From Nitrospirota bacterium (GTDB taxonomy: Bacteria > Nitrospirota > Thermodesulfovibrionia > UBA6902 > JAJYJJ01): a DNA stretch of 64,000 nt. The stretch lies in contig JAJYJJ010000001.1 of assembly GCA_021789595.1 (NCBI GenBank), positions 1 through 64,000 of the forward strand. Reading direction: 5' to 3'. The translations under genes and the position numbers were made by a program. Positions 1 to 64,000 of the stretch are shown here, piece after piece (within the stretch, counting starts at the first letter, position 1; every line of letters begins with the position of its first letter). Under the pieces are notes generated by a model that searched no databases, had not been told where the DNA came from, and saw only the letters and a program-made list of their open reading frames with translations.

Positions 1-1
1 A

Positions 2-811
2 TTCTATAAGGTTGATATAGCTGTATTTGACACTCTCAGGTCTATATTCAAAGGACATAAGGTTAATGCAGTTATAAACCTTGCAGCAAGGGCAGGCGTA
101 AGGGCATCTGTTGAAGACCCATGGGCGTATCTGGATACGAATGTAAAAGGCACATTAAATCTCCTTGAATGCTGTAAGGAATCTGGGGTAGAAAAATTTG
201 TCCTTGCCTCAACATCGAGCATCTACGGACATAACAGGATGCCTTTCAGAGAGGATGACAGGACAGACAACCCGCTTGCGCCATACTCTGCAACCAAGAA
301 GGCTGCCGAGGTATTATGCTACAGCTATCATTACCTGCACGGCATAGATATAAGCATCCCAAGGTATTTCACAGTCTATGGTCCTGCTGGAAGACCTGAT
401 ATGAGCATCTTCAGGTTTATAAGGAATATCGACGACGGCATACCCATACCTGTCTTTGGCGATGGCAGACAGAAAAGGGACTTCACCTATATCGATGACA
501 TAGCAGACGGCACGATTAGATGTCTTAAACCTGTGGGCTATGAGATATTCAACCTCGGAAGCGATAACTCTGTTGAATTGCTCTATGTGATAAACCTTAT
601 AGAGGAGTTCTTAGGTAAGAAGGCAGATATAGAATGGCTGCCGATGCACCCTGCGGATGTGACAGCAACATGGGCATATATTGAGAAATCAAGGTCGAGA
701 CTGGGCTGGAGTCCAACCATTGCAATAAAAAAAGGCATAGAGAGTACTGTAAGGTGGTATATGGACAACAGGGATTTTGTCAGAACCATCAAGGTTAGCA
801 GTGCGGTATGA
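2..811 (+). CDS. NAD-dependent epimerase/dehydratase (UDP-glucuronate/UDP-glucose epimerase-like), 5' truncated by window edge
   Basis: Frame open from base 2 (FYKVDIAVFDTLRSIF...NLAARAGVRASVEDPWAYLDTNVKGTLNLLE...STSSIYG...YSATKKAAE); extended SDR motifs. Confidence 0.9.
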   Translation, partial: FYKVDIAVFDTLRSIFKGHKVNAVINLAARAGVRASVEDPWAYLDTNVKGTLNLLECCKESGVEKFVLASTSSIYGHNRMPFREDDRTDNPLAPYSATKKAAEVLCYSYHYLHGIDISIPRYFTVYGPAGRPDMSIFRFIRNIDDGIPIPVFGDGRQKRDFTYIDDIADGTIRCLKPVGYEIFNLGSDNSVELLYVINLIEEFLGKKADIEWLPMHPADVTATWAYIEKSRSRLGWSPTIAIKKGIESTVRWYMDNRDFVRTIKVSSAV

Positions 812-1797
812 CTGAAAGAATGGAGACAAAGAGGGCAGTAGAGATTATTGAAGGATTTAAGGACAGGCACATCCTTGTCATCGGCGATCTGATGATGGAC
901 CACTATATATGGGGAAGGGTGGCAAGGATTTCGCCAGAGGCCCCTGTGCCTGTTGTTGATGTTATAAAGGAGAGCATGATGCTCGGCGGTGCGGCAAATG
1001 TGGCAAACAATATCATCGGCCTTGGTGCCAAGGCATATGTATCAGGTGTTATTGGAAGGGATGATAATGGCAGGGCGCTTGTTCATGAATTGAGACAGAG
1101 GGATATAGCGACAGAGGGCATTATTGTTGAGAATACGAGGCCAACGACCATCAAGACAAGGGTTATTGCCCACAGCCAGCATGTTGTTCGCTTTGACAGG
1201 GAGGATAAGAACAATATATCGGAATCAACATACGGGCTTATCACAGATTATGCAAGGGGATTATCGGGTGAGGTCAGTGCCATCATCATTTCGGATTATT
1301 GCAAAGGGGTTGTAACAAAAAAACTTGTAGGGGAGATACTTTCTATCTCAAAGGGTAGCGGCATCTTTACCTCTGTTGACCCAAAGATAGGGCATTTTGA
1401 TTTTTATACAGGTGTTAATCTGATAACGCCTAACCTGAATGAGGCTGCCTCTGGCTCAGGCATAACAATAACAGACGAAGAAACCCTTATACTTGCAGGC
1501 AGGACACTTCTGCAGAGGATAGGGTGTGATATTGTGTTGATCACAAAAGGCGAGCAGGGGATGAGTCTGTTTGAGAGAAATGGCGGCGTTTCTCATATAC
1601 CGACATTTGCAAGGGAGGTATACGATGTTACAGGTGCAGGTGATACAGTTATTGCTGCCTTTACCCTTGCATATGTCTCAGGGGCAACGATGAAAGAGGC
1701 AGCTATCATAGCAAATCACGCTGCAGGGATAGTTGTTGGGGAGGTCGGAACCGCCATTGCTACCAGTGAACAACTGCTGGAATATCTGGCAAAATAA
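808..1797 (+). CDS. hldE/rfaE1: D-glycero-beta-D-manno-heptose-7-phosphate kinase (RfaE domain I, PfkB family)
   Basis: VIGDLMMDHYIWGRVARISPEAPVPVVDV; GGAANVANN; DVTGAGDTVIAAF; ATGA overlap with upstream gene. Confidence 0.9.
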   Translation: MTERMETKRAVEIIEGFKDRHILVIGDLMMDHYIWGRVARISPEAPVPVVDVIKESMMLGGAANVANNIIGLGAKAYVSGVIGRDDNGRALVHELRQRDIATEGIIVENTRPTTIKTRVIAHSQHVVRFDREDKNNISESTYGLITDYARGLSGEVSAIIISDYCKGVVTKKLVGEILSISKGSGIFTSVDPKIGHFDFYTGVNLITPNLNEAASGSGITITDEETLILAGRTLLQRIGCDIVLITKGEQGMSLFERNGGVSHIPTFAREVYDVTGAGDTVIAAFTLAYVSGATMKEAAIIANHAAGIVVGEVGTAIATSEQLLEYLAK

Positions 1798-1888
1798 TTC
1801 AGTCATGCTGACATCTATGGTCTCGGCGCATAGATTATGCGTTGTTAAGCCCATGAAAAGCATAATGATAAAGCTGAGATGCAGTATC

Positions 1889-2548
1889 CTATTTGACTGC
1901 CTCAATGACCTTGTCAACAAAGAGCTTTTCAGGGTACGCCCCCTCGAATTGCACTGATTCGTTTATAACGATCTTAGGAACACTATAGACCTTGTATCTG
2001 GCGGATAATTCAGGGAACTCTATAGCCTCTATGACATCTGCCCTTAGCATCTCGTTTTCCATTGTAAGCTGATGTGCCAGCCGTCCCGCGGCCGGGCAGT
2101 GAGGTCAGGTGGGTGTAACAAAGACCTGTATATGGACTGGTTTTGTTAGACTCCTTACCCTGTCCTTTGTCGTCTCTGTAAGACCTGTCTTTCCGTTGGA
2201 GACATCGATCATAGCCTCTATAATCGTGAAGAATTCATAACCTGTAGGTATCCCGTAAAACCTTATGCCGTAATCCCTATCGCCCTCGATTACGATTGCT
2301 GGAATCCTTTTTATGTCATACTGTTCAACCTTATGTTTATCAGCCGTAAAGTCGTATACCTCGATGGTTACCATGCCTGACAGCGAAGAGATATCCTCGC
2401 ACAATTCCCTTGCCTCCTTGCAGAACTGACATTCAAATTCCTGAGTAAATAATACGAGTTTGACAGGGTTTGTAAGCTTTTCAAGATGTTTTTTTACATA
2501 TTCCCTTTCTTTATCTTTCAGTATTGACATATGCATACTCCTTTCCAA
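1889..2548 (-). CDS. Protein disulfide oxidoreductase (two-Trx-fold, glutaredoxin-like) with in-frame TGA at 2105-2107; probable selenoprotein (TPT-U-PHCP). Start may be 2530.
   Basis: ORF track stops at 2105, but the frame continues 72 codons to TAG at 1889-1891: ...HIQVFVTPT[TGA]PHCPAAGRLAHQLTMENEMLRADVIEAIEFPELSARYKVYSVPKIVINESVQFEGAYPEKLFVDKVIEAVK*. First motif CQFC is intact. The TGA replaces the first Cys of the second CxxC. Confidence 0.88.
2075..2107 (-). promoter_or_regulatory. Candidate bacterial SECIS element directly 3' of the UGA
   Basis: TGA-CCTCAC-TGCC-CG-GCCG-CGGGA-CGGC-T-GGCA: two 4-bp stems around a small internal loop, 5-nt apical loop with G at position 2, loop starts 16 nt after the UGA. 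Confidence 0.75.
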
Positions 2549-2692
2549 GGCTTCGGTATAGTGATAGTATAAGCTGTAGACATACGAAGTTACAAGGGGA
2601 CGAAGGATAGTTTAATCCTTTGGCTTGACTATGGATTATGGGATTAAATAAAATCCATGGACAGACAATAAACGTATAAGGAGGATTTGCAG

Positions 2693-3187
2693 ATGTCCGA
2701 GAAACAGAAGGAATCACTGGAAGAATCCCTGAAAGGTTATAAGGAAAAGATTACGCCTGTCACAAAGGCTACCCTTACGTGGGATAGAGAACTCATCTTT
2801 GTGGGCAGGACCCAACAGGGATATGAAATAGAATTTGATGGACATGTCCAGTGGGGATGCAAACCCACAGACGCATTGCTTTTAAGCCTTGCAGGATGTA
2901 TGGGGATTGATGTGGTGATGTTTCTTCAGAAGATGAAGGTAGATCTGGCAGGTTTCAAGATAGAGATTGTTGGAGAGAGAAACCCAACCCCCCCGCAGTA
3001 TTTTAAGGCGGTTGAGATAATCCTCTATGTTGCCGGCAGAGATATAGATGCCAAGAAGGTAGAACGTGCAGTATCCCTTTCCCACGAAAAGTACTGCTCT
3101 GTCTATAACTCCTTGAGAAAGGATATAGATGTAAGGGTAAAATACATCATTGAAGAAAAAGGGCCAGCAAAAGAGATCAGCGATTAA
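2693..3187 (+). CDS. OsmC-family protein
   Basis: ATG preceded by AAGGAGGATTTGCAG; GCKPTDALLLSLAGCMGIDVV...EKYCSVYNSL. Confidence 0.85.
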   Translation: MSEKQKESLEESLKGYKEKITPVTKATLTWDRELIFVGRTQQGYEIEFDGHVQWGCKPTDALLLSLAGCMGIDVVMFLQKMKVDLAGFKIEIVGERNPTPPQYFKAVEIILYVAGRDIDAKKVERAVSLSHEKYCSVYNSLRKDIDVRVKYIIEEKGPAKEISD

Positions 3188-3240
3188 GAATATCAGTTGG
3201 GCATTTAAAGTAAAAGTAATAAGTGGAGAATAAGGTGTAG

Positions 3241-5052
3241 ATGGAATTAAAAGAAGGACTTGAAAGGCTTCCCACAAGCCCGGGTGTTTATATTCTGAAG
3301 GGTATAAGGGGTAAAATCCTGTATGTGGGTAAGGCAAAGAACCTCCGCAACAGGCTTCGCTCATACTTTCAGGAATCAGCAGCTCTTGATATGAGAAAGG
3401 CTGCCATGGTCAGGGAGGTGAAGGATTTTGAATACATAGTCACAGATAATGAGCTCGAGGCCCTTATCCTCGAATCTAATCTCATAAAGAGGTTCAAACC
3501 GAGGTATAACATAATCCTGAGGGATGATAAGAATTATCCATATCTGAGATTGACCGTACAGGAGGAATGGCCGAGGCTTGAGGTTGTAAGAAGGATCAGC
3601 AAGGACGGCTCACTATACTTTGGCCCGTATGTTCCAGCAGGTGTCATGTGGGAGACGCTTGCCTTTGTCAGGAGGAATTTCCCGATAAGGACATGCAGAT
3701 ATTCCCTGGACAGGCCTATGAGGCCGTGCATCCAGTTTCAGATGGGCAGATGCTCAGCACCGTGCGATGGGAGGATTACAAGGCAGAGGTATATGGAGAT
3801 AGTTGATGAGGTTAGGCTTTTCCTTAATGGACAGAAAAGGGAGCTGCTCGACGGACTTAAAAAAAGGATGGAGAGGCATTCAGCAGCACTTGAGTTTGAG
3901 GATGCAGCAAGGATAAGAGACAGGATAAGGTCTCTTGAAAGACTCTGGGAGACGCAGAGGATAATAGCCCCGGAGCTTGGAGATATGGATGTGATAGGGC
4001 TTTATAGAGAGGGAGGGGATGGGGCAATACAGATATTTTTTGTGCGTAATGGGATGCTTATAGGTGCAAAGGATTTTTTCCTGAAGGGTATAAAGGATGT
4101 CCGCGATGATGAACTACTGATGGGCTTTCTGGAGCAGTTTTACAATAAGGAGATTATACCACCGGAGGAGGTTATTGTCCCAGTGAACATAATGGAGACC
4201 GATGCATTAACACAGTGGCTGAGCGAGAAAAGGGGAGGGGATGTATCAATAAGATGTGTGGATAGAGGTAAGGAAAAGGAGCTTGTGGACCTTGCAGTGG
4301 AGAATGCATCCATGGCCTTCAAGAGGCATACAGAGGCAGGGGCAAATAAAGCAGCATATGAGCTTAAGGGGCTTTTATCCTTGAGGGTGCCTCCAAAGAG
4401 CATAGAGGCCTTTGATGTGTCAAACATATCAGGTGCCGAGGCAGTTGGTTCTGTGGTATTATGGAGAGACGGTAATTTTGATAAGTCAGGATACAGGCAC
4501 TTCAAGATAAAAACAGTTGAAGGGATTGATGACTTTGCAATGATGTCAGAGATCGTATACAGGCATTTCAGGAAAAAGATCGAAGACAGCGAGCAGCTCC
4601 CTGATCTGGTAATTATAGATGGGGGGAAGGGCCAGCTTGATGCAGCCCTCAGGGCAATAAATAGTCTTGGTATTGAGGGGATGGATGTAATCGGCCTTGC
4701 CAAGAAAGGGGAACAGGAAACAGATCGTGTGTATACCATGGGGCGGCCAGGGCCAATACCACTGTCTTCTACAAGGCCATCTACGCACCTGCTTCAGAGG
4801 ATAAGGGATGAGGCGCACCGCTTTGCCATAACCTTCCACAGAAACCTGCGTAAAAAGAGGACACTTGAATCACCACTTGAGAAGATACCTGGAATTGGTA
4901 AGATAAGGCGGTTAGCGCTTTTAAGGAGGTTTGGAGGTATTGATGCCATAAGGAATGCCTCTATCGAGGAGATCTCTTCGGTCAAGGGTATGAACCGTAA
5001 GGTAGCAGGTGCCCTCATATCAGCCCTGAAGAGACAGAAGGAGGCGGGTTAG
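3241..5052 (+). CDS. uvrC: UvrABC system protein C
   Basis: GIY-YIG N-terminus (SPGVYILKG...ILYVGKAKNLRNRLRSYF), UvrB-binding and C-terminal HhH domains. Confidence 0.97.
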   Translation: MELKEGLERLPTSPGVYILKGIRGKILYVGKAKNLRNRLRSYFQESAALDMRKAAMVREVKDFEYIVTDNELEALILESNLIKRFKPRYNIILRDDKNYPYLRLTVQEEWPRLEVVRRISKDGSLYFGPYVPAGVMWETLAFVRRNFPIRTCRYSLDRPMRPCIQFQMGRCSAPCDGRITRQRYMEIVDEVRLFLNGQKRELLDGLKKRMERHSAALEFEDAARIRDRIRSLERLWETQRIIAPELGDMDVIGLYREGGDGAIQIFFVRNGMLIGAKDFFLKGIKDVRDDELLMGFLEQFYNKEIIPPEEVIVPVNIMETDALTQWLSEKRGGDVSIRCVDRGKEKELVDLAVENASMAFKRHTEAGANKAAYELKGLLSLRVPPKSIEAFDVSNISGAEAVGSVVLWRDGNFDKSGYRHFKIKTVEGIDDFAMMSEIVYRHFRKKIEDSEQLPDLVIIDGGKGQLDAALRAINSLGIEGMDVIGLAKKGEQETDRVYTMGRPGPIPLSSTRPSTHLLQRIRDEAHRFAITFHRNLRKKRTLESPLEKIPGIGKIRRLALLRRFGGIDAIRNASIEEISSVKGMNRKVAGALISALKRQKEAG

Positions 5053-5055
5053 CAG

Positions 5056-6102
5056 GTGATTGATAAGGCCAGATTAGAGGAATATCTAAAAGGGCTTTTT
5101 GGAGGCAATACAAGGCTCCTTGAATTCTCCCGGCTCGGTGCAGGGGTTCATGGCACAGGGTTCCTTATCAATATGATGACCTCATCAGGGGAAAGGGCGC
5201 TTGTCCTGAAGGACCTTTCAGGGGATGGTCTTGGACATGACTATCCATCTGACAGGGCATCTGTCTTTCTATTGGCAATGGGAAACTATAACAGTTTGCC
5301 GATGCACATAAAGAGCATAGATGTTGCAGCCCTCAGGGAAGACGGCTCTGTGCATTCAATAGGTGGCGGTGTGGAATACTATCTCCTTATGGAGATGGCC
5401 AGGGGCGTGGACTATTTTAAAGACCTCAATGCAATGGCCAAAAAGGCCAGCCTCGATAAAGGGGATATAAAAAAGATAGAGCTTATGACATCCTATCTCG
5501 CTCAGATACATTCTATCAGGAAAGACTCCAAGACGCTCTACTGGCGAAAGCTCAGGGATACCATAGGCCATGGAGAATGCCTCATGGGTGTGCTTGACAC
5601 ATATCCAGAGCCATCCTTTGCAAACTATGAGGATATGGCTGAGATAGAGAAAAAGTGCATAGACTGGATATTCAGGTTAAAACCAATGCATAACAGGCTG
5701 AGCCAGATTCACGGGGACTTTCACCCCGGCAATATATGGTTTGATGGTGATACCTTCACTCTCCTTGACAGAAGCCGGGGACCCTGGGGTGAGCCTGCTG
5801 ATGACATTACAGCGCTAACGATAAACTACATATTCTTCTCGCTGAATAACCTTGGAAAACTTAAAGGGCCGTATTACGAGGCCATAAAACTGTTCTACGA
5901 TGAATACATCAAAAAGACAGGCGACATTGACATCTATAGGGTTGTTGCGCCATTCTATGCCTTCAGAGGTGTTGTTGTTGCAAACCCGATATTCTATCCG
6001 GATGTAAGCAATGATAACAGGGAGAGGATATTTAAGTTTATAAATGGGGTGCTTGAGGATACTGCCTTTGATGTAGAGAAGATAAACAACTATCTTGCAT
6101 AG
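5056..6102 (+). CDS. Aminoglycoside phosphotransferase-like (APH family) kinase
   Basis: QIHGDFHPGNIWFDGDTFTLLDRSRGPWGEPADDI (Brenner-type kinase motif). Confidence 0.8.
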   Translation: MIDKARLEEYLKGLFGGNTRLLEFSRLGAGVHGTGFLINMMTSSGERALVLKDLSGDGLGHDYPSDRASVFLLAMGNYNSLPMHIKSIDVAALREDGSVHSIGGGVEYYLLMEMARGVDYFKDLNAMAKKASLDKGDIKKIELMTSYLAQIHSIRKDSKTLYWRKLRDTIGHGECLMGVLDTYPEPSFANYEDMAEIEKKCIDWIFRLKPMHNRLSQIHGDFHPGNIWFDGDTFTLLDRSRGPWGEPADDITALTINYIFFSLNNLGKLKGPYYEAIKLFYDEYIKKTGDIDIYRVVAPFYAFRGVVVANPIFYPDVSNDNRERIFKFINGVLEDTAFDVEKINNYLA

Positions 6103-6220
6103 TTACTGAGACCTGCCGCATGCCATGTTTAAAAGGTATAAATCCCGAAAAGGTGTAAATCCTTCCTTGACTTTGGAAATTGAGGTTGGCTAATATATCA
6201 ATCTGAATAGAGTATTATCC

Positions 6221-6688
6221 ATGAAGATACTAATTGGTTGCGACCATGCAGGCATAGAGATGAAAGAGGCAATCCTCCCTGTGCTCAGGGAACTGAAGGT
6301 TGAATATGAGGATGTCGGGACATGCGGAGAGGATTCTGTCGACTATCCGGATTTTGGTGAAAAGGTTGCTATCGCGGTTTCAAGGGGTGTTGTTGAAAGG
6401 GGGATCCTCATATGTGGAACAGGCATAGGCATGTCTATTGTTGCAAACAAATTCCCTGGTGTAAGGGCGGCACTCTGTACCGACACATTCACAGCCAGGA
6501 TGAGCAGACTCCACAACGATGCCAATCTCCTCGTCCTTGCCGGAAGGATTACAGAAGATAACACTGCCAAAGAGATTGTCAGGACATGGTTTAATACACC
6601 CTTTGAGGGTGGAAGGCACCAAAGACGCCTTGATAAGATCAGACAGATAGAGGAAAGGCTTAAAAGCTATGAATCTTCAAAACCTTAA
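6221..6688 (+). CDS. rpiB: Ribose-5-phosphate isomerase B
   Basis: [42 protein letters not shown]. Confidence 0.96.
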
Positions 6689-7907
6689 AAGGGTAGACCC
6701 CGAGATATATGATGCGATAATCAATGAGATGGAGCGTGAGCAGGATAAGATTGTCCTTATCGCATCCGAGAACTATACAAGCGAGGCAGTGTTTGAGGCC
6801 CAGGGCTCAGTGTTCACGAACAAGTACGCAGAGGGTTATCCTGAAAGGAGATTCTACGGCGGATGCGAATATGCCGATGTAGTTGAATCCCTTGCCATAA
6901 ACAGGGCCAGGGAGCTTTTTGGCGCAGAGCATGTCAATGTCCAGCCCCATTCTGGAACCCAGGCCAACATGGCTGTGTACTTTGCAATGCTGAAGGCAGG
7001 AGATACGATACTCGGAATGAATCTAAGCCATGGAGGCCATCTGTCCCACGGGGCCAGTGTAAATTTCTCAGGCATGTTCTATAAATCGGTTTTCTACGGC
7101 GTTGATAGAGAAACAGGGCTGATAGATTTAGACGAGGTAGAAAGGATAGCGGTACAGCACAGGCCAAGGATGATCCTTGTTGGGGCAAGTGCCTATTCAA
7201 GGACAATCGATTTCAAGAGATTTGGAGATATTGCAAGGAAGGTCAATGCCTATCTGCTTGCTGATATTGCACATATAGCAGGACTTGTTGCGGCAGGACT
7301 TCACCCGTCGCCTGTGCCCTATGCAGATTTTGTTACAACAACTACGCACAAGACCTTGAGAGGGCCAAGGGGCGGACTTATTATGTGCAGGGCAGAGTAT
7401 GCAAAGGCCATAGACAAGATGGTATTCCCAGGAATACAGGGCGGACCACTGGTCCATGTAATTGCAGCAAAGGCAGTAGCCCTGAAAGAGGCCCAGTCTG
7501 ATGAATTCAAGAGGTATCAGGGACAGGTCATTGCTAATGCAAAGTGCCTTGCCAATGAGATGATAAAAAGGGGCTACAGGATAGTTTCTGGTGGGACAGA
7601 CAACCACCTTATGCTCCTTGACCTTACGGACACAGGGATTACAGGTAAGGAGGCAGAGATAGCCCTTGATAATGCAGGGATTACAGTAAACAAAAACACA
7701 GTGCCGTATGACCATCGCCCTCCAACTATAACAAGCGGTATAAGGATTGGGACCCCTATTGTTACAAGCAGGGGGATGAAGGAGTCAGAGATGCTGGAGG
7801 TTGCAGATATGATAGATGGTGTTCTGAAAAATGCAAAGGATGATCCCTTTATCGCATCTGTAAGACAGAGGGTGAGGGCTCTCTGTAAAAGATTCCCGAT
7901 ATATTAA
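6669..7907 (+). CDS. glyA: Serine hydroxymethyltransferase
   Basis: [29 protein letters not shown]. Confidence 0.98.
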
Positions 7908-7923
7908 CCGAGCGAAGATCACT

Positions 7924-8382
7924 ATGAAATGTCCGTTCTGCGGTCATCAGGAAGATAAGGTTGTAGATTCAAGGGAAGGCAGGGAAGGTGATGTTATAAG
8001 ACGCAGAAGGGAATGCCTTAAATGCGGGAAGAGATTTACCACTTACGAGAGGGTAGAAGAGACCCTGCCGATGGTAATAAAGAAGGATGGCAGAAGGGAG
8101 CCATTTGACAGGCTCAAGATACTCCATGGCCTGCAGAAGGCATGCGAGAAAAGACCCATTGGGGTAGAGACCCTCGATGCCCTTGTTGACGGCATAGAGC
8201 GGAAACTTCAGGAATCAGGTGAAAAAGAGGTTTCAAGCACATGGATAGGTGAAGAGGTTATGAGGAGGCTCAAGGACCTCGATGAGGTTGCCTATGTGAG
8301 ATTTGCCTCTGTTTACCGCTCTTTTAAAGACATCAATGAGTTTATGAATGCACTTAAGGGCCTGCTTGAAAAAAAGAAATAG
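7924..8382 (+). CDS. nrdR: Transcriptional repressor NrdR
   Basis: [45 protein letters not shown]-cone. Confidence 0.97.
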
Positions 8383-8451
8383 CCCTGCAGTCTACCTTTA
8401 AGTCCTGTTGTCTGTTTTGCAATTCCTTAACTGGTATTGTAAAATCTTTTA

Positions 8452-10215
8452 ATGGAACTCACAGAAAATGCCCTGAAGGTTTTGAATGCCCGCTACCTTC
8501 TTAAGGACGAGTCAGGCAGGGTGGTAGAAACCCCTGAAGGGATGTTTCGTCGGGTTTCAGGGGTCATTGCCTCTGCAGAACTCCTTTATGGTGGAAGCCC
8601 TGAGGAGTTGCAGGAGAGGTTCTATCGGATGATGGCAGACTTCCTGTTTCTTCCAAATTCCCCTACACTTATGAATGCAGGCAAAGACATCGGTCAATTG
8701 GCTGCCTGCTTTGTCCTTCCTGTTGATGATTCCATGAGGAGCATCTTTGATACCCTGAAGAATGCTGCGCTTGTACTGCAAAGCGGTGGGGGCACGGGCT
8801 TTTCATTCTCAAGGTTGAGGCCAAGGGCAGACATGGTCCGTTCTACAGGTGGGGTTGCAAGCGGCCCTGTCTCCTTTATGCGGATTTACAATACGGCAAC
8901 AGAGGTTATAAAGCAGGGTGGTGCAAGGAGGGGAGCTAATATGGGCATATTGAGGATAGACCATCCTGACATCCTCGATTTTATAAGGATTAAGAGGGAT
9001 GAGGCTGAACTGACGAACTTCAATATCTCCGTTGCTGTGACAGACGCCTTTATGGATGCCCTGAAGAATAATGGAACCTATGAACTTATGAATCCGAGGA
9101 GCAAAAAGGCTGTTGGTCGTTTAAAGGCAGGGGATGTCTTTGATGGGATTGTTGAAAGCGCCTATGAGACAGGGGATCCAGGATTGATATTTATTGACAG
9201 GATAAACAGGGATAATCCCACACCGAATATCGGTGAGATTGAGAGCACAAACCCATGCGGGGAGCAGCCCCTTTTGCCGTATGAGGCATGTGTCCTCGGC
9301 TCTATAAATCTTGCAAGGATGCTGAAGCCAGCAAATCCCCCCTCACCCCCCTTTACTAAGGGGGAGCGGGGGGGGATTAACCCCTCGTCAGTTCAATATG
9401 AGGTTGACTGGGATTTATTGGCTGAGGTTGTGGGGCTTTCTGTGCGGTTTCTTGATAACGCTATTGATGTAAATAAATACCCTGTAGCAGAGATAGAGCG
9501 AATGCACAAGGGAAACAGGAAGATAGGGCTTGGTGTTATGGGCTGGGCAGATATGCTCATAAGGCTTGGTATAAGATACAACTCAAAGATGGCATATAAT
9601 ATGGCAAGGGAGGTCATGGGCTTTATAAGATGTAAGGCAAGGGATGCATCCGTAGAGCTTGCAAGACAAAGGGGGGTCTTCCAGAATTTCAAAGGCTCAA
9701 TCTATGATGCGCCGAATATGCCTGCTGTGAGGAATGCTACAACTACAACCATCGCGCCTACAGGAACCCTTTCTATCATTGCAGGATGTTCAAGCGGGAT
9801 AGAGCCTTTATTTGCTGTTGCCTATAAAAGGCTTATACTTGATACGGAGCTCTACGACATCAATCATTATTTTCTTGATGTTGCAAGGCACAGGGGTTTT
9901 TATTCTGATGAATTGATGAAGGAGATTGCAAAGAAGGGAAACCTGAGAGGGGTAAAGGGCATCCCGAGGGATGTAAAGAGGCTCTTTATAACCGCGCATG
10001 AGATACCCTTAGATGACCATATAGAGGTGCAGGCCGCCTTTCAGGAGTTTACAGACAATGCAGTTTCAAAGACCATAAACCTTCCCCAGAGGATAAAGAA
10101 GGAGGCTGTGGCAAAGGCATTCCTTCTTGCCTATGAGAAAGGCTGTAAGGGCGTCACTGTTTTCAGATACGGCTCTAAAAGGGGTCCGCTTGTAAAGTTT
10201 GAGGAAGGGGATTAG
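8452..10215 (+). CDS. nrdJ: Adenosylcobalamin-dependent (class II) ribonucleotide reductase
   Basis: FLPNSPTLMNAGKDIGQLAACFVLPVDDSM; ESTNPCGEQPLLPYEACVLGSINLARM; contains repeat-derived insert NPPSPPFTKGERGGINP. Confidence 0.94.
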   Translation: MELTENALKVLNARYLLKDESGRVVETPEGMFRRVSGVIASAELLYGGSPEELQERFYRMMADFLFLPNSPTLMNAGKDIGQLAACFVLPVDDSMRSIFDTLKNAALVLQSGGGTGFSFSRLRPRADMVRSTGGVASGPVSFMRIYNTATEVIKQGGARRGANMGILRIDHPDILDFIRIKRDEAELTNFNISVAVTDAFMDALKNNGTYELMNPRSKKAVGRLKAGDVFDGIVESAYETGDPGLIFIDRINRDNPTPNIGEIESTNPCGEQPLLPYEACVLGSINLARMLKPANPPSPPFTKGERGGINPSSVQYEVDWDLLAEVVGLSVRFLDNAIDVNKYPVAEIERMHKGNRKIGLGVMGWADMLIRLGIRYNSKMAYNMAREVMGFIRCKARDASVELARQRGVFQNFKGSIYDAPNMPAVRNATTTTIAPTGTLSIIAGCSSGIEPLFAVAYKRLILDTELYDINHYFLDVARHRGFYSDELMKEIAKKGNLRGVKGIPRDVKRLFITAHEIPLDDHIEVQAAFQEFTDNAVSKTINLPQRIKKEAVAKAFLLAYEKGCKGVTVFRYGSKRGPLVKFEEGD

Positions 10216-10230
10216 GCAGTAAATACAGAA

Positions 10231-12318
10231 ATGGCAGTTACCCTGCGGAATCTAAAACTCACTACCAAGTTTATGCTGGGCATAGGTATAATCCTGCTGT
10301 TTTTCTGGTGCATCTTTTCCTGGCTGCTTTACACACAACTGAAGAATATCTATATCAAAGAGACCTATGAAAAAGCCGATATCCTTCTTGGGCATATTGA
10401 CGCTACGATGGAATATGTCCGAGATGACCTCAGGCCGAAGATGTTCCATGTGCTTCCAAAGGGGACTTTTGTCCTTGAGGCTATGTCAACCTCCTTTGTA
10501 AATAAAGGGATTATGGAGAAATTCAGGAGAATCAAGCCCCAGTATATTTACAGACGGGTTGCTATGGATCCTACAAACCCTGCGAATAAGGTCAATGCCT
10601 TTGAGGAAAAATTTATCCGCAGATGCTCTCAGTATCCAAAGAGGCAGGATTGGAAGGGGTTGGTTAAAAACAGCGGAAAGAGATACTTCATCCACATCAA
10701 AGGTGTGGTTATGGAAAGGGAGTGCCTTCTTTGCCATGGTAATCCTGCTGATGCGCCTAAGAGCCTCATAGAGAAATACGGAAACAAGAATGGTTTTTTC
10801 AGAAAGGTTGGAGATATTATAGGCGCCGAATCGGTTGCAATCCCTGTGGATGAGACATTCTATCGCATAAGGCAGATTGCACTGTCTACATTCCTGGTGG
10901 GCATTATAGGTCTTGTTATGCTTTTTACTGTAGTCAATCTATTTATCAATACGGTGATGGTGAGCCCCCTGAAAAAGGTGAGCGCCTTTTTTAAATCCGT
11001 AGTTCAGGGTGAAAAGGAGCTTGATGCATCCATAGAGGTTAAAAGTGGTGATGAGATTGGAGAGCTCAGCGATTCTTTCAATAAGATGGCAAGCTTTCTG
11101 CGACACTCACAGGAGAGATTAAAAGAGCACTCTGAAAATCTGGAACATCTTGTAGAGAAAAGGACACAGGAACTCAGAGAGTCGCAGAAGACGCTTCAGG
11201 CCTATTCTGAGAACTTAGAGCAGATAGTTGCTGAACGTACAAGAGAGCTCAGGACATCCGAATTAAAATACCGCCGCATATTCGAGGGCTCGAAGGATGC
11301 TATTATTGTTACTGATTGTCAGGGGTTTATCATAGATATAAATAATTCAGGTGTTGAGCTTTTTGGTTGCAACAACAAGGATGAGTTTATAAAGAATATG
11401 TCTATGTATGATTTCTTTATAAATAAAGAGTCCATTCATGAGTTTTTGAATCTTATGGAAAGGGATGGTTTTGTGAAGGATTATGAGGCGGTATTCAAGA
11501 AAAAGGATAGAAGCGAAATAAATGCATTGATAACAGCTACATTCAGAAAGGATGAAGAAAACAACATTTGTGGTTATGAATGTATTGTCAAGGATATTAC
11601 GGAGAGAAAGAGGATACAGCAGCAGCTTATACAGGCAGATAAGCTTGCTTCTGTAGGAAAACTTGCTGCAGGTGTAGCACATGAAATAAACAATCCACTG
11701 AGTATCATCCTTGGATATACGCGGCTATTGATGGAGGAAGGTTCCTTCAGTAAACAGATGAGGGGAGACCTTGATGCGATACAGAATAATGCCCATGCAT
11801 GCAAGAGGATTGTAGAGGATCTGCTTAATTTCTCCAGACAGTCTGAGACAAGGCGGACAAATGCAGATATTAATGAGATTATCGAGGCTGTTGTCTCTGT
11901 GGTCGAAAATAAGTTTATCTCAGATGGCATCAACATTCAGAGAAACTACGAGCCGTCCCTGCCTGTGGTAGTGGTTGATATAGACAAGATAAAACAGGTT
12001 TTTATGAATCTTCTAATAAATGCGTATCAGGCAATGCAATCCGGCGGCCGTATCAGTATCTCTACTGACTATGATGCTGAAAAAGAACAAGTAAGGATTG
12101 TCTTTTCAGATACAGGCCATGGCATCTCAAGAGATATACATGACCGCATCTTTGATCCGTTCTTTACTACAAAAGAGCCAGGAGAAGGGACAGGGCTCGG
12201 GCTTTCTGTGAGTTATGGTATTATCAAGGAGCACGGCGGCGAGATATATGTGGAAAGTGAGGAAGGGGACGGTACTACCTTTACTGTATTGCTGCCTCTG
12301 AGACATCAAACAGGTTAA
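10231..12318 (+). CDS. Sensor histidine kinase: N-terminal Tll0287-like/DUF3365 sensor (CLLCHG), HAMP, PAS, HisKA, HATPase
   Basis: VMERECLLCHGNPADAP; VAHEINNPLSIILGY; FDPFFTTKEPGEGTGLGLS. Confidence 0.9.
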   Translation: MAVTLRNLKLTTKFMLGIGIILLFFWCIFSWLLYTQLKNIYIKETYEKADILLGHIDATMEYVRDDLRPKMFHVLPKGTFVLEAMSTSFVNKGIMEKFRRIKPQYIYRRVAMDPTNPANKVNAFEEKFIRRCSQYPKRQDWKGLVKNSGKRYFIHIKGVVMERECLLCHGNPADAPKSLIEKYGNKNGFFRKVGDIIGAESVAIPVDETFYRIRQIALSTFLVGIIGLVMLFTVVNLFINTVMVSPLKKVSAFFKSVVQGEKELDASIEVKSGDEIGELSDSFNKMASFLRHSQERLKEHSENLEHLVEKRTQELRESQKTLQAYSENLEQIVAERTRELRTSELKYRRIFEGSKDAIIVTDCQGFIIDINNSGVELFGCNNKDEFIKNMSMYDFFINKESIHEFLNLMERDGFVKDYEAVFKKKDRSEINALITATFRKDEENNICGYECIVKDITERKRIQQQLIQADKLASVGKLAAGVAHEINNPLSIILGYTRLLMEEGSFSKQMRGDLDAIQNNAHACKRIVEDLLNFSRQSETRRTNADINEIIEAVVSVVENKFISDGINIQRNYEPSLPVVVVDIDKIKQVFMNLLINAYQAMQSGGRISISTDYDAEKEQVRIVFSDTGHGISRDIHDRIFDPFFTTKEPGEGTGLGLSVSYGIIKEHGGEIYVESEEGDGTTFTVLLPLRHQTG

Positions 12319-12339
12319 TCGTTTAATAATTAAAAGACC

Positions 12340-13647
12340 ATGGGTAAATCTACAATAGCAATCGTTGGAAGGCCGAATGTTGGGAAATCCACCCTCTTTA
12401 ACCGTATAGTGGGCAGGAGAACCGCTATTATTGAGGATTTCCCTGGGGTTACCCGTGACAGGATATATGCAGATGCCGAGTGGGACAATAAGAGGTTCTT
12501 TCTGATTGATACAGGCGGGTTTCAAGAGGTTACAGATAACAAACTATTAGCAAAGGTAAAAGAACAGGCTGTCACAGCCGTGGATGAGGCAGATGTTGTA
12601 ATCTTTGTCATGGACGGCAAAGCAGGTCTTAACCCTGACGACATCGAGCTATCTAATGTTCTCAGGGCATCCAATAAATCTGTATTTTTTGCAGTAAATA
12701 AAATAGACATCCCAAAAAAAGAAGATCGCATCCTTGAATTCTATCCACTTGGTGTTGAAAGGATATACCCGATTTCTGCCATCAATGGCTACGGTCTTGA
12801 TGACCTGATGGATGATGTGGTAAAGCTATTGCCTGAAACAGAGGCAGAGCCTGAGGAGTATCCAAAGGTCGCTATAGTCGGAAGGCCGAATGTTGGGAAG
12901 TCAACACTTCTGAATACATTGATTGGAAAACAGAGGGCTATTGTAAGCGAGGTGCCTGGAACGACAAGGGATGCCATAGATTCTATATGTCGATATTATA
13001 GTAAGAAATATCTGCTGATAGATACAGCAGGTATAAGGCGGAAAGGGAAGATAGAACATGGTGTTGAACACTATAGCATCATGAGGACAATAAAAGCTGT
13101 TGAACGGTGCGATGTAGCCCTTGTGCTCATAGATGCTGTTACAGGCGTGGTTGAGCAGGATAAGAAGATAGTCGGGATGGTGGAGGAAAAGGGGAAGGGC
13201 ATAATCCTCCTTTTCAATAAATGGGACATGACGGATAAAGGTGCAGATACCTTGAAAAGACTTTCTAATGATGTAAAGGAGAAGTTGTGGTTCGCAGATT
13301 ATGCGCCTTATCTGAGTATATCCGCAACAGAGAGAAAGAGGGTGACAAAGGTCTTTCCATTGATAGACGAGGTGATTGCTGAGAGGCAGAAAAGGATACC
13401 AACATCTGAACTAAATAGGATCCTGAGGGCATGTGTCAGATTCCAGCCCCCTCCTGTTTACAAAGGCAGGGCAGTAAAACTGTATTACATCAGCCAGGTG
13501 GATGTCTCGCCACCTGTGTTTGTCATCTTCGCCAATAGGCCCGATGCTATAGGACAATCATATATAAGATTCATTGAGAAGATGATAAGGGAAAGTACCC
13601 TGTTTAAAGGAACGCCTATACGGATAGTGATAAGACAGCGTGTATGA
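12340..13647 (+). CDS. der: Ribosome biogenesis GTPase Der
   Basis: Two tandem G domains (GRPNVGKSTLFN / GRPNVGKSTLLN) plus KH-like C-terminus. Confidence 0.97.
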   Translation: MGKSTIAIVGRPNVGKSTLFNRIVGRRTAIIEDFPGVTRDRIYADAEWDNKRFFLIDTGGFQEVTDNKLLAKVKEQAVTAVDEADVVIFVMDGKAGLNPDDIELSNVLRASNKSVFFAVNKIDIPKKEDRILEFYPLGVERIYPISAINGYGLDDLMDDVVKLLPETEAEPEEYPKVAIVGRPNVGKSTLLNTLIGKQRAIVSEVPGTTRDAIDSICRYYSKKYLLIDTAGIRRKGKIEHGVEHYSIMRTIKAVERCDVALVLIDAVTGVVEQDKKIVGMVEEKGKGIILLFNKWDMTDKGADTLKRLSNDVKEKLWFADYAPYLSISATERKRVTKVFPLIDEVIAERQKRIPTSELNRILRACVRFQPPPVYKGRAVKLYYISQVDVSPPVFVIFANRPDAIGQSYIRFIEKMIRESTLFKGTPIRIVIRQRV

Positions 13648-13656
13648 GATGCTCTG

Positions 13657-14484
13657 ATGCCATTGCTGAAGGCGCTTATTAAAGGTATATCCTCCTTCTT
13701 CAAAGACGGCTGTGTTAGCCTTGCCGCAGCACTTTCATATTTCTCAATAATATCCCTTGTGCCTCTCAGCATCCTGATAATCACGGTCATAGGCTATATC
13801 CTCGGCAACCACCCGAATCTATACAACTTTATCCTGACAAGGCTTGTAAGCCTTTTCCCGACAAGCACCCATCAGATCACAGAGGAACTGAGAAAGGTAA
13901 TACGATTCAAGAGCATAAGCGAGATAAGCCTCTTAATATATATCCTGCTTGCCATTAACCTTTTTACATCCTTAGAACATTCAATGAATATCATCTTTAA
14001 GATATCAAAGAAGAGGCCGATAATAAAATCCATCTTCCTGTCTGTTATAGTTGTTACCCTTATGAGTATTTTTCTTATTATGTCATTTCTAATCACCTCT
14101 ATGGCAATTATCATAAGGCACTATCGTCTCACCCTCGGGGATATAAGGATTGGAGAGATTATTTCAGTAACCCTCAGGTTTGTGGCTCCTTTTTTCCTTG
14201 TACTTCTGACATTTACATCCATCTTTAAGATAATACCTCAGAAGAGGGTGACTGTTATTCACGCCTTTAAGGGCGCATTAATCTCAACAGTGCTCTGGGA
14301 ACTTGCAAAGCACTTCTTTACCTGGTATTACAGATATGTCATACGCCTTGGAAGCATATACGGCTCGCTCACAATTCTTATACTCTTCCTCCTCTGGGTG
14401 TATTATTCGTCATGCATATTCCTCCTGGGGGCGGAGATAGTGCACAACCTCGAGATTGCACCGAAAAGACACCTCAAGAAATAA
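13657..14484 (+). CDS. YihY/BrkB family membrane protein
   Basis: LAAALSYFSIISLVPLSILIITVIGYIL; multiple TM helices. Confidence 0.85.
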   Translation: MPLLKALIKGISSFFKDGCVSLAAALSYFSIISLVPLSILIITVIGYILGNHPNLYNFILTRLVSLFPTSTHQITEELRKVIRFKSISEISLLIYILLAINLFTSLEHSMNIIFKISKKRPIIKSIFLSVIVVTLMSIFLIMSFLITSMAIIIRHYRLTLGDIRIGEIISVTLRFVAPFFLVLLTFTSIFKIIPQKRVTVIHAFKGALISTVLWELAKHFFTWYYRYVIRLGSIYGSLTILILFLLWVYYSSCIFLLGAEIVHNLEIAPKRHLKK

Positions 14485-14532
14485 GGCCAAAAATAACAAT
14501 AGTATGCTAAAATACCCTGCTAAGTCATTTTG

Positions 14533-14556
14533 TGGAGCACTATCGAAGTGCTCCAT
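14533..14556 (+). terminator. Perfect 9-bp stem-loop upstream of ychF (possible terminator)
   Basis: tggagcact-atcga-agtgctcca followed by tttaat. Confidence 0.45.
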
Positions 14557-14572
14557 TTAATCAGGAGAATAT

Positions 14573-15670
14573 ATGCGATTAGGAATTATTGGGCTGCCAA
14601 ACTCTGGGAAAACCACAATCTTTAATGCCCTGACAGGCCAGAACATAGAGACTACAATCTATCCAAACCCTATTGGCGAGGAGCCGCACATCGGTATGAT
14701 AAAGGTCCCTGATAAGAGGATAGATAGGCTTTCAGCCATTTTCAAACCAAAAAAGACCATATATGCAGATGTGAGGTGCGTGGATATAACAGGCTTTTCA
14801 AAGGGGATCTCAGGCAGCCACCAGAAGACATCAGTCTTTAATCAGATATGGGATGTTGACGCCATTATCCATGTTGTAAGGGCATTTGATGAGCCTGAGG
14901 TAGCTCATCCCGATAGAGATATAGACCCTGTAAGGGATGCTTCAACGCTTGAGCTTGAGCTCATCTTTAACGACCTTGAACTTATTGAAAAAAGACTTGA
15001 AAGGATAGCCGAGGCGACAAAGAAAGGGCTTGGAAAGAATCTCGATGCCGAGAAAAAACTGCTTACGAGGTGCAATGCCCATCTTGAAGATGAAAGACCT
15101 CTGAGAAACCTTCAGTTTTCTGAGGACGAACTGAAGCTCATAAGGCCGATGCAATTTGCATCCCTGAAGCCCGAGTTAGTAGTCCTAAATGTCTCAGAGA
15201 AGGACATAAAGGGAGGAAAAACAGAGGAGGCTATAAACAGGCTAAGGGAATATTTTAAGGGTAAGGATGCTCTGGTTTTTTCACTCTGCGGAAAGATAGA
15301 GATGGAATTATCGCAGATGCCGCAGGATGAGGCAGTCCTTTTCTTGAGCGACCTTGGCATCGAGGAGCCTGCCATGAACATGGTAATAAAAGAGGCATAT
15401 GAACTTCTCGGCCTTATCTCATTTTTCACTGTAGGAGAGGATGAGGTCAGGGCGTGGACCATAGGAAATGGCATAAATGCTGTAAAGGCAGCAGGCAAGA
15501 TACATTCTGACATAGAGAGAGGTTTTATAAGGGCAGAGGTTATTGGCTATGAGGACTTCATGAATGTAGGCGGAATGGTAAAGGCAAAGGAAAAGGGGAT
15601 GCTGAGGCTTGAAGGAAAAGACTACATCGTCAAGGATGGCGATATAATCAATTTTAGATTCAATGTATAG
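14573..15670 (+). CDS. ychF: Redox-regulated ATPase YchF
   Basis: MRLGIIGLPNSGKTTIFNALTGQ; TGS-like C-terminus MNVGGMVKAKEKGMLRLEGKDYIVKDGDIINFRFNV. Confidence 0.96.
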   Translation: MRLGIIGLPNSGKTTIFNALTGQNIETTIYPNPIGEEPHIGMIKVPDKRIDRLSAIFKPKKTIYADVRCVDITGFSKGISGSHQKTSVFNQIWDVDAIIHVVRAFDEPEVAHPDRDIDPVRDASTLELELIFNDLELIEKRLERIAEATKKGLGKNLDAEKKLLTRCNAHLEDERPLRNLQFSEDELKLIRPMQFASLKPELVVLNVSEKDIKGGKTEEAINRLREYFKGKDALVFSLCGKIEMELSQMPQDEAVLFLSDLGIEEPAMNMVIKEAYELLGLISFFTVGEDEVRAWTIGNGINAVKAAGKIHSDIERGFIRAEVIGYEDFMNVGGMVKAKEKGMLRLEGKDYIVKDGDIINFRFNV

Positions 15671-15672
15671 GC

Positions 15673-15870
15673 TCAGCAGGCCTTTTTGTCGTTATCCCTG
15701 GTTACCCAACTGGGAACCTTTCCACCCCTGAGGAGGATACGCCTTATAAGCCCTTTCCTCGTCTCAGGCCTGATGCCGCCTCAGAGGAGCCTTCTGTAGC
15801 CCATGCGTAGATTGATGGCGGCAACCGCATAGATAAATACCAGGGCAGCTATTATGAGTAGAATAACCAA
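15673..15870 (-). CDS. Candidate small membrane selenoprotein (65 aa) with in-frame TGA at 15781-15783
   Basis: TTG start 6 nt after GGAGG: MVILLIIAALVFIYAVAAINLRMGYRRLL[TGA]GGIRPETRKGLIRRILLRGGKVPSWVTRDNDKKAC*; one TM helix then a basic tail after the TGA. Confidence 0.5.
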
Positions 15871-15929
15871 TCTCAACCTCCATTGCATAGTTTATTGTCT
15901 GATTGTATCACACCAGGTAGAAATAAATC

Positions 15930-16481
15930 TCAATAAAGCAGTGCCCCTGCTATACCGGCACCGAGTATTACAAATGTCGGGTCGGTTCTGGTGAAGGTAA
16001 TAAGGACAAAGCTGGCTGCTGCAATAGCACATGCAGGTATATCCACAACCGATGTCCTTGCAAGTGTGATTGAGACCGAGGCGAGCAGCCCTATGACTGC
16101 AGGCATAATTGCCTTAAAACTTGACCTCACAATCCATGAGTTTTTGAATCCGAGATAATAGTGGCTTACGATTGTCACGATAATTATAGAAGGAAGGTAT
16201 GAGGCAATCATTGCCACAACAGAGCCACATAGGCCAAAGACCTTATATCCGATAAAGGCGTTCATTATAGTAAGGGGCCCTGGGGTTATCTGACCAACAG
16301 CTATGCTGTCAATAAACTCCTTGTTTGTGAGCCAGTGGTAGTGCTCGACAATCTCCCTTTGAAGTAGCGGCAGCATTGCATAGCCGCCTCCTATGGTGAA
16401 TAGATTTATGTATAAGAGGACATAGAAGAACCTGAGCATAGGCAGCACCTCAGGATCCCTTCCTGTATACAATGAGCCCAA
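15930..16481 (-). CDS. chrA: Chromate transporter half (CHR domain)
   Basis: LFTIGGGYAMLPLLQREIVEHYHWLTNKEFIDSIAVGQITPGPL. Confidence 0.92.
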   Translation of the reverse strand: MGSLYTGRDPEVLPMLRFFYVLLYINLFTIGGGYAMLPLLQREIVEHYHWLTNKEFIDSIAVGQITPGPLTIMNAFIGYKVFGLCGSVVAMIASYLPSIIIVTIVSHYYLGFKNSWIVRSSFKAIMPAVIGLLASVSITLARTSVVDIPACAIAAASFVLITFTRTDPTFVILGAGIAGALLY

Positions 16482-17001
16482 TGATGCCTGCTAAAAGGAT
16501 AAGGGCTATGGGATTAATCTTGAAAATGGCAAGACAGACAAAGGATGAAGCTGCAAAAAGGATGCCCTTGTAATCCTTCAACAGTTTCTTTCCCATGCTG
16601 TAGACCACAGAGGCTATCAGTCCAACAACAGAGGCAGCCACACCTTTAAGGATGGATTGAATCAGTTTTACATCCCTGTACTGGATATAGAAATATGCTA
16701 TTATGAGGATAGCTATAAATGAGGGCAGAACCTGACCAATGGTTGTGGCAAGCACGCCCCTCAGGCGCCTGAGTCTATATCCGATGAAGATGCCTGTATT
16801 TACAACAGGTGCTCCAGGGGTCATCTGGCCTATGGCAACACCTTCTGCAAATTCTTCATCTGTAAGCCATCTTCTTTTATCGACAAGCTCACGCCTAAAG
16901 AATGTGAGCATCGAATAGACGCCGCCAAAGGCCACAGAGCCTATCTTTAAAAAGATCCAGAAGATGTCTATTGCCTTTATTGATGTCCTATCTTTATTCA
17001 C
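16450..17001 (-). CDS. chrA: Chromate transporter half (CHR domain)
   Basis: SVAFGGVYSMLTFFRRELVDKRRWLTDEEFAEGVAIGQMTPGAPVVN. Confidence 0.92.
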   Translation of the reverse strand: MNKDRTSIKAIDIFWIFLKIGSVAFGGVYSMLTFFRRELVDKRRWLTDEEFAEGVAIGQMTPGAPVVNTGIFIGYRLRRLRGVLATTIGQVLPSFIAILIIAYFYIQYRDVKLIQSILKGVAASVVGLIASVVYSMGKKLLKDYKGILFAASSFVCLAIFKINPIALILLAGIIGLIVYRKGS

Positions 17002-17004
17002 TTT

Positions 17005-18354
17005 TCATTGTTCTTTGTGCCGCCTTGTCGGCATGATCGTTTCATTTTTAATCCTTTCCTGCCACACCTCTGCCCTGTCTAATATCTCATCCTCATTGGC
17101 AGAATGAAGCATTCCATCATTTACAACAATTCTGCCATTAACCATCACAGTCTCAACATCAGACGGCCTCATTGCATAGACGATATGCGAATATAAATCG
17201 TACATGGGCATGAGATGCGGCCTTCTGAGATTAACCACCACAAGGTCTGCTGCCTTGCCTTTTTCTATGCTTCCTGTAATACCTCCAAGCCCTAACACCT
17301 CTGCACCCCATTTTGTTGCCATTAGAAGGGCTGTCTTTGCATCAAGTGCCGTAGGGTCTTCAGTGATTGCCTTATGGATCTTTGCAGCAGTGGACATCTC
17401 ACTCAGGATATTAAGGTCATTATTGCTTGCAGCACTATCTGTTCCGAATGTGACCTTTACACCTGTTTTGAGCATCCCAACAATTGGCGCAATCCCGGAT
17501 GCAAGCTTGAGGTTGCTCTCAATGCAGTGGGAGACACCGACCTTTTTTTCGGCAAGTATATCTATCTCTTTTTCTGTGAGCCAGACACAGTGGGCTGCAA
17601 TGACCCTTTCATCAAGGAAATCAAGACGTGATAGGTGCTCAATGGGTGTCATGCCATATCTTGTCTTTATCTCATTAACCTCCCATCTTGTCTCAGCGAG
17701 GTGTATATGCATGGGGATACCGTATCTATCTGCAATCCTTTTTGCCCTCTTTAATGTCTCAGGTCCGCATGTGTATACTGCATGAGGTGCAATGCAAGGG
17801 GTAATGAGTTCATCAGCCTTCCAGTTTCTTATAAACATCTCTGCCTTTTCAAAATACTCATCAGTGGTCTTTGCTGCCATTGTAGGAAAATCAAGGATTC
17901 CAACACCAAGAACAGCCCTCATCCCGAGTCTCTTTGCTGCCTCACCGGCAGAATCCTCAAAGAAATACATGTCATTATATGTGGTAATCCCTGCCTTGAG
18001 CATCTCAAGGCAGGCAAGCTCAACAGCATCAGAGATAAATTCAGGGCTTAACCACTTCCCCTCTGCAGGCCAGATGTGCCCTTCAAGCCATTGCTTTAAA
18101 GGCAGGTCGTCAGCAAGGCCCCTGAAGTATACCATGGCCGCGTGCGTGTGGGTATTGATAAGACCAGGGAATACAGCCTTTCCCTTCCCGCCGATTGTCC
18201 TTTCAGGTGAATAGCCCTTTGAGAGTTTGTTGTAACTGCCGACATCGATAATCTTACCACCCTTGACAGCAACCGCTCCATCTCTGATAACATCAAGCCC
18301 TTCATCCATCGGAAGGACATAATCAGCCATTATAATATAATCAATGTCGGTCAT
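17005..18354 (-). CDS. mtaD: 5-methylthioadenosine/S-adenosylhomocysteine deaminase-type amidohydrolase
   Basis: FPGLINTHTHAAMVYFRGLADDLPLKQWL; HIHLAETRWE; VTFGTDSAASNNDLNI. Confidence 0.93.
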   Translation of the reverse strand: MTDIDYIIMADYVLPMDEGLDVIRDGAVAVKGGKIIDVGSYNKLSKGYSPERTIGGKGKAVFPGLINTHTHAAMVYFRGLADDLPLKQWLEGHIWPAEGKWLSPEFISDAVELACLEMLKAGITTYNDMYFFEDSAGEAAKRLGMRAVLGVGILDFPTMAAKTTDEYFEKAEMFIRNWKADELITPCIAPHAVYTCGPETLKRAKRIADRYGIPMHIHLAETRWEVNEIKTRYGMTPIEHLSRLDFLDERVIAAHCVWLTEKEIDILAEKKVGVSHCIESNLKLASGIAPIVGMLKTGVKVTFGTDSAASNNDLNILSEMSTAAKIHKAITEDPTALDAKTALLMATKWGAEVLGLGGITGSIEKGKAADLVVVNLRRPHLMPMYDLYSHIVYAMRPSDVETVMVNGRIVVNDGMLHSANEDEILDRAEVWQERIKNETIMPTRRHKEQ

Positions 18355-18533
18355 ATCTTTGCCAATCCTCTCTCTATGAATGCATCCTTCATCAATTTGC
18401 TCTGCCTTTCAAACGCCTGCCTCGGGTTCTTTGGGTCTTTCATAAGCGCTATCTCTTGAGTGATGAGTCTTGCGAGGTTCAGGATATGTGTATCAACCTT
18501 TGCAGGAATGAATTCGTGGTCTTCTGTATTCAT
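18351..18533 (-). CDS. Small hypothetical protein, overlaps mtaD start
   Basis: MNTEDHEFIPAKVDTHILNLARLITQEIALMKDPKNPRQAFERQ...; ATGA-type overlap. Confidence 0.55.
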   Translation of the reverse strand: MNTEDHEFIPAKVDTHILNLARLITQEIALMKDPKNPRQAFERQSKLMKDAFIERGLAKI

Positions 18534-18759
18534 ATGTCACATATTATATCAGAACAGATAAGAGCATGGACATAGAACGCAGATTCCCAAAATAGAAATT
18601 ATCAGGAAAATATCCCTGGCAGCTTCAATCCCTTCTTTGCAGCCATAAATATCATACCTATCCTCGCACCTATAAGGGCCATCTCTCCGCCAATTTCAAG
18701 GATTTTTCTGCCAACCCACCAATTGCATTAAATTACCACTTGATTCAGAGTTAAGGTCT

Positions 18760-19057
18760 TTATAACGCAGAATTTTTTAAGGCCAAAACCACTTCAGGGT
18801 CAAACTGAATAGCCGAATCATTTTTAATTATTTTCATTGCATCTTCAACTGTAAATGGCTCTCTGTATGGCCTTGCGGTTGTAAGGGCATCAAAGGTCGT
18901 GAAGTAATCCGCCATAATATACATAACTCACCATCTCCGGGATCAATCTTTCAGCTAAAAGGCCGGCAATAAGCCCGACCCTCCAGTTATGAAGAGAGCC
19001 CTTTTCATAACCTATTAGACTGGACAATATGACAATGAGCTGTTTGAAGTCCTTCAT
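18760..19057 (-). pseudogene. HD-GYP domain protein remnant with internal deletion and frameshift
   Basis: Frame A: MKDFKQLIVILSSLIGYEKGSLHNWRVGLIAGLLAERLIPEMVSYVYYGGLLHDL*. Overlapping frame B: MADYFTTFDALTTARPYREPFTVEDAMKIIKNDSAIQFDPEVVLALKNSAL*. Confidence 0.7.
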
Positions 19058-19189
19058 TATTAGGATAGATTTTATCCTATTTTAGAAAAACTTGTCAATC
19101 TCTATTTTGGCTACCCTGCATATGGGAAAAGTATAGAGGGCAGGAAGAATAGGGGGGATAGATTACCTCTCCTGTCCTCTAATTAAATC

Positions 19190-19687
19190 TCATTTTGCTA
19201 TCGGATAATTCTTTGTTGCTGCGCCCTGTATAACCTGGTTCGCCAAGTGGCTACCTAAAGAGCCCTTGATCCATGAAGTATAGCCGTAAAACAAGTTATA
19301 GGCATTATAACCGAGTGCTCTCAATGACACTATCGGTAAATTCTCGGCCTGTCCTGTATCACATGCAAGGACTATTTTTTTATCCTTCGGGAGTTTTTTG
19401 AGGTTTTCAGGTTTTAGTATCGCATTGAATGGAATATAGATTGCACCAGGGATGTGACCTTCTTTGTATTCCTTTGGATCAGGTCTTACATCAACGACCA
19501 AGAAGTCCGTCCTCTTTTCCTGCATCCATTTATTGAGTTCGTCAGCTTTCACTTGCCAGTTGCCTTTGGAAAGTCCTATAAGTGCAGTATTTAGCTTCTT
19601 TGCCATCTCATCCGCTGCGAATGTTGAAGGGATCGCTACTGCTACAGCAAGAACTAATACAAGAAATATTACATATAACCTTTTCAT
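19190..19687 (-). CDS. Exported rhodanese-like domain protein
   Basis: Signal peptide; FLVVDVRPDPKEYKEGHIPGAIYIPF; VLACDTGQAENLPIVSLRALGY. Confidence 0.88.
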   Translation of the reverse strand: MKRLYVIFLVLVLAVAVAIPSTFAADEMAKKLNTALIGLSKGNWQVKADELNKWMQEKRTDFLVVDVRPDPKEYKEGHIPGAIYIPFNAILKPENLKKLPKDKKIVLACDTGQAENLPIVSLRALGYNAYNLFYGYTSWIKGSLGSHLANQVIQGAATKNYPIAK

Positions 19688-19783
19688 TATAGATACCTCC
19701 CTTTAATTAAGTTTGTTAACAAGTCCAATACCCTTTCACTCTTTTCTGGTCTATCATCTTGTCTATCAGACTCAGTAGAGGTT

Positions 19784-19984
19784 TTATTTAGGTTCTTTCT
19801 CCTTATACTCAAAATCCTTGCACCATTTCCAGGGGGAAAGGAATAATTCGTGGCGGCTGCATATCCCTGCATCTGCTCTTACTGATGAGTAGGCAGAACT
19901 CAGCACATTCAATCCAGGAAAGACCTTCTCGATCAGTGCAGGGTTATTGTTGAAGAACCTGCAGTTCATACACCTGTCACTCAT
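19784..19984 (-). CDS. Small Cys-rich hypothetical protein
   Basis: MSDRCMNCRFFNNNPALIEKVFPGLNVLSSAYSSVRADAGICSRHELFLSPWKWCKDFE. Confidence 0.55.
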   Translation of the reverse strand: MSDRCMNCRFFNNNPALIEKVFPGLNVLSSAYSSVRADAGICSRHELFLSPWKWCKDFEYKEKEPK

Positions 19985-20019
19985 ACTGTTGCCTTCTCCA
20001 TAGCTGCCTCAAGAATGTA

Positions 20020-20047
20020 AAAGGGACCAGTTTGAACTGGCCCCTTT
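20020..20047 (-). terminator. Intrinsic terminator-like hairpin downstream of the YeiH-family gene
   Basis: AAAGGGGCCAGTT-CAA-ACTGGTCCCTTTT on the minus strand. Confidence 0.65.
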
Positions 20048-20056
20048 GATTGAAAC

Positions 20057-21463
20057 CTACTTCCCCAGGGCAGACCAGTAATCTCCAAATACAAAAACAG
20101 ATAGGACAAACCCGAGTATCACATTTATAACAACCCCTATTGTGAATGCGCCAGCAGGTTTCCACCCCGCAGCCTTGAGTTCTTTGAATCGGGTTGTAAG
20201 CCCTATGCTCAAGAAGCAGAATATGAATGTCCATGTCCTTAAAGAGACTAACGGCAGAATAAGGTTTGGTTTAACGATCTTGTTAAAATCAGGTGTCGAA
20301 TAGCCTGCTGTTATACTGGTCATTAATATTGAGGCCAGGAAGAAGCCAATTACGAATTTTGGGAATCTCCACCAGATCTCCATTGCACTCGGTCTTACGC
20401 CACATTCCTCCTTTTCCCATTTCAGGCATGCTATCATGGCGAATATGAATGACCATATACCTATCCACAGGTCCCTTCCAATGACCTTCATCAGGGTAAA
20501 GGCCTGGATGGCAGCGTTCTCATTACCAGCCATCTTGCCATATGCAGAGGCAGCGGCAAACCCGGCAGCATCAGCAAACTCCGATGTCCCTACCCATGCG
20601 CCTGCTACGCCTGGATTAAGGTTAAGCAGCTTTGATGCAAAGGGTATAAACAGGATCATTACCAGAGCCCATACTACTACAAGTGTCACTGAGGTATACA
20701 GGTCCTCTTTTTTTGCCCTTACAGAGCTTGCTATAGCCATGGATGCTGATACACCGCAGACAGCGCCTCCAACGCCTATTACTGATGCAAGTCTTTTGTC
20801 AAGACCAAAGAACCTTGTCCCTACAAAATAGATGGTAAGACAGGTCGTAAGGGAGATTATAGTGGCCTGGAGTATAGCAATAGGGCCGGCAGATGTAACA
20901 AGGGTAATGGGGAAGGTTGCACCGAGAAGTACAATCCCTGTTTTTATGTAGTATTCTACCCTGAAACCCGAATCCATCCATTTTGGAAACGGGACCACAT
21001 TCGCTATTATAAGCCCAAGTATCAGTGCGACAAGAGGCGGTTCGAGATTATATTTTGATGCATTTGCCCATCCGCCAATAGCGAACATTATTATGGCCAG
21101 CACATAGAGGACTATGAACGATGGGACAAATTCGGATGTTTTAATGCCCATTATCCTTGTGCTGATACCGAAAACGACCAGCCATACGACAAACTGGAGG
21201 ATATACAGGGAAAGGTTCTGGCTGAAGTGACCCATTAATTGACCAAATGATGACCACTTTAGCCCTCCAGGGTTAATGGCCAGGGACTTGATTATGGTGC
21301 TTCCGTTTAAAAAGGCCATAATCGCAACGAACATAATCCCAACGCCGAGATAGATGGCCCACCAGTCCTCTTTTAGATAGAGTTCTTTCCAGCCCATAGC
21401 GTTGGATTTTTCCTTTTCATTAGACATTTTGCCTCCTTTATTGCCTATAAATTTTTTGGACAT
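20057..21463 (-). CDS. YeiH/PSE (putative sulfate exporter) family transporter; start may be the internal ATG at MSNEKEK
   Basis: KTGIVLLGATFPITLVTSAGPIAILQATIIS; IGVGGAVCGVSASMAIAS. Confidence 0.88.
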   Translation of the reverse strand: MSKKFIGNKGGKMSNEKEKSNAMGWKELYLKEDWWAIYLGVGIMFVAIMAFLNGSTIIKSLAINPGGLKWSSFGQLMGHFSQNLSLYILQFVVWLVVFGISTRIMGIKTSEFVPSFIVLYVLAIIMFAIGGWANASKYNLEPPLVALILGLIIANVVPFPKWMDSGFRVEYYIKTGIVLLGATFPITLVTSAGPIAILQATIISLTTCLTIYFVGTRFFGLDKRLASVIGVGGAVCGVSASMAIASSVRAKKEDLYTSVTLVVVWALVMILFIPFASKLLNLNPGVAGAWVGTSEFADAAGFAAASAYGKMAGNENAAIQAFTLMKVIGRDLWIGIWSFIFAMIACLKWEKEECGVRPSAMEIWWRFPKFVIGFFLASILMTSITAGYSTPDFNKIVKPNLILPLVSLRTWTFIFCFLSIGLTTRFKELKAAGWKPAGAFTIGVVINVILGFVLSVFVFGDYWSALGK

Positions 21464-21711
21464 CGTTCCTCAACGCCTGATTACCTTTTGAAATTGAAAT
21501 AGATAAGAGGTTAAAGCAACCGACATCACCCCCCCCCTCTTTACAGAACGGAATAAGATTTTCTGATTAAAAATCAGCAATAGTGATGCCAGAGATTTTT
21601 GACAGGCATCCCTGGTTTAAAAGTGCTGAGTTTTCAGATGGTTAGCGTTAATTAATGAAAAGCCGATGAAAAAAACTAAATGGGTTTTGATGCAAAAATT
21701 ATCTGACAGTG

Positions 21712-23121
21712 CTATATGTTTTCTGCATCGCTACGGAAGTCTGTTGAGGTCAGCCCGTACTTTTTCATAAGATACTGGAAGGATTGTCTTTCTATCCCTG
21801 CCTTTTTTGCAGAAAGCGTAACATTGCCCTGCGTCTCTTTCAAAAGATAGGTTAAATATTGAACGCTGAACCTTTCGAGAACCTTTTTCCTTGCCGCACT
21901 GTAGCTCAGTCGGGCTATATCCTCCATAACCTCTTCAGGACAGGGCATAGAAGGAATGGCCATATCCAGGTCTTGAGGCTCAATTGTTCTCCGGGAAGAA
22001 AATATTACTGCACGCTTAATAGTATTCTGAAGCTCTCTCACATTTCCATTCCAGTCCTTTGATATCAGAATCTTCACTGTCTCTGTAGAGAACTCCTTTT
22101 CAGGCCGTCCAAGTTCCTTACAGTATAGAGAAAGGAAATGATTTGCAATGAGGGGAATATCCTCTTTGATATCGCGAAGGGCCGGCATGCGGATGGAGAC
22201 AACATTAAGACGATAGTACAGGTCATCTCGGAATTGACCTGCTCTTATCTTGTCTTCCAGGTTCTGGTTTGTAGAGGCAATTACCCGCACATCCACCTTG
22301 AGTGTACTGGTGTCTCCGAGTGGTTTTATCTCCTTTTCCTGAAGGACTCTCAGGAGTTTTGTCTGAATGGCAGGAGGGATATCTCCGATCTCATCAAGGA
22401 AGATGGTGCCATGCTGTGCTACCTCAAAAAGACCTTTTTTGTCCTGGGTGGCATTAGTAAAGGCGCCTTTCTTGTAGCCAAACAGCTCGCTCTCCAGGAT
22501 GCTTTCAGGGAGGGTTGGGCAGTTGATTGCAATGAAAGGCTTGTTTGATCTCTGGCTGAGGCTGTGGATTGTCTTTGCAGCCAGGTCCTTGCCTGTGCCT
22601 GTCTCGCCTGTAATAAGTACAGTGACATCGGTCTTTGCAACCAACTTTATAGTCTCCATAACCTTTCTGAGTTGCGGACTTCCGCCGATAAGATATTCCT
22701 GCAGTTCCTTTTCCTGAATCTTTCTCTGGAGGTCGAGGTTTTTTTCGATCAGACTATGGTGCTCAAGGGATTTCTTTAGTATATGAAGCAGTCTGTTTTC
22801 ATCAAATGGCTTGGTTATAAAATCATATGCGCCGAGTTTCAGGGACTCCACGGCAGTGTCAATTGTTCCATAGGCTGTCATCATTATGACTGTAATAGAG
22901 TCGTCCCATTCCTTGATATGTTTCAGCAATGTAATGCCGTCCATCTCAGGCATCCTTATGTCTGTCAGGACTACATCCGCCCTGTTTGCTTTTATAATCT
23001 TCAGTGCCTCCATAGCGCTTTGGGCACACAGGACACCGGTGTTTAATTCCCTGGTGATAATCCTTTCAAGAAATTTCAACATATCTACCTTGTCATCAAC
23101 AATCAGGACTGTCTCAGGCAT
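21712..23121 (-). CDS. Sigma-54-dependent NtrC-type response regulator
   Basis: REC domain; GETGTGKDLAAKTIH; ESELFGYKKGAFTNA; Fis-type C-terminus. Confidence 0.95.
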   Translation of the reverse strand: MPETVLIVDDKVDMLKFLERIITRELNTGVLCAQSAMEALKIIKANRADVVLTDIRMPEMDGITLLKHIKEWDDSITVIMMTAYGTIDTAVESLKLGAYDFITKPFDENRLLHILKKSLEHHSLIEKNLDLQRKIQEKELQEYLIGGSPQLRKVMETIKLVAKTDVTVLITGETGTGKDLAAKTIHSLSQRSNKPFIAINCPTLPESILESELFGYKKGAFTNATQDKKGLFEVAQHGTIFLDEIGDIPPAIQTKLLRVLQEKEIKPLGDTSTLKVDVRVIASTNQNLEDKIRAGQFRDDLYYRLNVVSIRMPALRDIKEDIPLIANHFLSLYCKELGRPEKEFSTETVKILISKDWNGNVRELQNTIKRAVIFSSRRTIEPQDLDMAIPSMPCPEEVMEDIARLSYSAARKKVLERFSVQYLTYLLKETQGNVTLSAKKAGIERQSFQYLMKKYGLTSTDFRSDAENI

Positions 23122-23127
23122 ATCTCC

Positions 23128-24213
23128 TCAAACCTCAATCTGTTTAAGCGCCTTTATCAATTTCACATTCTCCTCATGCCTTTTTATTGCTATCCTGATA
23201 AAGCCCTTATCAAGTCCATGGAAATTACTGCAGTCCCTGACGAGAATACCCATCCCTGAAAGCCTCGTTACAACATCGAGGGATGGGGGTGTCTTCAGGA
23301 GAAAGAAATTCGTATCCGATGGAAATACCCTGATATACTTAATCCTGAATAGTTCATTCAAGAGATACCTCTTTTCTGCCTCAATAACCTCCATAGTCTC
23401 CCTGAAATATGCCCTGTCACTCAGAGATGCCACAGCAGCCGTCTGTGCAAGGCTATTGACAGTCCACGGCTCTTTGATTGCCTTTAGCCTCTCTATAATA
23501 GCCGTGTTTGAGACTAAATAGCCAACCCTCAGCCCTGCAAGTGCAAAGAATTTTGTAAATGCCCTCAGCACTATGAGATTGTCCCTCTGTGCCGCCTCGG
23601 CTATCACAGAATGGGCTGATTGGAGATCTATAAATGCCTCATCTATTATGAGTAAGACGCCTTTCTTATCTGCCCCATCAATAATCCTCATTGTACCCTC
23701 TAACCTGAGAAGCCTTCCTGTTGGATTGTTTGGATTGCAGAGAAAGGCCATATCACAGTCTTCAAGTGCATCTATGAACCCCTCGGGATTGAGATTAAAG
23801 TCCTCATCTTCCTTTAGCCCAAGTGTAATCACCGCTGAACCAGCAATCGATGATGCCCTTTCGTATTCAGAGAATGTGGGAGATGCAATGAGCACCTTAT
23901 CGGGTTTAAATGCCCTCGGTATGAGGTATATCAATTCTGTTGAGCCGTTTCCGCAGAGGATAGTGTCAGGTCTTATAGAGTAGTGTTTCGAGATGGCATT
24001 TTTCAGTCTTGATGTGTTGTTGTCGGGATAAAACTGCAGCCTCTTTATATCCTTTCTTATGGCGGCCCTGGCCTTTCTTGATACTCCAATGGGATTTATG
24101 TTTGAGCTGAAGTCTATCACAGCCCTTTCGCTCAGCCCATGCTCCTTTGCAAAGGTGTATATATCGCCGCCATGTTCATAAGCCTGTTCAGAAGATTCAG
24201 AAGGTTGGGTCAT
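23128..24213 (-). CDS. cobD: L-threonine-O-3-phosphate decarboxylase / HisC-like aminotransferase of cobalamin synthesis
   Basis: HGGDIYTFAKEHGLSERAVIDFSSNINPIG; FLCNPNNPTGRLL; next to cbiB and cbiP. Confidence 0.88.
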   Translation of the reverse strand: MTQPSESSEQAYEHGGDIYTFAKEHGLSERAVIDFSSNINPIGVSRKARAAIRKDIKRLQFYPDNNTSRLKNAISKHYSIRPDTILCGNGSTELIYLIPRAFKPDKVLIASPTFSEYERASSIAGSAVITLGLKEDEDFNLNPEGFIDALEDCDMAFLCNPNNPTGRLLRLEGTMRIIDGADKKGVLLIIDEAFIDLQSAHSVIAEAAQRDNLIVLRAFTKFFALAGLRVGYLVSNTAIIERLKAIKEPWTVNSLAQTAAVASLSDRAYFRETMEVIEAEKRYLLNELFRIKYIRVFPSDTNFFLLKTPPSLDVVTRLSGMGILVRDCSNFHGLDKGFIRIAIKRHEENVKLIKALKQIEV

Positions 24214-24398
24214 AAGAGATATTCCTTTCTGTCTATTTGGTTATAGATGGAATGTTTGTCCATACCAAGATGTTATACCCTATTTCTATAATCAACATGA
24301 TATTGAGATCCTGTTTTATTTTTAATTTCAGCATTTTTTATTAATTATCTAAGGTTCTTTTTATAAGGTGTCGTATAGAGATTCTTCACCAGCCTTCC

Positions 24399-25403
24399 CT
24401 ATCTACTCATCAGATACAAGAGGCAAAATGCCGATACAAAGCCGATAAACGATGTGGCCGTCATGAGGTTTATGGATTCGATGCCAGAACTGATTCTAAT
24501 GGGCATGTCGCCATCACCTATGTAAGGCTTTGCAACAGTAATGCCGTTGTATGTGGATGGCCCTCCGAGCCTTACACCGATGGCACCTGCCATTGCAGCC
24601 TCTGGGAAGCCGCTGTTTGGGCTTGTGTGTTTTCTGCCGTCCCTGAGCATTACCTTTAAGGCATTTAAAGGCCGGGTAACACTGCTTTTACTGCCTCTTA
24701 GAAAAGACAGCAGGGTTTTTAAAAAGGCAGATATTATCAGCAGAAGCCCGGCAAGCCTTGAAGGGATGAGGTTCATCAGGTCGTCAAGCCGTGCAGATGC
24801 CCATCCGAGATATCTATACTGTTCATTCTTATATCCTACCATGGAATCAAGGGTGTTTATTGCCTTATAGGTCATGCATAGAGGCAATCCACCTATAACA
24901 AGATAAAACATCGGGGCTATTATGCCATCTGATGTATTCTCTGCAACAGTCTCTGTTACAGCCCTTATAATAGCCTCTTCGTTCAGATTAGAGGTATCCC
25001 TTCCAACAATAAATGACAATCGCTTTCTTGCCGCCTCTACATCCCCCTTTTTAAGGGACTCAAGGACATCTATGGATGAGCGGCGCAGGGATTTTGTGCA
25101 TATGGTTGTAGAGATAAGATAGGCCAGTATCAAGAAACCGAGCAAGAAAGAGATATTGTTTATTATCCAGTAAATTGCCCTGATGATAAACATGAAGGTA
25201 ATAAAGGTTATTGATACTGTTGTTGATGCAAGGACAATACCTGCTATCACTTCAGCCCTGTGAGATCTGGCAAACCTCCTGAGAACGGCCTCTGAAGCCT
25301 TTATCCACCATCCTATAATCCTGACAGGATGGGGGATAAACTCGGGGTCACCGATAATCATGTCCATTATATATGCAGATAAAAACGCTATGGAGTCGAC
25401 CAA
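24399..25403 (-). CDS. cbiB: Adenosylcobinamide-phosphate synthase
   Basis: MIIGDPEFIPHPVRIIGWWI; NTSDGIIAPMFYLVIGGLPLCMTYKAINTLDSMVGYKNEQYRYLGWASARLDDL. Confidence 0.95.
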   Translation of the reverse strand: MVDSIAFLSAYIMDMIIGDPEFIPHPVRIIGWWIKASEAVLRRFARSHRAEVIAGIVLASTTVSITFITFMFIIRAIYWIINNISFLLGFLILAYLISTTICTKSLRRSSIDVLESLKKGDVEAARKRLSFIVGRDTSNLNEEAIIRAVTETVAENTSDGIIAPMFYLVIGGLPLCMTYKAINTLDSMVGYKNEQYRYLGWASARLDDLMNLIPSRLAGLLLIISAFLKTLLSFLRGSKSSVTRPLNALKVMLRDGRKHTSPNSGFPEAAMAGAIGVRLGGPSTYNGITVAKPYIGDGDMPIRISSGIESINLMTATSFIGFVSAFCLLYLMSR

Positions 25404-26981
25404 CTAATACACCTTTTCAAAGAGTTCTAATATCATATCCATAGCAAGGTTTTCTTCAATGATGGATGCCCACTGCTGTATTGCAGTTTCCTTCAGTGCA
25501 TAGTAGTTTGTGTTTCTCTCTATATATGAAAGACCCTTCCTTATCCTGATGTGATTGACAATGGCATGCCTGAAGCTGTCGTTTTCAAAGATGCCGTGCA
25601 GGTATGTTCCCCATGTAATACCATCCTTATCCACTGCCCCATCTGAGGGCCCATCTGGGGGACAATGTGAAAGATCATCTGACTCCCTGGTAATCTTAGG
25701 GGACCCTCCATTGTATCTTATAAACCTGAACAGAGGCTCTCCATCATTAATGTGTGTTGTCCTTCCCATATGTATCTCATATCCCTTAAGGCTGTCAACC
25801 TTCCATGGAAAGGCAGGCAGAGGTAATGCAAGGCTCTGGGCTGTTATCTTTTCCCTTTCAATAACAGTCTCTACATCGAGCAGCCCGATGCCTTTTACCT
25901 CTTTTACATTACTTTCTATACCAAAGGGGTCCGATACCCTCATGCCGAGCATCTGATAGCCGCCACATATACCCATTACCATTATCCCTTTTCTCACAGC
26001 CCTTCTTATGGCATCGGCTATCCCTGAGTTATGTAAGTATTGCAGGTCATCCATTGTGTTTTTTGTCCCGGGTATGATAATGAGGTCAGCACCTTCAATA
26101 TCCCTTTCATAGATAGAGTAGTTGACCTCAACATCAGGCTCGGTATACAGGGGTTCAAAATCTGTAAAATTGGAGATGTGTGGAAGCCTGAGGACAACTA
26201 TCTTAAGCGGACTAATCGCTGTTGCATCGTTACTAAATGAGCCTGACTGGCTGTTACGGCCTGAGAGATAAACGCTGTCCTCTTCTGAAAGGCCGTGGCC
26301 TCTGGCAAATGGTATAACCCCAAAAACAGGCCTGCCGTATTTCTTTTCAATAAAATCCAATGCAGGCCTGAGTATCTCTTTATCGCCTCTGAATTTGTTT
26401 ATAACGAAGCCATTGATTATGTCGCTTTGACTGCCGAGGATCTCCATTGTGCCTACAATCGAGGCAAAGACGCCTCCACGCTCTATATCGCCCACAATGA
26501 GCACAGGCGCACTGGCAAGCCTTGCAACCCTGATATTTGCTATGTCTCTATCCATTATGTTTACCTCTGCAGGGCTTCCAGCACCTTCTATTACGATGTA
26601 ATCATATGCGGATGAAAGCCTGCGGTATGACTCTTCAACAGTAATCCATGCCTTTTCTACAAAGCCATAGTAATCCCTCGCATCCATGGCCGAATATACC
26701 TTTCCGCGTATGATTACCTGACAGGACATGTCTGAGTTTGATTTGAGCAGCACTGGATTCATATCAACAGACGGCTCTGTCCTGGCTGCCTCTGCCTGTA
26801 ATGCCTGCGCCCTTCCTATCTCGCCTCCATCCTTTGTTATAAAGGAATTCAAGGCCATGTTCTGCGACTTGAAAGGTGCAACCTTAAGCCCCCTGTTTGA
26901 CAGTATCCGACAGAGCCCTGCTACAATAAGGCTCTTCCCCACATGGGATGCAGTGCCCTGTATCATCAATGCCTTTGCCAT
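25404..26981 (-). CDS. cbiP/cobQ: Cobyric acid synthase
   Basis: MIQGTASHVGKSLIVAGLCRIL; PFKSQNMALNSF; GICGGYQMLG. Confidence 0.96.
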   Translation of the reverse strand: MAKALMIQGTASHVGKSLIVAGLCRILSNRGLKVAPFKSQNMALNSFITKDGGEIGRAQALQAEAARTEPSVDMNPVLLKSNSDMSCQVIIRGKVYSAMDARDYYGFVEKAWITVEESYRRLSSAYDYIVIEGAGSPAEVNIMDRDIANIRVARLASAPVLIVGDIERGGVFASIVGTMEILGSQSDIINGFVINKFRGDKEILRPALDFIEKKYGRPVFGVIPFARGHGLSEEDSVYLSGRNSQSGSFSNDATAISPLKIVVLRLPHISNFTDFEPLYTEPDVEVNYSIYERDIEGADLIIIPGTKNTMDDLQYLHNSGIADAIRRAVRKGIMVMGICGGYQMLGMRVSDPFGIESNVKEVKGIGLLDVETVIEREKITAQSLALPLPAFPWKVDSLKGYEIHMGRTTHINDGEPLFRFIRYNGGSPKITRESDDLSHCPPDGPSDGAVDKDGITWGTYLHGIFENDSFRHAIVNHIRIRKGLSYIERNTNYYALKETAIQQWASIIEENLAMDMILELFEKVY

Positions 26982-26988
26982 TTTTTTC

Positions 26989-27570
26989 TCATCCCCACCG
27001 CTTGAACAGGCTGTGCTCTACTGACAGGCTGTCGAGGACCTTTCCAACTATAAAGTCGATTATATCCTCTATTTTCCTGGGTTTATGGTAAAACCCTGGT
27101 ATAGGTGGTATTATCCTTACACCAAGCCTTGAGAGCCTGAGCATATTCTCAAGATGGATGGAATTAAACGGTGTCTCACGCGGGACAAGTATAAGCGGCC
27201 TTCCCTCCTTCAGCATCACATCCGCTGCCCTTTCAACAAGGTTGTTTGCATAGCCGCTGGCAATCCCTGAAAGGGTCTTCATAGAGCAAGGACACACAAT
27301 CATGGCATCCGTCTTAAACGAGCCGCTTGATATGGGTGCAGCAAGGTTGTACTCATCAAGGTATGATACATCTCTTGTTTTGAGATACTGCCTTATCTTT
27401 TTTTCAGTATCATTTGTCCAGTCAAGCCCTACCTCATCCCTGATGATTGAAAATGACTGTTTGGTTATTATTGTATAGACCACAGCCTTTGCCTTCACAA
27501 GTTCCTCAAGCAGCCTTATACCGAGGATGCCTCCTGAAGCGCCTGTTATTGCAAGGATATATCTTTTCAT
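26989..27570 (-). CDS. ubiX: Flavin prenyltransferase UbiX
   Basis: LAITGASGGILGIRLLEELV; VCPCSMKTLSGIASGYANNLVERAADV; LVPRETPFN. Confidence 0.95.
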   Translation of the reverse strand: MKRYILAITGASGGILGIRLLEELVKAKAVVYTIITKQSFSIIRDEVGLDWTNDTEKKIRQYLKTRDVSYLDEYNLAAPISSGSFKTDAMIVCPCSMKTLSGIASGYANNLVERAADVMLKEGRPLILVPRETPFNSIHLENMLRLSRLGVRIIPPIPGFYHKPRKIEDIIDFIVGKVLDSLSVEHSLFKRWG

Positions 27571-27608
27571 CCGTCTATTCTACCATCTCCCATTTCTCTA
27601 TAGCGAAA

Positions 27609-28463
27609 CTATACAAAGCATAAAAGTGTAAATAAAAAAACGGTTATGCTTATATATCCGTTCATGTTGAAAAAGGCTACATCGAGCCTTTTAAGAGCGT
27701 CTTCCTTTACAAGTGAGTGCTCGTATACAAAGAGCATGGCAACAATGGCCATGCCAATCCAGTAAAAGGTGCCGAGCCTGAATATGACCCCTGTTAGCAT
27801 GAGCAAAAGCCATGCAATAATGTGAAAGAACCTTGCGAGGATAAGCGATTTTCTTACGCCGAATCTCAGTGGTATAGAGTAAAGGCCGTGGGTCTTGTCA
27901 AATTCCAGGTCCTGGAGGGCATATAGGGTGTCAAAGCCTGCAAGCCAGAAGATTACAGCAATGCCTAAAGGAAGAATCCTTGCGTTCAGGGTGCCCCTTA
28001 TTGCTACCCATGCACCGATGGGTGCTGCTGAAAGGACAAGGCCAAGGATAAAGTGCGAGGCCCATGTAAACCGCTTTGTATAGGAATAGAGAAAGAGCAC
28101 TGCAAGTGCAATGGGCGAGAGCTTCAGGCAGAGCGGGTTTAGCATGTATGCAGCGAAAAGCAGGACAGAAAGGGAGATTATTACAAAGATGTATGCCTCG
28201 CTGACCCTTATTACACCCCTTGGTATCTCTCTGTTCATCGTCCTTGGGTTTAACGCATCAATCCTTCTGTCAATGATCCTGTTTAATCCCATCGCCCCTG
28301 AGCGTGCACTGACCATGGCAATGACTATAAAGAATATCTTCCTCCAGCCTGGAAACCCGTTTGAAGCCACCATTGCTCCTGTAAAGGCAAAGGGAAGGGC
28401 AAATACAGAGTGGGAGAATTTTATCATCCTGAGATAGCTTCCCAGTTTAGATGTCAGGTGCAT
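27609..28463 (-). CDS. ubiA: UbiA-family prenyltransferase (possible MqnP)
   Basis: GLNRIIDRRIDALNPRTMNREIPRGVI; DTLYALQDLEFDKTHGLYSIPLRFG. Confidence 0.9.
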   Translation of the reverse strand: MHLTSKLGSYLRMIKFSHSVFALPFAFTGAMVASNGFPGWRKIFFIVIAMVSARSGAMGLNRIIDRRIDALNPRTMNREIPRGVIRVSEAYIFVIISLSVLLFAAYMLNPLCLKLSPIALAVLFLYSYTKRFTWASHFILGLVLSAAPIGAWVAIRGTLNARILPLGIAVIFWLAGFDTLYALQDLEFDKTHGLYSIPLRFGVRKSLILARFFHIIAWLLLMLTGVIFRLGTFYWIGMAIVAMLFVYEHSLVKEDALKRLDVAFFNMNGYISITVFLFTLLCFV

Positions 28464-28529
28464 CTGATATGATAATCTCTATATAATGTCACTGTCAATA
28501 GCAGGCATGGCGGATATCATGGATATAAT

Positions 28530-29738
28530 CTATGCCCCGAATTTCTTTAATCTCAATGCATTGGCAAGGGCAAGGGGCATCAGGGATGTAGCTGGTATGA
28601 TGCCCAGTTCCCCCCTGACACACTCCCTTTCTGTAAAGGCTGTTGAGAGCCCTCCAAAGACATATGGTGAGTTGAGGATAAACGGCACAGGATGCCAGCT
28701 ATGGCCTTTAAGAAGCGATGGTGTTGAGTGGTCCCCTGTAATTATGAGGACATCAGGCCTTAGATCTATTATCTCAGGAAGTATCTCATCGAATTCCTCA
28801 AGGACATTTACCTTTCCATCGAAGTTTCCATCCTCGCCGTAGGAGTCTGTCTTTTTTATATGGAGATATACAAAGTCATAGTCCATATAATGGCCTTTCA
28901 GGAATTCTATCTCATCCGACACATCGCCTTGTATATCAGGTGCGTCCATTGAAAGGAGCTTTGCTATCCCCCTGTACATTGGATAGTTTGCTATGGCAAG
29001 GGCTTTAAGGCCATAGATATCATAAAAGTTAGGTATATCAGGGTGCATTGAAAATCCCCTGAGGAGTATAAAGTTTGCCCTTGGTTCATCCTTCAGGGAT
29101 TCAGATGCCCTTTTGACTATCTCTGATGCAATTCTTTTTACCTCCTCTGCCTCAGGGCTTAGTGCCTTTGGCTCAAGGGGTGGATTGCCCTCTTGCTGTG
29201 GGTCTGTATCTGTAACATCAGATGCGCCCTTCTTTAGCGGATAGGGGAACCTCATGACAACAGCAAAACGGTGCTCCATTCCAGGAGAAAAGATTATCCT
29301 TACGCCGTCGATCTCTTTAATCTCTGCCTGAAGACGTTCTGTGAGTTTTCTGCTTATATCTGTTGCTATCCTTTGAGCACGCCTATCTTTTATAATGTCG
29401 TTGTCTATAGTTGCATAATTCGCCCTTAAGGCAATATCCGTTGCTCTGATCTCCATGCCAAGGCCGAGTGCCTCGAGGATACCGCGGCCTATCTGCCATC
29501 TTATCGGGTCATAGCCGAAAATGGACAGATGCCCGGGGCCGCTTCCAGGGGTTATGCCATGTGCAACAGGGATATGAAGGCCGCATGCGGAACTCCTTGC
29601 AAGTGCATTCAGGTTGGGAATCCTTGCCTTTTCAAGCTCTGTAATGCCATTAATCGGCAGCCCGCCGAGGCCGTCAAGCACTATCAGGAATATCCTGGAT
29701 TTATTCCTTTGAATTATATCCCTTAGCAGTTCCTGCAT
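28530..29738 (-). CDS. apgM: 2,3-bisphosphoglycerate-independent phosphoglycerate mutase, archaeal type
   Basis: LIVLDGLGGLPINGITELEKARIPNLNALARSSACGLHIPVAHGITPGSGPGHLSIFGYDP. Confidence 0.94.
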   Translation of the reverse strand: MQELLRDIIQRNKSRIFLIVLDGLGGLPINGITELEKARIPNLNALARSSACGLHIPVAHGITPGSGPGHLSIFGYDPIRWQIGRGILEALGLGMEIRATDIALRANYATIDNDIIKDRRAQRIATDISRKLTERLQAEIKEIDGVRIIFSPGMEHRFAVVMRFPYPLKKGASDVTDTDPQQEGNPPLEPKALSPEAEEVKRIASEIVKRASESLKDEPRANFILLRGFSMHPDIPNFYDIYGLKALAIANYPMYRGIAKLLSMDAPDIQGDVSDEIEFLKGHYMDYDFVYLHIKKTDSYGEDGNFDGKVNVLEEFDEILPEIIDLRPDVLIITGDHSTPSLLKGHSWHPVPFILNSPYVFGGLSTAFTERECVRGELGIIPATSLMPLALANALRLKKFGA

Positions 29739-29811
29739 GGAAGAAATAATAATAGATGCCGGGTTATTTTTTCAAGGATACAGATGGCTTCGATGTCTTT
29801 GGATGGCCATC

Positions 29812-30417
29812 CTATCCAATCCAGACAGTCTTTTTAAAGTCTTTCATCCCTTCCACAATATGGTTTGTTGTACCTCTATAGCCGACTTTAAGTTCAGATT
29901 CAAGGTTGTAGTATTTAAGGCATGTCCCGCAGGAGAATATCTCGACACCCATGGCCTCAAGCTCTTTTAAAATTGGTATTATCTCTTCATTGACAGTCGT
30001 TAACTTCACACCTGCGTTTAGAAAAAAAATAGTATGTGGAAATTCCTTATATACCTTCATTGTCTCAAAGAATGACTTCATCAGGATCTTGCCGAGTTCT
30101 TCATCCTTACCCATTGTATCAGTGGCAATAACGAGGAGTAAGTGCTTCTTCTCTTCGGGCAGGACAGACCCTGCCCCTACAGCTTCTTCTGGGCCAATTT
30201 CACACGGATAACCTTTAACTATCTTTACACGCCAGTAATCATCCTCTTTTGTTGTCTCTGAAAAAAAACCATTCTTTGAAGCAAACCTTGCGAGATTTTT
30301 TACAGATGCCTCATTGTCCACGAGGACATCCACAATGCCTTCGCCTATCTTTGAAAGGGCCTCTTCTGCCATTATCACAGGCTTGGGACAACCCATGCCC
30401 CTTGCGTCAATCTGCAT
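29812..30417 (-). CDS. yedF: YedF-type selenium metabolism protein (TusA/SirA domain + DsrE-like domain)
   Basis: MQIDARGMGCPKPVIMAEEAL then HLLLVIATDTMGKDEELGKILMKSFFETM...FLNAGVKLT...GVEIFSCGTCLKYY. Confidence 0.9.
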   Translation of the reverse strand: MQIDARGMGCPKPVIMAEEALSKIGEGIVDVLVDNEASVKNLARFASKNGFFSETTKEDDYWRVKIVKGYPCEIGPEEAVGAGSVLPEEKKHLLLVIATDTMGKDEELGKILMKSFFETMKVYKEFPHTIFFLNAGVKLTTVNEEIIPILKELEAMGVEIFSCGTCLKYYNLESELKVGYRGTTNHIVEGMKDFKKTVWIG

Positions 30418-30444
30418 ATTTCCTCCTTTGTCATTAAAGCAATC

Positions 30445-30543
30445 TGGAGAGGGATAGTGGGAATCGAACCCACCAGGCTCCCTTTTTTGGTTCAGCCTGC
30501 ACTGGGTTTGCAGCCCAGGTAAGGCACCAGCCCCTTGTCCCTC
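30445..30543 (-). tRNA. selC-like tRNA with Cys anticodon GCA (tRNA-ReC class), CCA encoded
   Basis: GAGGGACA|A|GGGGC-TGGT-GCCTT|A C|CTGGG-CTGCAAA-CCCAG|TG|CAGGCT-N14-AGCCTG|GTGGG-TTCGATT-CCCAC|TATCCCTC|T|CCA. 8-bp acceptor (one C.A mismatch), 4-nt D-loop, long variable arm, anticodon GCA, discriminator U73. Confidence 0.88.
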
Positions 30544-30551
30544 GCTAACAA

Positions 30552-30580
30552 TTTATAGATAGATATAATTAATAAGTCAA
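30552..30580 (-). promoter_or_regulatory. Sigma70-type promoter for the selC-like tRNA
   Basis: TTGACT-N17-TATAAA, about 8 nt upstream of the tRNA 5' end. Confidence 0.75.
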
Positions 30581-30694
30581 ATAGAAAATATCTATATTAA
30601 AGACCCGATTTATGGATTATGCTGATATGGAAACTATTTGCTCTGATAATGCATTTGCCGATACTAATACATTTATCGCACTACATTGCAGGAA

Positions 30695-31588
30695 TCAAAT
30701 GCCTTTTGATTCGGCCTTTATGTGTTCTAAGAATATTTTGTATACCGTGGGAAGCGTCCTTTTTCTGTGGGTTATGATATAGAATTTGCGTTTCATTTCT
30801 ATGCCGTTTATCTTTATCTCTTTGATTGTTTTGAATTTTAGTTCATCAGTTACAGACAGCCTTGATAGTATCGAAATGCCCAACCCTGCCTTTACAGCCT
30901 GTTTTACAGCATCTGTGGAACCAAAAATACCTGCAATCTTGATATCTTCAATTGTGACCCCTTTACCTTCTAATATCTTTTCAGTTTCTCTTCTGGTTCC
31001 TGAACCTTCCTCGCGTAAGATCATGGGAATCTTGATTAACTCCTTTAAGGTTATAATATGACTTTTCATTAGGGAGGGTGCAGAGACGAGGATTAACGCG
31101 TCTTCCATAAATGGTATGTAGGTTATCTTTTCATTATTTAGTTTTGCGCCGACGATTCCTAACAGCAATTCATTTTTCAAGACCCTTTCAGCAGTTTCTC
31201 TGGAATCAGATACAAGTATCTGAAAGGAAACAGAGGGATATTTTTTCTGAAATGATGCTATTATGGATGGCATTAAATATGTGCCTGGAATTGTGCTTGC
31301 ACCAATGATCAGTTCGCCTGCGATCTCATTTTTAAATTGGCAGATGACCTCTTTAATGTTATTGGTTTTTTCTATTATATCCATTGCATAATTATATAAG
31401 ACCTCTGCTTCTCTTGTGGGTATGATTGTTCTACCCAATCTATCAAATAATCTGCAGTTCATCTCAGCTTCCATCGCCTTTATGTGGTCACTTATGGTTG
31501 GCTGTGAGAGGTAAAGCCCTTCAGATGCCTTTGAAAAGCTCCTGTTCTTAAATACAGATACAAAGACCCTTAGATGATGTATGTCCAT
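30695..31588 (-). CDS. LysR-family regulator, probably the selenium metabolism-associated type
   Basis: MDIHHLRVFVSVFKNRSFSKASEGLYLSQPTISDHIKAMEAEMNCRLFDRLGRTIIPT; immediately upstream of the selC-like tRNA and yedF on the same strand. Confidence 0.85.
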   Translation of the reverse strand: MDIHHLRVFVSVFKNRSFSKASEGLYLSQPTISDHIKAMEAEMNCRLFDRLGRTIIPTREAEVLYNYAMDIIEKTNNIKEVICQFKNEIAGELIIGASTIPGTYLMPSIIASFQKKYPSVSFQILVSDSRETAERVLKNELLLGIVGAKLNNEKITYIPFMEDALILVSAPSLMKSHIITLKELIKIPMILREEGSGTRRETEKILEGKGVTIEDIKIAGIFGSTDAVKQAVKAGLGISILSRLSVTDELKFKTIKEIKINGIEMKRKFYIITHRKRTLPTVYKIFLEHIKAESKGI

Positions 31589-31697
31589 AAACAGTATTAT
31601 ACTACGGTAAAGGCGTATTGAAAAATTCTTAAGAACAGATTATTCTATAAAAAGGGATGTGGATTTAAAAGAATGATACTTTTGCAGGGAGGAGAAG

Positions 31698-32321
31698 ATG
31701 GTTAAAAAGTTTGTTGCTATAAAGTTGGCATTGCTGTTCACAGCCGCAGTTATTGCCTCTGGCTGTCAGACAGTTGGAGAAAACCCGGGTGCTGCAACAG
31801 GCGGAGCTGTTGGGGCAGGTGCAGGCGCTATTATTGGTTCGCAGATGTCAGCACCCGGGGCAAGGACAGAAGGCGCTGTGATAGGTGCAATTATAGGCGG
31901 CCTTACAGGCGCAATACTTGGCCATTACAACTATGATGTTCAGCGCACAAGGCAGGATACAGCACAGAGATATGCCTATAACCCATCCCAGGGAACGGTT
32001 GTCTATATCGAGGATGTTCAAGTTTATCCTGTAAGGGTGCGGCCTGGTGACAGAGTCGACATGAGAGTAACATATGCCCTTCTTACGCCTGACCCCAATA
32101 TGCCTGTAAGGGTCAACGAGATAAGGGAGATAAAGAGCAATGGTCAGATTATTGGTAAACCAGAGGTAACAGTCACGAGATATGGCGGGACATTCACCAC
32201 AACGGTGCCTCTTTTTGTGCCCAGAAACGCTGTAGAAGGCGTATATAAGGTAATGACCATAATAGATGCAGGCAGTGCAAAGGATTCAAGGGAATCCTCA
32301 TTTGAGGTCTCCTATTATTAG
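31698..32321 (+). CDS. Glycine-zipper outer-membrane lipoprotein
   Basis: Lipobox IASGC; GGAVGAGAGAIIGSQ...GAVIGAIIGGLTGAILG. Confidence 0.8.
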   Translation: MVKKFVAIKLALLFTAAVIASGCQTVGENPGAATGGAVGAGAGAIIGSQMSAPGARTEGAVIGAIIGGLTGAILGHYNYDVQRTRQDTAQRYAYNPSQGTVVYIEDVQVYPVRVRPGDRVDMRVTYALLTPDPNMPVRVNEIREIKSNGQIIGKPEVTVTRYGGTFTTTVPLFVPRNAVEGVYKVMTIIDAGSAKDSRESSFEVSYY

Positions 32322-32376
32322 GTTATTAGGCCATGACTATTTTAGCAGGGGGAGGGTGATATTATTTTCATCCTCC

Positions 32377-32976
32377 CTACTGGATTGTCTCAAGCCATAG
32401 AAAGAATATATTCTCCATTAAAAATGTAAATAGCATAAGTCCCCAGAAGACCTTCTCTATAGTTTTCCATGAGGTTTTCAACAGGCTTAAGATGCCGAAG
32501 ATTATTATAAACCAGATGATAGACACCCATTTAAGATTCCACGGCGAAACCCAGAGAATCAGGATGGATATAAAGACTCCAAGGCCGAGATAAGGCCCCC
32601 ATACCCACCATTTAGTGCATTGCCTTTTTCTTATCCTCCTTGCCCTGAGTGCAGTAAATGCATATACCTGCCACCATGCGCCCATAAACAGGAACATGAC
32701 GCCGTACCTGTCAAGTCTTGCAAGGGCTATCGTCTGGGAAGGAAATAGCCTGAACTCTACAGCGTATATGGTGAATAAAAACACTGAAGGCACCAGGGCA
32801 ATAAATATAAATCCGAAGAAATCAAGGAAATATGAACCCAGCGGTGTTTCCTCCTTCCCCTTTTTTTCTTCCTTTGCACCTACAAAAAACTCAATACCAA
32901 GCAAGATCGGCACAACAAGATAAAGCAGTTGCTGATACCTGTAAGCCTCCATATTACCTCCGTAAGCAGTGGGCAT
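32377..32976 (-). CDS. Multi-TM hypothetical membrane protein
   Basis: Several hydrophobic segments; no recognised family. Confidence 0.65.
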   Translation of the reverse strand: MPTAYGGNMEAYRYQQLLYLVVPILLGIEFFVGAKEEKKGKEETPLGSYFLDFFGFIFIALVPSVFLFTIYAVEFRLFPSQTIALARLDRYGVMFLFMGAWWQVYAFTALRARRIRKRQCTKWWVWGPYLGLGVFISILILWVSPWNLKWVSIIWFIIIFGILSLLKTSWKTIEKVFWGLMLFTFLMENIFFLWLETIQ

Positions 32977-33187
32977 TTAAGCAGTGAGCCCCTCAACTCG
33001 CTGCTTATGCTCAAAAAAACTTTTCAGAATCTTTATCAGCAAATCTCAGGTTATCAATCGATTTAATCTAAGACCGTCAATTATTTAAGGATAAGAATAC
33101 CGCAAAACGCTGATGAATGCAAACGGATTTTTAGTCTAACAGCGAAAAAGGAAGAAGGGCTGTAGCCTTGTAAATCCTTGTAACTGA

Positions 33188-33217
33188 TTGACACCTCTAA
33201 ATTTTATTTGATATACT
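33188..33217 (+). promoter_or_regulatory. Sigma70-type promoter upstream of glgC
   Basis: TTGACA-N18-TATACT. Confidence 0.7.
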
Positions 33218-33250
33218 GCCATTGTGGATAAGGGCAGGAAAGAGACTGTA

Positions 33251-34471
33251 ATGCACGATGTCCTTGCCCTTGTGCTGGCGGGGGGAAAAGGCGAAAGGCT
33301 TCATCCCCTTACCCTTCACAGGGCAAAGCCAGCAGTTCCTTTCGGAGGAAAATACCGTTTAATAGATTTTACCCTCAGCAACTGCATAAATTCTCATATA
33401 AGGAAGATCGCTGTTCTTACACAATACAAGTCCCTTTCCCTGAATAGGCATCTTGCCTATGGCTGGAACCTCTTTAGCGCAGAACTTGGCGAGTATATAA
33501 TATCTATCCCACCGCAACAGAGGACAGGTGAGCGCTGGTATGAGGGCACGGCAGATGCAGTATATCAGAATATTTATATGATAGAGAAGGAGGCGCCCAG
33601 CTATATCTTTATACTTTCAGCAGACCATGTCTATAAGATGGACTATTCAGATATGTTCGAGTTTCATATTGAAAAGGGCGCTGATGTTACTATAGCCGCC
33701 ATAGAGATGGAAAGGGGAAAGGCATCTTCCTTTGGTGTCATGGAGGTGGACAAAGACTTTAGGGTAATAGGTTTTGAGGAAAAACCAGAGAAGCCCAAAC
33801 CCGTTCCAGACAATCCAGGGCACAGCCTTGTATCCATGGGTATATATCTTTTTAATACCAAGGATATAATAGGTGAGCTGAGGGCTGACTCAATGAGGGA
33901 TACTGCGCATGACTTTGGAAGGAACATCATCCCTTCAATGCTTGGCAGCAGAAACATCTATGCGTATAACTTTAAGGACGAGAACAAGAAAGAGGCAAAA
34001 TACTGGAGAGATGTGGGAACCATAGATTCATACTGGGAGGCAACGATGGATCTATGCTCCGTGGACCCTCTTTTTAATCTATACGACAAACAGTGGCCCA
34101 TAAGGACATATCAGTGCCAGAATCCGCCTGCCAAGTTTGTCTTTGCACAGGAATATAAAGGTGGAAGGCTTGGAATTGCGCTTGATTCAACAGTATGCGA
34201 CGGCTGCATCATTAGCGGCGGCAGGGTGCAGAACTCTGTGCTTTCTCCAGGTGTCAGGGTCAACAGCTATGCAGAGGTCAGGGAATCTATATTGATGGAA
34301 AATGTAGAGATCGGTCGGCACTGTAAGATAAGGCGTGCAATAATAGACAAGGATGTATATATCCCACCAAAGATGGTTATAGGTTACGACCTGGAAAATG
34401 ACAGAAAGAAGTTCTATGTGAGCCCAAACGGGGTTGTTGTTATACCAAAGGCGGTTCCTATAAATACATGA
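33251..34471 (+). CDS. glgC: Glucose-1-phosphate adenylyltransferase (start moved from 33224 to ATG 33251)
   Basis: MHDVLALVLAGGKGERLHPLTLHRAKPAVPFGGKYRLIDFTLSNCINS; GTG at 33224 lies at or before the predicted transcription start. Confidence 0.93.
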   Translation: MHDVLALVLAGGKGERLHPLTLHRAKPAVPFGGKYRLIDFTLSNCINSHIRKIAVLTQYKSLSLNRHLAYGWNLFSAELGEYIISIPPQQRTGERWYEGTADAVYQNIYMIEKEAPSYIFILSADHVYKMDYSDMFEFHIEKGADVTIAAIEMERGKASSFGVMEVDKDFRVIGFEEKPEKPKPVPDNPGHSLVSMGIYLFNTKDIIGELRADSMRDTAHDFGRNIIPSMLGSRNIYAYNFKDENKKEAKYWRDVGTIDSYWEATMDLCSVDPLFNLYDKQWPIRTYQCQNPPAKFVFAQEYKGGRLGIALDSTVCDGCIISGGRVQNSVLSPGVRVNSYAEVRESILMENVEIGRHCKIRRAIIDKDVYIPPKMVIGYDLENDRKKFYVSPNGVVVIPKAVPINT

Positions 34472-35586
34472 GTCTTGTAGGAAGGTTAGAAGACTTAGGG
34501 CTGTCTGATATATTCCAGATCCTCAGCCTTGGAAGGAAGACAGGCAGTCTTATAATCAAGGCAAAGGCCGGCACTGCCATAATAGTGTTCAAAAACGGAC
34601 TTGTTGTCAGGGCAGAGGCGGATTTTCTTGCGGAAGACCTTGGGGATGAGCTTCTCAAAGCAGGTGTTGTAAAGGACAACACACTCACGCTTGCAAGGGA
34701 TGTAAAAAAAAAGCTGCCTGGGAAGGGCATAGGGGACATCCTTTATGAGATGGGTGTAGTGACAAAGGAAGGTATGGAGAAGGCAGCAAGGAAAAGGACA
34801 GAGAGGATTGTCTATGATATGCTCCTCTGGCAGGATGGAAGTTTCAAGTTTGAGCTGGACGAACTCAGCACAGAGGATATGGCACAACTCCCTGACAGGG
34901 GATGGGAGATTACAAAGGGCATCAGCCCTGAGTATCTCTTAATGGAGGGGGCAAGGGTATACGATGAGAACCTCCATCAGGAGGAGTTTGTATCCACAAA
35001 GGAGATTGCCCCTGCTGAGGGTGAGGAATGGGAAGGCTGGGAAGAAAAGGCATCAGAACGAAAGGACATATCCGCTTTGATGTCATTGACGACCGAGCTG
35101 AGATTTCCTACTGCTGTATCAGAGATAACATTGCTTGTACTCAGATTTGCAAGTAGCATCTTTCAAAGAGGGATCCTGTTTATGGTGGATAAGGAAGACA
35201 TTGCTGGCCTCGGGCAGTTTGGCCTTGATTTTGAGGGTGCAGATGAAAGGATAAGGGAGGTACTGATCCCCTTGAAAGCCAGTCCATTTTTCGATAAAAT
35301 CATAAAGGGACATCGCGTGTACAAGGGAGGGTTTGAAAGGGATGAGGGGACAGAATTCTTGATTAACCAGCTTGGCGCTGAATGGCCGAATGAGATAGCA
35401 GTTTTCCCGATTGTAGCCGAGGCCAAGACGGTGGCACTGTTGTACTGCGACAATCTTTCAACAGGTGAACCTATAGGCGAGACCGAAGGGCTGGAGATAT
35501 TCATAAACCAGGCAGGACTTGCACTTGAGAAATCTCTCCTTGAAAAGAGATTAAAAGAGTTAGAAGACTCTAAAGGGACTGCCTAA
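34468..35586 (+). CDS. DUF4388 domain protein with C-terminal GAF-like region
   Basis: MSLVGRLEDLGLSDIFQILSLGRKTGSLIIKAKAG. Confidence 0.8.
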   Translation: MSLVGRLEDLGLSDIFQILSLGRKTGSLIIKAKAGTAIIVFKNGLVVRAEADFLAEDLGDELLKAGVVKDNTLTLARDVKKKLPGKGIGDILYEMGVVTKEGMEKAARKRTERIVYDMLLWQDGSFKFELDELSTEDMAQLPDRGWEITKGISPEYLLMEGARVYDENLHQEEFVSTKEIAPAEGEEWEGWEEKASERKDISALMSLTTELRFPTAVSEITLLVLRFASSIFQRGILFMVDKEDIAGLGQFGLDFEGADERIREVLIPLKASPFFDKIIKGHRVYKGGFERDEGTEFLINQLGAEWPNEIAVFPIVAEAKTVALLYCDNLSTGEPIGETEGLEIFINQAGLALEKSLLEKRLKELEDSKGTA

Positions 35587-35644
35587 TGATAGGATCGCCC
35601 TGAAAAAGTCGTAAAGACTTTTTGAGGATGCAAAGGAGGGTTAT

Positions 35645-36013
35645 GTGAAATCAATCCTTATAGTCGAAGATTCGGTAACGACAAGGTCATTTATAAGGGC
35701 GATTATTGAGGATGTAGGCGACTTGAATATTGTAGAGGCATCAAGCGGCTTTGATGCGCTTAAGGCGCTTCCCTCACAACCGTTTGATCTCATCATCACA
35801 GACATAAACATGCCTGATATCAACGGTCTTGAGCTTATAAATTTTGTAAAGAGCAATCCGCAATATAAGGATATACCCCTTATGATTATCACAACGGAAA
35901 GAAGTGAGGAGGATAGAAGAAAGGGGATGGCACTCGGGGCATTTGCCTATCTGACCAAGCCCTTTAAGAGCGAGGAACTTCAGGATATTGTCAGGAGGGC
36001 ATTAGTTCTGTGA
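35645..36013 (+). CDS. cheY: CheY-like response regulator
   Basis: ILIVEDSVTTRSFIRAI; DLIITDINMPDINGLELI; LTKPFKSEEL. Confidence 0.93.
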   Translation: MKSILIVEDSVTTRSFIRAIIEDVGDLNIVEASSGFDALKALPSQPFDLIITDINMPDINGLELINFVKSNPQYKDIPLMIITTERSEEDRRKGMALGAFAYLTKPFKSEELQDIVRRALVL

Positions 36014-37995
36014 AGGGTTCGGTACAGGAATTTATATCAGAGGCAGAAGAGCTTATAGAGGATGTGAATAAAAACCTCCTTACGATGCAGGATACCTTTA
36101 AGCAGGGTATAGATCCTGATGTCATAAACTCTATTTTTCGTTCCATCCACACGCTTAAGGGTCTTTCAGGACTCTTCGGTCTAAGGCATATAACCGAGTT
36201 TAGTCATTCACTTGAATCATTCCTCGATGAACTCAGGCTTGGTAAAGTTACACTTGATAGCGAGGTGATTGGGTTTTTATTCTCCAACATCGACATCCTC
36301 ATGCGGCTCTTCTCAGATGTTGAGAAAGGTGAGAAAGAAGGAGATGTATCAGGTGCAATAAGGGATATAGAGGCATTCAAGGGAAGGGTTCAAGGGAAGG
36401 TTTCAGGCCCATCTCTGGAGGAACTTGGCATAGACCCTACTGTTGTTAAAGTGCTTTCAGAGTATGAAGAGCACAGGTTGAAAACTAATATTACTGATGG
36501 TAAGGGAATCTATCAGGTTCAGGCAATCTTTGGCCTTACGGATTTTGATAAGGCGCTTGAGGGGTTAACTAACAATATAAAGGCGATGGGTGAGGTTATA
36601 ACAACCCTTCCAAGCTCAACAGGTATTCCGCCTGGCTCAATAGGTTTTACCATAATCTTCGGGAGCAAAGAAAGGTCGGATGCATTTAAAGATAAACTCT
36701 CTGGTTTTGAGATAAAGGAGATTGTCCAAGGGAAGCTCTCTAAGCCGGCTGCCCCATCTACAACCCAGGACACCGCCACCTTGAAAAGCATTACACATAC
36801 CGTCCGTGTTGATATAGATAAGCTTGACAGGATACTGAATACCGTTGGAGAGCTTGTCCTTGCCAAAGGAGCAGTACATAGGATCAGTAAGGAGATGTCA
36901 GATTCCTATGGCTATACCCCGCTTGTTATAGATGTCCACAAGATTGCACAGACCTTCGAGCGAAGGTTGGCAGAGCTTCAGGATCAGATACTTGAAATAA
37001 GGATGGTTCCTATAGGACAGATATTCGGACGGTTGGCGCAGGTAGTGAGACGATATACGCGGGATGTGGGAAAGGAGATAGACCTTGAACTATTCGGAGA
37101 GGATACGGAGATAGATAAACTTCTGGCTGAGGAGATAATAGACCCCTTGATGCATCTTATACGCAATGCAATAGACCACGGTATTGAGCCTGCAGATGTT
37201 CGTAAGGCATCTGGCAAGAAGGAAAAGGGCACTGTGACCCTCAGGGCATTCCCAAAGGGCAATCGTGTTGTAATAGATGTTCAGGATGATGGCGCGGGTA
37301 TAGATATGGAAAAGTTGGTTCAAAAGGCAAAAGAAAAAGGACTTGTTTCACCAGGACAGAGCCTTGAGCGCAGCGAGATCATTGACCTTATATTCATACC
37401 AGGCTTTAGCACAAAGGATGTGGTTAGTGAGGTCTCTGGAAGGGGGGTTGGCATGGATGTAGTGAAGGAAAAACTATCATCCCTCGGCGGCTTTATAGAG
37501 GTGCATACAGTTAGCGGCCAGGGCACGACATTCACATTAACCCTCCCCATAACCCTTGCTATAATTAAGGCGCTGCTTATTGGTGTTTCGACAGAGAGGT
37601 TTGCAATCCCGCTTACCTCGATTGCTGAAACACTTATTATCCAGGCAGATGACATCCAGACAATAGAGGGCAAAGAGGTGCTGGAATTAAGGGGTGAGAT
37701 GCTGTCACTTTTAAGGGTTGCCAATGTTTTCAGGCTCGAGATAAGGCAATCCGATAGATTTTTTATAGTAGTAGTTGGTTTTGGAGAAAGGCGTATGGGA
37801 ATGATTGTTGATGAGATATATGGTCAGCAGGAGATTGTTATAAAATCTCTCAGTGATTACCTGAAGGGCATTCCCGGGCTTGCAGGGGCAGCAGAGATAG
37901 GCAAGCATGAGGTAATCCTTGTGCTTGATGTAGAGGCATTGCTGGAGGATGCTGTACAGAAAAAGAGACTGCGAGAAGATTATAAGAGGAAATAA
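36010..37995 (+). CDS. cheA: Chemotaxis histidine kinase CheA
   Basis: Hpt FRSIHTLKGLSGLFGL; LMHLIRNAIDHGIE; SGRGVGMDVVKEKLSSLGG; CheW-like C-terminus. Confidence 0.96.
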   Translation: MKGSVQEFISEAEELIEDVNKNLLTMQDTFKQGIDPDVINSIFRSIHTLKGLSGLFGLRHITEFSHSLESFLDELRLGKVTLDSEVIGFLFSNIDILMRLFSDVEKGEKEGDVSGAIRDIEAFKGRVQGKVSGPSLEELGIDPTVVKVLSEYEEHRLKTNITDGKGIYQVQAIFGLTDFDKALEGLTNNIKAMGEVITTLPSSTGIPPGSIGFTIIFGSKERSDAFKDKLSGFEIKEIVQGKLSKPAAPSTTQDTATLKSITHTVRVDIDKLDRILNTVGELVLAKGAVHRISKEMSDSYGYTPLVIDVHKIAQTFERRLAELQDQILEIRMVPIGQIFGRLAQVVRRYTRDVGKEIDLELFGEDTEIDKLLAEEIIDPLMHLIRNAIDHGIEPADVRKASGKKEKGTVTLRAFPKGNRVVIDVQDDGAGIDMEKLVQKAKEKGLVSPGQSLERSEIIDLIFIPGFSTKDVVSEVSGRGVGMDVVKEKLSSLGGFIEVHTVSGQGTTFTLTLPITLAIIKALLIGVSTERFAIPLTSIAETLIIQADDIQTIEGKEVLELRGEMLSLLRVANVFRLEIRQSDRFFIVVVGFGERRMGMIVDEIYGQQEIVIKSLSDYLKGIPGLAGAAEIGKHEVILVLDVEALLEDAVQKKRLREDYKRK

Positions 37996-38003
37996 AGGCA
38001 ACC

Positions 38004-38822
38004 ATGTATGAAGAATTTTATGCATTAAACTGCAGGCCATTTAGCAAGTCCCCTGATCCCAGGTTTCTTTTTTTCAGCAAGGCCCATGAGGAGGCATTTG
38101 CAAGACTGCTTTATGCAGTGGAAGAAAAGGATCTTATCCTGCTTACAGGCGAGGTTGGATGTGGAAAGACCACGCTTTCAAGGGCGCTGATGGATAGACT
38201 TGGGGAGGATTACAGGACAATAGCTATAATTAATCCCAGGCTAACCCCTGCCCAGTTTTTACGCACCATTGCAAGGCATTTTGGAATCGAGACCCCACAG
38301 GGATATAAGGAAGACCTTATTGAGGTAATATACGAAAGAGTTTATGACGACTACCAGAAAGGGGTAACCCCTGTAATAATAATTGACGAGGCACAGCTTA
38401 TCCCTGACAAGGCGACCTTTGAAGAGATAAGACTCCTTACAAACTTTCAGCTTGATGAGGGAAATCTTCTGAGTCTTGTGCTTATTGGACAACCTGACTT
38501 GAGGAAGAGATTGGAACATAAAACCTATCTGCCTCTTCGACAGAGGATTGGCATGCGTTATCACCTTGGCCCACTAAGCGAGGAAGAAGTAGACACCTAT
38601 ATTAAACACAGGTTAAGGGTTTCAGGAAGGGAGGAGCCGCTGTTTGATCCTATGGCTGTGAAGGCCATTTATCAATACTCAGGTGGAATACCGAGGAACA
38701 TAAACAACCTTGCTGCCAATGCACTTTTAGAAGGCTTTGGCAGGGAAGCAGGGCTTATAACAGGAGATATAATCATAGATGTTGCAGGGGAGCTTGGATT
38801 AGATGGATATTGCCAGGATTAG
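38004..38822 (+). CDS. ExeA-like AAA ATPase
   Basis: MYEEFYALNCRPFSKSPDPRFLFFSKAHEEAFARLLYAVEE; LLTGEVGCGKTTLSRAL; IIIDEAQ. Confidence 0.88.
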   Translation: MYEEFYALNCRPFSKSPDPRFLFFSKAHEEAFARLLYAVEEKDLILLTGEVGCGKTTLSRALMDRLGEDYRTIAIINPRLTPAQFLRTIARHFGIETPQGYKEDLIEVIYERVYDDYQKGVTPVIIIDEAQLIPDKATFEEIRLLTNFQLDEGNLLSLVLIGQPDLRKRLEHKTYLPLRQRIGMRYHLGPLSEEEVDTYIKHRLRVSGREEPLFDPMAVKAIYQYSGGIPRNINNLAANALLEGFGREAGLITGDIIIDVAGELGLDGYCQD

Positions 38823-39498
38823 AAAGAAAAAGCAGCAGTCACCTGCACCTTTCCGTGAGGTTCGGGAAGCTGCGGAAGACAAAGGGCAGGATATCGTCGA
38901 GGGACATGAGAGATCCGGAGTAGACAGAGATGAGCAGGAAAAGGAGAAAGTCGCTCCTGTTACTGAATCCCCTGATGTTGGGATTAGAAAAAGTCCTGAT
39001 TTGCCCCCTATTACTAAGGAAGAGGGGCGTTTACAGGATGTATCGCCTGTTGAAGAATCTAAGGATATTGAGGTTATTGCATTTAACCTTGGCAATGAAG
39101 AATATGCAATACAAATGAGTGACCTTGAGGAGATACTCAAGATCCAGAGGATAACCCTTGTCCCGAGAGCGCCTGATTATCTCAGGGGTATTACATCCAT
39201 CAGGGGGAAGGTAATCCCTGTTATAGATGTAAAAAAGAGACTTTGCCTCAAGAAGCCCGACAGTGACAGGCAGAAGATTTTGCTTGTATCAGGAGAAAAG
39301 GGGAATGTGGCGCTTGTCGTAGACAGAATTGTCGGCGTTATCAGATTTGATAAAAATAGATTAAGCCTTCCGCCCTCAACCCTTAATGAAACAGAGGCAG
39401 ACTTTATTGAAGGTGTAATACAGCACGAGGGAAGGTTTATCTCCGTTCTGAGGATAGACATGGTGTCAACAATAAAGATAGATATGGAGGGGATATGA
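38803..39498 (+). CDS. cheW: CheW-domain protein with extended N-terminus
   Basis: [59 protein letters not shown]. Confidence 0.9.
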
Positions 39499-42350
39499 GA
39501 GAGAAGATAGAGGCAAAGATACTTTTTTTAACCCTTGGGCTTATGACCCTTGGAACTATTATTTTTGGGTCGTATATTCTCTACCTTGATAAGACAGGCC
39601 TTTACGAAATAGCAGAGGACCGCTCTGATACCATTGCATCACTCATTGCGAGGAATATCGAGCGGACGATGCTGGAAGGACGATCTGATATAACGAAGCA
39701 GATGGTGGATGACCTTAAGGCTGTAAAGGGGGTTGGGGGTATCGAAGTTCTCAATGCTGAAGGGAGGGCGGTATTTAATAAGGAGGCCCCTGTAAAAGAG
39801 GCATCTGCAATGCAGGAAATTAACAAAACAGGCATGCCGCTTATCATAAGAAGTAAGGATACGCTTACCTTTTATAAACCACTTATAAATACCATAAATT
39901 GTGCTAAATGTCATGGAGCGCAGGATAAGATACGTGGTGCAGTGAAGGTTTCTCTATCCATAGAACGAGTTTATGAGAGATTATTCAACACTGTGATGTT
40001 TGCACTTTTGGCGGCGATCTTCGGGCTCCTTATTGTGGGTAGCATCCTTCTATTGGTTCTCAGGAGGATAGTGGTAACTCCTGTAAAGGAAATAGAAAAG
40101 GCAGCCCTCAGGATGGCAGAAGGCGATCTTTCCTTTCCTGTTGAACCGCGTTCAAAGGATGAGATAGGCCGTCTGACAAGCAGCCTTAAGGAATCTGTCA
40201 GGGCATTGGCAAATATAATTGGCCGTATAAAAGAGGTGTCAAAAAGGGTTACAAATGTTACAGAAGGTGTTGGAAAGGAATCAAAGAGGGTAGTAGATGG
40301 AACACAGCTTGAGGCAGAGGCAATAGCCAGTATATCTTCATCCATAGAAGAGCTCAATGCCGCAATAGGAGAGGTTGCAGAAAGCCTTGAAAGCCTTTCT
40401 TCATCTTCGGAGGAGACGGCTGCATCCGTGGAGCAGTTAGTTGCAAGTATATCCCAGATTGCCAACAACACAATAGAGCTTTCCGGAGTAGTTGATGCCA
40501 CATCCTCCTCCATAGAGCAGATGTCAGCAACCATAAAAGAGGTTGCAAGTGGTTCAGGGGAGCTTTCCATCGTGGCCGAAGACACACTCACTGCGGTAGA
40601 GGAGATAAGCACATCTATAAAAGAGGTTGAAAACAGTGCAAAGGAGGCTGCAAAACTTTCTGAGAAGGTTACATCCGATGCCTCTGGTTTTGGTATGGCG
40701 TCCATAGATAGTACGATAAAAGGCATGGAGATGATAAAGGCCGCTGTGGAAAAGGCAGCAGAGTTCATAAGGAAGCTCGGCGGCAGGTCAGAGGAGATAG
40801 GAAAGATACTGAATGTGATAGATGAGGTTACTGACCAGACAACGCTTCTTGCACTGAATGCAGCCATCCTTGCTGCCCAGGCAGGAGAGCACGGCAAGGG
40901 TTTCTCTGTTGTTGCAGATGAGATAAAGGATCTCGCAGAAAGGACATCATATTCTACACAGGAGATTGCAAGCCTTATCCAGGCTGTAAGGACCGAGGTC
41001 AAAGGGGCTGTTGAGGCAATGGGAGAGGGTCTGAGGACAGTTGAAGACGGCTTTAGACTTTCAAGGGAAGCAGGCAATGCACTTCATAAGATAGTGGAGA
41101 GTTCAAAGACAGCCACCCAGATGGCCGTGGCCATAGAACGCTCTACTGCTGAACAGGCAAAGGGTGTAAAACTTGTTGCTGAGGCAGCAGAGAGATTAAG
41201 GAATATGGTTGGACAGATGACCAAGGCAACCTCAGAGCAGACAAAAGGTGTTGGCCTTATCATGAATTCGGTAGAAAAGATAAACGATGTAACACGACAG
41301 CTTAGCAGTGCTACCGCTGATCAGTCAAAGGGAAGTAAACAGATATCAGAGGCGATTGAAAATATCTCAGACAGGGTTAGCAAGATATCAAGGGCTGTAC
41401 AGGAACAGAAGATTGGCAGTGACCAGATTATTACTTCGCTCGAAAAGATAAGAGAGCTTCCAAAGAAGAATAGAGACCTCTCATTCAGTATAAATCGCTC
41501 CATAAGAGACCTTATGAAGGATATGGAACTCCTCAGTACAGAGGTCAGTCGCTTTAAGTCAGTTGAAGAGTCAAAGGACATTATAAAGATGGGGATTATG
41601 CCGCTTGAGTCCCCGGCAGAGATGTACAGGCGTTTTGAGCCTCTTGCACAATATCTGACAACAAGGCTTGGTAAGAAGGTGGATTTAAAGGTTTCTGTCG
41701 ATTTTGATAGCACAATCAGCGATATTGGTAAAGGCATAACAAGGATATGCTATATGACTCCCTCTACCTATATCGAAGCAAGAGATAAATACGGTATTGA
41801 GGTTATTGCTAAGGCATTAAGGGATGGTAAGCCGTATCACCACACGGTTATAGTGGCAAAGGAGGGCGGAAAGGTAAGCAAGATAGAGGATATAAAGGGA
41901 AAATCCTTTGCCTTTGGAGATGCCCGCTCCACATCAAGCCATATCGTGCCGAGGGCAATGCTCCTTGAGGCAGGAATAGACTTGAAGGGCCTGAGCTTCT
42001 ACGATTACCTCGGCCACCACGATGATGTTGCAAGGGCAATACTCAGGGGCGACTTCGATGCAGGTGGTCTTATGGAATCAACAGCCGTGAAGTTTAAAGA
42101 CCAGGGGCTGAAGTTTATAAAGTTCTCCTTTGAGATACCAGAGTTCAATATATGTGTGAGTAAGGAGCTTTCCCACGAAGATAGAGAGGCCGTAAGGGAT
42201 GCCATTATATCTTTGACAGATAAAACACCGGAAGGGACTGCAGTATTAAAGGCAATAAGTCCTGAATATACGGGCTTTACAGGGTCTGCAGATGAGGACT
42301 ATGACAAGATAAGAGAGGTAATGCTCAAGCTTGGCTTGATACAAACATAG
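39495..42350 (+). CDS. Methyl-accepting chemotaxis protein: periplasmic CxxCH sensor, HAMP, MCP signalling domain, C-terminal PhnD-like substrate-binding domain
   Basis: [83 protein letters not shown]...[17 protein letters not shown]. Confidence 0.93.
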
Positions 42351-42366
42351 ATAGGATGAGGGGAAT

Positions 42367-44394
42367 ATGAAACTTAAGGAGTCTCTGGGATTTAGATTTA
42401 CCCTTGTACTTCTGATTATCCTGATAATAGGCCAGGGTATAGGTGCATCCTGGTTTATCTATAGTACGAGAAATAATCTGATGGCAGCCCTTGATGCAAA
42501 GGTAAGGAGCATTGGAATGCTTCTTACAGGGATGAGCGTTGAGCCATTAGGAACTGTGAATTACCGTCTGACAGGATTAAATGCATATATAGACACCGTA
42601 ATCAAGGACGATGAGATTGTTGGCGTGAAGGTAGTGAATAAGGACGGAATGGTTATCAGCACGAGGGTCAAGGAGTTTAAAGCAACAAGGTCTCTTAATC
42701 CATTTTCTGTCAAAGGAGTGATGGAATTGACCACCCCTGTGGTATCCAACGGTGAAAAGCTTGGCAGCGTGGTTATTGATTATACAGGCAACACGATAAA
42801 CGAAACCATATTAAGAAGTCTTATATTTACTGCCCTTTATCAGGGCATTTTGTTTATCCTTGTGGTCTTTGCTGTATCATTGTTTTTTAACACTGATATA
42901 AGGAAACCTATAGCCCTTATAAATAATGCCACGGAAGCGGTAAGCATGGGCGACCTTACAGCGACCCTGCCTATTAAGAGGGAAGATGAGATAGGCGAGC
43001 TGACAAAGGGATTCAGCTTTCTTATAGAAAGGCTCAGAAAGACGCTTATAAGGCTCAACTCTACTGCTGTTAATGTGGCAATGGCCATCAAACAGATAGA
43101 ACTCATCTTCGAAAGGGTTATAGAGGCGATAAATAACCAGTTCCATTCAACCGATGTTGTTATAGGATCCATAAAGGAGATGGATAGATCTCAGGACAAT
43201 ATCCTTGAGAATACCAGGACACTTTCCTCTTCCTCTACAGAGAATCTCTCATCCCTCTTAGAGATAAGGGCTACTACAGAAGAGGTATCTGCCAGCACAT
43301 CGGAGCTCTTTAAATCCATAGAGGATGCCTATAGCACAATCGAGGAGATGTCAAGGAGCGCCAAGGAGGTCGCTATAAGTGCAGAGGAACTATCTTCATC
43401 AACAGAACAGACATCAGCATCTGTAGAGGAGATAAACGCCTCGCTCAAAGAGGTCGAGGAATCTGCAAAGCAGTCTGCGGCACTGGCAACTAAGGTCCTT
43501 GAGGTAACATCAGAGATTGGCATGATGGCTGTTGTTGACGCTATTGAAGGTATGGAAAAGATCTCAGAGGAGGTGAGAAACTCCTCTGAGATTATAAAGG
43601 GCCTTGGCAGTAAGTCAAAGGATATTGAAAAGATACTTTCTGTCATAAAGGCGGTTACAGAGCAGACCAATCTTCTCAGTTTAAATGCGGCTATTCTTGC
43701 TGCACAGGCAGGCGAGTATGGGAAGGGTTTCTCTGTTGTAGCTGATGAGATAAGGGGGCTTGCTGATAGGACTGCTGCCTCAACCAAAGAGATCGCAGAG
43801 ATAATAAGGGCGATACAGGGCGGGATAGCAGAGGCGGTTGCATCAGCAGAGAGGGGTATGGAGAGGGTTGATGATGGCAACTCCCTTGTAATGAAAGTCG
43901 GTGATGCCCTTAGGCAGACCTTGCATGCCTCTGAGCAGTCAACGGACATGGCAAGGGCCATAGAGAAGGCAACGGTTGAGCAGGCAAGGGGAATAAAACA
44001 GATTACAGATGCAATGGATATGATGAAGAGGATAGTGCAGCATGTTGCCATGGCGACACATGAACAGGGAATCGGATCAGAACATATAGTCAATGTGATA
44101 GAAAAGGTAAAGGAGATAGCTGAACTTGTTAAAAGGGGAATGGAAGAGCAGACAGCCGGTATAAAGGTAATATCAAGGAATCTTGAGATAGCTAATGAAA
44201 GGGTGTCATACATTAGAGATTCCAATTTACAGCAGAAGAAGGCAGATGATGGCATATTAACTGGCATGGAGAATATCAGGTCCATCGGCAATAACACCCT
44301 TCAGGTAATAGAGGAGATGTCTCTGTCCCTTAATACCCTTTATAACGAGGCAGAATCCCTGAAAAAGGAAGTGGAGGGTTTTAAGCTTGGATAA
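42367..44394 (+). CDS. Methyl-accepting chemotaxis protein
   Basis: Two TM helices, [37 protein letters not shown]. Confidence 0.95.
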   Translation: MKLKESLGFRFTLVLLIILIIGQGIGASWFIYSTRNNLMAALDAKVRSIGMLLTGMSVEPLGTVNYRLTGLNAYIDTVIKDDEIVGVKVVNKDGMVISTRVKEFKATRSLNPFSVKGVMELTTPVVSNGEKLGSVVIDYTGNTINETILRSLIFTALYQGILFILVVFAVSLFFNTDIRKPIALINNATEAVSMGDLTATLPIKREDEIGELTKGFSFLIERLRKTLIRLNSTAVNVAMAIKQIELIFERVIEAINNQFHSTDVVIGSIKEMDRSQDNILENTRTLSSSSTENLSSLLEIRATTEEVSASTSELFKSIEDAYSTIEEMSRSAKEVAISAEELSSSTEQTSASVEEINASLKEVEESAKQSAALATKVLEVTSEIGMMAVVDAIEGMEKISEEVRNSSEIIKGLGSKSKDIEKILSVIKAVTEQTNLLSLNAAILAAQAGEYGKGFSVVADEIRGLADRTAASTKEIAEIIRAIQGGIAEAVASAERGMERVDDGNSLVMKVGDALRQTLHASEQSTDMARAIEKATVEQARGIKQITDAMDMMKRIVQHVAMATHEQGIGSEHIVNVIEKVKEIAELVKRGMEEQTAGIKVISRNLEIANERVSYIRDSNLQQKKADDGILTGMENIRSIGNNTLQVIEEMSLSLNTLYNEAESLKKEVEGFKLG

Positions 44395-44866
44395 GTTTGC
44401 TATATTCCTGCTATCAAGCGAGGAGTTCGGCATTGAACTTAAACGCGTTGTTGAGATATTAAGGCGGCAGAAGTTTACCACCCTGCCACGACTACCTGAT
44501 TTTATTGTCGGCGTAATCAACCTTCGCGGGGATGTCATCCCTGTTGTAGACATGAGAAGAAGATTTGGTCTTACCCCTTCTCCTTTAAAGGAGAGGATTA
44601 TTATTGTTAAGGCAGATAGAGAAAATGTAGGGCTTTTGGTAGACGGGGTTAAGGAGATTATCACGCTCCAGGGAGATCATATAGTGACACCACCACGCAT
44701 GTTTAAGGGTTTAAAGGCAGAATACTTAAGCGGTATAGGCAAAGAAGGAGACAGACTTATAATCCTCTTGAACATAGATACCCTTTTGACAGCAGAAGAG
44801 AAGATACTTCTTGAGGAGATAAAGGGAAAGGGTGTCTCAGCAGAAATGAGAAATGAGAAGTTTTAA
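44387..44866 (+). CDS. cheW: CheW
   Basis: LLSSEEFGIELKRVVEILRRQKFTTLPRLPDFIVGVINLRGDVIPVVDMRRRFGL. Confidence 0.93.
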   Translation: MDKFAIFLLSSEEFGIELKRVVEILRRQKFTTLPRLPDFIVGVINLRGDVIPVVDMRRRFGLTPSPLKERIIIVKADRENVGLLVDGVKEIITLQGDHIVTPPRMFKGLKAEYLSGIGKEGDRLIILLNIDTLLTAEEKILLEEIKGKGVSAEMRNEKF

Positions 44867-44921
44867 ATCCTGAATGCTCAAGGCCTATCTCTTTTTGTGA
44901 GAAAAGGAAAGGAAGGACATC

Positions 44922-46892
44922 TTGTTTGAGGAAGTAGAAGCTTTTCTTAACGATGAGGATGTAGAGGTCAGGAGAAATGCGGTTGAAATGTTGAGAGGCG
45001 CCGGGACAGAAGGGACAGGACTTCTCCTGAAGGCTATTGAGGATGAGGACTGGAGGGTAAGGAAGTCCGCTGTTGAGGTACTTACATCTATAGGGAATGA
45101 AGGTGTTATAAATGGGCTTATAGGCGTCCTTTATCTTGAGGAAAATGCAGGCGCAAGAAACTCGGCAATAGAGGCACTTGTAAGACTCTCCTCTGAGGCG
45201 ACCCCATACCTGATTGAGGCATTCAAGACCCGGAACAGGGATGTGAGGAAGTTTATAATAGACATCCTCGGCGAGATAGACGATAAGAGGGCGCTAAAGC
45301 TGATGCTTGATGCCCTTAAGGATGAGGATGAAAATGTAAGGGCCTCGGCTGTTGAGCACCTGGGCAAGATGGGTGACCCATCGGTTGTTGATGCCCTCAT
45401 AGACATACTGAACAGCGGCGACCTGTGGGTTGGCTATCCGGCGGCAGATGCCCTTGGAAATATCAGCGATCCAAGGGCTGTGGATGCCCTCATAAATGCT
45501 CTTAGAAGAAGGCCATTGAGAGAGCCGACACTAAGGGCCATTGGGAAAATAGGTGAGCCAAGGTCGCTGCCTTTCATTATACCCTATCTGAAAGATCCAT
45601 CAAAGGTAGTTCAGGAAGAAGCACTTAAGGCCATAAACAGGATGTTTAATAAAGGGGTTGGCGAGGAGGTAATAGAAAAGGCATTTAGCAACATCTTTGG
45701 AAGGGATGCACTTGAAATCCTGCTGCCTTTTACCAGAAGCGATAAACAGGGCATAAAGGCAGCAGCAATCCTTATGCTGGGCATACTTAAGGATAAGGAT
45801 GCCATTCAGTCGCTTCTTGAGATGGCCTCTGAGGAGGAGTCCCGTGGTGATGTAAAAAGGGCGCTGATATTTATTGGAAGGGATATGCCTGAGTCCCTGA
45901 TTGAAATGTTTAAGGTTGATGATTCTTATCAGAGGCGGATACTCTGTGAGATAGCAGGTGAGATAAGGGATGGAAGGTTTTTTGAACCTCTTGCCCATTG
46001 CCTTAAGGATGAAGATGGGCATGTAAGGTCGCTTGCTGCTGTTGCGCTGTCAAGGCTCGGAGATTTAAGGGCAATACAATACATTAAGCCGCTTCTCCTT
46101 GATATATATGAGGATGTGCAGGAGGCAGCTATAGATGGTATGGGGAATCTCAAGGATGGTCTTGATATGGAGGAGATTATAGGCAATCTGTCAGATAGAA
46201 ATGCCATACTCCGCAGGAATTCCGCACTTCTACTGGGAATTCTGAGGGAAGGTTCTGCGGTGTCTGCCCTTGGTTTTGCCTTAAAGGATGATGATGTCAG
46301 AGTGAGGATGGCTGTTGTTGATGCCCTGAGCATGATTGATGGAGATGAGGCAGTAAGGCATCTGCTTGTTGGCCTGACAGACGAAGCCCCTGAGATCAGG
46401 AGGGCTGCTGCCCTTTCCCTCGGCAAGATTGGTTACAGGGATGTTGTAGAACCGCTTATCCTTCTGCTGTCTGATAGAGATGACTGGGTCAGGGCAGCCG
46501 CAGCAGAGGCCATCGGCTCTATCAAGGATGAGAGGGCTATTACTCCTCTTATTGGAACCCTTAAAGATAGCTGTGGTTTTGTGCGTGCATCTGCAATAGA
46601 ATCACTTGGCCTTATAGATGATGACAGGGCTAAAAAAGCCCTTCTTGCCCTTTTAGGCGATGAGGACCCCGAGATAAGGAGGACGGTCATACTCTCACTT
46701 TCCACTTTCCCGGATGTGATAGACAGCCTTGCGCCTTTCATTGAGGATAAGGACTGGGCAATCAGGAAGGCAGCAGTGGATGCGATTGGGAGGATACATA
46801 CGGATAAGGCATTAGGCCTTTTAAAGCAGGTCATTGCTGAGGAGGTTGACCCAATAGTCAAGAAGGCTGCTGAGGGGTATCTTAATGTTTGA
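44922..46892 (+). CDS. HEAT-repeat scaffold protein in chemosensory operon
   Basis: About 20 degenerate repeats, e.g. DWRVRKSAVEVLTSIG, DENVRASAVEHLGKMGDPSVVDALIDIL; TTG start after AAGGAAGG. Confidence 0.9.
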   Translation: MFEEVEAFLNDEDVEVRRNAVEMLRGAGTEGTGLLLKAIEDEDWRVRKSAVEVLTSIGNEGVINGLIGVLYLEENAGARNSAIEALVRLSSEATPYLIEAFKTRNRDVRKFIIDILGEIDDKRALKLMLDALKDEDENVRASAVEHLGKMGDPSVVDALIDILNSGDLWVGYPAADALGNISDPRAVDALINALRRRPLREPTLRAIGKIGEPRSLPFIIPYLKDPSKVVQEEALKAINRMFNKGVGEEVIEKAFSNIFGRDALEILLPFTRSDKQGIKAAAILMLGILKDKDAIQSLLEMASEEESRGDVKRALIFIGRDMPESLIEMFKVDDSYQRRILCEIAGEIRDGRFFEPLAHCLKDEDGHVRSLAAVALSRLGDLRAIQYIKPLLLDIYEDVQEAAIDGMGNLKDGLDMEEIIGNLSDRNAILRRNSALLLGILREGSAVSALGFALKDDDVRVRMAVVDALSMIDGDEAVRHLLVGLTDEAPEIRRAAALSLGKIGYRDVVEPLILLLSDRDDWVRAAAAEAIGSIKDERAITPLIGTLKDSCGFVRASAIESLGLIDDDRAKKALLALLGDEDPEIRRTVILSLSTFPDVIDSLAPFIEDKDWAIRKAAVDAIGRIHTDKALGLLKQVIAEEVDPIVKKAAEGYLNV

Positions 46893-47757
46893 TCTGGATG
46901 AGGTTATAGATCTGCCCGAGGATGTATTTCGCCTCCTGAGGGACTATATACAGGATTATTGCGGCATATACTTCGATAACAACTCCAGATATCTCCTGGA
47001 GCGCAGGCTCAGCAGACGCCTTCGCATTTATCACATGAGGGATTTCAGGGAATACTACAGATTTCTGATGTATGACAAGAAAAAGGATGAGGAACTGACA
47101 GCAGTAATGGATATCCTCACTGTTAATGAGACCTATTTCTTCAGGGAGCAGCAACAGCTTAAGGCATTTAGCGATGAGATATTGCCTGACCTCAGGGAGA
47201 GGAACATGGAAAAGAGGAAGATGAGAATATGGTCTGCTGGATGTTCAACCGGAGAGGAACCATACACCATTGCAATGCTTCTCCTGGAAAAGGGTCTGGG
47301 GCTGCTTGGATGGGATATGGATATCCTTGGGAGCGATATAAACCAGAGGGTTCTGCAGGTTGCAAGAAGGGGTGTATACAGAAGAAATTCCTTCAGAACG
47401 ACTGATGAATACTACCTCAAGAAATACTTTCATGAGGAAGAGGACGGGAACTACAGGATCTCCAACAATGTAAAGAGTGTAGTCAGTTTTAGCTGTCTGA
47501 ATCTGCTGGACCCTTTCAAGGTCAGGTTTGTGGGCCAGATGGATGTCATTTTCTGCAGGAATGTGTTAATATATTTTGACCTTGCCTCAAGAAAAAAGGT
47601 TATCGAGAGTTTTTACGAGAGGCTTAACGAAGGCGGCTACCTGTTGCTTGGTCATGCAGAATCCCTTATGAATATCTCTACAGCCTTTGCATTGAGGCAC
47701 CTTACGAATGACATGGTTTATCAGAAGCCTGTAAAGACAGGAGTGCCCTGCCGATGA
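46885..47757 (+). CDS. cheR: CheR protein-glutamate methyltransferase
   Basis: TVNETYFFREQQQL; WSAGCSTGEEPYTIAMLL; DVIFCRNVLIYFD. Confidence 0.96.
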   Translation: MFDLDEVIDLPEDVFRLLRDYIQDYCGIYFDNNSRYLLERRLSRRLRIYHMRDFREYYRFLMYDKKKDEELTAVMDILTVNETYFFREQQQLKAFSDEILPDLRERNMEKRKMRIWSAGCSTGEEPYTIAMLLLEKGLGLLGWDMDILGSDINQRVLQVARRGVYRRNSFRTTDEYYLKKYFHEEEDGNYRISNNVKSVVSFSCLNLLDPFKVRFVGQMDVIFCRNVLIYFDLASRKKVIESFYERLNEGGYLLLGHAESLMNISTAFALRHLTNDMVYQKPVKTGVPCR

Positions 47758-48842
47758 ATGAGATAAAGGTATTGGTTGTTGATGACTCTGCCTTTAACAG
47801 ACAGACGATTCGCAAGATCCTTGAGAGGGATAGCGGTATCACTGTGGTTGATATAGCGGTAAATGGGGTTGATGCCATTTCAAAGGTGACAAAGCTAAGG
47901 CCTGATGTTGTCACGCTCGACCTTGAGATGCCAGGCATGGATGGATTTTCCTTCCTGAGATGGATGATGAAGGAAAACCCCATACCAATAATAATAGTAA
48001 GTTCCATCGGCGACAGCAAGACTGTATTTAAGGCACTTGAACTTGGTGCGGTTGACTTTGTTATAAAGCCTACACCTAAGGCATCAAAGGAGTTAGAATC
48101 CATAGAAAAAGACCTTCTTGGGAAGATAAAGACAATACCATCACTGAAGATGGATAGATTGAAAAAAAACCTTTCGCTTCTGGACAGCGCCCATATAATC
48201 AAAGAATCAGGGACTACAGAATACTTTAACGCTGAGCTTGTTGCAATAGGGTCATCTACAGGTGGCCCTGCAGCACTTCAGGCAATCCTTACAAGGCTGC
48301 CTGGTCAACTGTCTGCGGGGATTGTTATAAGCCAGCATATGCCTGCGGGATTTACAAGACAGTTTGCGGAAAGGCTTGATAAACTCTCTGAGCTTCAGAT
48401 TAAAGAGGCTGAACATGGTGATGTCGTGGGGCAAGGAAAGGTTTTTATATGTCCGGGCGGTCACCATATGCGGCTTAAGAAAAGGACTAATTCTGTTGTT
48501 GTAAATTTGAAGGAGGCCACTGAAGATGATCGTTATACGCCCTCTATAGACACAATGATGGTCTCCGCTGCGGATGTCTACGGCCAGAATCTCCTCGGAG
48601 TTGTCCTGACAGGTATGGGTTATGACGGTAAAAGGGGGATGGTAGAAATTAAATCTAAAGGCGGGTATACTATAGTGGAGTCAGAGGAGACCTCTGTGGT
48701 CTTTGGTATGCCTAATGAGGTTATAGGGGCAGGTGTAGCAGATAAGGTGTTGCCTCTGGATGCAATACCAAAGGAGATATTAAAAAGGGTAAAAAAGGCA
48801 GACGATGGTGGAGAAGGAAAAAAATATATTAAAAAAGGCTGA
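47754..48842 (+). CDS. cheB: CheB protein-glutamate methylesterase
   Basis: REC domain; AIGSSTGGPAALQAIL; QHMPAGFTRQFAERL; LTGMGYDGKRGM. Confidence 0.96.
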   Translation: MNEIKVLVVDDSAFNRQTIRKILERDSGITVVDIAVNGVDAISKVTKLRPDVVTLDLEMPGMDGFSFLRWMMKENPIPIIIVSSIGDSKTVFKALELGAVDFVIKPTPKASKELESIEKDLLGKIKTIPSLKMDRLKKNLSLLDSAHIIKESGTTEYFNAELVAIGSSTGGPAALQAILTRLPGQLSAGIVISQHMPAGFTRQFAERLDKLSELQIKEAEHGDVVGQGKVFICPGGHHMRLKKRTNSVVVNLKEATEDDRYTPSIDTMMVSAADVYGQNLLGVVLTGMGYDGKRGMVEIKSKGGYTIVESEETSVVFGMPNEVIGAGVADKVLPLDAIPKEILKRVKKADDGGEGKKYIKKG

Positions 48843-49629
48843 GGAATTTCTTCAGATATTTAAGAAGGGGGAGGAATTTACGACTGAACTTCTCAAGGAG
48901 AATGAACGGCTCAGGTATAAGATTGCCCAGCTTGAGGAGACGCTCAGAAAGTCTTCAGAACAATCAAGAATGAAGCTCTACGAGGAGAGAATAACAGCGC
49001 TGGAACAAGAAAACATAGAGTTGCTGGAAAGATTCAAACAGGTCGAGGAGGAAAACAAAGACTTTGCCTCTAAATATGTAGAGGTTGAGGAGGAGAATAA
49101 TAACCTCGCCAATCTCTATGTGGCAAGCTATCAACTGCACTCTACACTTGATTTCGATGAGGTGCTTAGAATCGTTCAGGAGATTGTGATAAATCTTATC
49201 GGTGCAGAGCGGTTCTCAATAATGCTTATGGACGATAAGACCAACGAACTTATCCCTGTTGCGGCGGAAGGGGTATATGTCAATGATCTGCCATCCTTCA
49301 AGCTTGGAGAGGGCATTGTTGGCGGTGTTGCCAGAGAAGGTGAGAGTTATTTTGCCCAGGACATTGTCGGTCACTCGACGGATGACTATACGCTGCCATT
49401 GGTCTGCATACCGCTTAAGATAAAAGAACATGTAATTGGCATTATTGCCATCTATTCCCTGTTCACACAGAAGAGGGGATTTTCCAATATTGACTACGAG
49501 CTTTTCAATCTGCTTGCAGGCCATGCTGCAACCGCAATATTTTCTTCTAAATTATATACCCAGTCAGAGAGGAAGCTTACTACGATCCAGAGTTTTTTAG
49601 AACTTCTTAAAGAAAAACCAAGGAGATAG
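48805..49629 (+). CDS. Coiled-coil + GAF domain protein
   Basis: N-terminal coiled coil; EIVINLIGAERFSIMLMDDKTNELIPVAAEGV. Confidence 0.85.
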   Translation: MVEKEKNILKKAEEFLQIFKKGEEFTTELLKENERLRYKIAQLEETLRKSSEQSRMKLYEERITALEQENIELLERFKQVEEENKDFASKYVEVEEENNNLANLYVASYQLHSTLDFDEVLRIVQEIVINLIGAERFSIMLMDDKTNELIPVAAEGVYVNDLPSFKLGEGIVGGVAREGESYFAQDIVGHSTDDYTLPLVCIPLKIKEHVIGIIAIYSLFTQKRGFSNIDYELFNLLAGHAATAIFSSKLYTQSERKLTTIQSFLELLKEKPRR

Positions 49630-49680
49630 AATCGCCATGAAAAGTCACAAGACTTTTTTGGATGATAGAGAGGAGGTAGG

Positions 49681-50049
49681 ATGCCTAATATTCTTGTTGT
49701 AGAGGATTCTCCAACGATGAGGCAGCTTGTAAGCTTTGCCCTTAAGAGGATTCAGGGTTCAAATGTTACAGAGGCCATTGATGGTGTTGATGCCTTAAAA
49801 AAACTCTCATCCGAGAGGTTTGACCTTATCCTTGCGGATATAAACATGCCTGTAATGGATGGGTTAAAGCTTGTAAGCCTTGTAAGGAATGACCCGAACT
49901 ATAAAGATATTCCTATTATCATAATAACTACCGAGGGTGCGGAAGAAGATAAAAAGAGGGCGCTGTCTATCGGAGCCAATGCCTATCTCCCAAAACCCAT
50001 ACAGACGCAGGAGCTTATAAGGCTTGTCAACCAATTCCTTGGAAAATGA
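49681..50049 (+). CDS. cheY: CheY-like response regulator
   Basis: ILVVEDSPTMRQLVSFAL; DLILADINMPVMDGLKLV; YLPKPIQTQEL. Confidence 0.94.
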   Translation: MPNILVVEDSPTMRQLVSFALKRIQGSNVTEAIDGVDALKKLSSERFDLILADINMPVMDGLKLVSLVRNDPNYKDIPIIIITTEGAEEDKKRALSIGANAYLPKPIQTQELIRLVNQFLGK

Positions 50050-50094
50050 GAAATACATGTTTTTATCTCTTAATAAAAGAATTGCTAATATAAC

Positions 50095-50763
50095 ATGGCA
50101 GAGAACCTCTGGCCTGGGGACATTTTAGAGGCAAAGAAGATACAGGATGCCTTAAGTAAGAGAGTGAGGATTGTCCCCCTGAGAGAAACACCTGCACTTA
50201 TTGCAGCGGTTGATGCCTCTTTCCTTGATGGCAGGATTATAGCAGTTGCAGCCCTCTATAAATATCCAGAATTGAAATATATACGATATACCTTTTCTGT
50301 AAGAAAGGTGAGCTTCTCATATATCCCAGGACTTCTCGCCTTTAGAGAAGGCCCTGCCATCATCAGTGCGATTAAAAAATTAAAGAAAAGACCCGATGTG
50401 ATACTCTTTGATGGGCAAGGCATAGCACATCCAAAGGGAATTGGCATTGCATCACACATAGGTGTGATCTTAAATATCCCAACCATTGGGTGTGCAAAAT
50501 CAAGGCTTGTAGGGGAATTTGAGGAGCCTGATATGGAGAAGGGAAGCTGGGCATATCTGTATTACAGGGGTATGAGGGTTGGGGCAGTTCTAAGGACACG
50601 GAGCAATGTGAAGCCTGTCTTTGTTTCCCCTGGTCATATGATTGATATTGATTCATCCATTGAGATTGTGATGAAGTGTGTTTCGAAATACAGGATACCT
50701 GAGCCCCTCAGAAGGGCGGATTGGCTTTCAAAAAGGCAGAAAAAATTTGGAGTGTTGGAGTAA
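50095..50763 (+). CDS. nfi: Endonuclease V
   Basis: AAVDASFLDGRIIAVAALY; SYIPGLLAFREGPAI; DVILFDGQGIAHPKGIGIASHIG. Confidence 0.94.
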   Translation: MAENLWPGDILEAKKIQDALSKRVRIVPLRETPALIAAVDASFLDGRIIAVAALYKYPELKYIRYTFSVRKVSFSYIPGLLAFREGPAIISAIKKLKKRPDVILFDGQGIAHPKGIGIASHIGVILNIPTIGCAKSRLVGEFEEPDMEKGSWAYLYYRGMRVGAVLRTRSNVKPVFVSPGHMIDIDSSIEIVMKCVSKYRIPEPLRRADWLSKRQKKFGVLE

Positions 50764-50832
50764 TGGGGTGATGATTTTTAATATTCCGATATCCAACACT
50801 CCAATACTCCATCATTCCAATACTCCATCTCT
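50752..50832. repeat. Inverted/direct repeat cluster of (CC)AATACTCCAT-type units at the 3' end of nfi
   Basis: ggagtgttggagtaatgg ... ccaacactccaatactccatcattccaatactcc. Confidence 0.7.
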
Positions 50833-51177
50833 TTTCTTTCTGAGATACATCCATGCATTGAATCCACATAAAAGAATGGTGAATATAAGGATTAGGTAAT
50901 GGGGAATCTCAATATACACGACATCTTCTACATAGTGGATGATAAATGAGCCTGTATAGGTAAGGCCGGGGTTGTGTTTTGTCCTCAACCAGACCTCAAG
51001 GTAGGTGAGCGGGCAGAACCAATCAGATGTCTGAATGATAAATGCAAAGACAAGGCCTGAGATATGAAAGATCTTTACGGCCATGTTTCTCACTCCTAAA
51101 AATGCGCCGAATACCAGGAATATTATCCAGAGGAAATGTATAAAGACAACTACATCTGCAAGCACCTTGTAAATCAT
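50812..51177 (-). CDS. DUF2784 family membrane protein
   Basis: VLADVVVFIHFLWIIFLVFGAFLG...CPLTYLEVWLR. Confidence 0.85.
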   Translation of the reverse strand: MIYKVLADVVVFIHFLWIIFLVFGAFLGVRNMAVKIFHISGLVFAFIIQTSDWFCPLTYLEVWLRTKHNPGLTYTGSFIIHYVEDVVYIEIPHYLILIFTILLCGFNAWMYLRKKRDGVLE

Positions 51178-51208
51178 TCAATAGTTTTGCTCCGAAAATA
51201 ACCTTTCA

Positions 51209-51246
51209 AATCCCCCTTCACCCCCCTTTTCTAAAGGGGGGATTAC
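51209..51246. repeat. Palindromic repeat element, intergenic copy
   Basis: aaatcccccttcacccccctttt-ctaaaggggggatta. Confidence 0.8.
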
Positions 51247-51258
51247 TAATTTTCATCA

Positions 51259-54200
51259 TCATTCGCACCACTGCCTTGCATTCTGGAACAGCTTTAACCA
51301 CGGCGATGCCTTAAGGTCTTTCTTCATATCCTCTGGCATCCATGCCCACTGCCATTTCAGGAATGTCCTTTCTGGATGAGGCATCATGGCAAGGTGTCTG
51401 CCATCAGGTGAACATAATGCAGCAATCCCCAGAGGTGAACCATTAGGATTGAATGGATATTTTTCTGTGAATTCAGCATTGTCATCTACCCATCTGATCG
51501 GTGCAAGATTTTTCTCTATAACCTCATTCCGTATCTTTTCATCAGGGAAATGGGTAAGACCTTCACCATGTGCAACCCAGATGCCTAAAACAGACTCCTC
51601 CATGCCTTTCAGCATTACTGCAGGGCTTTTAAGAATCTTGACCATTGCGAATCTTGATTCAAACCGTCCTGATTTATTTTGAATGAATCTCGGCTGGAAT
51701 TTGTCAGGTATTCCCTGCCATGGAACCCAACCCAGCAGTGCCATTAACTGGCATCCATTGCATACGCCGAGGCTGAATGTATCAGGTCTATTGTAAAAAC
51801 GCTTGAACTCTTCATAGAGTGTTTTGTTGAATCTTATTGTTCCTGCCCATCCTTTGGCAGAATCAAGGACATCTGCATAACTGAAGCCTCCTACAAAGAC
51901 CACACCCTTAAACATGGAAAGGTCTATTCTTTCATTTTTCAGATCTGTCATTGTTACATCCCAGGGCTCAAATCCTGCAAGGTAGAAAGCTGATGTCATC
52001 TCCCTGTCACCGTTGCTGCCCTCCTCGCGGATTATTGCTACAGCAGGTTTTGCCTTCCCCTTTATGATGGCCTCTGGCGTCTGTTCTGGCGTAAATGATA
52101 AGTGATGTGAAGGCCCCTTCCTATCATAGATAGCCTTTTTTTCTTCAAGGACACATTCTGGATTTGCCTGAAGTATATCAATCTGATAGCTTGTCTCCTC
52201 CCATATTGCCCTCAGTTTCCTCATGTCCTCATCGACAATAGTTGGTAGTCCAGAGTCGTGAGGCAGGAGATTTATTTTGATTCTTTTCTCTGCTAAAGTA
52301 TTGCCAATTATTTTGTAAGCAACGGAGAAGTTTCTAAATACAGAGACAATGTCATTTTCTTTTTCTGGTAAATATTCAATGACCATCCCTAATTCTTCGG
52401 AAAAAAGCATTGCTATTGTTTCATTTTCTGACTTCTGACCTCCCTGGTCTCGCTCTGCGAGGTGGGGTGGGCTGACCTCCGACTTCTGACTTAAATATAT
52501 CTCTAATCCGCAGTTTCCTGAAAATGCCATCTCAAGTAATGTTATAATAAGCCCTCCGTCGCTCCTGTCGTGTCCTGACAGTATCAATCCGTTATCTATC
52601 AGATGCTGGATTGCATTGAAGGCATCTTTGAGCAATTGGGTGTTGTCTACATCAGGGGATTCATCTCCTATCTGTTTATAGCAGTGAGCAAGGGCAGAGC
52701 CTCCAAGCCTGTTTTTGCCATTGCCTAAATCTATGTAGATAAGCCTGCTTTTACCTGGCATTTTCAAGTCAGGTGTAACGACCTTTGTAATGTCAGGGCA
52801 TGTTGCATAGGCAGAGATAACAAGGGTTCCAGGGGATTTTACTGTCTCTATTTCCCCTGATGGATGTACAACCTTTGCTGCCATGGAAAGACTGTCCTTA
52901 CCTCCATCCACAGCAATACCAAGCTCTAACATAATATCCCTCATGGCAATCGCTGCATCATAAAGCCTTGCACCTTCGCCTAAAAGTTTTGGCGCCCACA
53001 TCCAGTTTGCTGAACATTTTATATCTCTCAAAGAGCTTATCTTTGCCCATGCAATATTTGTCAATGCCTCACCAATGCTCATCCTTGCCATTGCCGATGG
53101 GTTGATGAGCCCCTTGATGGACTGTTCGCCAATGGATATGGCTGCACCTGTTATACCAAAATGGCTCTGGGCGATAACCGCTGCATCAGAGACCGTAAGC
53201 TGAAGTGCTCCGGCACACTGCTGTCTTGCTATCAGGCCTGTGACAGACCTGTCCACCTTGTTCGTGAGAAACCTCTTGGAGCCCACTGAAATAAGCCTTA
53301 ATATCCTGTCGAGGGCATCCATAACAGTCAAATTATCTGGCAGATGAAGAGGCTGTATGCAGGAAGGGATGCGCTCCAGATGAAAGGTCTTTTGAGGCAT
53401 GTCGCCTAATATTTTTTCAAGAGGAAGATTTACAGGGATAAGTTCAGAGTTCGGTATTGGGGGTTCGGAGTTTTTTTCTGGCTTCTGGCTTCTGGCTTCT
53501 GACTTCTGACTATCATAGAGCACAATATAGCCGTCCCCTGTTATTTCCCCTATGACTGCAACAGGAATCTTTTCCCTTTCGCATAGCCCTTTAAACATCT
53601 CAATTTTACTGGAATGTATTAGAAACGCATCCTGTTCCTGATATTCCGCACCCCATATTTCAAGCACAGAAAGGGTATTGTCGCCAAGTATGATCTTCCT
53701 TATGTCTATCCTTGCTCCTGCTGGATAGATAATCTCCTTGACCACATTACAGTTTCCGCCTGCCCCCTGGTCGTGGATGCTTACGATTGGATTTTCATAG
53801 CCAAGCTCAACACACGACCTTATAACCCTGTTCAGTTTCTGCTCCATCTCTGCATCGCCGCGCTGAACAGCATTGAAATCCAACTCCTCGATATTTTCCC
53901 CTGATATCATGCTTGATGCTGCACCGCCTCCCATCCCAATTCGATATGCAGGGCCTCCTACCTTTAGGACTGCCATGCCCTTTTCAGCCATTCCTTTATC
54001 TGTATGCGCTGCATCTATCTGTCCAACGCCGCCTGTGAACATTATGGGCTTTATCCACTCTCTGCGCTCACCATCAGGGAGTCTTAATCCAAAGGATCTT
54101 GTAAAGCCCTGTATTACAGGCTCTCCGAACTTATTCCCATAATCTGAGGCACCGTTGCTCGCCTCTATCTCTATCTGCAGGGGAGATGCAAGATTCCTGG

Positions 54201-55389
54201 GATAGATTAACAGGTTGTCTTCCCATGGAAGCGGATAATTGGGGATAAGGAGATTGCCTACACAGTAAGCTGCAGTCCCTGCAACAACCAGGCTTCCCTT
54301 TCCTGTGGCATGTACATCCCTTATTCTTCCGCCTGTGCCTGTTTCTGCTCCAGGGAATGGAGCAACGCCTGTTGGAAAGTTGTGGGTCTCGGCAGTAAAG
54401 ATTATATGGTATGTCGCTTCTTTTTCTTTAAAAGGAGAGGATTTTTTTGGGTCCTCAGGTATTAGTGTGTGAATCTTGTAACCCCTGATGGCGCTGGAGT
54501 TGTCTTTAAAGGCAATGACACTGTTGTTGGGATTCCTCCTGTAGGGCTCCTTTACAATCTGCATCAGATTCTCTGTAATCTCTTTTCCATCAATTATAAG
54601 TCTGCCTCTGAAAAACCAGTGTCGGGAATGTTCGCTGTTAGACTGGCTTAGATCAAAGCATTCCACATTTGTAGAATTTCTCCTGAGATCATTGGCAAAA
54701 AGATTATAGTAGTAATCAATATCCCAGTCATCAAGCCCCAGTCCCATCTCCTGGTTAATCCTTATAAGGGCAGATCTGCCTTCTTCCAAAAGAGGAATGG
54801 TTTTAACAGGCTCTGGTTTTATTCCTGACTCAAAGGTCTGTAGCGGCTCTGTATATGGACATTCCGTCATACGGTCGTGTACAAGTTCCAGAAAGGCAGA
54901 AGTTAAGAAGTTGAGATGTTGAGAAGTTGAGATGTTCTTATCCTCTGAACTTCTTATCTTCTTATCTTCTATAATTAACTTATAAAGTCTTGAACGCTCT
55001 ATACGCCTTATCTTTGTCAATCCACATGCATGGCATATGGAGACTGCATTTGTTGACCATGCAGTGGTGAAATTCATCCTGGGACCTACCTCGATCGCTC
55101 CCCACTGCCCTTCCTTATTAAGGGGGGGATGGGTGGGTAAAGACTGGAGGCTGAAGGAACTTTTATCAGAAAGATTTTCTGGTTGAAAGGTTTCGGCTAA
55201 AAGCCATGTTAATGTTTTGAACTCTGTGTCTGTAAGAGGCTCTGATGCATCTATATTAAAGCAGAACTCTGTCTCGATGTCCACAATGTCTGAATCTATA
55301 TTTTCCCTGACTGTTTTTAGGAGCACATTTTTTTTATATAAAGAAAGGGCAGGGGTGCGATAAATATGTAAGAGCTCGTTTTGTGGCAT
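51259..55389 (-). CDS. purL: Phosphoribosylformylglycinamidine synthase (fused PurL-PurQ), with several repeat-derived inserts
   Basis: FDLSQSNSEHSRHWFFRG; ETHNFPTGVAPFPGAETGTGGRIRDVHATG; SLGVCNGCQLMALLGW. Confidence 0.96.
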   Translation of the reverse strand: MPQNELLHIYRTPALSLYKKNVLLKTVRENIDSDIVDIETEFCFNIDASEPLTDTEFKTLTWLLAETFQPENLSDKSSFSLQSLPTHPPLNKEGQWGAIEVGPRMNFTTAWSTNAVSICHACGLTKIRRIERSRLYKLIIEDKKIRSSEDKNISTSQHLNFLTSAFLELVHDRMTECPYTEPLQTFESGIKPEPVKTIPLLEEGRSALIRINQEMGLGLDDWDIDYYYNLFANDLRRNSTNVECFDLSQSNSEHSRHWFFRGRLIIDGKEITENLMQIVKEPYRRNPNNSVIAFKDNSSAIRGYKIHTLIPEDPKKSSPFKEKEATYHIIFTAETHNFPTGVAPFPGAETGTGGRIRDVHATGKGSLVVAGTAAYCVGNLLIPNYPLPWEDNLLIYPRNLASPLQIEIEASNGASDYGNKFGEPVIQGFTRSFGLRLPDGERREWIKPIMFTGGVGQIDAAHTDKGMAEKGMAVLKVGGPAYRIGMGGGAASSMISGENIEELDFNAVQRGDAEMEQKLNRVIRSCVELGYENPIVSIHDQGAGGNCNVVKEIIYPAGARIDIRKIILGDNTLSVLEIWGAEYQEQDAFLIHSSKIEMFKGLCEREKIPVAVIGEITGDGYIVLYDSQKSEARSQKPEKNSEPPIPNSELIPVNLPLEKILGDMPQKTFHLERIPSCIQPLHLPDNLTVMDALDRILRLISVGSKRFLTNKVDRSVTGLIARQQCAGALQLTVSDAAVIAQSHFGITGAAISIGEQSIKGLINPSAMARMSIGEALTNIAWAKISSLRDIKCSANWMWAPKLLGEGARLYDAAIAMRDIMLELGIAVDGGKDSLSMAAKVVHPSGEIETVKSPGTLVISAYATCPDITKVVTPDLKMPGKSRLIYIDLGNGKNRLGGSALAHCYKQIGDESPDVDNTQLLKDAFNAIQHLIDNGLILSGHDRSDGGLIITLLEMAFSGNCGLEIYLSQKSEVSPPHLAERDQGGQKSENETIAMLFSEELGMVIEYLPEKENDIVSVFRNFSVAYKIIGNTLAEKRIKINLLPHDSGLPTIVDEDMRKLRAIWEETSYQIDILQANPECVLEEKKAIYDRKGPSHHLSFTPEQTPEAIIKGKAKPAVAIIREEGSNGDREMTSAFYLAGFEPWDVTMTDLKNERIDLSMFKGVVFVGGFSYADVLDSAKGWAGTIRFNKTLYEEFKRFYNRPDTFSLGVCNGCQLMALLGWVPWQGIPDKFQPRFIQNKSGRFESRFAMVKILKSPAVMLKGMEESVLGIWVAHGEGLTHFPDEKIRNEVIEKNLAPIRWVDDNAEFTEKYPFNPNGSPLGIAALCSPDGRHLAMMPHPERTFLKWQWAWMPEDMKKDLKASPWLKLFQNARQWCE

Positions 55390-55519
55390 GTTGGTTTTCT
55401 CCTATATTATTATTTTTAATAATATTAACATAGAGGTATTATGATATGGTATTTTAATACAACAGGTAGAGTTATTCATCTTCCCCTTCGTGTAATTTTT
55501 GATGAGGCAATTCGCAAAG

Positions 55520-55549
55520 TTGACAAAGGAAAGATATTAACTTTATAAT
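55520..55549 (+). promoter_or_regulatory. Consensus sigma70 promoter for initiator tRNA
   Basis: TTGACA-N18-TATAAT, 7 nt before the tRNA 5' end. Confidence 0.85.
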
Positions 55550-55556
55550 ACTAAAC

Positions 55557-55633
<77 letters not shown>

Positions 55634-55871
55634 GAAATAATCTTTAAAATTCAATAGGTTAGGGCTTTCAGGCAATAGTTGCTGGAAGTCTTAACTGTCT
55701 CAACAGGACTAACAGGACAGTTGCAGGACAAAGGTGTAAAGCATCTCATCTCTAAAGGTCACAGTTGGCCTATCCCAGACCAGAAAATAAATTGCACAAT
55801 TTCTTATAGAAATAATTTCTGGAATCGAATAATATATAGTCAGTTTGAACCTTTGATATAAGGAAAGGAAA

Positions 55872-56783
55872 ATGAGGGTCAAACTCACTTTAACGCCTGT
55901 CAGTAAGGATGTTGTCCAGCCCGTAAGCTACAACTATTTCCTCACGAGCCTGATCTACAGATTCATCAGCAATTCATCACAGGACTATTCCCGTTTCTTG
56001 CATGATGAAGGGTACAGACTTGGAGAAAGCAAAAAGGGTTTCAAGCTCTTTACGTATTCAATGCTTCACGGAGAGGAAGTCAGGGTCAATGGTAATACAA
56101 TAAGATTTGGAGAGGGACGTGTCACCTGGCAGATATCATCGCCTGTCGATGCCTTTTTACAGCATTTGATTGACGGGGTCTTTTCGGAAGGGCAGGGGAT
56201 AAGAATTGGGACGGAGGGGGACGAAGTCATGTTTCTCATAGAGCGGGTTGAAACACTTCCAAGGCCGGAATTTAAGGGGATGATGAGGTTTACCTGCCTT
56301 TCTCCGATAACAGTGAGCAGGGTATCTGGTATCCCGACTTTGGAAAAGAGGGGGCGAGAGTCCCATATCCCCACTTTAGAAAAGGGGGGTGAGGGGGGAT
56401 TTGATGAAATATCAGATGATGTCCATCTCCATTGCCATTATCTCCGCCCCTGGGAAGATGGTTTTTCAGAAGCGATCAAGAGCAACCTCGTCAAGAAATA
56501 CAAACTCGTCACAGGAAATGAGCTTGCAGATGCCGACTTCAGAATAAAGATTGATACCGAATACATGAACAAAAAAAACGGGAAAGTCACAAAGAACATA
56601 AATTTTAAGGGAACCAATATCATCGGCTTCATGGCGCCATTTGAGGTGACAGGCAGCCCTGAACTGATCGAAATAGGGTACGAAGCAGGATTTGGGGAGA
56701 AAGGGAGTATGGGGTTCGGGATGGTGAAGGAAGTAATGGAGAAGGCTCCCGGTTTCATCTATAATGGTGAGGGTAGCGAGTAA
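55872..56783 (+). CDS. cas6: CRISPR-associated endoribonuclease Cas6
   Basis: RAMP protein with C-terminal GYEAGFGEKGSMGFGMVKEV; palindromic repeat inserts in the middle. Confidence 0.9.
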   Translation: MRVKLTLTPVSKDVVQPVSYNYFLTSLIYRFISNSSQDYSRFLHDEGYRLGESKKGFKLFTYSMLHGEEVRVNGNTIRFGEGRVTWQISSPVDAFLQHLIDGVFSEGQGIRIGTEGDEVMFLIERVETLPRPEFKGMMRFTCLSPITVSRVSGIPTLEKRGRESHIPTLEKGGEGGFDEISDDVHLHCHYLRPWEDGFSEAIKSNLVKKYKLVTGNELADADFRIKIDTEYMNKKNGKVTKNINFKGTNIIGFMAPFEVTGSPELIEIGYEAGFGEKGSMGFGMVKEVMEKAPGFIYNGEGSE

Positions 56784-56870
56784 GGGAAAATTTACACAAA
56801 AGGCAATATATAAGATATTTTGCAACCAGATGTCTGTTAAAATAGAAAGGTAGCTATAAGGAAAGTACAG

Positions 56871-57149
56871 ATGAAAACTGTTGTTGATAAAAGATTATTC
56901 TGGTTTCTGAAAGAGGATACTGAGCTTGACCTCTCTAATAAAACCCATCTGGATATGTATCTCCAGCAGACCCTTTCAAGAGGAAAAGCTTCAGATGTCA
57001 AAGGACTTTTAAAAAAGGTCAGCGCGCAAGATTTTATTGACTCCTTTAACCGTATAAAGAACTTCTTGGAAAAAGAAGTGAGAAGCTTCTGGGAGGAAAC
57101 CATTGGAGATATTAACAAATCTCCAGAAAAAGATAATAACCCTCTATAG
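56871..57149 (+). CDS. Small protein, likely antitoxin-like partner of an AbiEii-type nucleotidyltransferase
   Basis: MKTVVDKRLFWFLKEDTELDLSNKTHLDMYLQQTLSRGKASDVKGLLKK; overlaps the AbiEii remnant. Confidence 0.5.
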   Translation: MKTVVDKRLFWFLKEDTELDLSNKTHLDMYLQQTLSRGKASDVKGLLKKVSAQDFIDSFNRIKNFLEKEVRSFWEETIGDINKSPEKDNNPL

Positions 57150-57453
57150 TGAACTGTCTGATAGAGAAGCCTTTTACCTTACAGGTGGGACAAGGGCTGC
57201 ATTAAGGGATTTTATAGATGTTTATTTTCTTGCAAAGGAGCGATTCACTAAAAATGAGCTCATTGAAAAAGCTGGTTTAAAAGACCCAGGCTTTGACCTT
57301 TACTGGCTCGGGGTGGCGATGGAGAGGATTAATGACTTCTCAGATAACTCGCCAGATTTGCATCTTCTCATGCGACAATGCACAATGGGCGAGCTAAAAG
57401 AGTTCTTTAAGTTATGGAGAAAAGAAATTGCAAAAGAGATTACAGAGAGGTAA
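57103..57453 (+). pseudogene. AbiEii-type nucleotidyltransferase with internal in-frame deletion of the catalytic core
   Basis: MEILTNLQKKIITLYSELSDREAFYLTGGT | RAALRDFIDVYFLAKERFTKNELIEKA; GGT motif joined directly to the C-terminal part. Confidence 0.7.
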
Positions 57454-57496
57454 AAGCCCTCTCTACCCTTGCGGGAGAGGGTTGGGGTGAGGGGGG
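57454..57496. repeat. Palindromic repeat (CCCTCTCTACCCTTGCGGGAGAGGGTTGGGGTGAGGGGGG)
   Basis: ccctctctaccc-ttgc-gggagagggttggggtgagggggg. Confidence 0.75.
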
Positions 57497-57546
57497 AATT
57501 ATTCTGTATTCTGACTCCTGACTTCTAAAGTTTTTATGGAGGTCTT

Positions 57547-57615
57547 ATGCCATTATTTAATTGGACAGGGAATCCGTGGGTGGATGCGGGGAGGTTGATT
57601 GAAAGAGTTGTTTGA
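57547..57615 (+). pseudogene. 22-codon ORF resembling the N-terminus of a Cas8/Cst1-type protein
   Basis: MPLFNWTGNPWVDAGRLIERVV*; FxWTGNPxVDAG is typical of some type I large-subunit N-termini. Confidence 0.5.
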
Positions 57616-60019
57616 CCTACTAACTGGAAGCAAAGGACTCATGCCATATCCTTACCAAGAGACTGTATCTCGTCATCTGTTTGATGGAAATAATGTTTTC
57701 CTGTGTGCTCCAACTGGTGCAGGAAAAACATGGGCTGCTTTATTGCCATTTCTTTGGTCTAAGAAACAAGGAGTTTGTTTTGCTGACAGATTAATATATG
57801 TCTTGCCGCTCAGGACTTTGGCGACGACTCTTTATGCTGAAACCGTGCTATCTTGCAACAGGGCATTTAAAGTAAGGAATCTATCAGATGAACGCAGCAA
57901 TACTGATGATGAAATTATAATTACCATTCAGACAGGTGAACAAAAAAACGACCCATTTTTTGAAGGAGACATTGTTTTTACAACCGTTGACCAGTGTCTT
58001 TCGTCTTATCTAAATTGTCCCGTTTCCCTGCCGCAGAGGGTTGGAAATATTAATGCAGGGGCATTGCTTGGAAGCATTGTTGTGTTTGATGAGTTTCATC
58101 TCCTTGAGCCAGGCAAGTCAATGGATACTGCCATTGAAATGCTTGAAAGACTCAAATCCTTTTCCCGATTCATTATAATGACAGCAACACTTGCAAAAAA
58201 GAGCTTGGAGTCTTTAGAGGAAATACTAAGTGGCGAAATAATTCAACTATCTCAAGATGAGGTTTTGGGTTTATCGTCCCACAAGGAGAAAAAGCGCACA
58301 TATCGTTGGTTAAACAGGCCGCTTATGGCTAATGATGTCCTTGAACACCACAAAGGCAAACGCTCTATTGTCATTCTTAACACTGTTACAAGGGCGCAGA
58401 AGGTTTACGCTGAATTAACGAAACGATTAAAAGACAGCAACATCAAGCTCCTCTTGCTTCACAGCAGGTTTTATTCTGAGGATAGAAAGAAGACGGAAGA
58501 TGCTCTTAAGGATTGGTTTGGAAAGGAAGCTAGCAAAACAGATGTAATCCTTATAACTACACAGGTAGTTGAGGCAGGAATAGATATTTCTGCGGATAAT
58601 CTGCACACAGAGCTTGCTCCCATGAACAGTATTGTCCAGCGTGCAGGACGCTGTGCGAGATATGAAGACGAGCGTGGCGTGGGGACAGTCTGGATTTATG
58701 AATTAGAAACAAATGAAAAAGGGTTGCCAAATCTAGGGCCTTATCGGGATAATAATCAGAGGAAGTTGCTTGCAGACACGAAGTCATTTTTGGAACAGTT
58801 ACCAACAGATGGCACAATCCTTGACTTCATGGCTGAGATTAAAATGATTGATAAAGTGCATTCAAACCATGAGGCAAAATACTTGAATGCGTACCAACGA
58901 AATCAAAACATCTTGAGAAGCATGATTCACGAAGCTATGGAGGGTAGAAATGAGGTAGCTGTAAGGGAGTTGATTCGTGATGTGGCATCGGTAAATGTAA
59001 TTATCTGCAATGACCCTTATGCTTTAAAGTTTGATAAAGACAAATGGCCGAGGATGTTGTCAGTTCCTCGCTCAAGTCTTTATAATCTTTCTCCATTTTT
59101 TGAGGAAAGCCGTGACTTTGGGGAAACGGTTGCATGGTATCCGATTGAAAATGCCAATATTATAGATGAAACAGAAATATCCTTTGGGTGGGAACCGATT
59201 ACCTCAAAAGACCAAATAAAAAATGCTTCATGGCTTGTTGTAATAAATCCAGAGTTTGCTTCTTATTCTTCTGAGCTTGGCTTACAAATTGGTATAAAAG
59301 GGGGTTATGAAGAACCGAAATATTTTGACAGGCCGCTTATATCTCGCTACAAAATATGTTACGAATCTTACAGCGAACATATTCAAGAGGTAATTTCGGT
59401 ATGCCAGACAATGAACCCTTTTTATAGGAATGCAACAGCACAACTGGCCAAACAATATAAAATGTCAGTCACCCAATTGGAGACATTAGCTGAAACCTGT
59501 TGCGCCCTTCATGATGTGGGAAAACTATCTGTAAAGTGGCAGGAGGCTGTAAGGAAGTGGCAGCAATACAAGAACCCTCAAAAGTTGAGTGAAGAACCGC
59601 TCGCACATTCAGATTATAACCCTGAAATGGATTTTGAAAATAAGAAAAAGTTTCCAAAACAGCCTCCTCACGCTTCAGAGGGCGCCTATGCAGTGGCTAG
59701 ATGGCTGAAAGGGCATTTTGGGAATAGCGCAATCGCTATTTGGACAGCCATTGCAAGACACCATGGAGCATTTACAGAATCCATTGAAGAGTTCAGGCTT
59801 ATTGATAAGTCGGAGAAATGGGTTAGCAAAACATTACCATCTTTAACAAATATTACATTGGCTGACAGTCCTGATAGGATTAGTCAGGGCAACTTTAAAG
59901 ATGACTTATTGAGTTTTAGCAAAAACAGCGAAGATGTTGGGCTGTGGCCTCTTTATGTATTTCTTGCAAGAAGGCTGAGGCTGGCAGACCAGAGGAGTCA
60001 GAAAGGAGGGAGAGAATGA
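57599..60019 (+). CDS. cas3: Cas3 helicase-nuclease with helicase first and HD domain C-terminal
   Basis: CAPTGAGKTWAALLPFLW; VVFDEFHLLEP; MTATL; VEAGIDIS; C-terminal CCALHDVGKLSVKWQ and AIARHHGAF; TTG start after GGGAGG. Confidence 0.93.
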   Translation: MKELFDLLTGSKGLMPYPYQETVSRHLFDGNNVFLCAPTGAGKTWAALLPFLWSKKQGVCFADRLIYVLPLRTLATTLYAETVLSCNRAFKVRNLSDERSNTDDEIIITIQTGEQKNDPFFEGDIVFTTVDQCLSSYLNCPVSLPQRVGNINAGALLGSIVVFDEFHLLEPGKSMDTAIEMLERLKSFSRFIIMTATLAKKSLESLEEILSGEIIQLSQDEVLGLSSHKEKKRTYRWLNRPLMANDVLEHHKGKRSIVILNTVTRAQKVYAELTKRLKDSNIKLLLLHSRFYSEDRKKTEDALKDWFGKEASKTDVILITTQVVEAGIDISADNLHTELAPMNSIVQRAGRCARYEDERGVGTVWIYELETNEKGLPNLGPYRDNNQRKLLADTKSFLEQLPTDGTILDFMAEIKMIDKVHSNHEAKYLNAYQRNQNILRSMIHEAMEGRNEVAVRELIRDVASVNVIICNDPYALKFDKDKWPRMLSVPRSSLYNLSPFFEESRDFGETVAWYPIENANIIDETEISFGWEPITSKDQIKNASWLVVINPEFASYSSELGLQIGIKGGYEEPKYFDRPLISRYKICYESYSEHIQEVISVCQTMNPFYRNATAQLAKQYKMSVTQLETLAETCCALHDVGKLSVKWQEAVRKWQQYKNPQKLSEEPLAHSDYNPEMDFENKKKFPKQPPHASEGAYAVARWLKGHFGNSAIAIWTAIARHHGAFTESIEEFRLIDKSEKWVSKTLPSLTNITLADSPDRISQGNFKDDLLSFSKNSEDVGLWPLYVFLARRLRLADQRSQKGGRE

Positions 60020-61707
60020 GAATATTTCAAGTTCCAAAGGGCACTGGGACTTATGCCGATTCATTGAGAGCAATAGGAACCGCCAATCTTTTAGAAGAAG
60101 TAGGTTACACCCAGACCAGCATCAGGGATATAGGAACACAGTTTCAGATTGAGTGTTCTTCGGATTTACCTCCTGAACAGTGGAAACAGCCATCACCCGG
60201 ATTTTACTATATTTGGCGAAAAAGCAAGGAAAGAGAAAAACCACAGGGTATGCTGGTTTTGGATTATGAAGAGGAACAAGTCCGCGTAAACGCGAATAAA
60301 AAGAGTAGCGGTAAGAAGAAGAAAAAAGAAATAGATAAAGCCATTGAGGAACAGGGTTTGGCTGCAGTTGAAAATATTCATCGCGAATATGGCCCTTCGG
60401 CAATCCTTGAGTCTATGCGAAAAGGTTGGAGTTCTGATAAGGATATTTATCATTGGGTATGCCAGAATTCTACCAAGGCACTTAAATGGGCGCAAAATGA
60501 ACTTGGATTAGTTAAGCAGCCTGCAGAGATTGATCCGCCTCAAGTCAGCAATAGTCAATTCTTTAATCCTGCCTCTGGTAAAGGTGTTCACGCATCCAAA
60601 ACAAATTACAAATCACCAGGAGCAATAAGCAACGAAGTAATAGAACCGTTTGCAGAATGGATGAAATACCGCGGGGCTTATAATGCAATGCTGCCATATC
60701 GAAATGGCGATGATTTTAAACTTTTTGTCATTGAGCCTGCTGAGATAGGACCAAAGGCGATATCAATACTGAGGGAAAAACTTCTTGACCTGAGACTCTG
60801 GGGTGGAATAAGACTCCGGGGTGGAATACGACTTGATATAGAAGCAGCTTTGCGTCTGGCAGAAGAACTTATTATGCACTCTGATGCTGTGCAAGATGCT
60901 GCAGGAAAAATCAGTTTACGCGGGCACAGACCTGCTGAGATTGTGAAAGGCTTACGACAGGCATATTTCAAAAGCATGGGGACAGCAGCCTCATTGATGA
61001 ATGACGCCTTTTTGCCTATTCCAAGTTGGTTTTGCATTGAAAACAGAGAAGATGCGAATTCCTTTATCGGAATCATCCGGGAGCATATTGGGTATTATGA
61101 AAATGGACAGAGAAAACAAGGTTGTTTAGGGTCGCTGGATGAAACTCATTCTGGCGATGTTCCGATACTCCAGCAGTATAGGAAGTGGCTTACAACTGGC
61201 GATATTTTGGAATTGCTGGATTTTCTTGCAAGGTTTTCCGTCCATGCAATGGAGCGGAGCGGAAAAAAGGAATGGGTCAAAGAGTTCTCAACCGAAAATT
61301 TAACGATACTTTTTGAAAGGGGGTATGATATGAAAGAGATTGTGGAGAATTCAGGGTTTTTGAGCATTGCAAGGGGAATACGAAACTGCACGATTTATGC
61401 TGTTTCTCTTAGGGAACGGGAGCCCCATTTCGGGCTTGCACAACAATGGAAACAAAAAATCAAAGGGGGAGCAGGAGTCTTTGTCCCTGTGCTGTGCGAT
61501 TTTGTTCAAACTCAAAATTGGGAGGTTGAACACCGCTTAAAAGGTAAAGGACACTCCATCAAAAAGGATGACCTTGATTTAGTAATAGGATTGATTGAAA
61601 AGCATGGTGTAGAATTGGTAGGCATGTTGCTTTTGGCTTATGGCTATGCCAGAGCGCCCAAGATTGAAACCGAAAATCCAACTACAACAAACAAGGAGGG
61701 AAGATAA
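60016..61707 (+). CDS. cas8: Cas8 large subunit, probably MYXAN/DevT-like type I
   Basis: ATGA overlap with cas3; MRIFQVPKGTGTYADSLRAIGTANLLEEVG; position between cas3 and cas7. Confidence 0.75.
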   Translation: MRIFQVPKGTGTYADSLRAIGTANLLEEVGYTQTSIRDIGTQFQIECSSDLPPEQWKQPSPGFYYIWRKSKEREKPQGMLVLDYEEEQVRVNANKKSSGKKKKKEIDKAIEEQGLAAVENIHREYGPSAILESMRKGWSSDKDIYHWVCQNSTKALKWAQNELGLVKQPAEIDPPQVSNSQFFNPASGKGVHASKTNYKSPGAISNEVIEPFAEWMKYRGAYNAMLPYRNGDDFKLFVIEPAEIGPKAISILREKLLDLRLWGGIRLRGGIRLDIEAALRLAEELIMHSDAVQDAAGKISLRGHRPAEIVKGLRQAYFKSMGTAASLMNDAFLPIPSWFCIENREDANSFIGIIREHIGYYENGQRKQGCLGSLDETHSGDVPILQQYRKWLTTGDILELLDFLARFSVHAMERSGKKEWVKEFSTENLTILFERGYDMKEIVENSGFLSIARGIRNCTIYAVSLREREPHFGLAQQWKQKIKGGAGVFVPVLCDFVQTQNWEVEHRLKGKGHSIKKDDLDLVIGLIEKHGVELVGMLLLAYGYARAPKIETENPTTTNKEGR

Positions 61708-61708
61708 A

Positions 61709-62683
61709 ATGAAACTACACTCATTAAGTATTTCAGGTATTGTTACGATAAATCTGCATGCCCTGAACAATGAGGGCAGTGAAGGAAATACCATGATGAC
61801 GCGAATGGTTGAGATTGTGGATGCATCCGGCAAGAATCATACGGTCAACGCAGTTTCAGGCGATATGTTTAAGCATATTCAGGCAGAGCATCTGTTTATG
61901 GAGGCGAAAGAGACAAATTCCAATAATAATTTACCTTTATGTGAAGCCTGCAAGACATTTGATGCAAACAGGATTTGTGCTGATGAAACATTTACTAAAA
62001 AGACCTTTAAAAATGGCTCAGTGGATAGCGAAATTCTTTCAGAAGCAATTAAAAAGTGTATCATAGATGATGCTGAAGGGATTTTAATTACCAGCGAAAT
62101 AGGTGGAAAGGGTCGTTCCATCTCCCGCAAGTCTGCAATTGAATTCGGCTGGCTTGTTGGATGTCCCGACAATACAAGGACTGAATCATACTTTCATGCC
62201 AAGTATGTTCCAGAAGGCCGTGGCAAAGGTTCTGGTGCAGGGGAAAATCTCGGGCAGAATATCTTCCACCGTCCTGCATCCTCCGGTCAATATGCAGTGG
62301 TTGTAAATGTTGACCTTTACAAAGTCGGACGCAATGACATTACCCTTACATATGTGGAAGGAGTAGACAGACAGGCAAGAATAAAGGCACTTTTGAAAAG
62401 TGTTATGAATACCTTTATTAAGCCAACAGGGGCGCACCGCAATACACAGCATCCTCACATCCTTGATTTCAGCGGCGTTGTAACCAAGTCAACAACGACA
62501 TTGCCGGCTCCTGTGCTAAGTGGCCTGAATCCAAATTATCGGGATGAAATAAGAAGAATCGCTGAAAGTCTGAATACAACAGCGTCAAATACTCCCATAT
62601 CAGTCACACCATTTGACGGGCTTGCAGCATTTACGGAAGTTATTGCTGGCATAATAAATCAGGTTCAGCCCTATGGAGATTAA
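61709..62683 (+). CDS. cas7: Cas7, DevR family
   Basis: MKLHSLSISGIVTINLHALNNEGSEGNTMMTRMVEIVDASGKNHTVNAVSGDMFKHIQAEHL; AAGGAGGGAAGATAAA RBS. Confidence 0.93.
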   Translation: MKLHSLSISGIVTINLHALNNEGSEGNTMMTRMVEIVDASGKNHTVNAVSGDMFKHIQAEHLFMEAKETNSNNNLPLCEACKTFDANRICADETFTKKTFKNGSVDSEILSEAIKKCIIDDAEGILITSEIGGKGRSISRKSAIEFGWLVGCPDNTRTESYFHAKYVPEGRGKGSGAGENLGQNIFHRPASSGQYAVVVNVDLYKVGRNDITLTYVEGVDRQARIKALLKSVMNTFIKPTGAHRNTQHPHILDFSGVVTKSTTTLPAPVLSGLNPNYRDEIRRIAESLNTTASNTPISVTPFDGLAAFTEVIAGIINQVQPYGD

Positions 62684-63446
62684 GATGGCAGATGACAAAC
62701 TAATTGACCGTGGAATAGGGAAATGGCTCATTCTCAGCTATATTCCGGTAAGCCTTTTTTCCTTGCGGATGACACATGCCACAAACAAGGGAGGGAAGAC
62801 CCTTTTGGTTCCGACACCGTATTCATTCAAGATGACCATGATTGATGTTTGCTTCAGGATATTTAATGGAAATGAGGCTAAAATCAAGGCACGGCAGGTT
62901 TTTGATCTGATTAAAGGCTGTGAAATAAGATTTTCTCCTCCTTCAGTTTGTATCGTGCAGAATACCTTTATCAAGATACGACAAGAAGAAAGAGATGCCC
63001 CAAAGGGCTTTTATGTCCCCACAATTGCATATCGGGAATTCTGTTTTTACAGAAATGGAGAACTAAAAGTAGCTCTTGGGGTGAATGGTCTTGGTGCGGA
63101 TGCACTCTCATTACTGAAGATTGTCGGAAGTCATATCAACTGTATCGGGAAAAGAGGTTCTTTCTGGCAATACATTGGTGAAACATTCCAAAAGGGTAAT
63201 CTTTCTGTAGAATATACATGCCCGCAGGAAAATGAACAATTGGAGGCTGGTAATTTTCAATGGATCCAATATCTTGATGACTTTGGGGGGGCTTTGTGCA
63301 AGGCAAAGGATGGCTTTGACCGTATAAGCACCTATGGCGATGGCAAGATTGAGCTTGGTAAACATCGCATATTAGTTAGAACAGTTTTGCCTTATAAGTT
63401 TAAACAGAGTAGCAGACATTTTACACAATATGAAAAACCTGAATAA
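62673..63446 (+). CDS. cas5: Cas5 (DevS-like)
   Basis: Follows cas7; LLVPTPYSFKMTMIDVCFR; RAMP-like organisation. Confidence 0.82.
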   Translation: MEIKMADDKLIDRGIGKWLILSYIPVSLFSLRMTHATNKGGKTLLVPTPYSFKMTMIDVCFRIFNGNEAKIKARQVFDLIKGCEIRFSPPSVCIVQNTFIKIRQEERDAPKGFYVPTIAYREFCFYRNGELKVALGVNGLGADALSLLKIVGSHINCIGKRGSFWQYIGETFQKGNLSVEYTCPQENEQLEAGNFQWIQYLDDFGGALCKAKDGFDRISTYGDGKIELGKHRILVRTVLPYKFKQSSRHFTQYEKPE

Positions 63447-63498
63447 TACAATTTACCATTTACTCTGTTTACCCACAACTTTTTATCCATAGTTTTTT

Positions 63499-63606
63499 AT
63501 GACCGAAAAAGATTTAAAAATAGCAAAGGAACTTAAAGAGAAGTTATCTAAAGTCGTAAATCTTATTGATTTTCGTGTATTCGGCTCAAGGGGAGAGGGA
63601 ATATAA
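63499..63606 (+). pseudogene. Truncated minimal nucleotidyltransferase (MNT) fragment
   Basis: MTEKDLKIAKELKEKLSKVVNLIDFRVFGSRGEGI*; ends just after the GSRG motif. Confidence 0.65.
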
Positions 63607-63690
63607 GGTATCTCACCGGTTTTGAAAAAATATTATTCAGATTGCCACCATTGAGATTGTATTCTGTCCCGAAAATCTGTCCCGAAACCC

Positions 63691-63731
63691 TTGACATACG
63701 ACGCCACAATTATTGTATATTCATTGTATAT
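63691..63731 (+). promoter_or_regulatory. Promoter with direct-repeat operator upstream of MazE/AbrB-like antitoxin
   Basis: TTGACA at 63691; ATTGTATAT at 63712 and 63723 (11-nt period). Confidence 0.6.
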
Positions 63732-63753
63732 CCAATAAAGGAGGGCTGATTTC

Positions 63754-63996
63754 ATGAAAGTTAAAATTCAGCAATGGGGTCATAGCCTTGGTATCCGTAT
63801 TCCAAAGGCATACGCCCGTGATGTTAGCTTGCGTAAAGGATCAGTGGTGGATATTACCGAGGCTAAAGGAAAGCTTGTAATAATACCGGTAGAAGAGCCA
63901 GAGTTTTCCCTGAAAGAGCTTCTATCGGGCATTACGAACAAGAACATTCACCATGAGGTCGATACCGGGGCGCCTGCAGGGAAAGAGGTATGGTAA
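63754..63996 (+). CDS. MazE/AbrB-family antitoxin (toxin expected just beyond window)
   Basis: MKVKIQQWGHSLGIRIPKAYARDVSLRKGSVVDITEAKGKLVIIP; gene end overlaps ATGGTAAATCC. Confidence 0.88.
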   Translation: MKVKIQQWGHSLGIRIPKAYARDVSLRKGSVVDITEAKGKLVIIPVEEPEFSLKELLSGITNKNIHHEVDTGAPAGKEVW

Positions 63997-64000
63997 ATCC

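Follow-up and report, generated by a model that had tools for sequence, protein, structure and literature searches.

The question raised by this locus is whether a UGA codon within a gene for a two-domain protein disulfide oxidoreductase (PDO) of a Nitrospirota bacterium ends translation or is read as selenocysteine (Sec). The gene lies in the window, by which is meant the whole 64,000-nucleotide stretch of DNA analysed, and its features and surroundings are as follows.

1889..2530, minus strand: Sec-PDO coding sequence of 213 codons, from ATG 2530 to TAG 1891-1889
2420..2431, minus strand: N-terminal active site CQFC, residues 34-37, Cys-based
2096..2107, minus strand: C-terminal active site U-P-H-C, residues 142-145, in the context TPT-U-PHCP
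2105..2107, minus strand: in-frame UGA, codon and residue 142, proposed to be read as Sec at the first position of the C-terminal UxxC
2075..2098, minus strand: putative bacterial SECIS hairpin, with lower stem UGCC/GGCA, upper stem GGCCG/CGGCU and loop CGGGA at 2088-2084
2687..3187, plus strand: OsmC/YhfA-family gene, divergent from and adjoining the PDO gene

The Gene, Its Frame and Its Family

The first-pass annotation placed the gene at 1889-2548; the gene itself is real, but the strand had been left unstated and is the minus strand, and its start is better set at ATG 2530, the favoured start codon, which has AGGAG seven nucleotides on its 5' side. A plus-strand reading of 1889-2548 was rejected, as it contains many stops and is non-coding. 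The minus-strand frame holds one UGA, at 2107-2105, and no further damage, and 71 sense codons and a stop follow the UGA. With the UGA taken as a residue, the protein reads MSILKDKEREYVKKHL...EFECQFCKEAREL...VHIQVFVTPT-U-PHCPAAGRLAHQL...SVPKIVINESVQFEGAYPEKLFVDKVIEAVK. Under the bacterial code (table 11) the open reading frame 2105-2548 terminates at this UGA, which accounts for the truncated call ending at 2105 that had been described earlier.

Identification of the product as a PDO, also proposed at first pass, is borne out by NCBIfam model TIGR02187 (protein disulfide oxidoreductase; NCBI short name PDO_seleno_TRX), which matches at 277 bits (cut-off 185) and covers model positions 2-209 of 209. 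Among proteins of solved structure, its best relatives are PDOs from Pyrococcus (1j08 and 1a8l, E ~1e-54), Aquifex and Aeropyrum. End-to-end alignment to 1j08 and 1a8l predicts two thioredoxin-fold units, one carrying CQFC and the other UPHC, and the UGA aligns with the first Cys of the C-terminal CPYC of both Pyrococcus structures. The TGA thus stands at the first Cys of the C-terminal CxxC, as had been suggested, and the homologue alignment agrees with the structures on this point and confirms that the N-terminal CQFC is still Cys-based.

UGA and Cys Across Homologues

The alignment comprised 94 sequences, namely 80 PDO loci taken from named genomes, 13 AhpF/thioredoxin reductase (TrxR)-like fusions from relatives, and the window gene. 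An in-frame stop occurs in nine of these, and in all nine it is TGA. Eight of the nine, the window gene included, carry it at the equivalent of codon 142, while the ninth (L080) carries it at the second Cys of that motif, the C-terminal CxxC. Chance occurrence of the TGA is excluded, since every stop among the homologues is TGA and all fall within one CxxC. The remaining 86 sequences have Cys at the codon 142 equivalent, so that Cys (86) or UGA (the seven other carriers) is found there and no different residue, the outcome that the first-pass annotation had asked of a PDO homologue alignment.

The seven further carriers are five PDOs, from Anaerolineae (L002, L015), Ardenticatenales (L070) and Cloacimonadota (L028, L052), and two AhpF/TrxR-like fusions (L086, L095). 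The fusions come from genomes of the same class as the window and have the UGA at an equivalent C-terminal UPYC site; the nearest neighbour of L095 is L089, which has Cys. On the tree the Sec-type rows are dispersed among Cys proteins, requiring eight changes, at least five of them forced by well supported branches, which, as far as the aligned sequences allow, is the pattern left when Cys and Sec replace each other repeatedly at a single catalytic position. The divergent case, a Chloroflexota PDO (L080:647-1282), has its TGA at the second Cys (TCPY-UGA-Q), and its genome gives a tRNA-Sec match of 46.8 bits, below threshold; because no tRNA-Sec over threshold was found in that genome, L080 may be a disrupted gene, contain an error in its sequence or represent a rare CxxU form. 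A search of 60 relatives gave no stand-alone PDO orthologue above the family cut-off, and for this reason the Sec-PDO gene may have been acquired by transfer.

These comparisons bear on the possibility that the TGA arose through faulty sequencing or assembly, or through a recent nonsense change in a TGC or TGT codon, in what would be an ordinary Cys-PDO or a pseudogene. A single base separates TGC from TGA and the record is one genome, but seven other homologues from different phyla have UGA at exactly the same codon, the frame is otherwise undamaged, a SECIS-type hairpin lies 3' of the UGA, and the genome encodes a full Sec system, all of which makes such an accident very improbable.

Constraint Downstream of the UGA

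On average, the window protein is 50.0% identical to the 80 PDO homologues upstream of the UGA and 50.5% identical downstream of it, and the fractions of differing bases at codon positions 1, 2 and 3 are 0.37, 0.24 and 0.66 before the UGA and 0.39, 0.23 and 0.67 after it. The part past the UGA is coding, under constraint equal to that of the upstream part. The claim that coding continues beyond the UGA therefore holds, and the lack of purifying selection named at first pass as the outcome that would speak against it did not occur.

The same figures weigh on the reading in which the UGA is a true stop and the functional product a truncated protein of 141 residues. That reading accords with the end of the table-11 frame at the UGA, yet the codons beyond are equally conserved and keep a coding type of divergence, and a protein cut short there would lack the active site known to be the most important (PMC7465337); we regard it as extremely unlikely.

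Selenocysteine Machinery and a Sec-Like tRNA in the Window

The genome surveyed (2.23 Mb, 99% complete) contains selA (619 bits) adjoining selB (390 bits) on contig C27, selD (334 bits) on C11, and a canonical tRNA-Sec on C4 with anticodon UCA and G73 (71 bits). The selD gene (L124, G000:C11:110795-111715, minus strand) is a selenoprotein gene in its own right, with an in-frame UGA in the context RAAG-U-AGKLG. For six of the seven further UGA carriers the host genome likewise has a canonical tRNA-Sec; none was found in that of L070, a metagenome-assembled genome that is maybe incomplete. Further TGA-split frames in the window, taken as candidates by length and judged by eye, resemble antisense frames or the ordinary ends of genes, with no second Cys-like motif prominent among them.

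The window also contains a gene with a tRNA-Sec body, found as an Rfam tRNA-Sec match at 30449-30543 on the minus strand, with anticodon GCA (loop CUGCAAA) and U73. It lies 31 nucleotides upstream of yedF and is not reported by ARAGORN, and like tRNAs with GCA and U73 occur in seven of the 60 relatives searched (L167-L173). Its fold has six acceptor pairs, a mismatched step and a 5-bp T-stem, where the selC* criterion is an 8/4 acceptor branch and a bulged A in the T-stem. tRNA-Cys of the selC* type have been described from Nitrospirae and other anaerobes, and in some bacteria carry UCA anticodons (PMC7609411). Given its anticodon GCA and U73, the window gene fits a selC*-type tRNA-Cys, which would not decode UGA. 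Two other roles considered for it were rejected: that of the UGA decoder, in view of its loop CUGCAAA (GCA) and the tRNA-Sec(UCA) on C4, and that of sole tRNA-Cys, an ordinary tRNA-Cys being present on C35.

This tRNA gives rise to the alternative that the UGA of the PDO gene is read as Cys by the window tRNA and not as Sec, an idea that draws on its combination of a tRNA-Sec body with Cys identity features (U73, GCA) and on the existence of UCA-bearing selC* tRNAs (PMC7609411). The GCA anticodon of the window copy, however, does not pair with UGA, the genome has the canonical tRNA-Sec(UCA) with G73, and no second selB above the family cut-off was found in it, so that insertion of Cys by this route is scarcely credible.

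The Hairpin Downstream of the UGA

The SECIS-like hairpin described at first pass, with its CGGGA loop and 16-nucleotide spacing, was recovered on folding as UGCC-c-GGCCG-[CGGGA]-CGGCU-GGCA, with a predicted energy of -13.2 kcal/mol and the loop 16 nucleotides past the UGA. Rules for bacterial SECIS elements call for a loop of 3-9 nucleotides with G in its first two positions, an upper stem of 4-16 bp, a distance of 16-37 nucleotides from the UGA and a minimum free energy of at most -7.5 (PMC13188914), and the hairpin lies within all of them (CGGGA, 5 bp, 16 nucleotides, -13.2). Compared with random 45-mers from the window it ranks in the top 4%, and in the top 1% under SECIS constraints, while 8% of random window positions pass the SECIS rules as background; relative to versions of its own GC-rich stretch with the dinucleotides shuffled it shows no added stability (z -0.29). 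Among the aligned genes, a SECIS-type hairpin follows six of the eight UGA codons, two UGA genes failing the simple test, and is present in 21 of the 86 Cys genes (24%; Fisher p 0.006). Because 24% of the Cys homologues pass the same test, the predicted hairpin is supporting and non-decisive, and taken alone is weak evidence.

Proposed Decoding and Function

Taking together the alignment of the UGA with Cys, the homologues with UGA at the same codon, the conservation downstream and the full Sec machinery, with the hairpin adding little by itself, the UGA at 2107-2105 is almost certainly decoded as Sec and the gene, judged from its sequence, encodes a genuine selenoprotein. The gene, its family, the position of its UGA, its conservation and the accompanying machinery are computed directly from the DNA. 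We put at about 0.95 the probability of the full reading, in which a TIGR02187 PDO has its UGA translated as Sec by SelB and Sec-tRNA-Sec(UCA), aided by the hairpin, and acts as a 213-residue thiol/selenol-disulfide reductase with UPHC as its main site.

For the actual insertion of Sec, the direction of the reaction, the reductant and the substrates, we infer the following scheme. SelA and SelD would make Sec-tRNA-Sec(UCA), and SelB would deliver Sec at the UGA, assisted by the hairpin just 3' of it. The product would be a reductase of two thioredoxin folds whose main attacking site is the UPHC of the second domain. There Sec would act as the nucleophile and Cys145 would resolve the selenenyl-sulfide bond, and the CQFC of the first domain would cooperate with UPHC. 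From general selenol chemistry, Sec would be expected to be the more reactive nucleophile, ionised at lower pH. In Sulfolobus PDO the main thiol-transferase site is the C-terminal CxxC (PMC7465337), isomerase activity requires both sites, and electrons pass from NADPH through thioredoxin reductase to PDO, for example in the recharging of peroxiredoxins (PMC7465337; PMC7278568). Thioredoxin reductase would similarly re-reduce the Sec-PDO.

The adjoining OsmC/YhfA-family gene makes a peroxide-related role for the PDO together with OsmC plausible. OsmC genes lie near PDO at five further loci, L022, L050, L070 (Chloroflexota), L064 (Bacteroidota) and L068, of which only L070 has the UGA; at L050 and L070 the OsmC/YhfA-family genes form tandem pairs. 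The more specific proposal, that Sec-PDO and OsmC would work as a pair dedicated to peroxide removal, Sec-PDO recharging OsmC, in an arrangement recurrent in other phyla, is considered unlikely.

Relationship to Known Systems

Two reviews include TIGR02187 with UxxC among the prokaryotic selenoprotein families, giving Kryukov and Gladyshev (2004) as its source, under the label 'Homolog of AhpF N-terminal domain (Grx-like domain protein)' with ABB15282.1 as the example (PMC13188914; PMC9312934). Compared by family and motif, the window gene belongs to the same HMM family, has the same type of UxxC motif, and is another instance and a further member of this catalogued selenoprotein family, known since 2004. 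As that family is already listed, the finding is correct yet not of a new kind, and knowledge of selenoproteins is unchanged by it; what it adds is a clear stand-alone Sec-PDO in a mostly Cys-based family, from a gene that standard ORF calling cuts at residue 141.

The Cys-type PDOs of Pyrococcus (1a8l, 1j08), Aquifex (2ywm, 2ayt), Aeropyrum (2hls) and Sulfolobus are alike in their two thioredoxin folds, the presence of both CxxC sites and full-length alignment, whereas here the first Cys of the C-terminal site is replaced by Sec and PYC by PHC. The AhpF/TrxR-like fusions (TIGR03143 AhpF_homolog type; L086, L095) share the PDO module and the position of the UGA, but in them the N-terminal PDO module is joined to a flavin reductase domain, whereas the window PDO stands alone. 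With bacterial Sec-thioredoxin and Sec-glutaredoxin the redox logic of UxxC is held in common, although those are single-domain proteins.

Follow-up and report, generated by a model that had tools for sequence, protein, structure and literature searches.

The genes for a LysR_Se regulator, a tRNA of the tRNA-ReC type and YedF lie on one strand of this Nitrospirota genome and probably form a selenium-response module, in which the regulator would control both the tRNA and yedF, and the tRNA would allow SelB to insert Cys at UGA codons for Sec under selenium shortage. This reading follows from setting two published systems, Cys recoding in D. nigrificans and repression by the archaeal regulator HrsM, beside the cluster. 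The genes, the form of the tRNA, the conservation of the operator, the recurrence of the cluster, the host Sec machinery and its UGA targets were observed directly. A broader reading is held more tentatively: a selenium-sensing LysR protein may switch a single tRNA and thereby turn UGA-SECIS from Sec to Cys across the selenoproteome, as a regulated genetic-code switch in Nitrospirota and Chloroflexota. If true, one transcription factor would reset the meaning of a codon in many proteins simultaneously. The conserved regulator, defined operator and partner genes make it directly testable when and why bacteria write Cys over Sec.

The cluster and its predicted promoter

The window is the whole stretch of DNA that was analyzed, 64,000 nucleotides in length. 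The features of the cluster are given below in the order of transcription on the minus strand, which runs from LysR through tRNA-ReC to yedF.

30695 to 31588, minus strand: LysR_Se regulator gene, clade A paralogue, 297 aa; NF040786 at 312.4 bits (cut-off 250)
30581 to 30595, minus strand: predicted operator, LysR-type dyad ATAGATATTTTCTAT (T-N11-A), abutting the -35 box
30575 to 30580, minus strand: -35 hexamer TTGACT of the predicted ReC promoter
30552 to 30557, minus strand: predicted -10 hexamer TATAAA, 17 nt after the -35 hexamer and 8 nt before the tRNA
30445 to 30543, minus strand: tRNA-ReC gene (selC* tRNA-Cys type) with GCA anticodon, U73 and encoded CCA; matched by RF01852 and covariance model R1
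29812 to 30417, minus strand: yedF, TusA-DsrE type selenium metabolism protein, 201 aa; TIGR03527 at 206.7 bits (cut-off 110)

The original prediction had placed a LysR regulator, a selC-like tRNA-Cys and yedF on one strand, with the tRNA between the two protein genes, co-oriented with them and behind its own promoter. All three genes lie on the minus strand at these positions, the tRNA is matched by the Rfam tRNA-Sec family between LysR and yedF, and a promoter is predicted 8 nt before it. The proposed kinship of the regulator to the selenium-associated LysR group and the placing of yedF in a selenium-metabolism family are both borne out by scores above the family cut-offs, and the observation of a selenium-linked cluster is confirmed. 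The regulator has LysR_substrate and HTH_1 domains. The TIGR03527 match to YedF spans 194 of the 194 positions of the model; in the domain search TusA was matched, and DsrE was not called at 1e-8. The tRNA is of the selC* tRNA-Cys type, for which the name tRNA-ReC is used here.

The end of the encoded CCA and the start of yedF are separated by 27 nt that contain an AAGGAGG site, and no terminator-like site was found on the minus strand between ReC and yedF. Because of this short gap and the lack of a terminator-like site, ReC and yedF probably share one promoter, with yedF transcribed through ReC. The consensus promoter scan requires T as the last base of the -10 hexamer, so the TATAAA of the ReC promoter is absent from its list. 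The T-N11-A arrangement of the predicted operator is the form of a LysR box. This operator falls within positions 30544-30700, the stretch earlier proposed for LysR footprinting. In the host genome, an extended operator pattern has its sole zero-mismatch match at 30581-30595 and one more match with two mismatches; a reversed control pattern also gave two matches within two mismatches.

Recurrence of the cluster and conservation of the operator

A covariance model built from 11 ReC tRNAs was used to search 230 genomes of the window's class. Every match scoring roughly 65 bits or higher was read individually, and one at 65.9 bits was a UCA tRNA-Sec and was moved to the controls (12 in all). The search yielded 79 ReC loci, with the window counted, in 75 of the 230 genomes and 18 families. 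Since no ReC scored above threshold in 155 of the 230 genomes, and most genomes of the class encode SelB and LysR_Se, both LysR_Se and Sec decoding can do without ReC.

The order LysR-ReC-YedF on one strand is present at 17 of the 79 loci, in 8 families; this count, like all those over ReC loci, includes related loci and is not one of independent events. On the strand of ReC, YedF follows within 5 kb at 32/79 loci, and the gap to ReC, which can be as wide as 5 kb, is no more than 300 nt at 15/79. LysR precedes ReC by 1.5 kb or less at 22/79 loci on the same strand and at 25/79 when both strands are counted; in three of these 25 (G004, G095 and G061) it is directed away from ReC. The arrangement and orientation around ReC are not fixed. 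One or the other partner is near ReC at 45/79 loci, representing 14 of the 18 families. In 42 loci the flanks reach 1.5 kb or more upstream and 5 kb or more downstream; either partner is present in 31 of these and both in 14. Neither LysR nor YedF was found beside the tRNA-Sec control loci (0/12). When neighboring ORFs were clustered without preselection, YedF ranked first (35/79) and LysR second (26/79). The original prediction had called for a neighborhood search and named lack of recurrence in other genomes among its grounds for refutation; the arrangement does recur, both in the class and, as described below, in a second phylum, and the suggested regulated switching between Sec and Cys decoding is thereby supported in part.

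A gene of the SelB cluster is present at 6/79 ReC loci. Where genomes of family f19 encode two or more SelB proteins, one of these genes immediately follows ReC in a selC*-selB*-like order (L143, L125, L126 and L108). In five genomes, a selD with TGA is on the ReC contig within ~4 kb of ReC (G005:C8, G004:C32, G154:C203, G155:C35 and G164:C101).

The operator recurs with the tRNA. The strict dyad ATAGR-N5-YCTAT begins 75 to 45 nt upstream of ReC at 18/79 loci, against 0.08 expected from the density of the strict dyad elsewhere, and at these 18 loci it usually abuts the -35 box of ReC. With one mismatch or fewer, the dyad is found at -53..-50 from ReC at 24/79 loci. It is absent in its strict form upstream of the tRNA-Sec controls (0/12). 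In a ranking of all 5-mer dyads of the same spacing, ATAGA came first with 11/79 loci and the runner-up had 2.

The dyad is also found before other genes. It precedes transglutaminase(-ReC) operons in G202, G208 and G105, transglutaminase genes upstream of YedF in G064, G070 and G076, and YedF directly in G164. In G088 it stands before HGD-D, and no ReC match was found in the stretch examined. Box-bearing operons with ReC or YedF were also seen to contain a transglutaminase-like gene, HGD-D and a BcrAD activase (L101, L115, L121, L150, L152 and L244), and these genes may also belong to the regulon. A stretch resembling AGGCYATACCTGAAT is conserved immediately 5' of ReC in families f20 and f21 (L091, L092, L093, L096, L101 and L106), often within a short ORF ending in TGA. 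Some families have a conserved short ORF (ATGARRTAY..TGA) ahead of ReC that was considered as a possible UGA leader peptide, but its ATG is absent in G208 when the sequence is read by eye.

LysR_Se itself was found in 207 of the 230 class genomes. A tree of 48 LysR_Se proteins, rooted at the midpoint and including one very long Chloroflexota branch, separates clade A (support 95/91) from clade B (99/98). Clade A holds all 27 class LysR genes from ReC loci and 9 others, and clade B holds 11 others; the 20 genes that are not adjacent to ReC were picked by hand from a list and are not a random sample. The host genome encodes one LysR_Se of each clade, that on contig C33 in clade A and that on C7 in clade B. 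The strong form of the hypothesis, that LysR_Se is a regulator specific to ReC, was rejected on account of its presence in 207/230 genomes and the occurrence of clade A without an adjacent ReC.

These distributions bear on the best-surviving alternative, that LysR_Se governs yedF and other selenium genes while ReC, constitutive or barely used, is merely their neighbor. Clade A LysR clusters without ReC in the stretch do exist, in G088 (with the box, HGD-D, activase and transglutaminase) and in G075 (with YedF), and at 34/79 ReC loci, 11 of them with full flanks, neither LysR nor YedF is present in the DNA examined. However, the strict dyad is fixed at -53..-50 from ReC itself at 16/79 loci, and it is kept at ReC in loci of the Thermodesulfovibrio group that have no LysR or YedF alongside. 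This positioning relative to the tRNA speaks against the neighbor-only explanation, which is unlikely.

To look beyond the class, GTDB genomes were scanned with a sequence pattern, which returned 55 ReC-like matches, some beyond Nitrospirota; the pattern accepts only an exact anticodon arm, and variants, the window's own ReC among them, escape it. In the Chloroflexota class of G230, the covariance model matched in 24 of 393 sampled genomes; the anticodons of these matches are GCA in 5, UCA in 14 and unread in 5. YedF adjoins ReC in all five GCA loci, within ~1.6 kb and upstream of ReC in two, and a LysR_Se-like gene adjoins in three of the five. The one Chloroflexota LysR tested scored 248.2 bits against the NF040786 cut-off of 250. 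In G230 itself the order is YedE, Se/S carrier, kinase-like, ReC and YedF, and YedE with the Se/S carrier is present in some of the Chloroflexota ReC loci. In the DNA examined, no adjacent YedF or LysR was seen at the Actinobacteria-type ReC loci L172, L190, L192, L193 and L201, the Ktedonobacter-labeled L223 or the Obscuribacterales L210.

Identity of the tRNA

The Rfam tRNA-Sec model RF01852 matches positions 30449-30543 with 55.5 bits (gathering threshold 47, E 1.6e-8), and covariance model R1 gives the window tRNA 89.9 bits; ARAGORN did not report it. At minimum energy the tRNA folds into a full cloverleaf that includes a long variable arm, and its acceptor has 7 of 8 pairs, with a C7-A66 mismatch. 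Eight acceptor pairs are formed at 70/79 ReC loci, and the T-stem has five pairs in 76/79, including the window. The anticodon is GCA at 78/79 loci and GTA at one. The latter, in G085 (L147 5391-5486), is a ReC-type tRNA with a Tyr anticodon and U73-CCA, with YedF 34 nt further on. In an alignment of 11 ReC tRNAs, 98.0% of stem cells are paired and both sides have changed in 10 of 23 stem pairs, which none of 500 shuffles matched. Because of this covariation and the recurring gene order, tRNA-ReC is not a chance match.

The window ReC combines a tRNA-Sec-like fold, Cys identity and coexistence with a normal tRNA-Sec and SelB. It has a five-pair T-stem and not the modified 8/4 form with a bulged A51a, and it is therefore classed by its Cys identity on a tRNA-Sec body and not by the bulged subtype.

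ReC might instead work with EF-Tu as one more Cys tRNA for UGC/UGU codons, as the GCA anticodon and U73 together make up the Cys identity set (PMC7609411). Against this, the 8-bp acceptor and long variable arm are features for SelB that weaken EF-Tu binding (PMC7609411), and ReC is linked to selenium genes. Moreover, the GCA tRNA of the ReC type in D. nigrificans relies on SelB, not on EF-Tu, to decode Sec UGA as Cys (PMC11415595). An ordinary role in Cys decoding is thus improbable. Insertion of Sec at UGC by a tRNA-Sec variant appears less probable again. A GCA anticodon on a tRNA-Sec body is what such a tRNA would have, and one has been reported in Aeromonas salmonicida (PMC11415595), but U73-CCA is present at 79/79 ReC loci, in contrast to G73 in the host's own tRNA-Sec, and the host also has a normal UCA tRNA-Sec. 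That the tRNA is only a 5' leader or processing element regulating yedF, with no adaptor role, is very unlikely despite the closeness of the yedF start, given the conserved anticodon, CCA and stems and the presence of YedF within 300 nt at so few of the loci.

Proposed mechanism and known systems

The host genome encodes the Sec machinery (selA, a single selB and a UCA tRNA-Sec). UGA targets exist in this host, because its selD and fdhA-type genes contain in-frame TGA: selD has one, one FdhA has one, and TIGR01591 finds two matches with TGA beside others without. Two FdhA-type genes, C4:110347-112170 and C33:168178-170181, differ in that one has an in-frame TGA and the other does not; this is possibly a Sec/Cys isogene pair. 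A bootstrapping role, in which ReC is needed for the first Cys form of SelD, was rejected as the chief purpose of ReC. Every class entry listed for SelD contains a single in-frame TGA, in genomes with or without ReC, and Sec-SelD accordingly does not need ReC.

In the selenium-response module proposed here, LysR_Se would bind the ATAGR-N5-YCTAT dyad beside the -35 box and control a single transcript carrying tRNA-ReC and then yedF. ReC, with a tRNA-Sec body accepted by SelB and the Cys identity elements U73 and GCA, would be charged by CysRS, and SelB would deliver Cys instead of Sec at UGA codons with a SECIS. Under selenium shortage, selenoproteins such as SelD and formate dehydrogenase, whose reading frames contain UGA, would then be completed as Cys forms and not truncated. 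The scarce selenium would be handled by YedF and, in relatives, also by YedE, the Se/S carrier and the HGD-D/activase pair. When selenium is plentiful, the transcript would be repressed; we infer the sign of the regulation, its effector and the effect on the whole selenoproteome. Cys recoding through SelB and the archaeal use of LysR_Se as a selenium switch are carried over from published relatives.

Earlier work has already described Cys recoding by ReC and linked both LysR_Se and YedF to selenium. Charging by CysRS, SelB binding and Cys at UGA have been shown for the D. nigrificans tRNA (PMC11415595), and Nitrospirae are already among the named tRNA-ReC hosts (PMC7609411). The LysR_Se-ReC-YedF cluster with its operator was not found in the literature searched, in which ReC was covered by the reviews PMC7609411 and PMC11415595. 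The window tRNA resembles the published tRNA-ReC or selC* tRNA-Cys (Mukai 2017; Vargas-Rodriguez 2018, via PMC7609411 and PMC11415595) in its tRNA-Sec-like body, U73, GCA and the normal tRNA-Sec alongside. It differs in having 8/5 arms, where PMC7609411 gives 8/4 with an A51a bulge, in its linkage to LysR_Se and YedF, and in the one SelB of the host genome.

The selC*-selB*(-cysS*) operons of Syntrophobacterales and Desulfobacterales (PMC7609411) likewise join a recoding tRNA to a protein partner, but the partners here are YedF and LysR, and SelB-cluster genes are found at few of the loci. In Methanococcus, the LysR family is also implicated in Sec/Cys switching (PMC5322559, PMC11097638). There, the archaeal LysR_Se protein HrsM keeps Cys isogenes repressed as long as selenium is adequate, whereas here the regulator is predicted to act on a tRNA gene, which would have consequences for every UGA-SECIS gene. 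The same protein families make up the YedE-YedF-DUF3343-LysR_Se clusters (Lin 2015, PMC5322559), for which the available part of PMC5322559 mentions no tRNA-ReC member; in the cluster described here, tRNA-ReC stands between LysR_Se and yedF.

Follow-up and report, generated by a model that had tools for sequence, protein, structure and literature searches.

A tRNA-ReC gene flanked by selenium-metabolism genes and preceded by a conserved promoter box in a Nitrospirota bacterium

The selC-like tRNA-Cys genes, whose primary accounts reportedly include that of Mukai (NAR, 2017), are said to owe the name tRNA-ReC to Vargas-Rodriguez (RNA Biol., 2018), who reportedly also proposed a safeguard role for them. 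tRNA-ReC works in E. coli, and the reason why bacteria retain it has been unclear. A tRNA-Cys from Desulfotomaculum nigrificans, with a GCA anticodon and the structure of tRNA-Sec, is delivered by SelB, not by EF-Tu, and reads the Sec codon UGA as Cys (PMC11415595); the first-pass annotation of the DNA analyzed here had invoked this precedent, which the review confirms. The class has been reported from Firmicutes, Thermodesulfobacteria, Nitrospirae and Proteobacteria, and its reviewed cloverleaf has an 8/4 branch with a bulged A51a in the T stem, a bulge that is called dispensable (PMC7609411). The regulator LysR_Se/HrsM and YedF are products of selenium genes; in Methanococcus, HrsM fits the selenium-free (Cys) isoenzymes to the selenium supply, and in the presence of selenium, archaeal HrsM acts as a repressor of the Cys isoenzymes (PMC5322559).

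The window, that is, the whole 64,000-nt stretch of DNA analyzed here, contains a gene of the selC-like tRNA-Cys type, which is 99 nt long including the CCA and lies exactly where the first-pass annotation had placed it (Table 1). Its parts follow in the order GAGGGACA, A, GGGGC-UGGU-GCCUU, AC, CUGGG-CUGCAAA-CCCAG, UG, CAGGCU...AGCCUG, GUGGG-UUCGAUU-CCCAC, UAUCCCUC, U and CCA. The acceptor (GAGGGACA/UAUCCCUC) indeed has the eight positions claimed for it at first reading, but C7·A66 is a mismatch, so only seven of the eight pairs are canonical; in other tRNA-ReC members (L083, L087), pair 7-66 is U·U. The canonical tRNA-Sec of the same genome, with G·A as its eighth acceptor pair, also falls short of a perfect 8-bp acceptor. 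The D arm consists of a 5-bp stem (GGGGC/GCCUU) around a 4-nt UGGU loop, the anticodon stem (CUGGG/CCCAG) closes the loop CUGCAAA from which GCA is read, the variable arm has a 6-bp stem (CAGGCU/AGCCUG), and the T stem (GUGGG/CCCAC) has 5 bp without a bulge. The short D loop, the long variable arm, the anticodon and the discriminator T followed by an encoded CCA all agree with the first-pass annotation.

Table 1 Features of the tRNA-ReC locus in the window
Feature	Position	Strand	Details
tRNA-ReC gene (selC-like tRNA-Cys)	30445..30543	-	RF01852, model R1, sequence, covariation in 25 relatives
Anticodon GCA of tRNA-ReC	30511..30509	-	
Discriminator U73	30448	-	
Encoded CCA	30447..30445	-	
Sigma70-type promoter of tRNA-ReC	30552..30580	-	-35 TTGACT 30580..30575, 17-nt spacer, -10 TATAAA 30557..30552
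Conserved 24-nt box, ATAGA-N5-TCTAT-TTGACTTAT	30572..30595	-	Candidate LysR_Se binding site, abuts/overlaps -35
LysR_Se, selenium metabolism-associated LysR-family regulator	30695..31588	-	Directly upstream of tRNA-ReC; NF040786
yedF, sulfurtransferase-like selenium metabolism protein	29812..30417	-	TIGR03527

Rfam cmscan matched the gene to tRNA-Sec (RF01852) with 55.5 bits, above the gathering score of 47 (E 1.6e-8 for the window as a whole), and this model beat the generic Rfam tRNA model. ARAGORN called no tRNA at this position, and the covariance model R1, built here, gave the gene 88.1 bits; the comparison of selC with ordinary tRNA models thus came out on the selC side. Further covariation analysis was performed with 25 aligned Nitrospirota relatives, covering the 23 pairs of the acceptor, D, anticodon and T stems. 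The paired cells amounted to 96.3%, against 54-63% with the partners slid, and two-sided changes occurred in 14 of the 23 pairs, seven of these 14 in the acceptor; none of 500 shuffles reached either the percentage of paired cells or the number of two-sided changes. RNAalifold, unaided, recovered the same stems except for the terminal acceptor pair. These data support a real selC-type fold, far above chance.

The first-pass annotation had proposed looking elsewhere in the genome for a UCA selC, for selA and selB, whose lack would speak against its reading, and for a normal tRNA-Cys. All of these were found in the assembly, which spans 2.23 Mb and is 99% complete. The canonical selC, which has UCA and G73, is located at C4:144914-145007 (L001:1501-1594; 71.1 bits), selA is followed directly by selB, which a TIGR00475 search of the genome found in one copy, and an ordinary tRNA-Cys is encoded separately from tRNA-ReC. 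There is also a single cysS, fused to cysE. The fusion (L054:1558-3675) encodes 705 aa with the cysE domain in front, which puts Cys synthesis and Cys charging into one gene. In two formate dehydrogenases, the codon exactly at the catalytic position is an in-frame TGA (ARY-TGA-HSATVAGLA; ARI-TGA-HSATVAALA), with hairpins of -22.7 and -25.0 kcal/mol 3' of the respective TGAs; the organism therefore possesses genes for selenoproteins, and with them UGA targets for recoding. A third paralogue, on the tRNA-ReC contig, has TGT at the Sec position and a weaker downstream fold of -15.6 kcal/mol. The selC fold with GCA and U73, in a genome with canonical selC, selA, selB, tRNA-Cys, cysS and UGA formate dehydrogenases, marks the gene as a tRNA-ReC by every sequence-level criterion, which supports the identity first proposed.

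When 61 relatives were searched for tRNA-Sec without a filter, 10 genomes, the source genome included, yielded a selC-like GCA gene, and U73 was present in all 10, whereas the canonical selC genes read in this and a later search were UCA/G73 throughout (59/59). The covariance model built here splits ReC (71-107 bits) from canonical selC (approximately 60-66 bits) and detected ReC in 68 of the 231 genomes of the class, or in approximately 74 of 231 with six longer genes included; GCA, U73 and CCA were found in all of the best 30 model matches. The six further genes (G052, G118, G119, G117, G115 and G111) score 62-69 bits because the matches are 127-132 nt long, and the three of them that were read (L292, L293 and L294) have a very long variable arm and keep both GCA and U73. 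Ordinary tRNA finders would probably miss genes of such length. In a pattern scan of named genomes, members were found in Nitrospirota, Desulfobacterota (Desulfacinum), Actinomycetota and Bacillota, the latter comprising the Desulfotomaculum group, Carboxydothermus and Sulfobacillus; 28 of the 80 matches failed the structure check, one of which (L113) was readmitted by eye. As U73 was built into the scan pattern, its occurrence in these matches is no evidence.

A separate tRNA-Sec was found in at least 42 of 47 ReC genomes, and the idea that ReC genomes commonly do without selC was rejected on this count. Second tRNA-Sec matches in four loci (L063, L064, L065 and L067) proved to be tRNA-Ser(UGA) and were dropped; these genes pass the RF01852 gathering threshold with 50-53 bits, so that, taken by itself, the Rfam tRNA-Sec model calls too many selC genes in this class. 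Between tRNA-ReC in the window and the selC of the same genome, 72 positions are identical, including the whole 17-nt T arm, which suggests that tRNA-ReC arose from a copy of selC; the change from UCA to GCA needs one step, U34 to G34.

The bulge in the T stem varies among the members of the class. The A51a bulge of the reviewed cloverleaf (8/4 form) is present in Desulfacinum (L074). The relatives of D. nigrificans in Desulforamulus and Desulfotomaculum combine a 5-bp T stem with a bulged C. In the window copy, as in nearly all members from Nitrospirota, the T stem of 5 bp runs without a bulge (8/5). A51a was therefore treated as a trait of a subgroup and not of the class in general.

The class itself has already been described, Nitrospirae included, and what may be new is the genomic setting, since tRNA-ReC set among LysR_Se, yedF and a promoter box was not found described in the literature searched, which consisted mainly of reviews. 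None of these three elements had been mentioned in the first-pass annotation. The upstream regulator scored 312.4 bits against NF040786 (LysR_Sec_metab; curated cut-off 250), and the downstream protein 206.7 bits against TIGR03527 (selenium_YedF; cut-off 110), its translation containing the CPXP and CGXC motifs as CPKP and CGTC. The yedF gene, preceded by the ribosome-binding site AAGGAGG, starts 27 nt after the CCA of tRNA-ReC on the same strand, and the two are probably co-transcribed. Elsewhere in the window (23128-26981, minus strand), a cobalamin cluster (cobC/cobD-like aminotransferase, cbiB, cobQ) was recognized from translations alone.

The promoter first noted upstream of the tRNA (TTGACT-N17-TATAAA) is real, and the transcription start predicted from it falls at approximately the first base of tRNA-ReC. 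Immediately upstream of the -35 element and overlapping it lies the box ATAGATATTTTCTATTTGACTTAT, which contains the dyad ATAGA-N5-TCTAT. The box is kept at a fixed position, -50 to -52, in 11 ReC promoters, namely that in the window and those of ten further Nitrospirota loci; it is exact in one (L117) and matches at 17-21 of 24 positions in the nine others, with nine or ten of the ten dyad positions retained. Shuffled upstream stretches seldom reached such scores (p 0.017 or less). Its carriers include Thermodesulfovibrio (L057/L058) and the arrangement in which tRNA-ReC precedes selB without an adjacent LysR gene. In 16 of the 26 other Nitrospirota ReC promoters, the box was absent from this position. 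The tRNA-ReC promoter is the sole match to the box with fewer than three mismatches in the whole genome, and the genome-wide scan for further copies gave only background; a wide LysR_Se regulon using this exact box in this genome is thus unsupported. The dyad may be bound by a LysR-type regulator, which is the natural guess. Its overlap with the -35 element may suit repression, though activators of the LysR family can also sit there.

A selenium gene (LysR_Se, YedF, SelB, SelA, SelD or YedE) was located within 5 kb of ReC in 28 of 56 non-redundant loci, many of them with short flanks, compared with one of 31 control loci. All the LysR neighbours of ReC that were tested, from other Nitrospirota and from two MAGs, one of Desulfobacterales and one of Peptococcaceae, pass the NF040786 cut-off, and the alignments of truncated yedF matches in L061 and L083 contain no in-frame stop. 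In a second arrangement, found in Nitrospirota and Desulfobacterota loci, selB starts 27-46 nt after tRNA-ReC. Most genomes of this type have two SelB, the Nitrospirota G063, G070 and G088 among them, whereas one SelB was found in the sampled genomes of the LysR/YedF type and in the source genome. An extra selB has been reported for two deltaproteobacterial groups (PMC7609411), and the second selB of Nitrospirota ReC genomes therefore extends its range beyond them. Overall, the gene downstream of ReC varies by locus and may be selB, yedF, yedE, a double-cubane gene or an unrelated gene.

Other neighbours were also observed. In an Actinomycetota locus (L120:5587-7998), the order is cysE, tRNA-ReC, cysS, which puts the tRNA next to the gene of the enzyme presumed to charge it and therefore gives independent support for Cys identity. 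Beside ReC in Nitrospirota, Bacillota and further groups (L072, L075, L084, L087, L088, L093, L100 and L101), a reductase of the double-cubane-cluster type (NF040772 for L100 and L084) recurs together with its activase, whether or not LysR_Se is there; this is perhaps a selenium-linked reductase, and a cursory look showed no UGA in it. A transglutaminase-core protein (PF01841) adjoins ReC in three Nitrospirota loci (L117, L127 and L148). Two genomes stand out in their Sec machinery. ReC, LysR_Se and the double-cubane protein are present in nDJH15bin8 (G079 = G127, L100), and no selA, selB or selC was found in this 81% complete bin, which may reflect its incompleteness or a SelB-independent use of ReC. 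JdFR-86 (G055 = G092, L125/L252), a 100% complete genome in which no canonical selC was detected, has ReC, SelB, LysR_Se and two YedF.

The location of ReC between two selenium genes and behind a conserved box suggests that it may supply Cys at Sec codons when selenium is scarce. By the mechanism proposed, a selC copy would have become a cysteine tRNA through G34 (UCA to GCA) and U73, and would be charged with Cys by CysRS, as in D. nigrificans. The 13-bp acceptor/T branch would make it a poor ligand of EF-Tu and a ligand of SelB, which, again by analogy with D. nigrificans, would bring Cys-tRNA to a UGA followed by a SECIS hairpin, here in the two Sec formate dehydrogenases, the G34·A3 mispair being tolerated at UGA. 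An active Cys form of the enzyme would thereby still be made when Sec-tRNA is short. We further propose that LysR_Se may bind the box and couple the dose of tRNA-ReC to selenium status, presumably by repression at plentiful selenium, in analogy to what archaeal HrsM is reported to do. Since architecture and identity are alike and this cell has one SelB together with UGA targets, the D. nigrificans reaction is the best explanation, and we regard charging by CysRS and delivery by SelB to SECIS-UGA as probable and dose control by LysR_Se as possible. However, some observations count against it: GCA pairs properly with UGC/UGU and not with UGA, pair 7-66 is C·A, the T stem is unbulged, nDJH15bin8 is without selA, selB and selC, approximately half of the ReC loci show no selenium gene nearby, and the box is absent from its fixed position in 16 of the 26 other Nitrospirota promoters. 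A stronger version, in which LysR_Se at the box sets the ratio of ReC to selC by selenium so that every SECIS-UGA switches between Sec and Cys, with Cys perhaps permanent in genomes such as JdFR-86, is put forward only tentatively and is more doubtful than not in our judgement.

The selC body combined with GCA would also suit a tRNA-Sec with a Cys anticodon, which would be serylated, converted by SelA and used to insert Sec at SECIS-linked UGC/UGU, as in Aeromonas salmonicida. Such tRNAs exist (PMC11415595), and the long variable arm is a feature recognized by SerRS (PMC7609411). However, U73, a main CysRS element, is found in every member read without a U73 filter and all tRNA-Sec read have G73, the D stem of the window tRNA-ReC has 5 bp, and in the genome a normal selC (UCA) persists alongside two selenoprotein genes with UGA, which makes a serylated tRNA very improbable here. 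Even if Cys-charged and SelB-delivered, the tRNA might read not UGA but UGC/UGU before SECIS-like hairpins, in the Cys forms of selenoproteins. These codons are cognate to GCA, and the Cys formate dehydrogenase with TGT on the same contig keeps a fold, albeit one weaker than the hairpins of the UGA genes; but nothing would be gained, because ordinary Cys-tRNA already decodes UGC/UGU, and the D. nigrificans tRNA-ReC has been shown to read UGA (PMC11415595). We give this reading little credence, if marginally more than a serylated tRNA.

The CCA, U73 and GCA of a usable tRNA-Cys and the one acceptor mismatch would also be in line with an additional Cys isoacceptor, delivered by EF-Tu and reading ordinary Cys codons, or with a selC copy in decay. 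Against both stand the strong covariation that holds the 8-bp acceptor and the selC fold across the class, the existence of a normal tRNA-Cys, the lowering of EF-Tu binding by a long acceptor (PMC7609411) and the linkage to SelB, LysR_Se and YedF, and this explanation seems as improbable as serylation. The position of tRNA-ReC 27 nt ahead of yedF on the same strand might instead reflect a tRNA-like leader that regulates yedF and is not a working tRNA; yet the downstream gene varies by locus while GCA, U73, CCA and the fold stay, and the gene has its own promoter, whose predicted start lies close to the 5' end of the tRNA, so that a leader is the least credible of these alternatives.

A selenium regulator and a conserved promoter box beside tRNA-ReC, in a genome with a normal selC, offer a testable reason for its retention, namely fallback Cys selenoproteins at low selenium. 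If true, the meaning of a codon would be set by nutrient supply, with one SelB serving two tRNAs, amounting to a switch in the genetic code that selenium controls. Occurring in about one-third of the genomes of the class, ReC is not a curiosity.

Compared with known systems, the window tRNA-ReC has the same selC architecture, GCA and U73 as the described tRNA-ReC class and, like it, occurs alongside a canonical selC; also shared are hosts among the anaerobic bacteria, Nitrospirae included, and a selB copy downstream in some relatives. The window copy differs in its LysR_Se and yedF neighbours, its promoter box and a single shared SelB. The long variable arm and the acceptor of eight positions are common to tRNA-ReC and canonical tRNA-Sec (RF01852 and the copy of this genome), from which the window gene differs by GCA for UCA, U73 for G73, a 5-bp D stem and a shorter linker after the acceptor. 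The tRNA-Sec(GCA) of A. salmonicida shares the selC body and GCA with it but is reported to put Sec at UGC (PMC11415595), while the window copy carries the Cys element U73. Finally, HrsM targets single isogenes, whereas LysR_Se has as its candidate target a tRNA through which Cys would take the place of Sec in every selenoprotein simultaneously.
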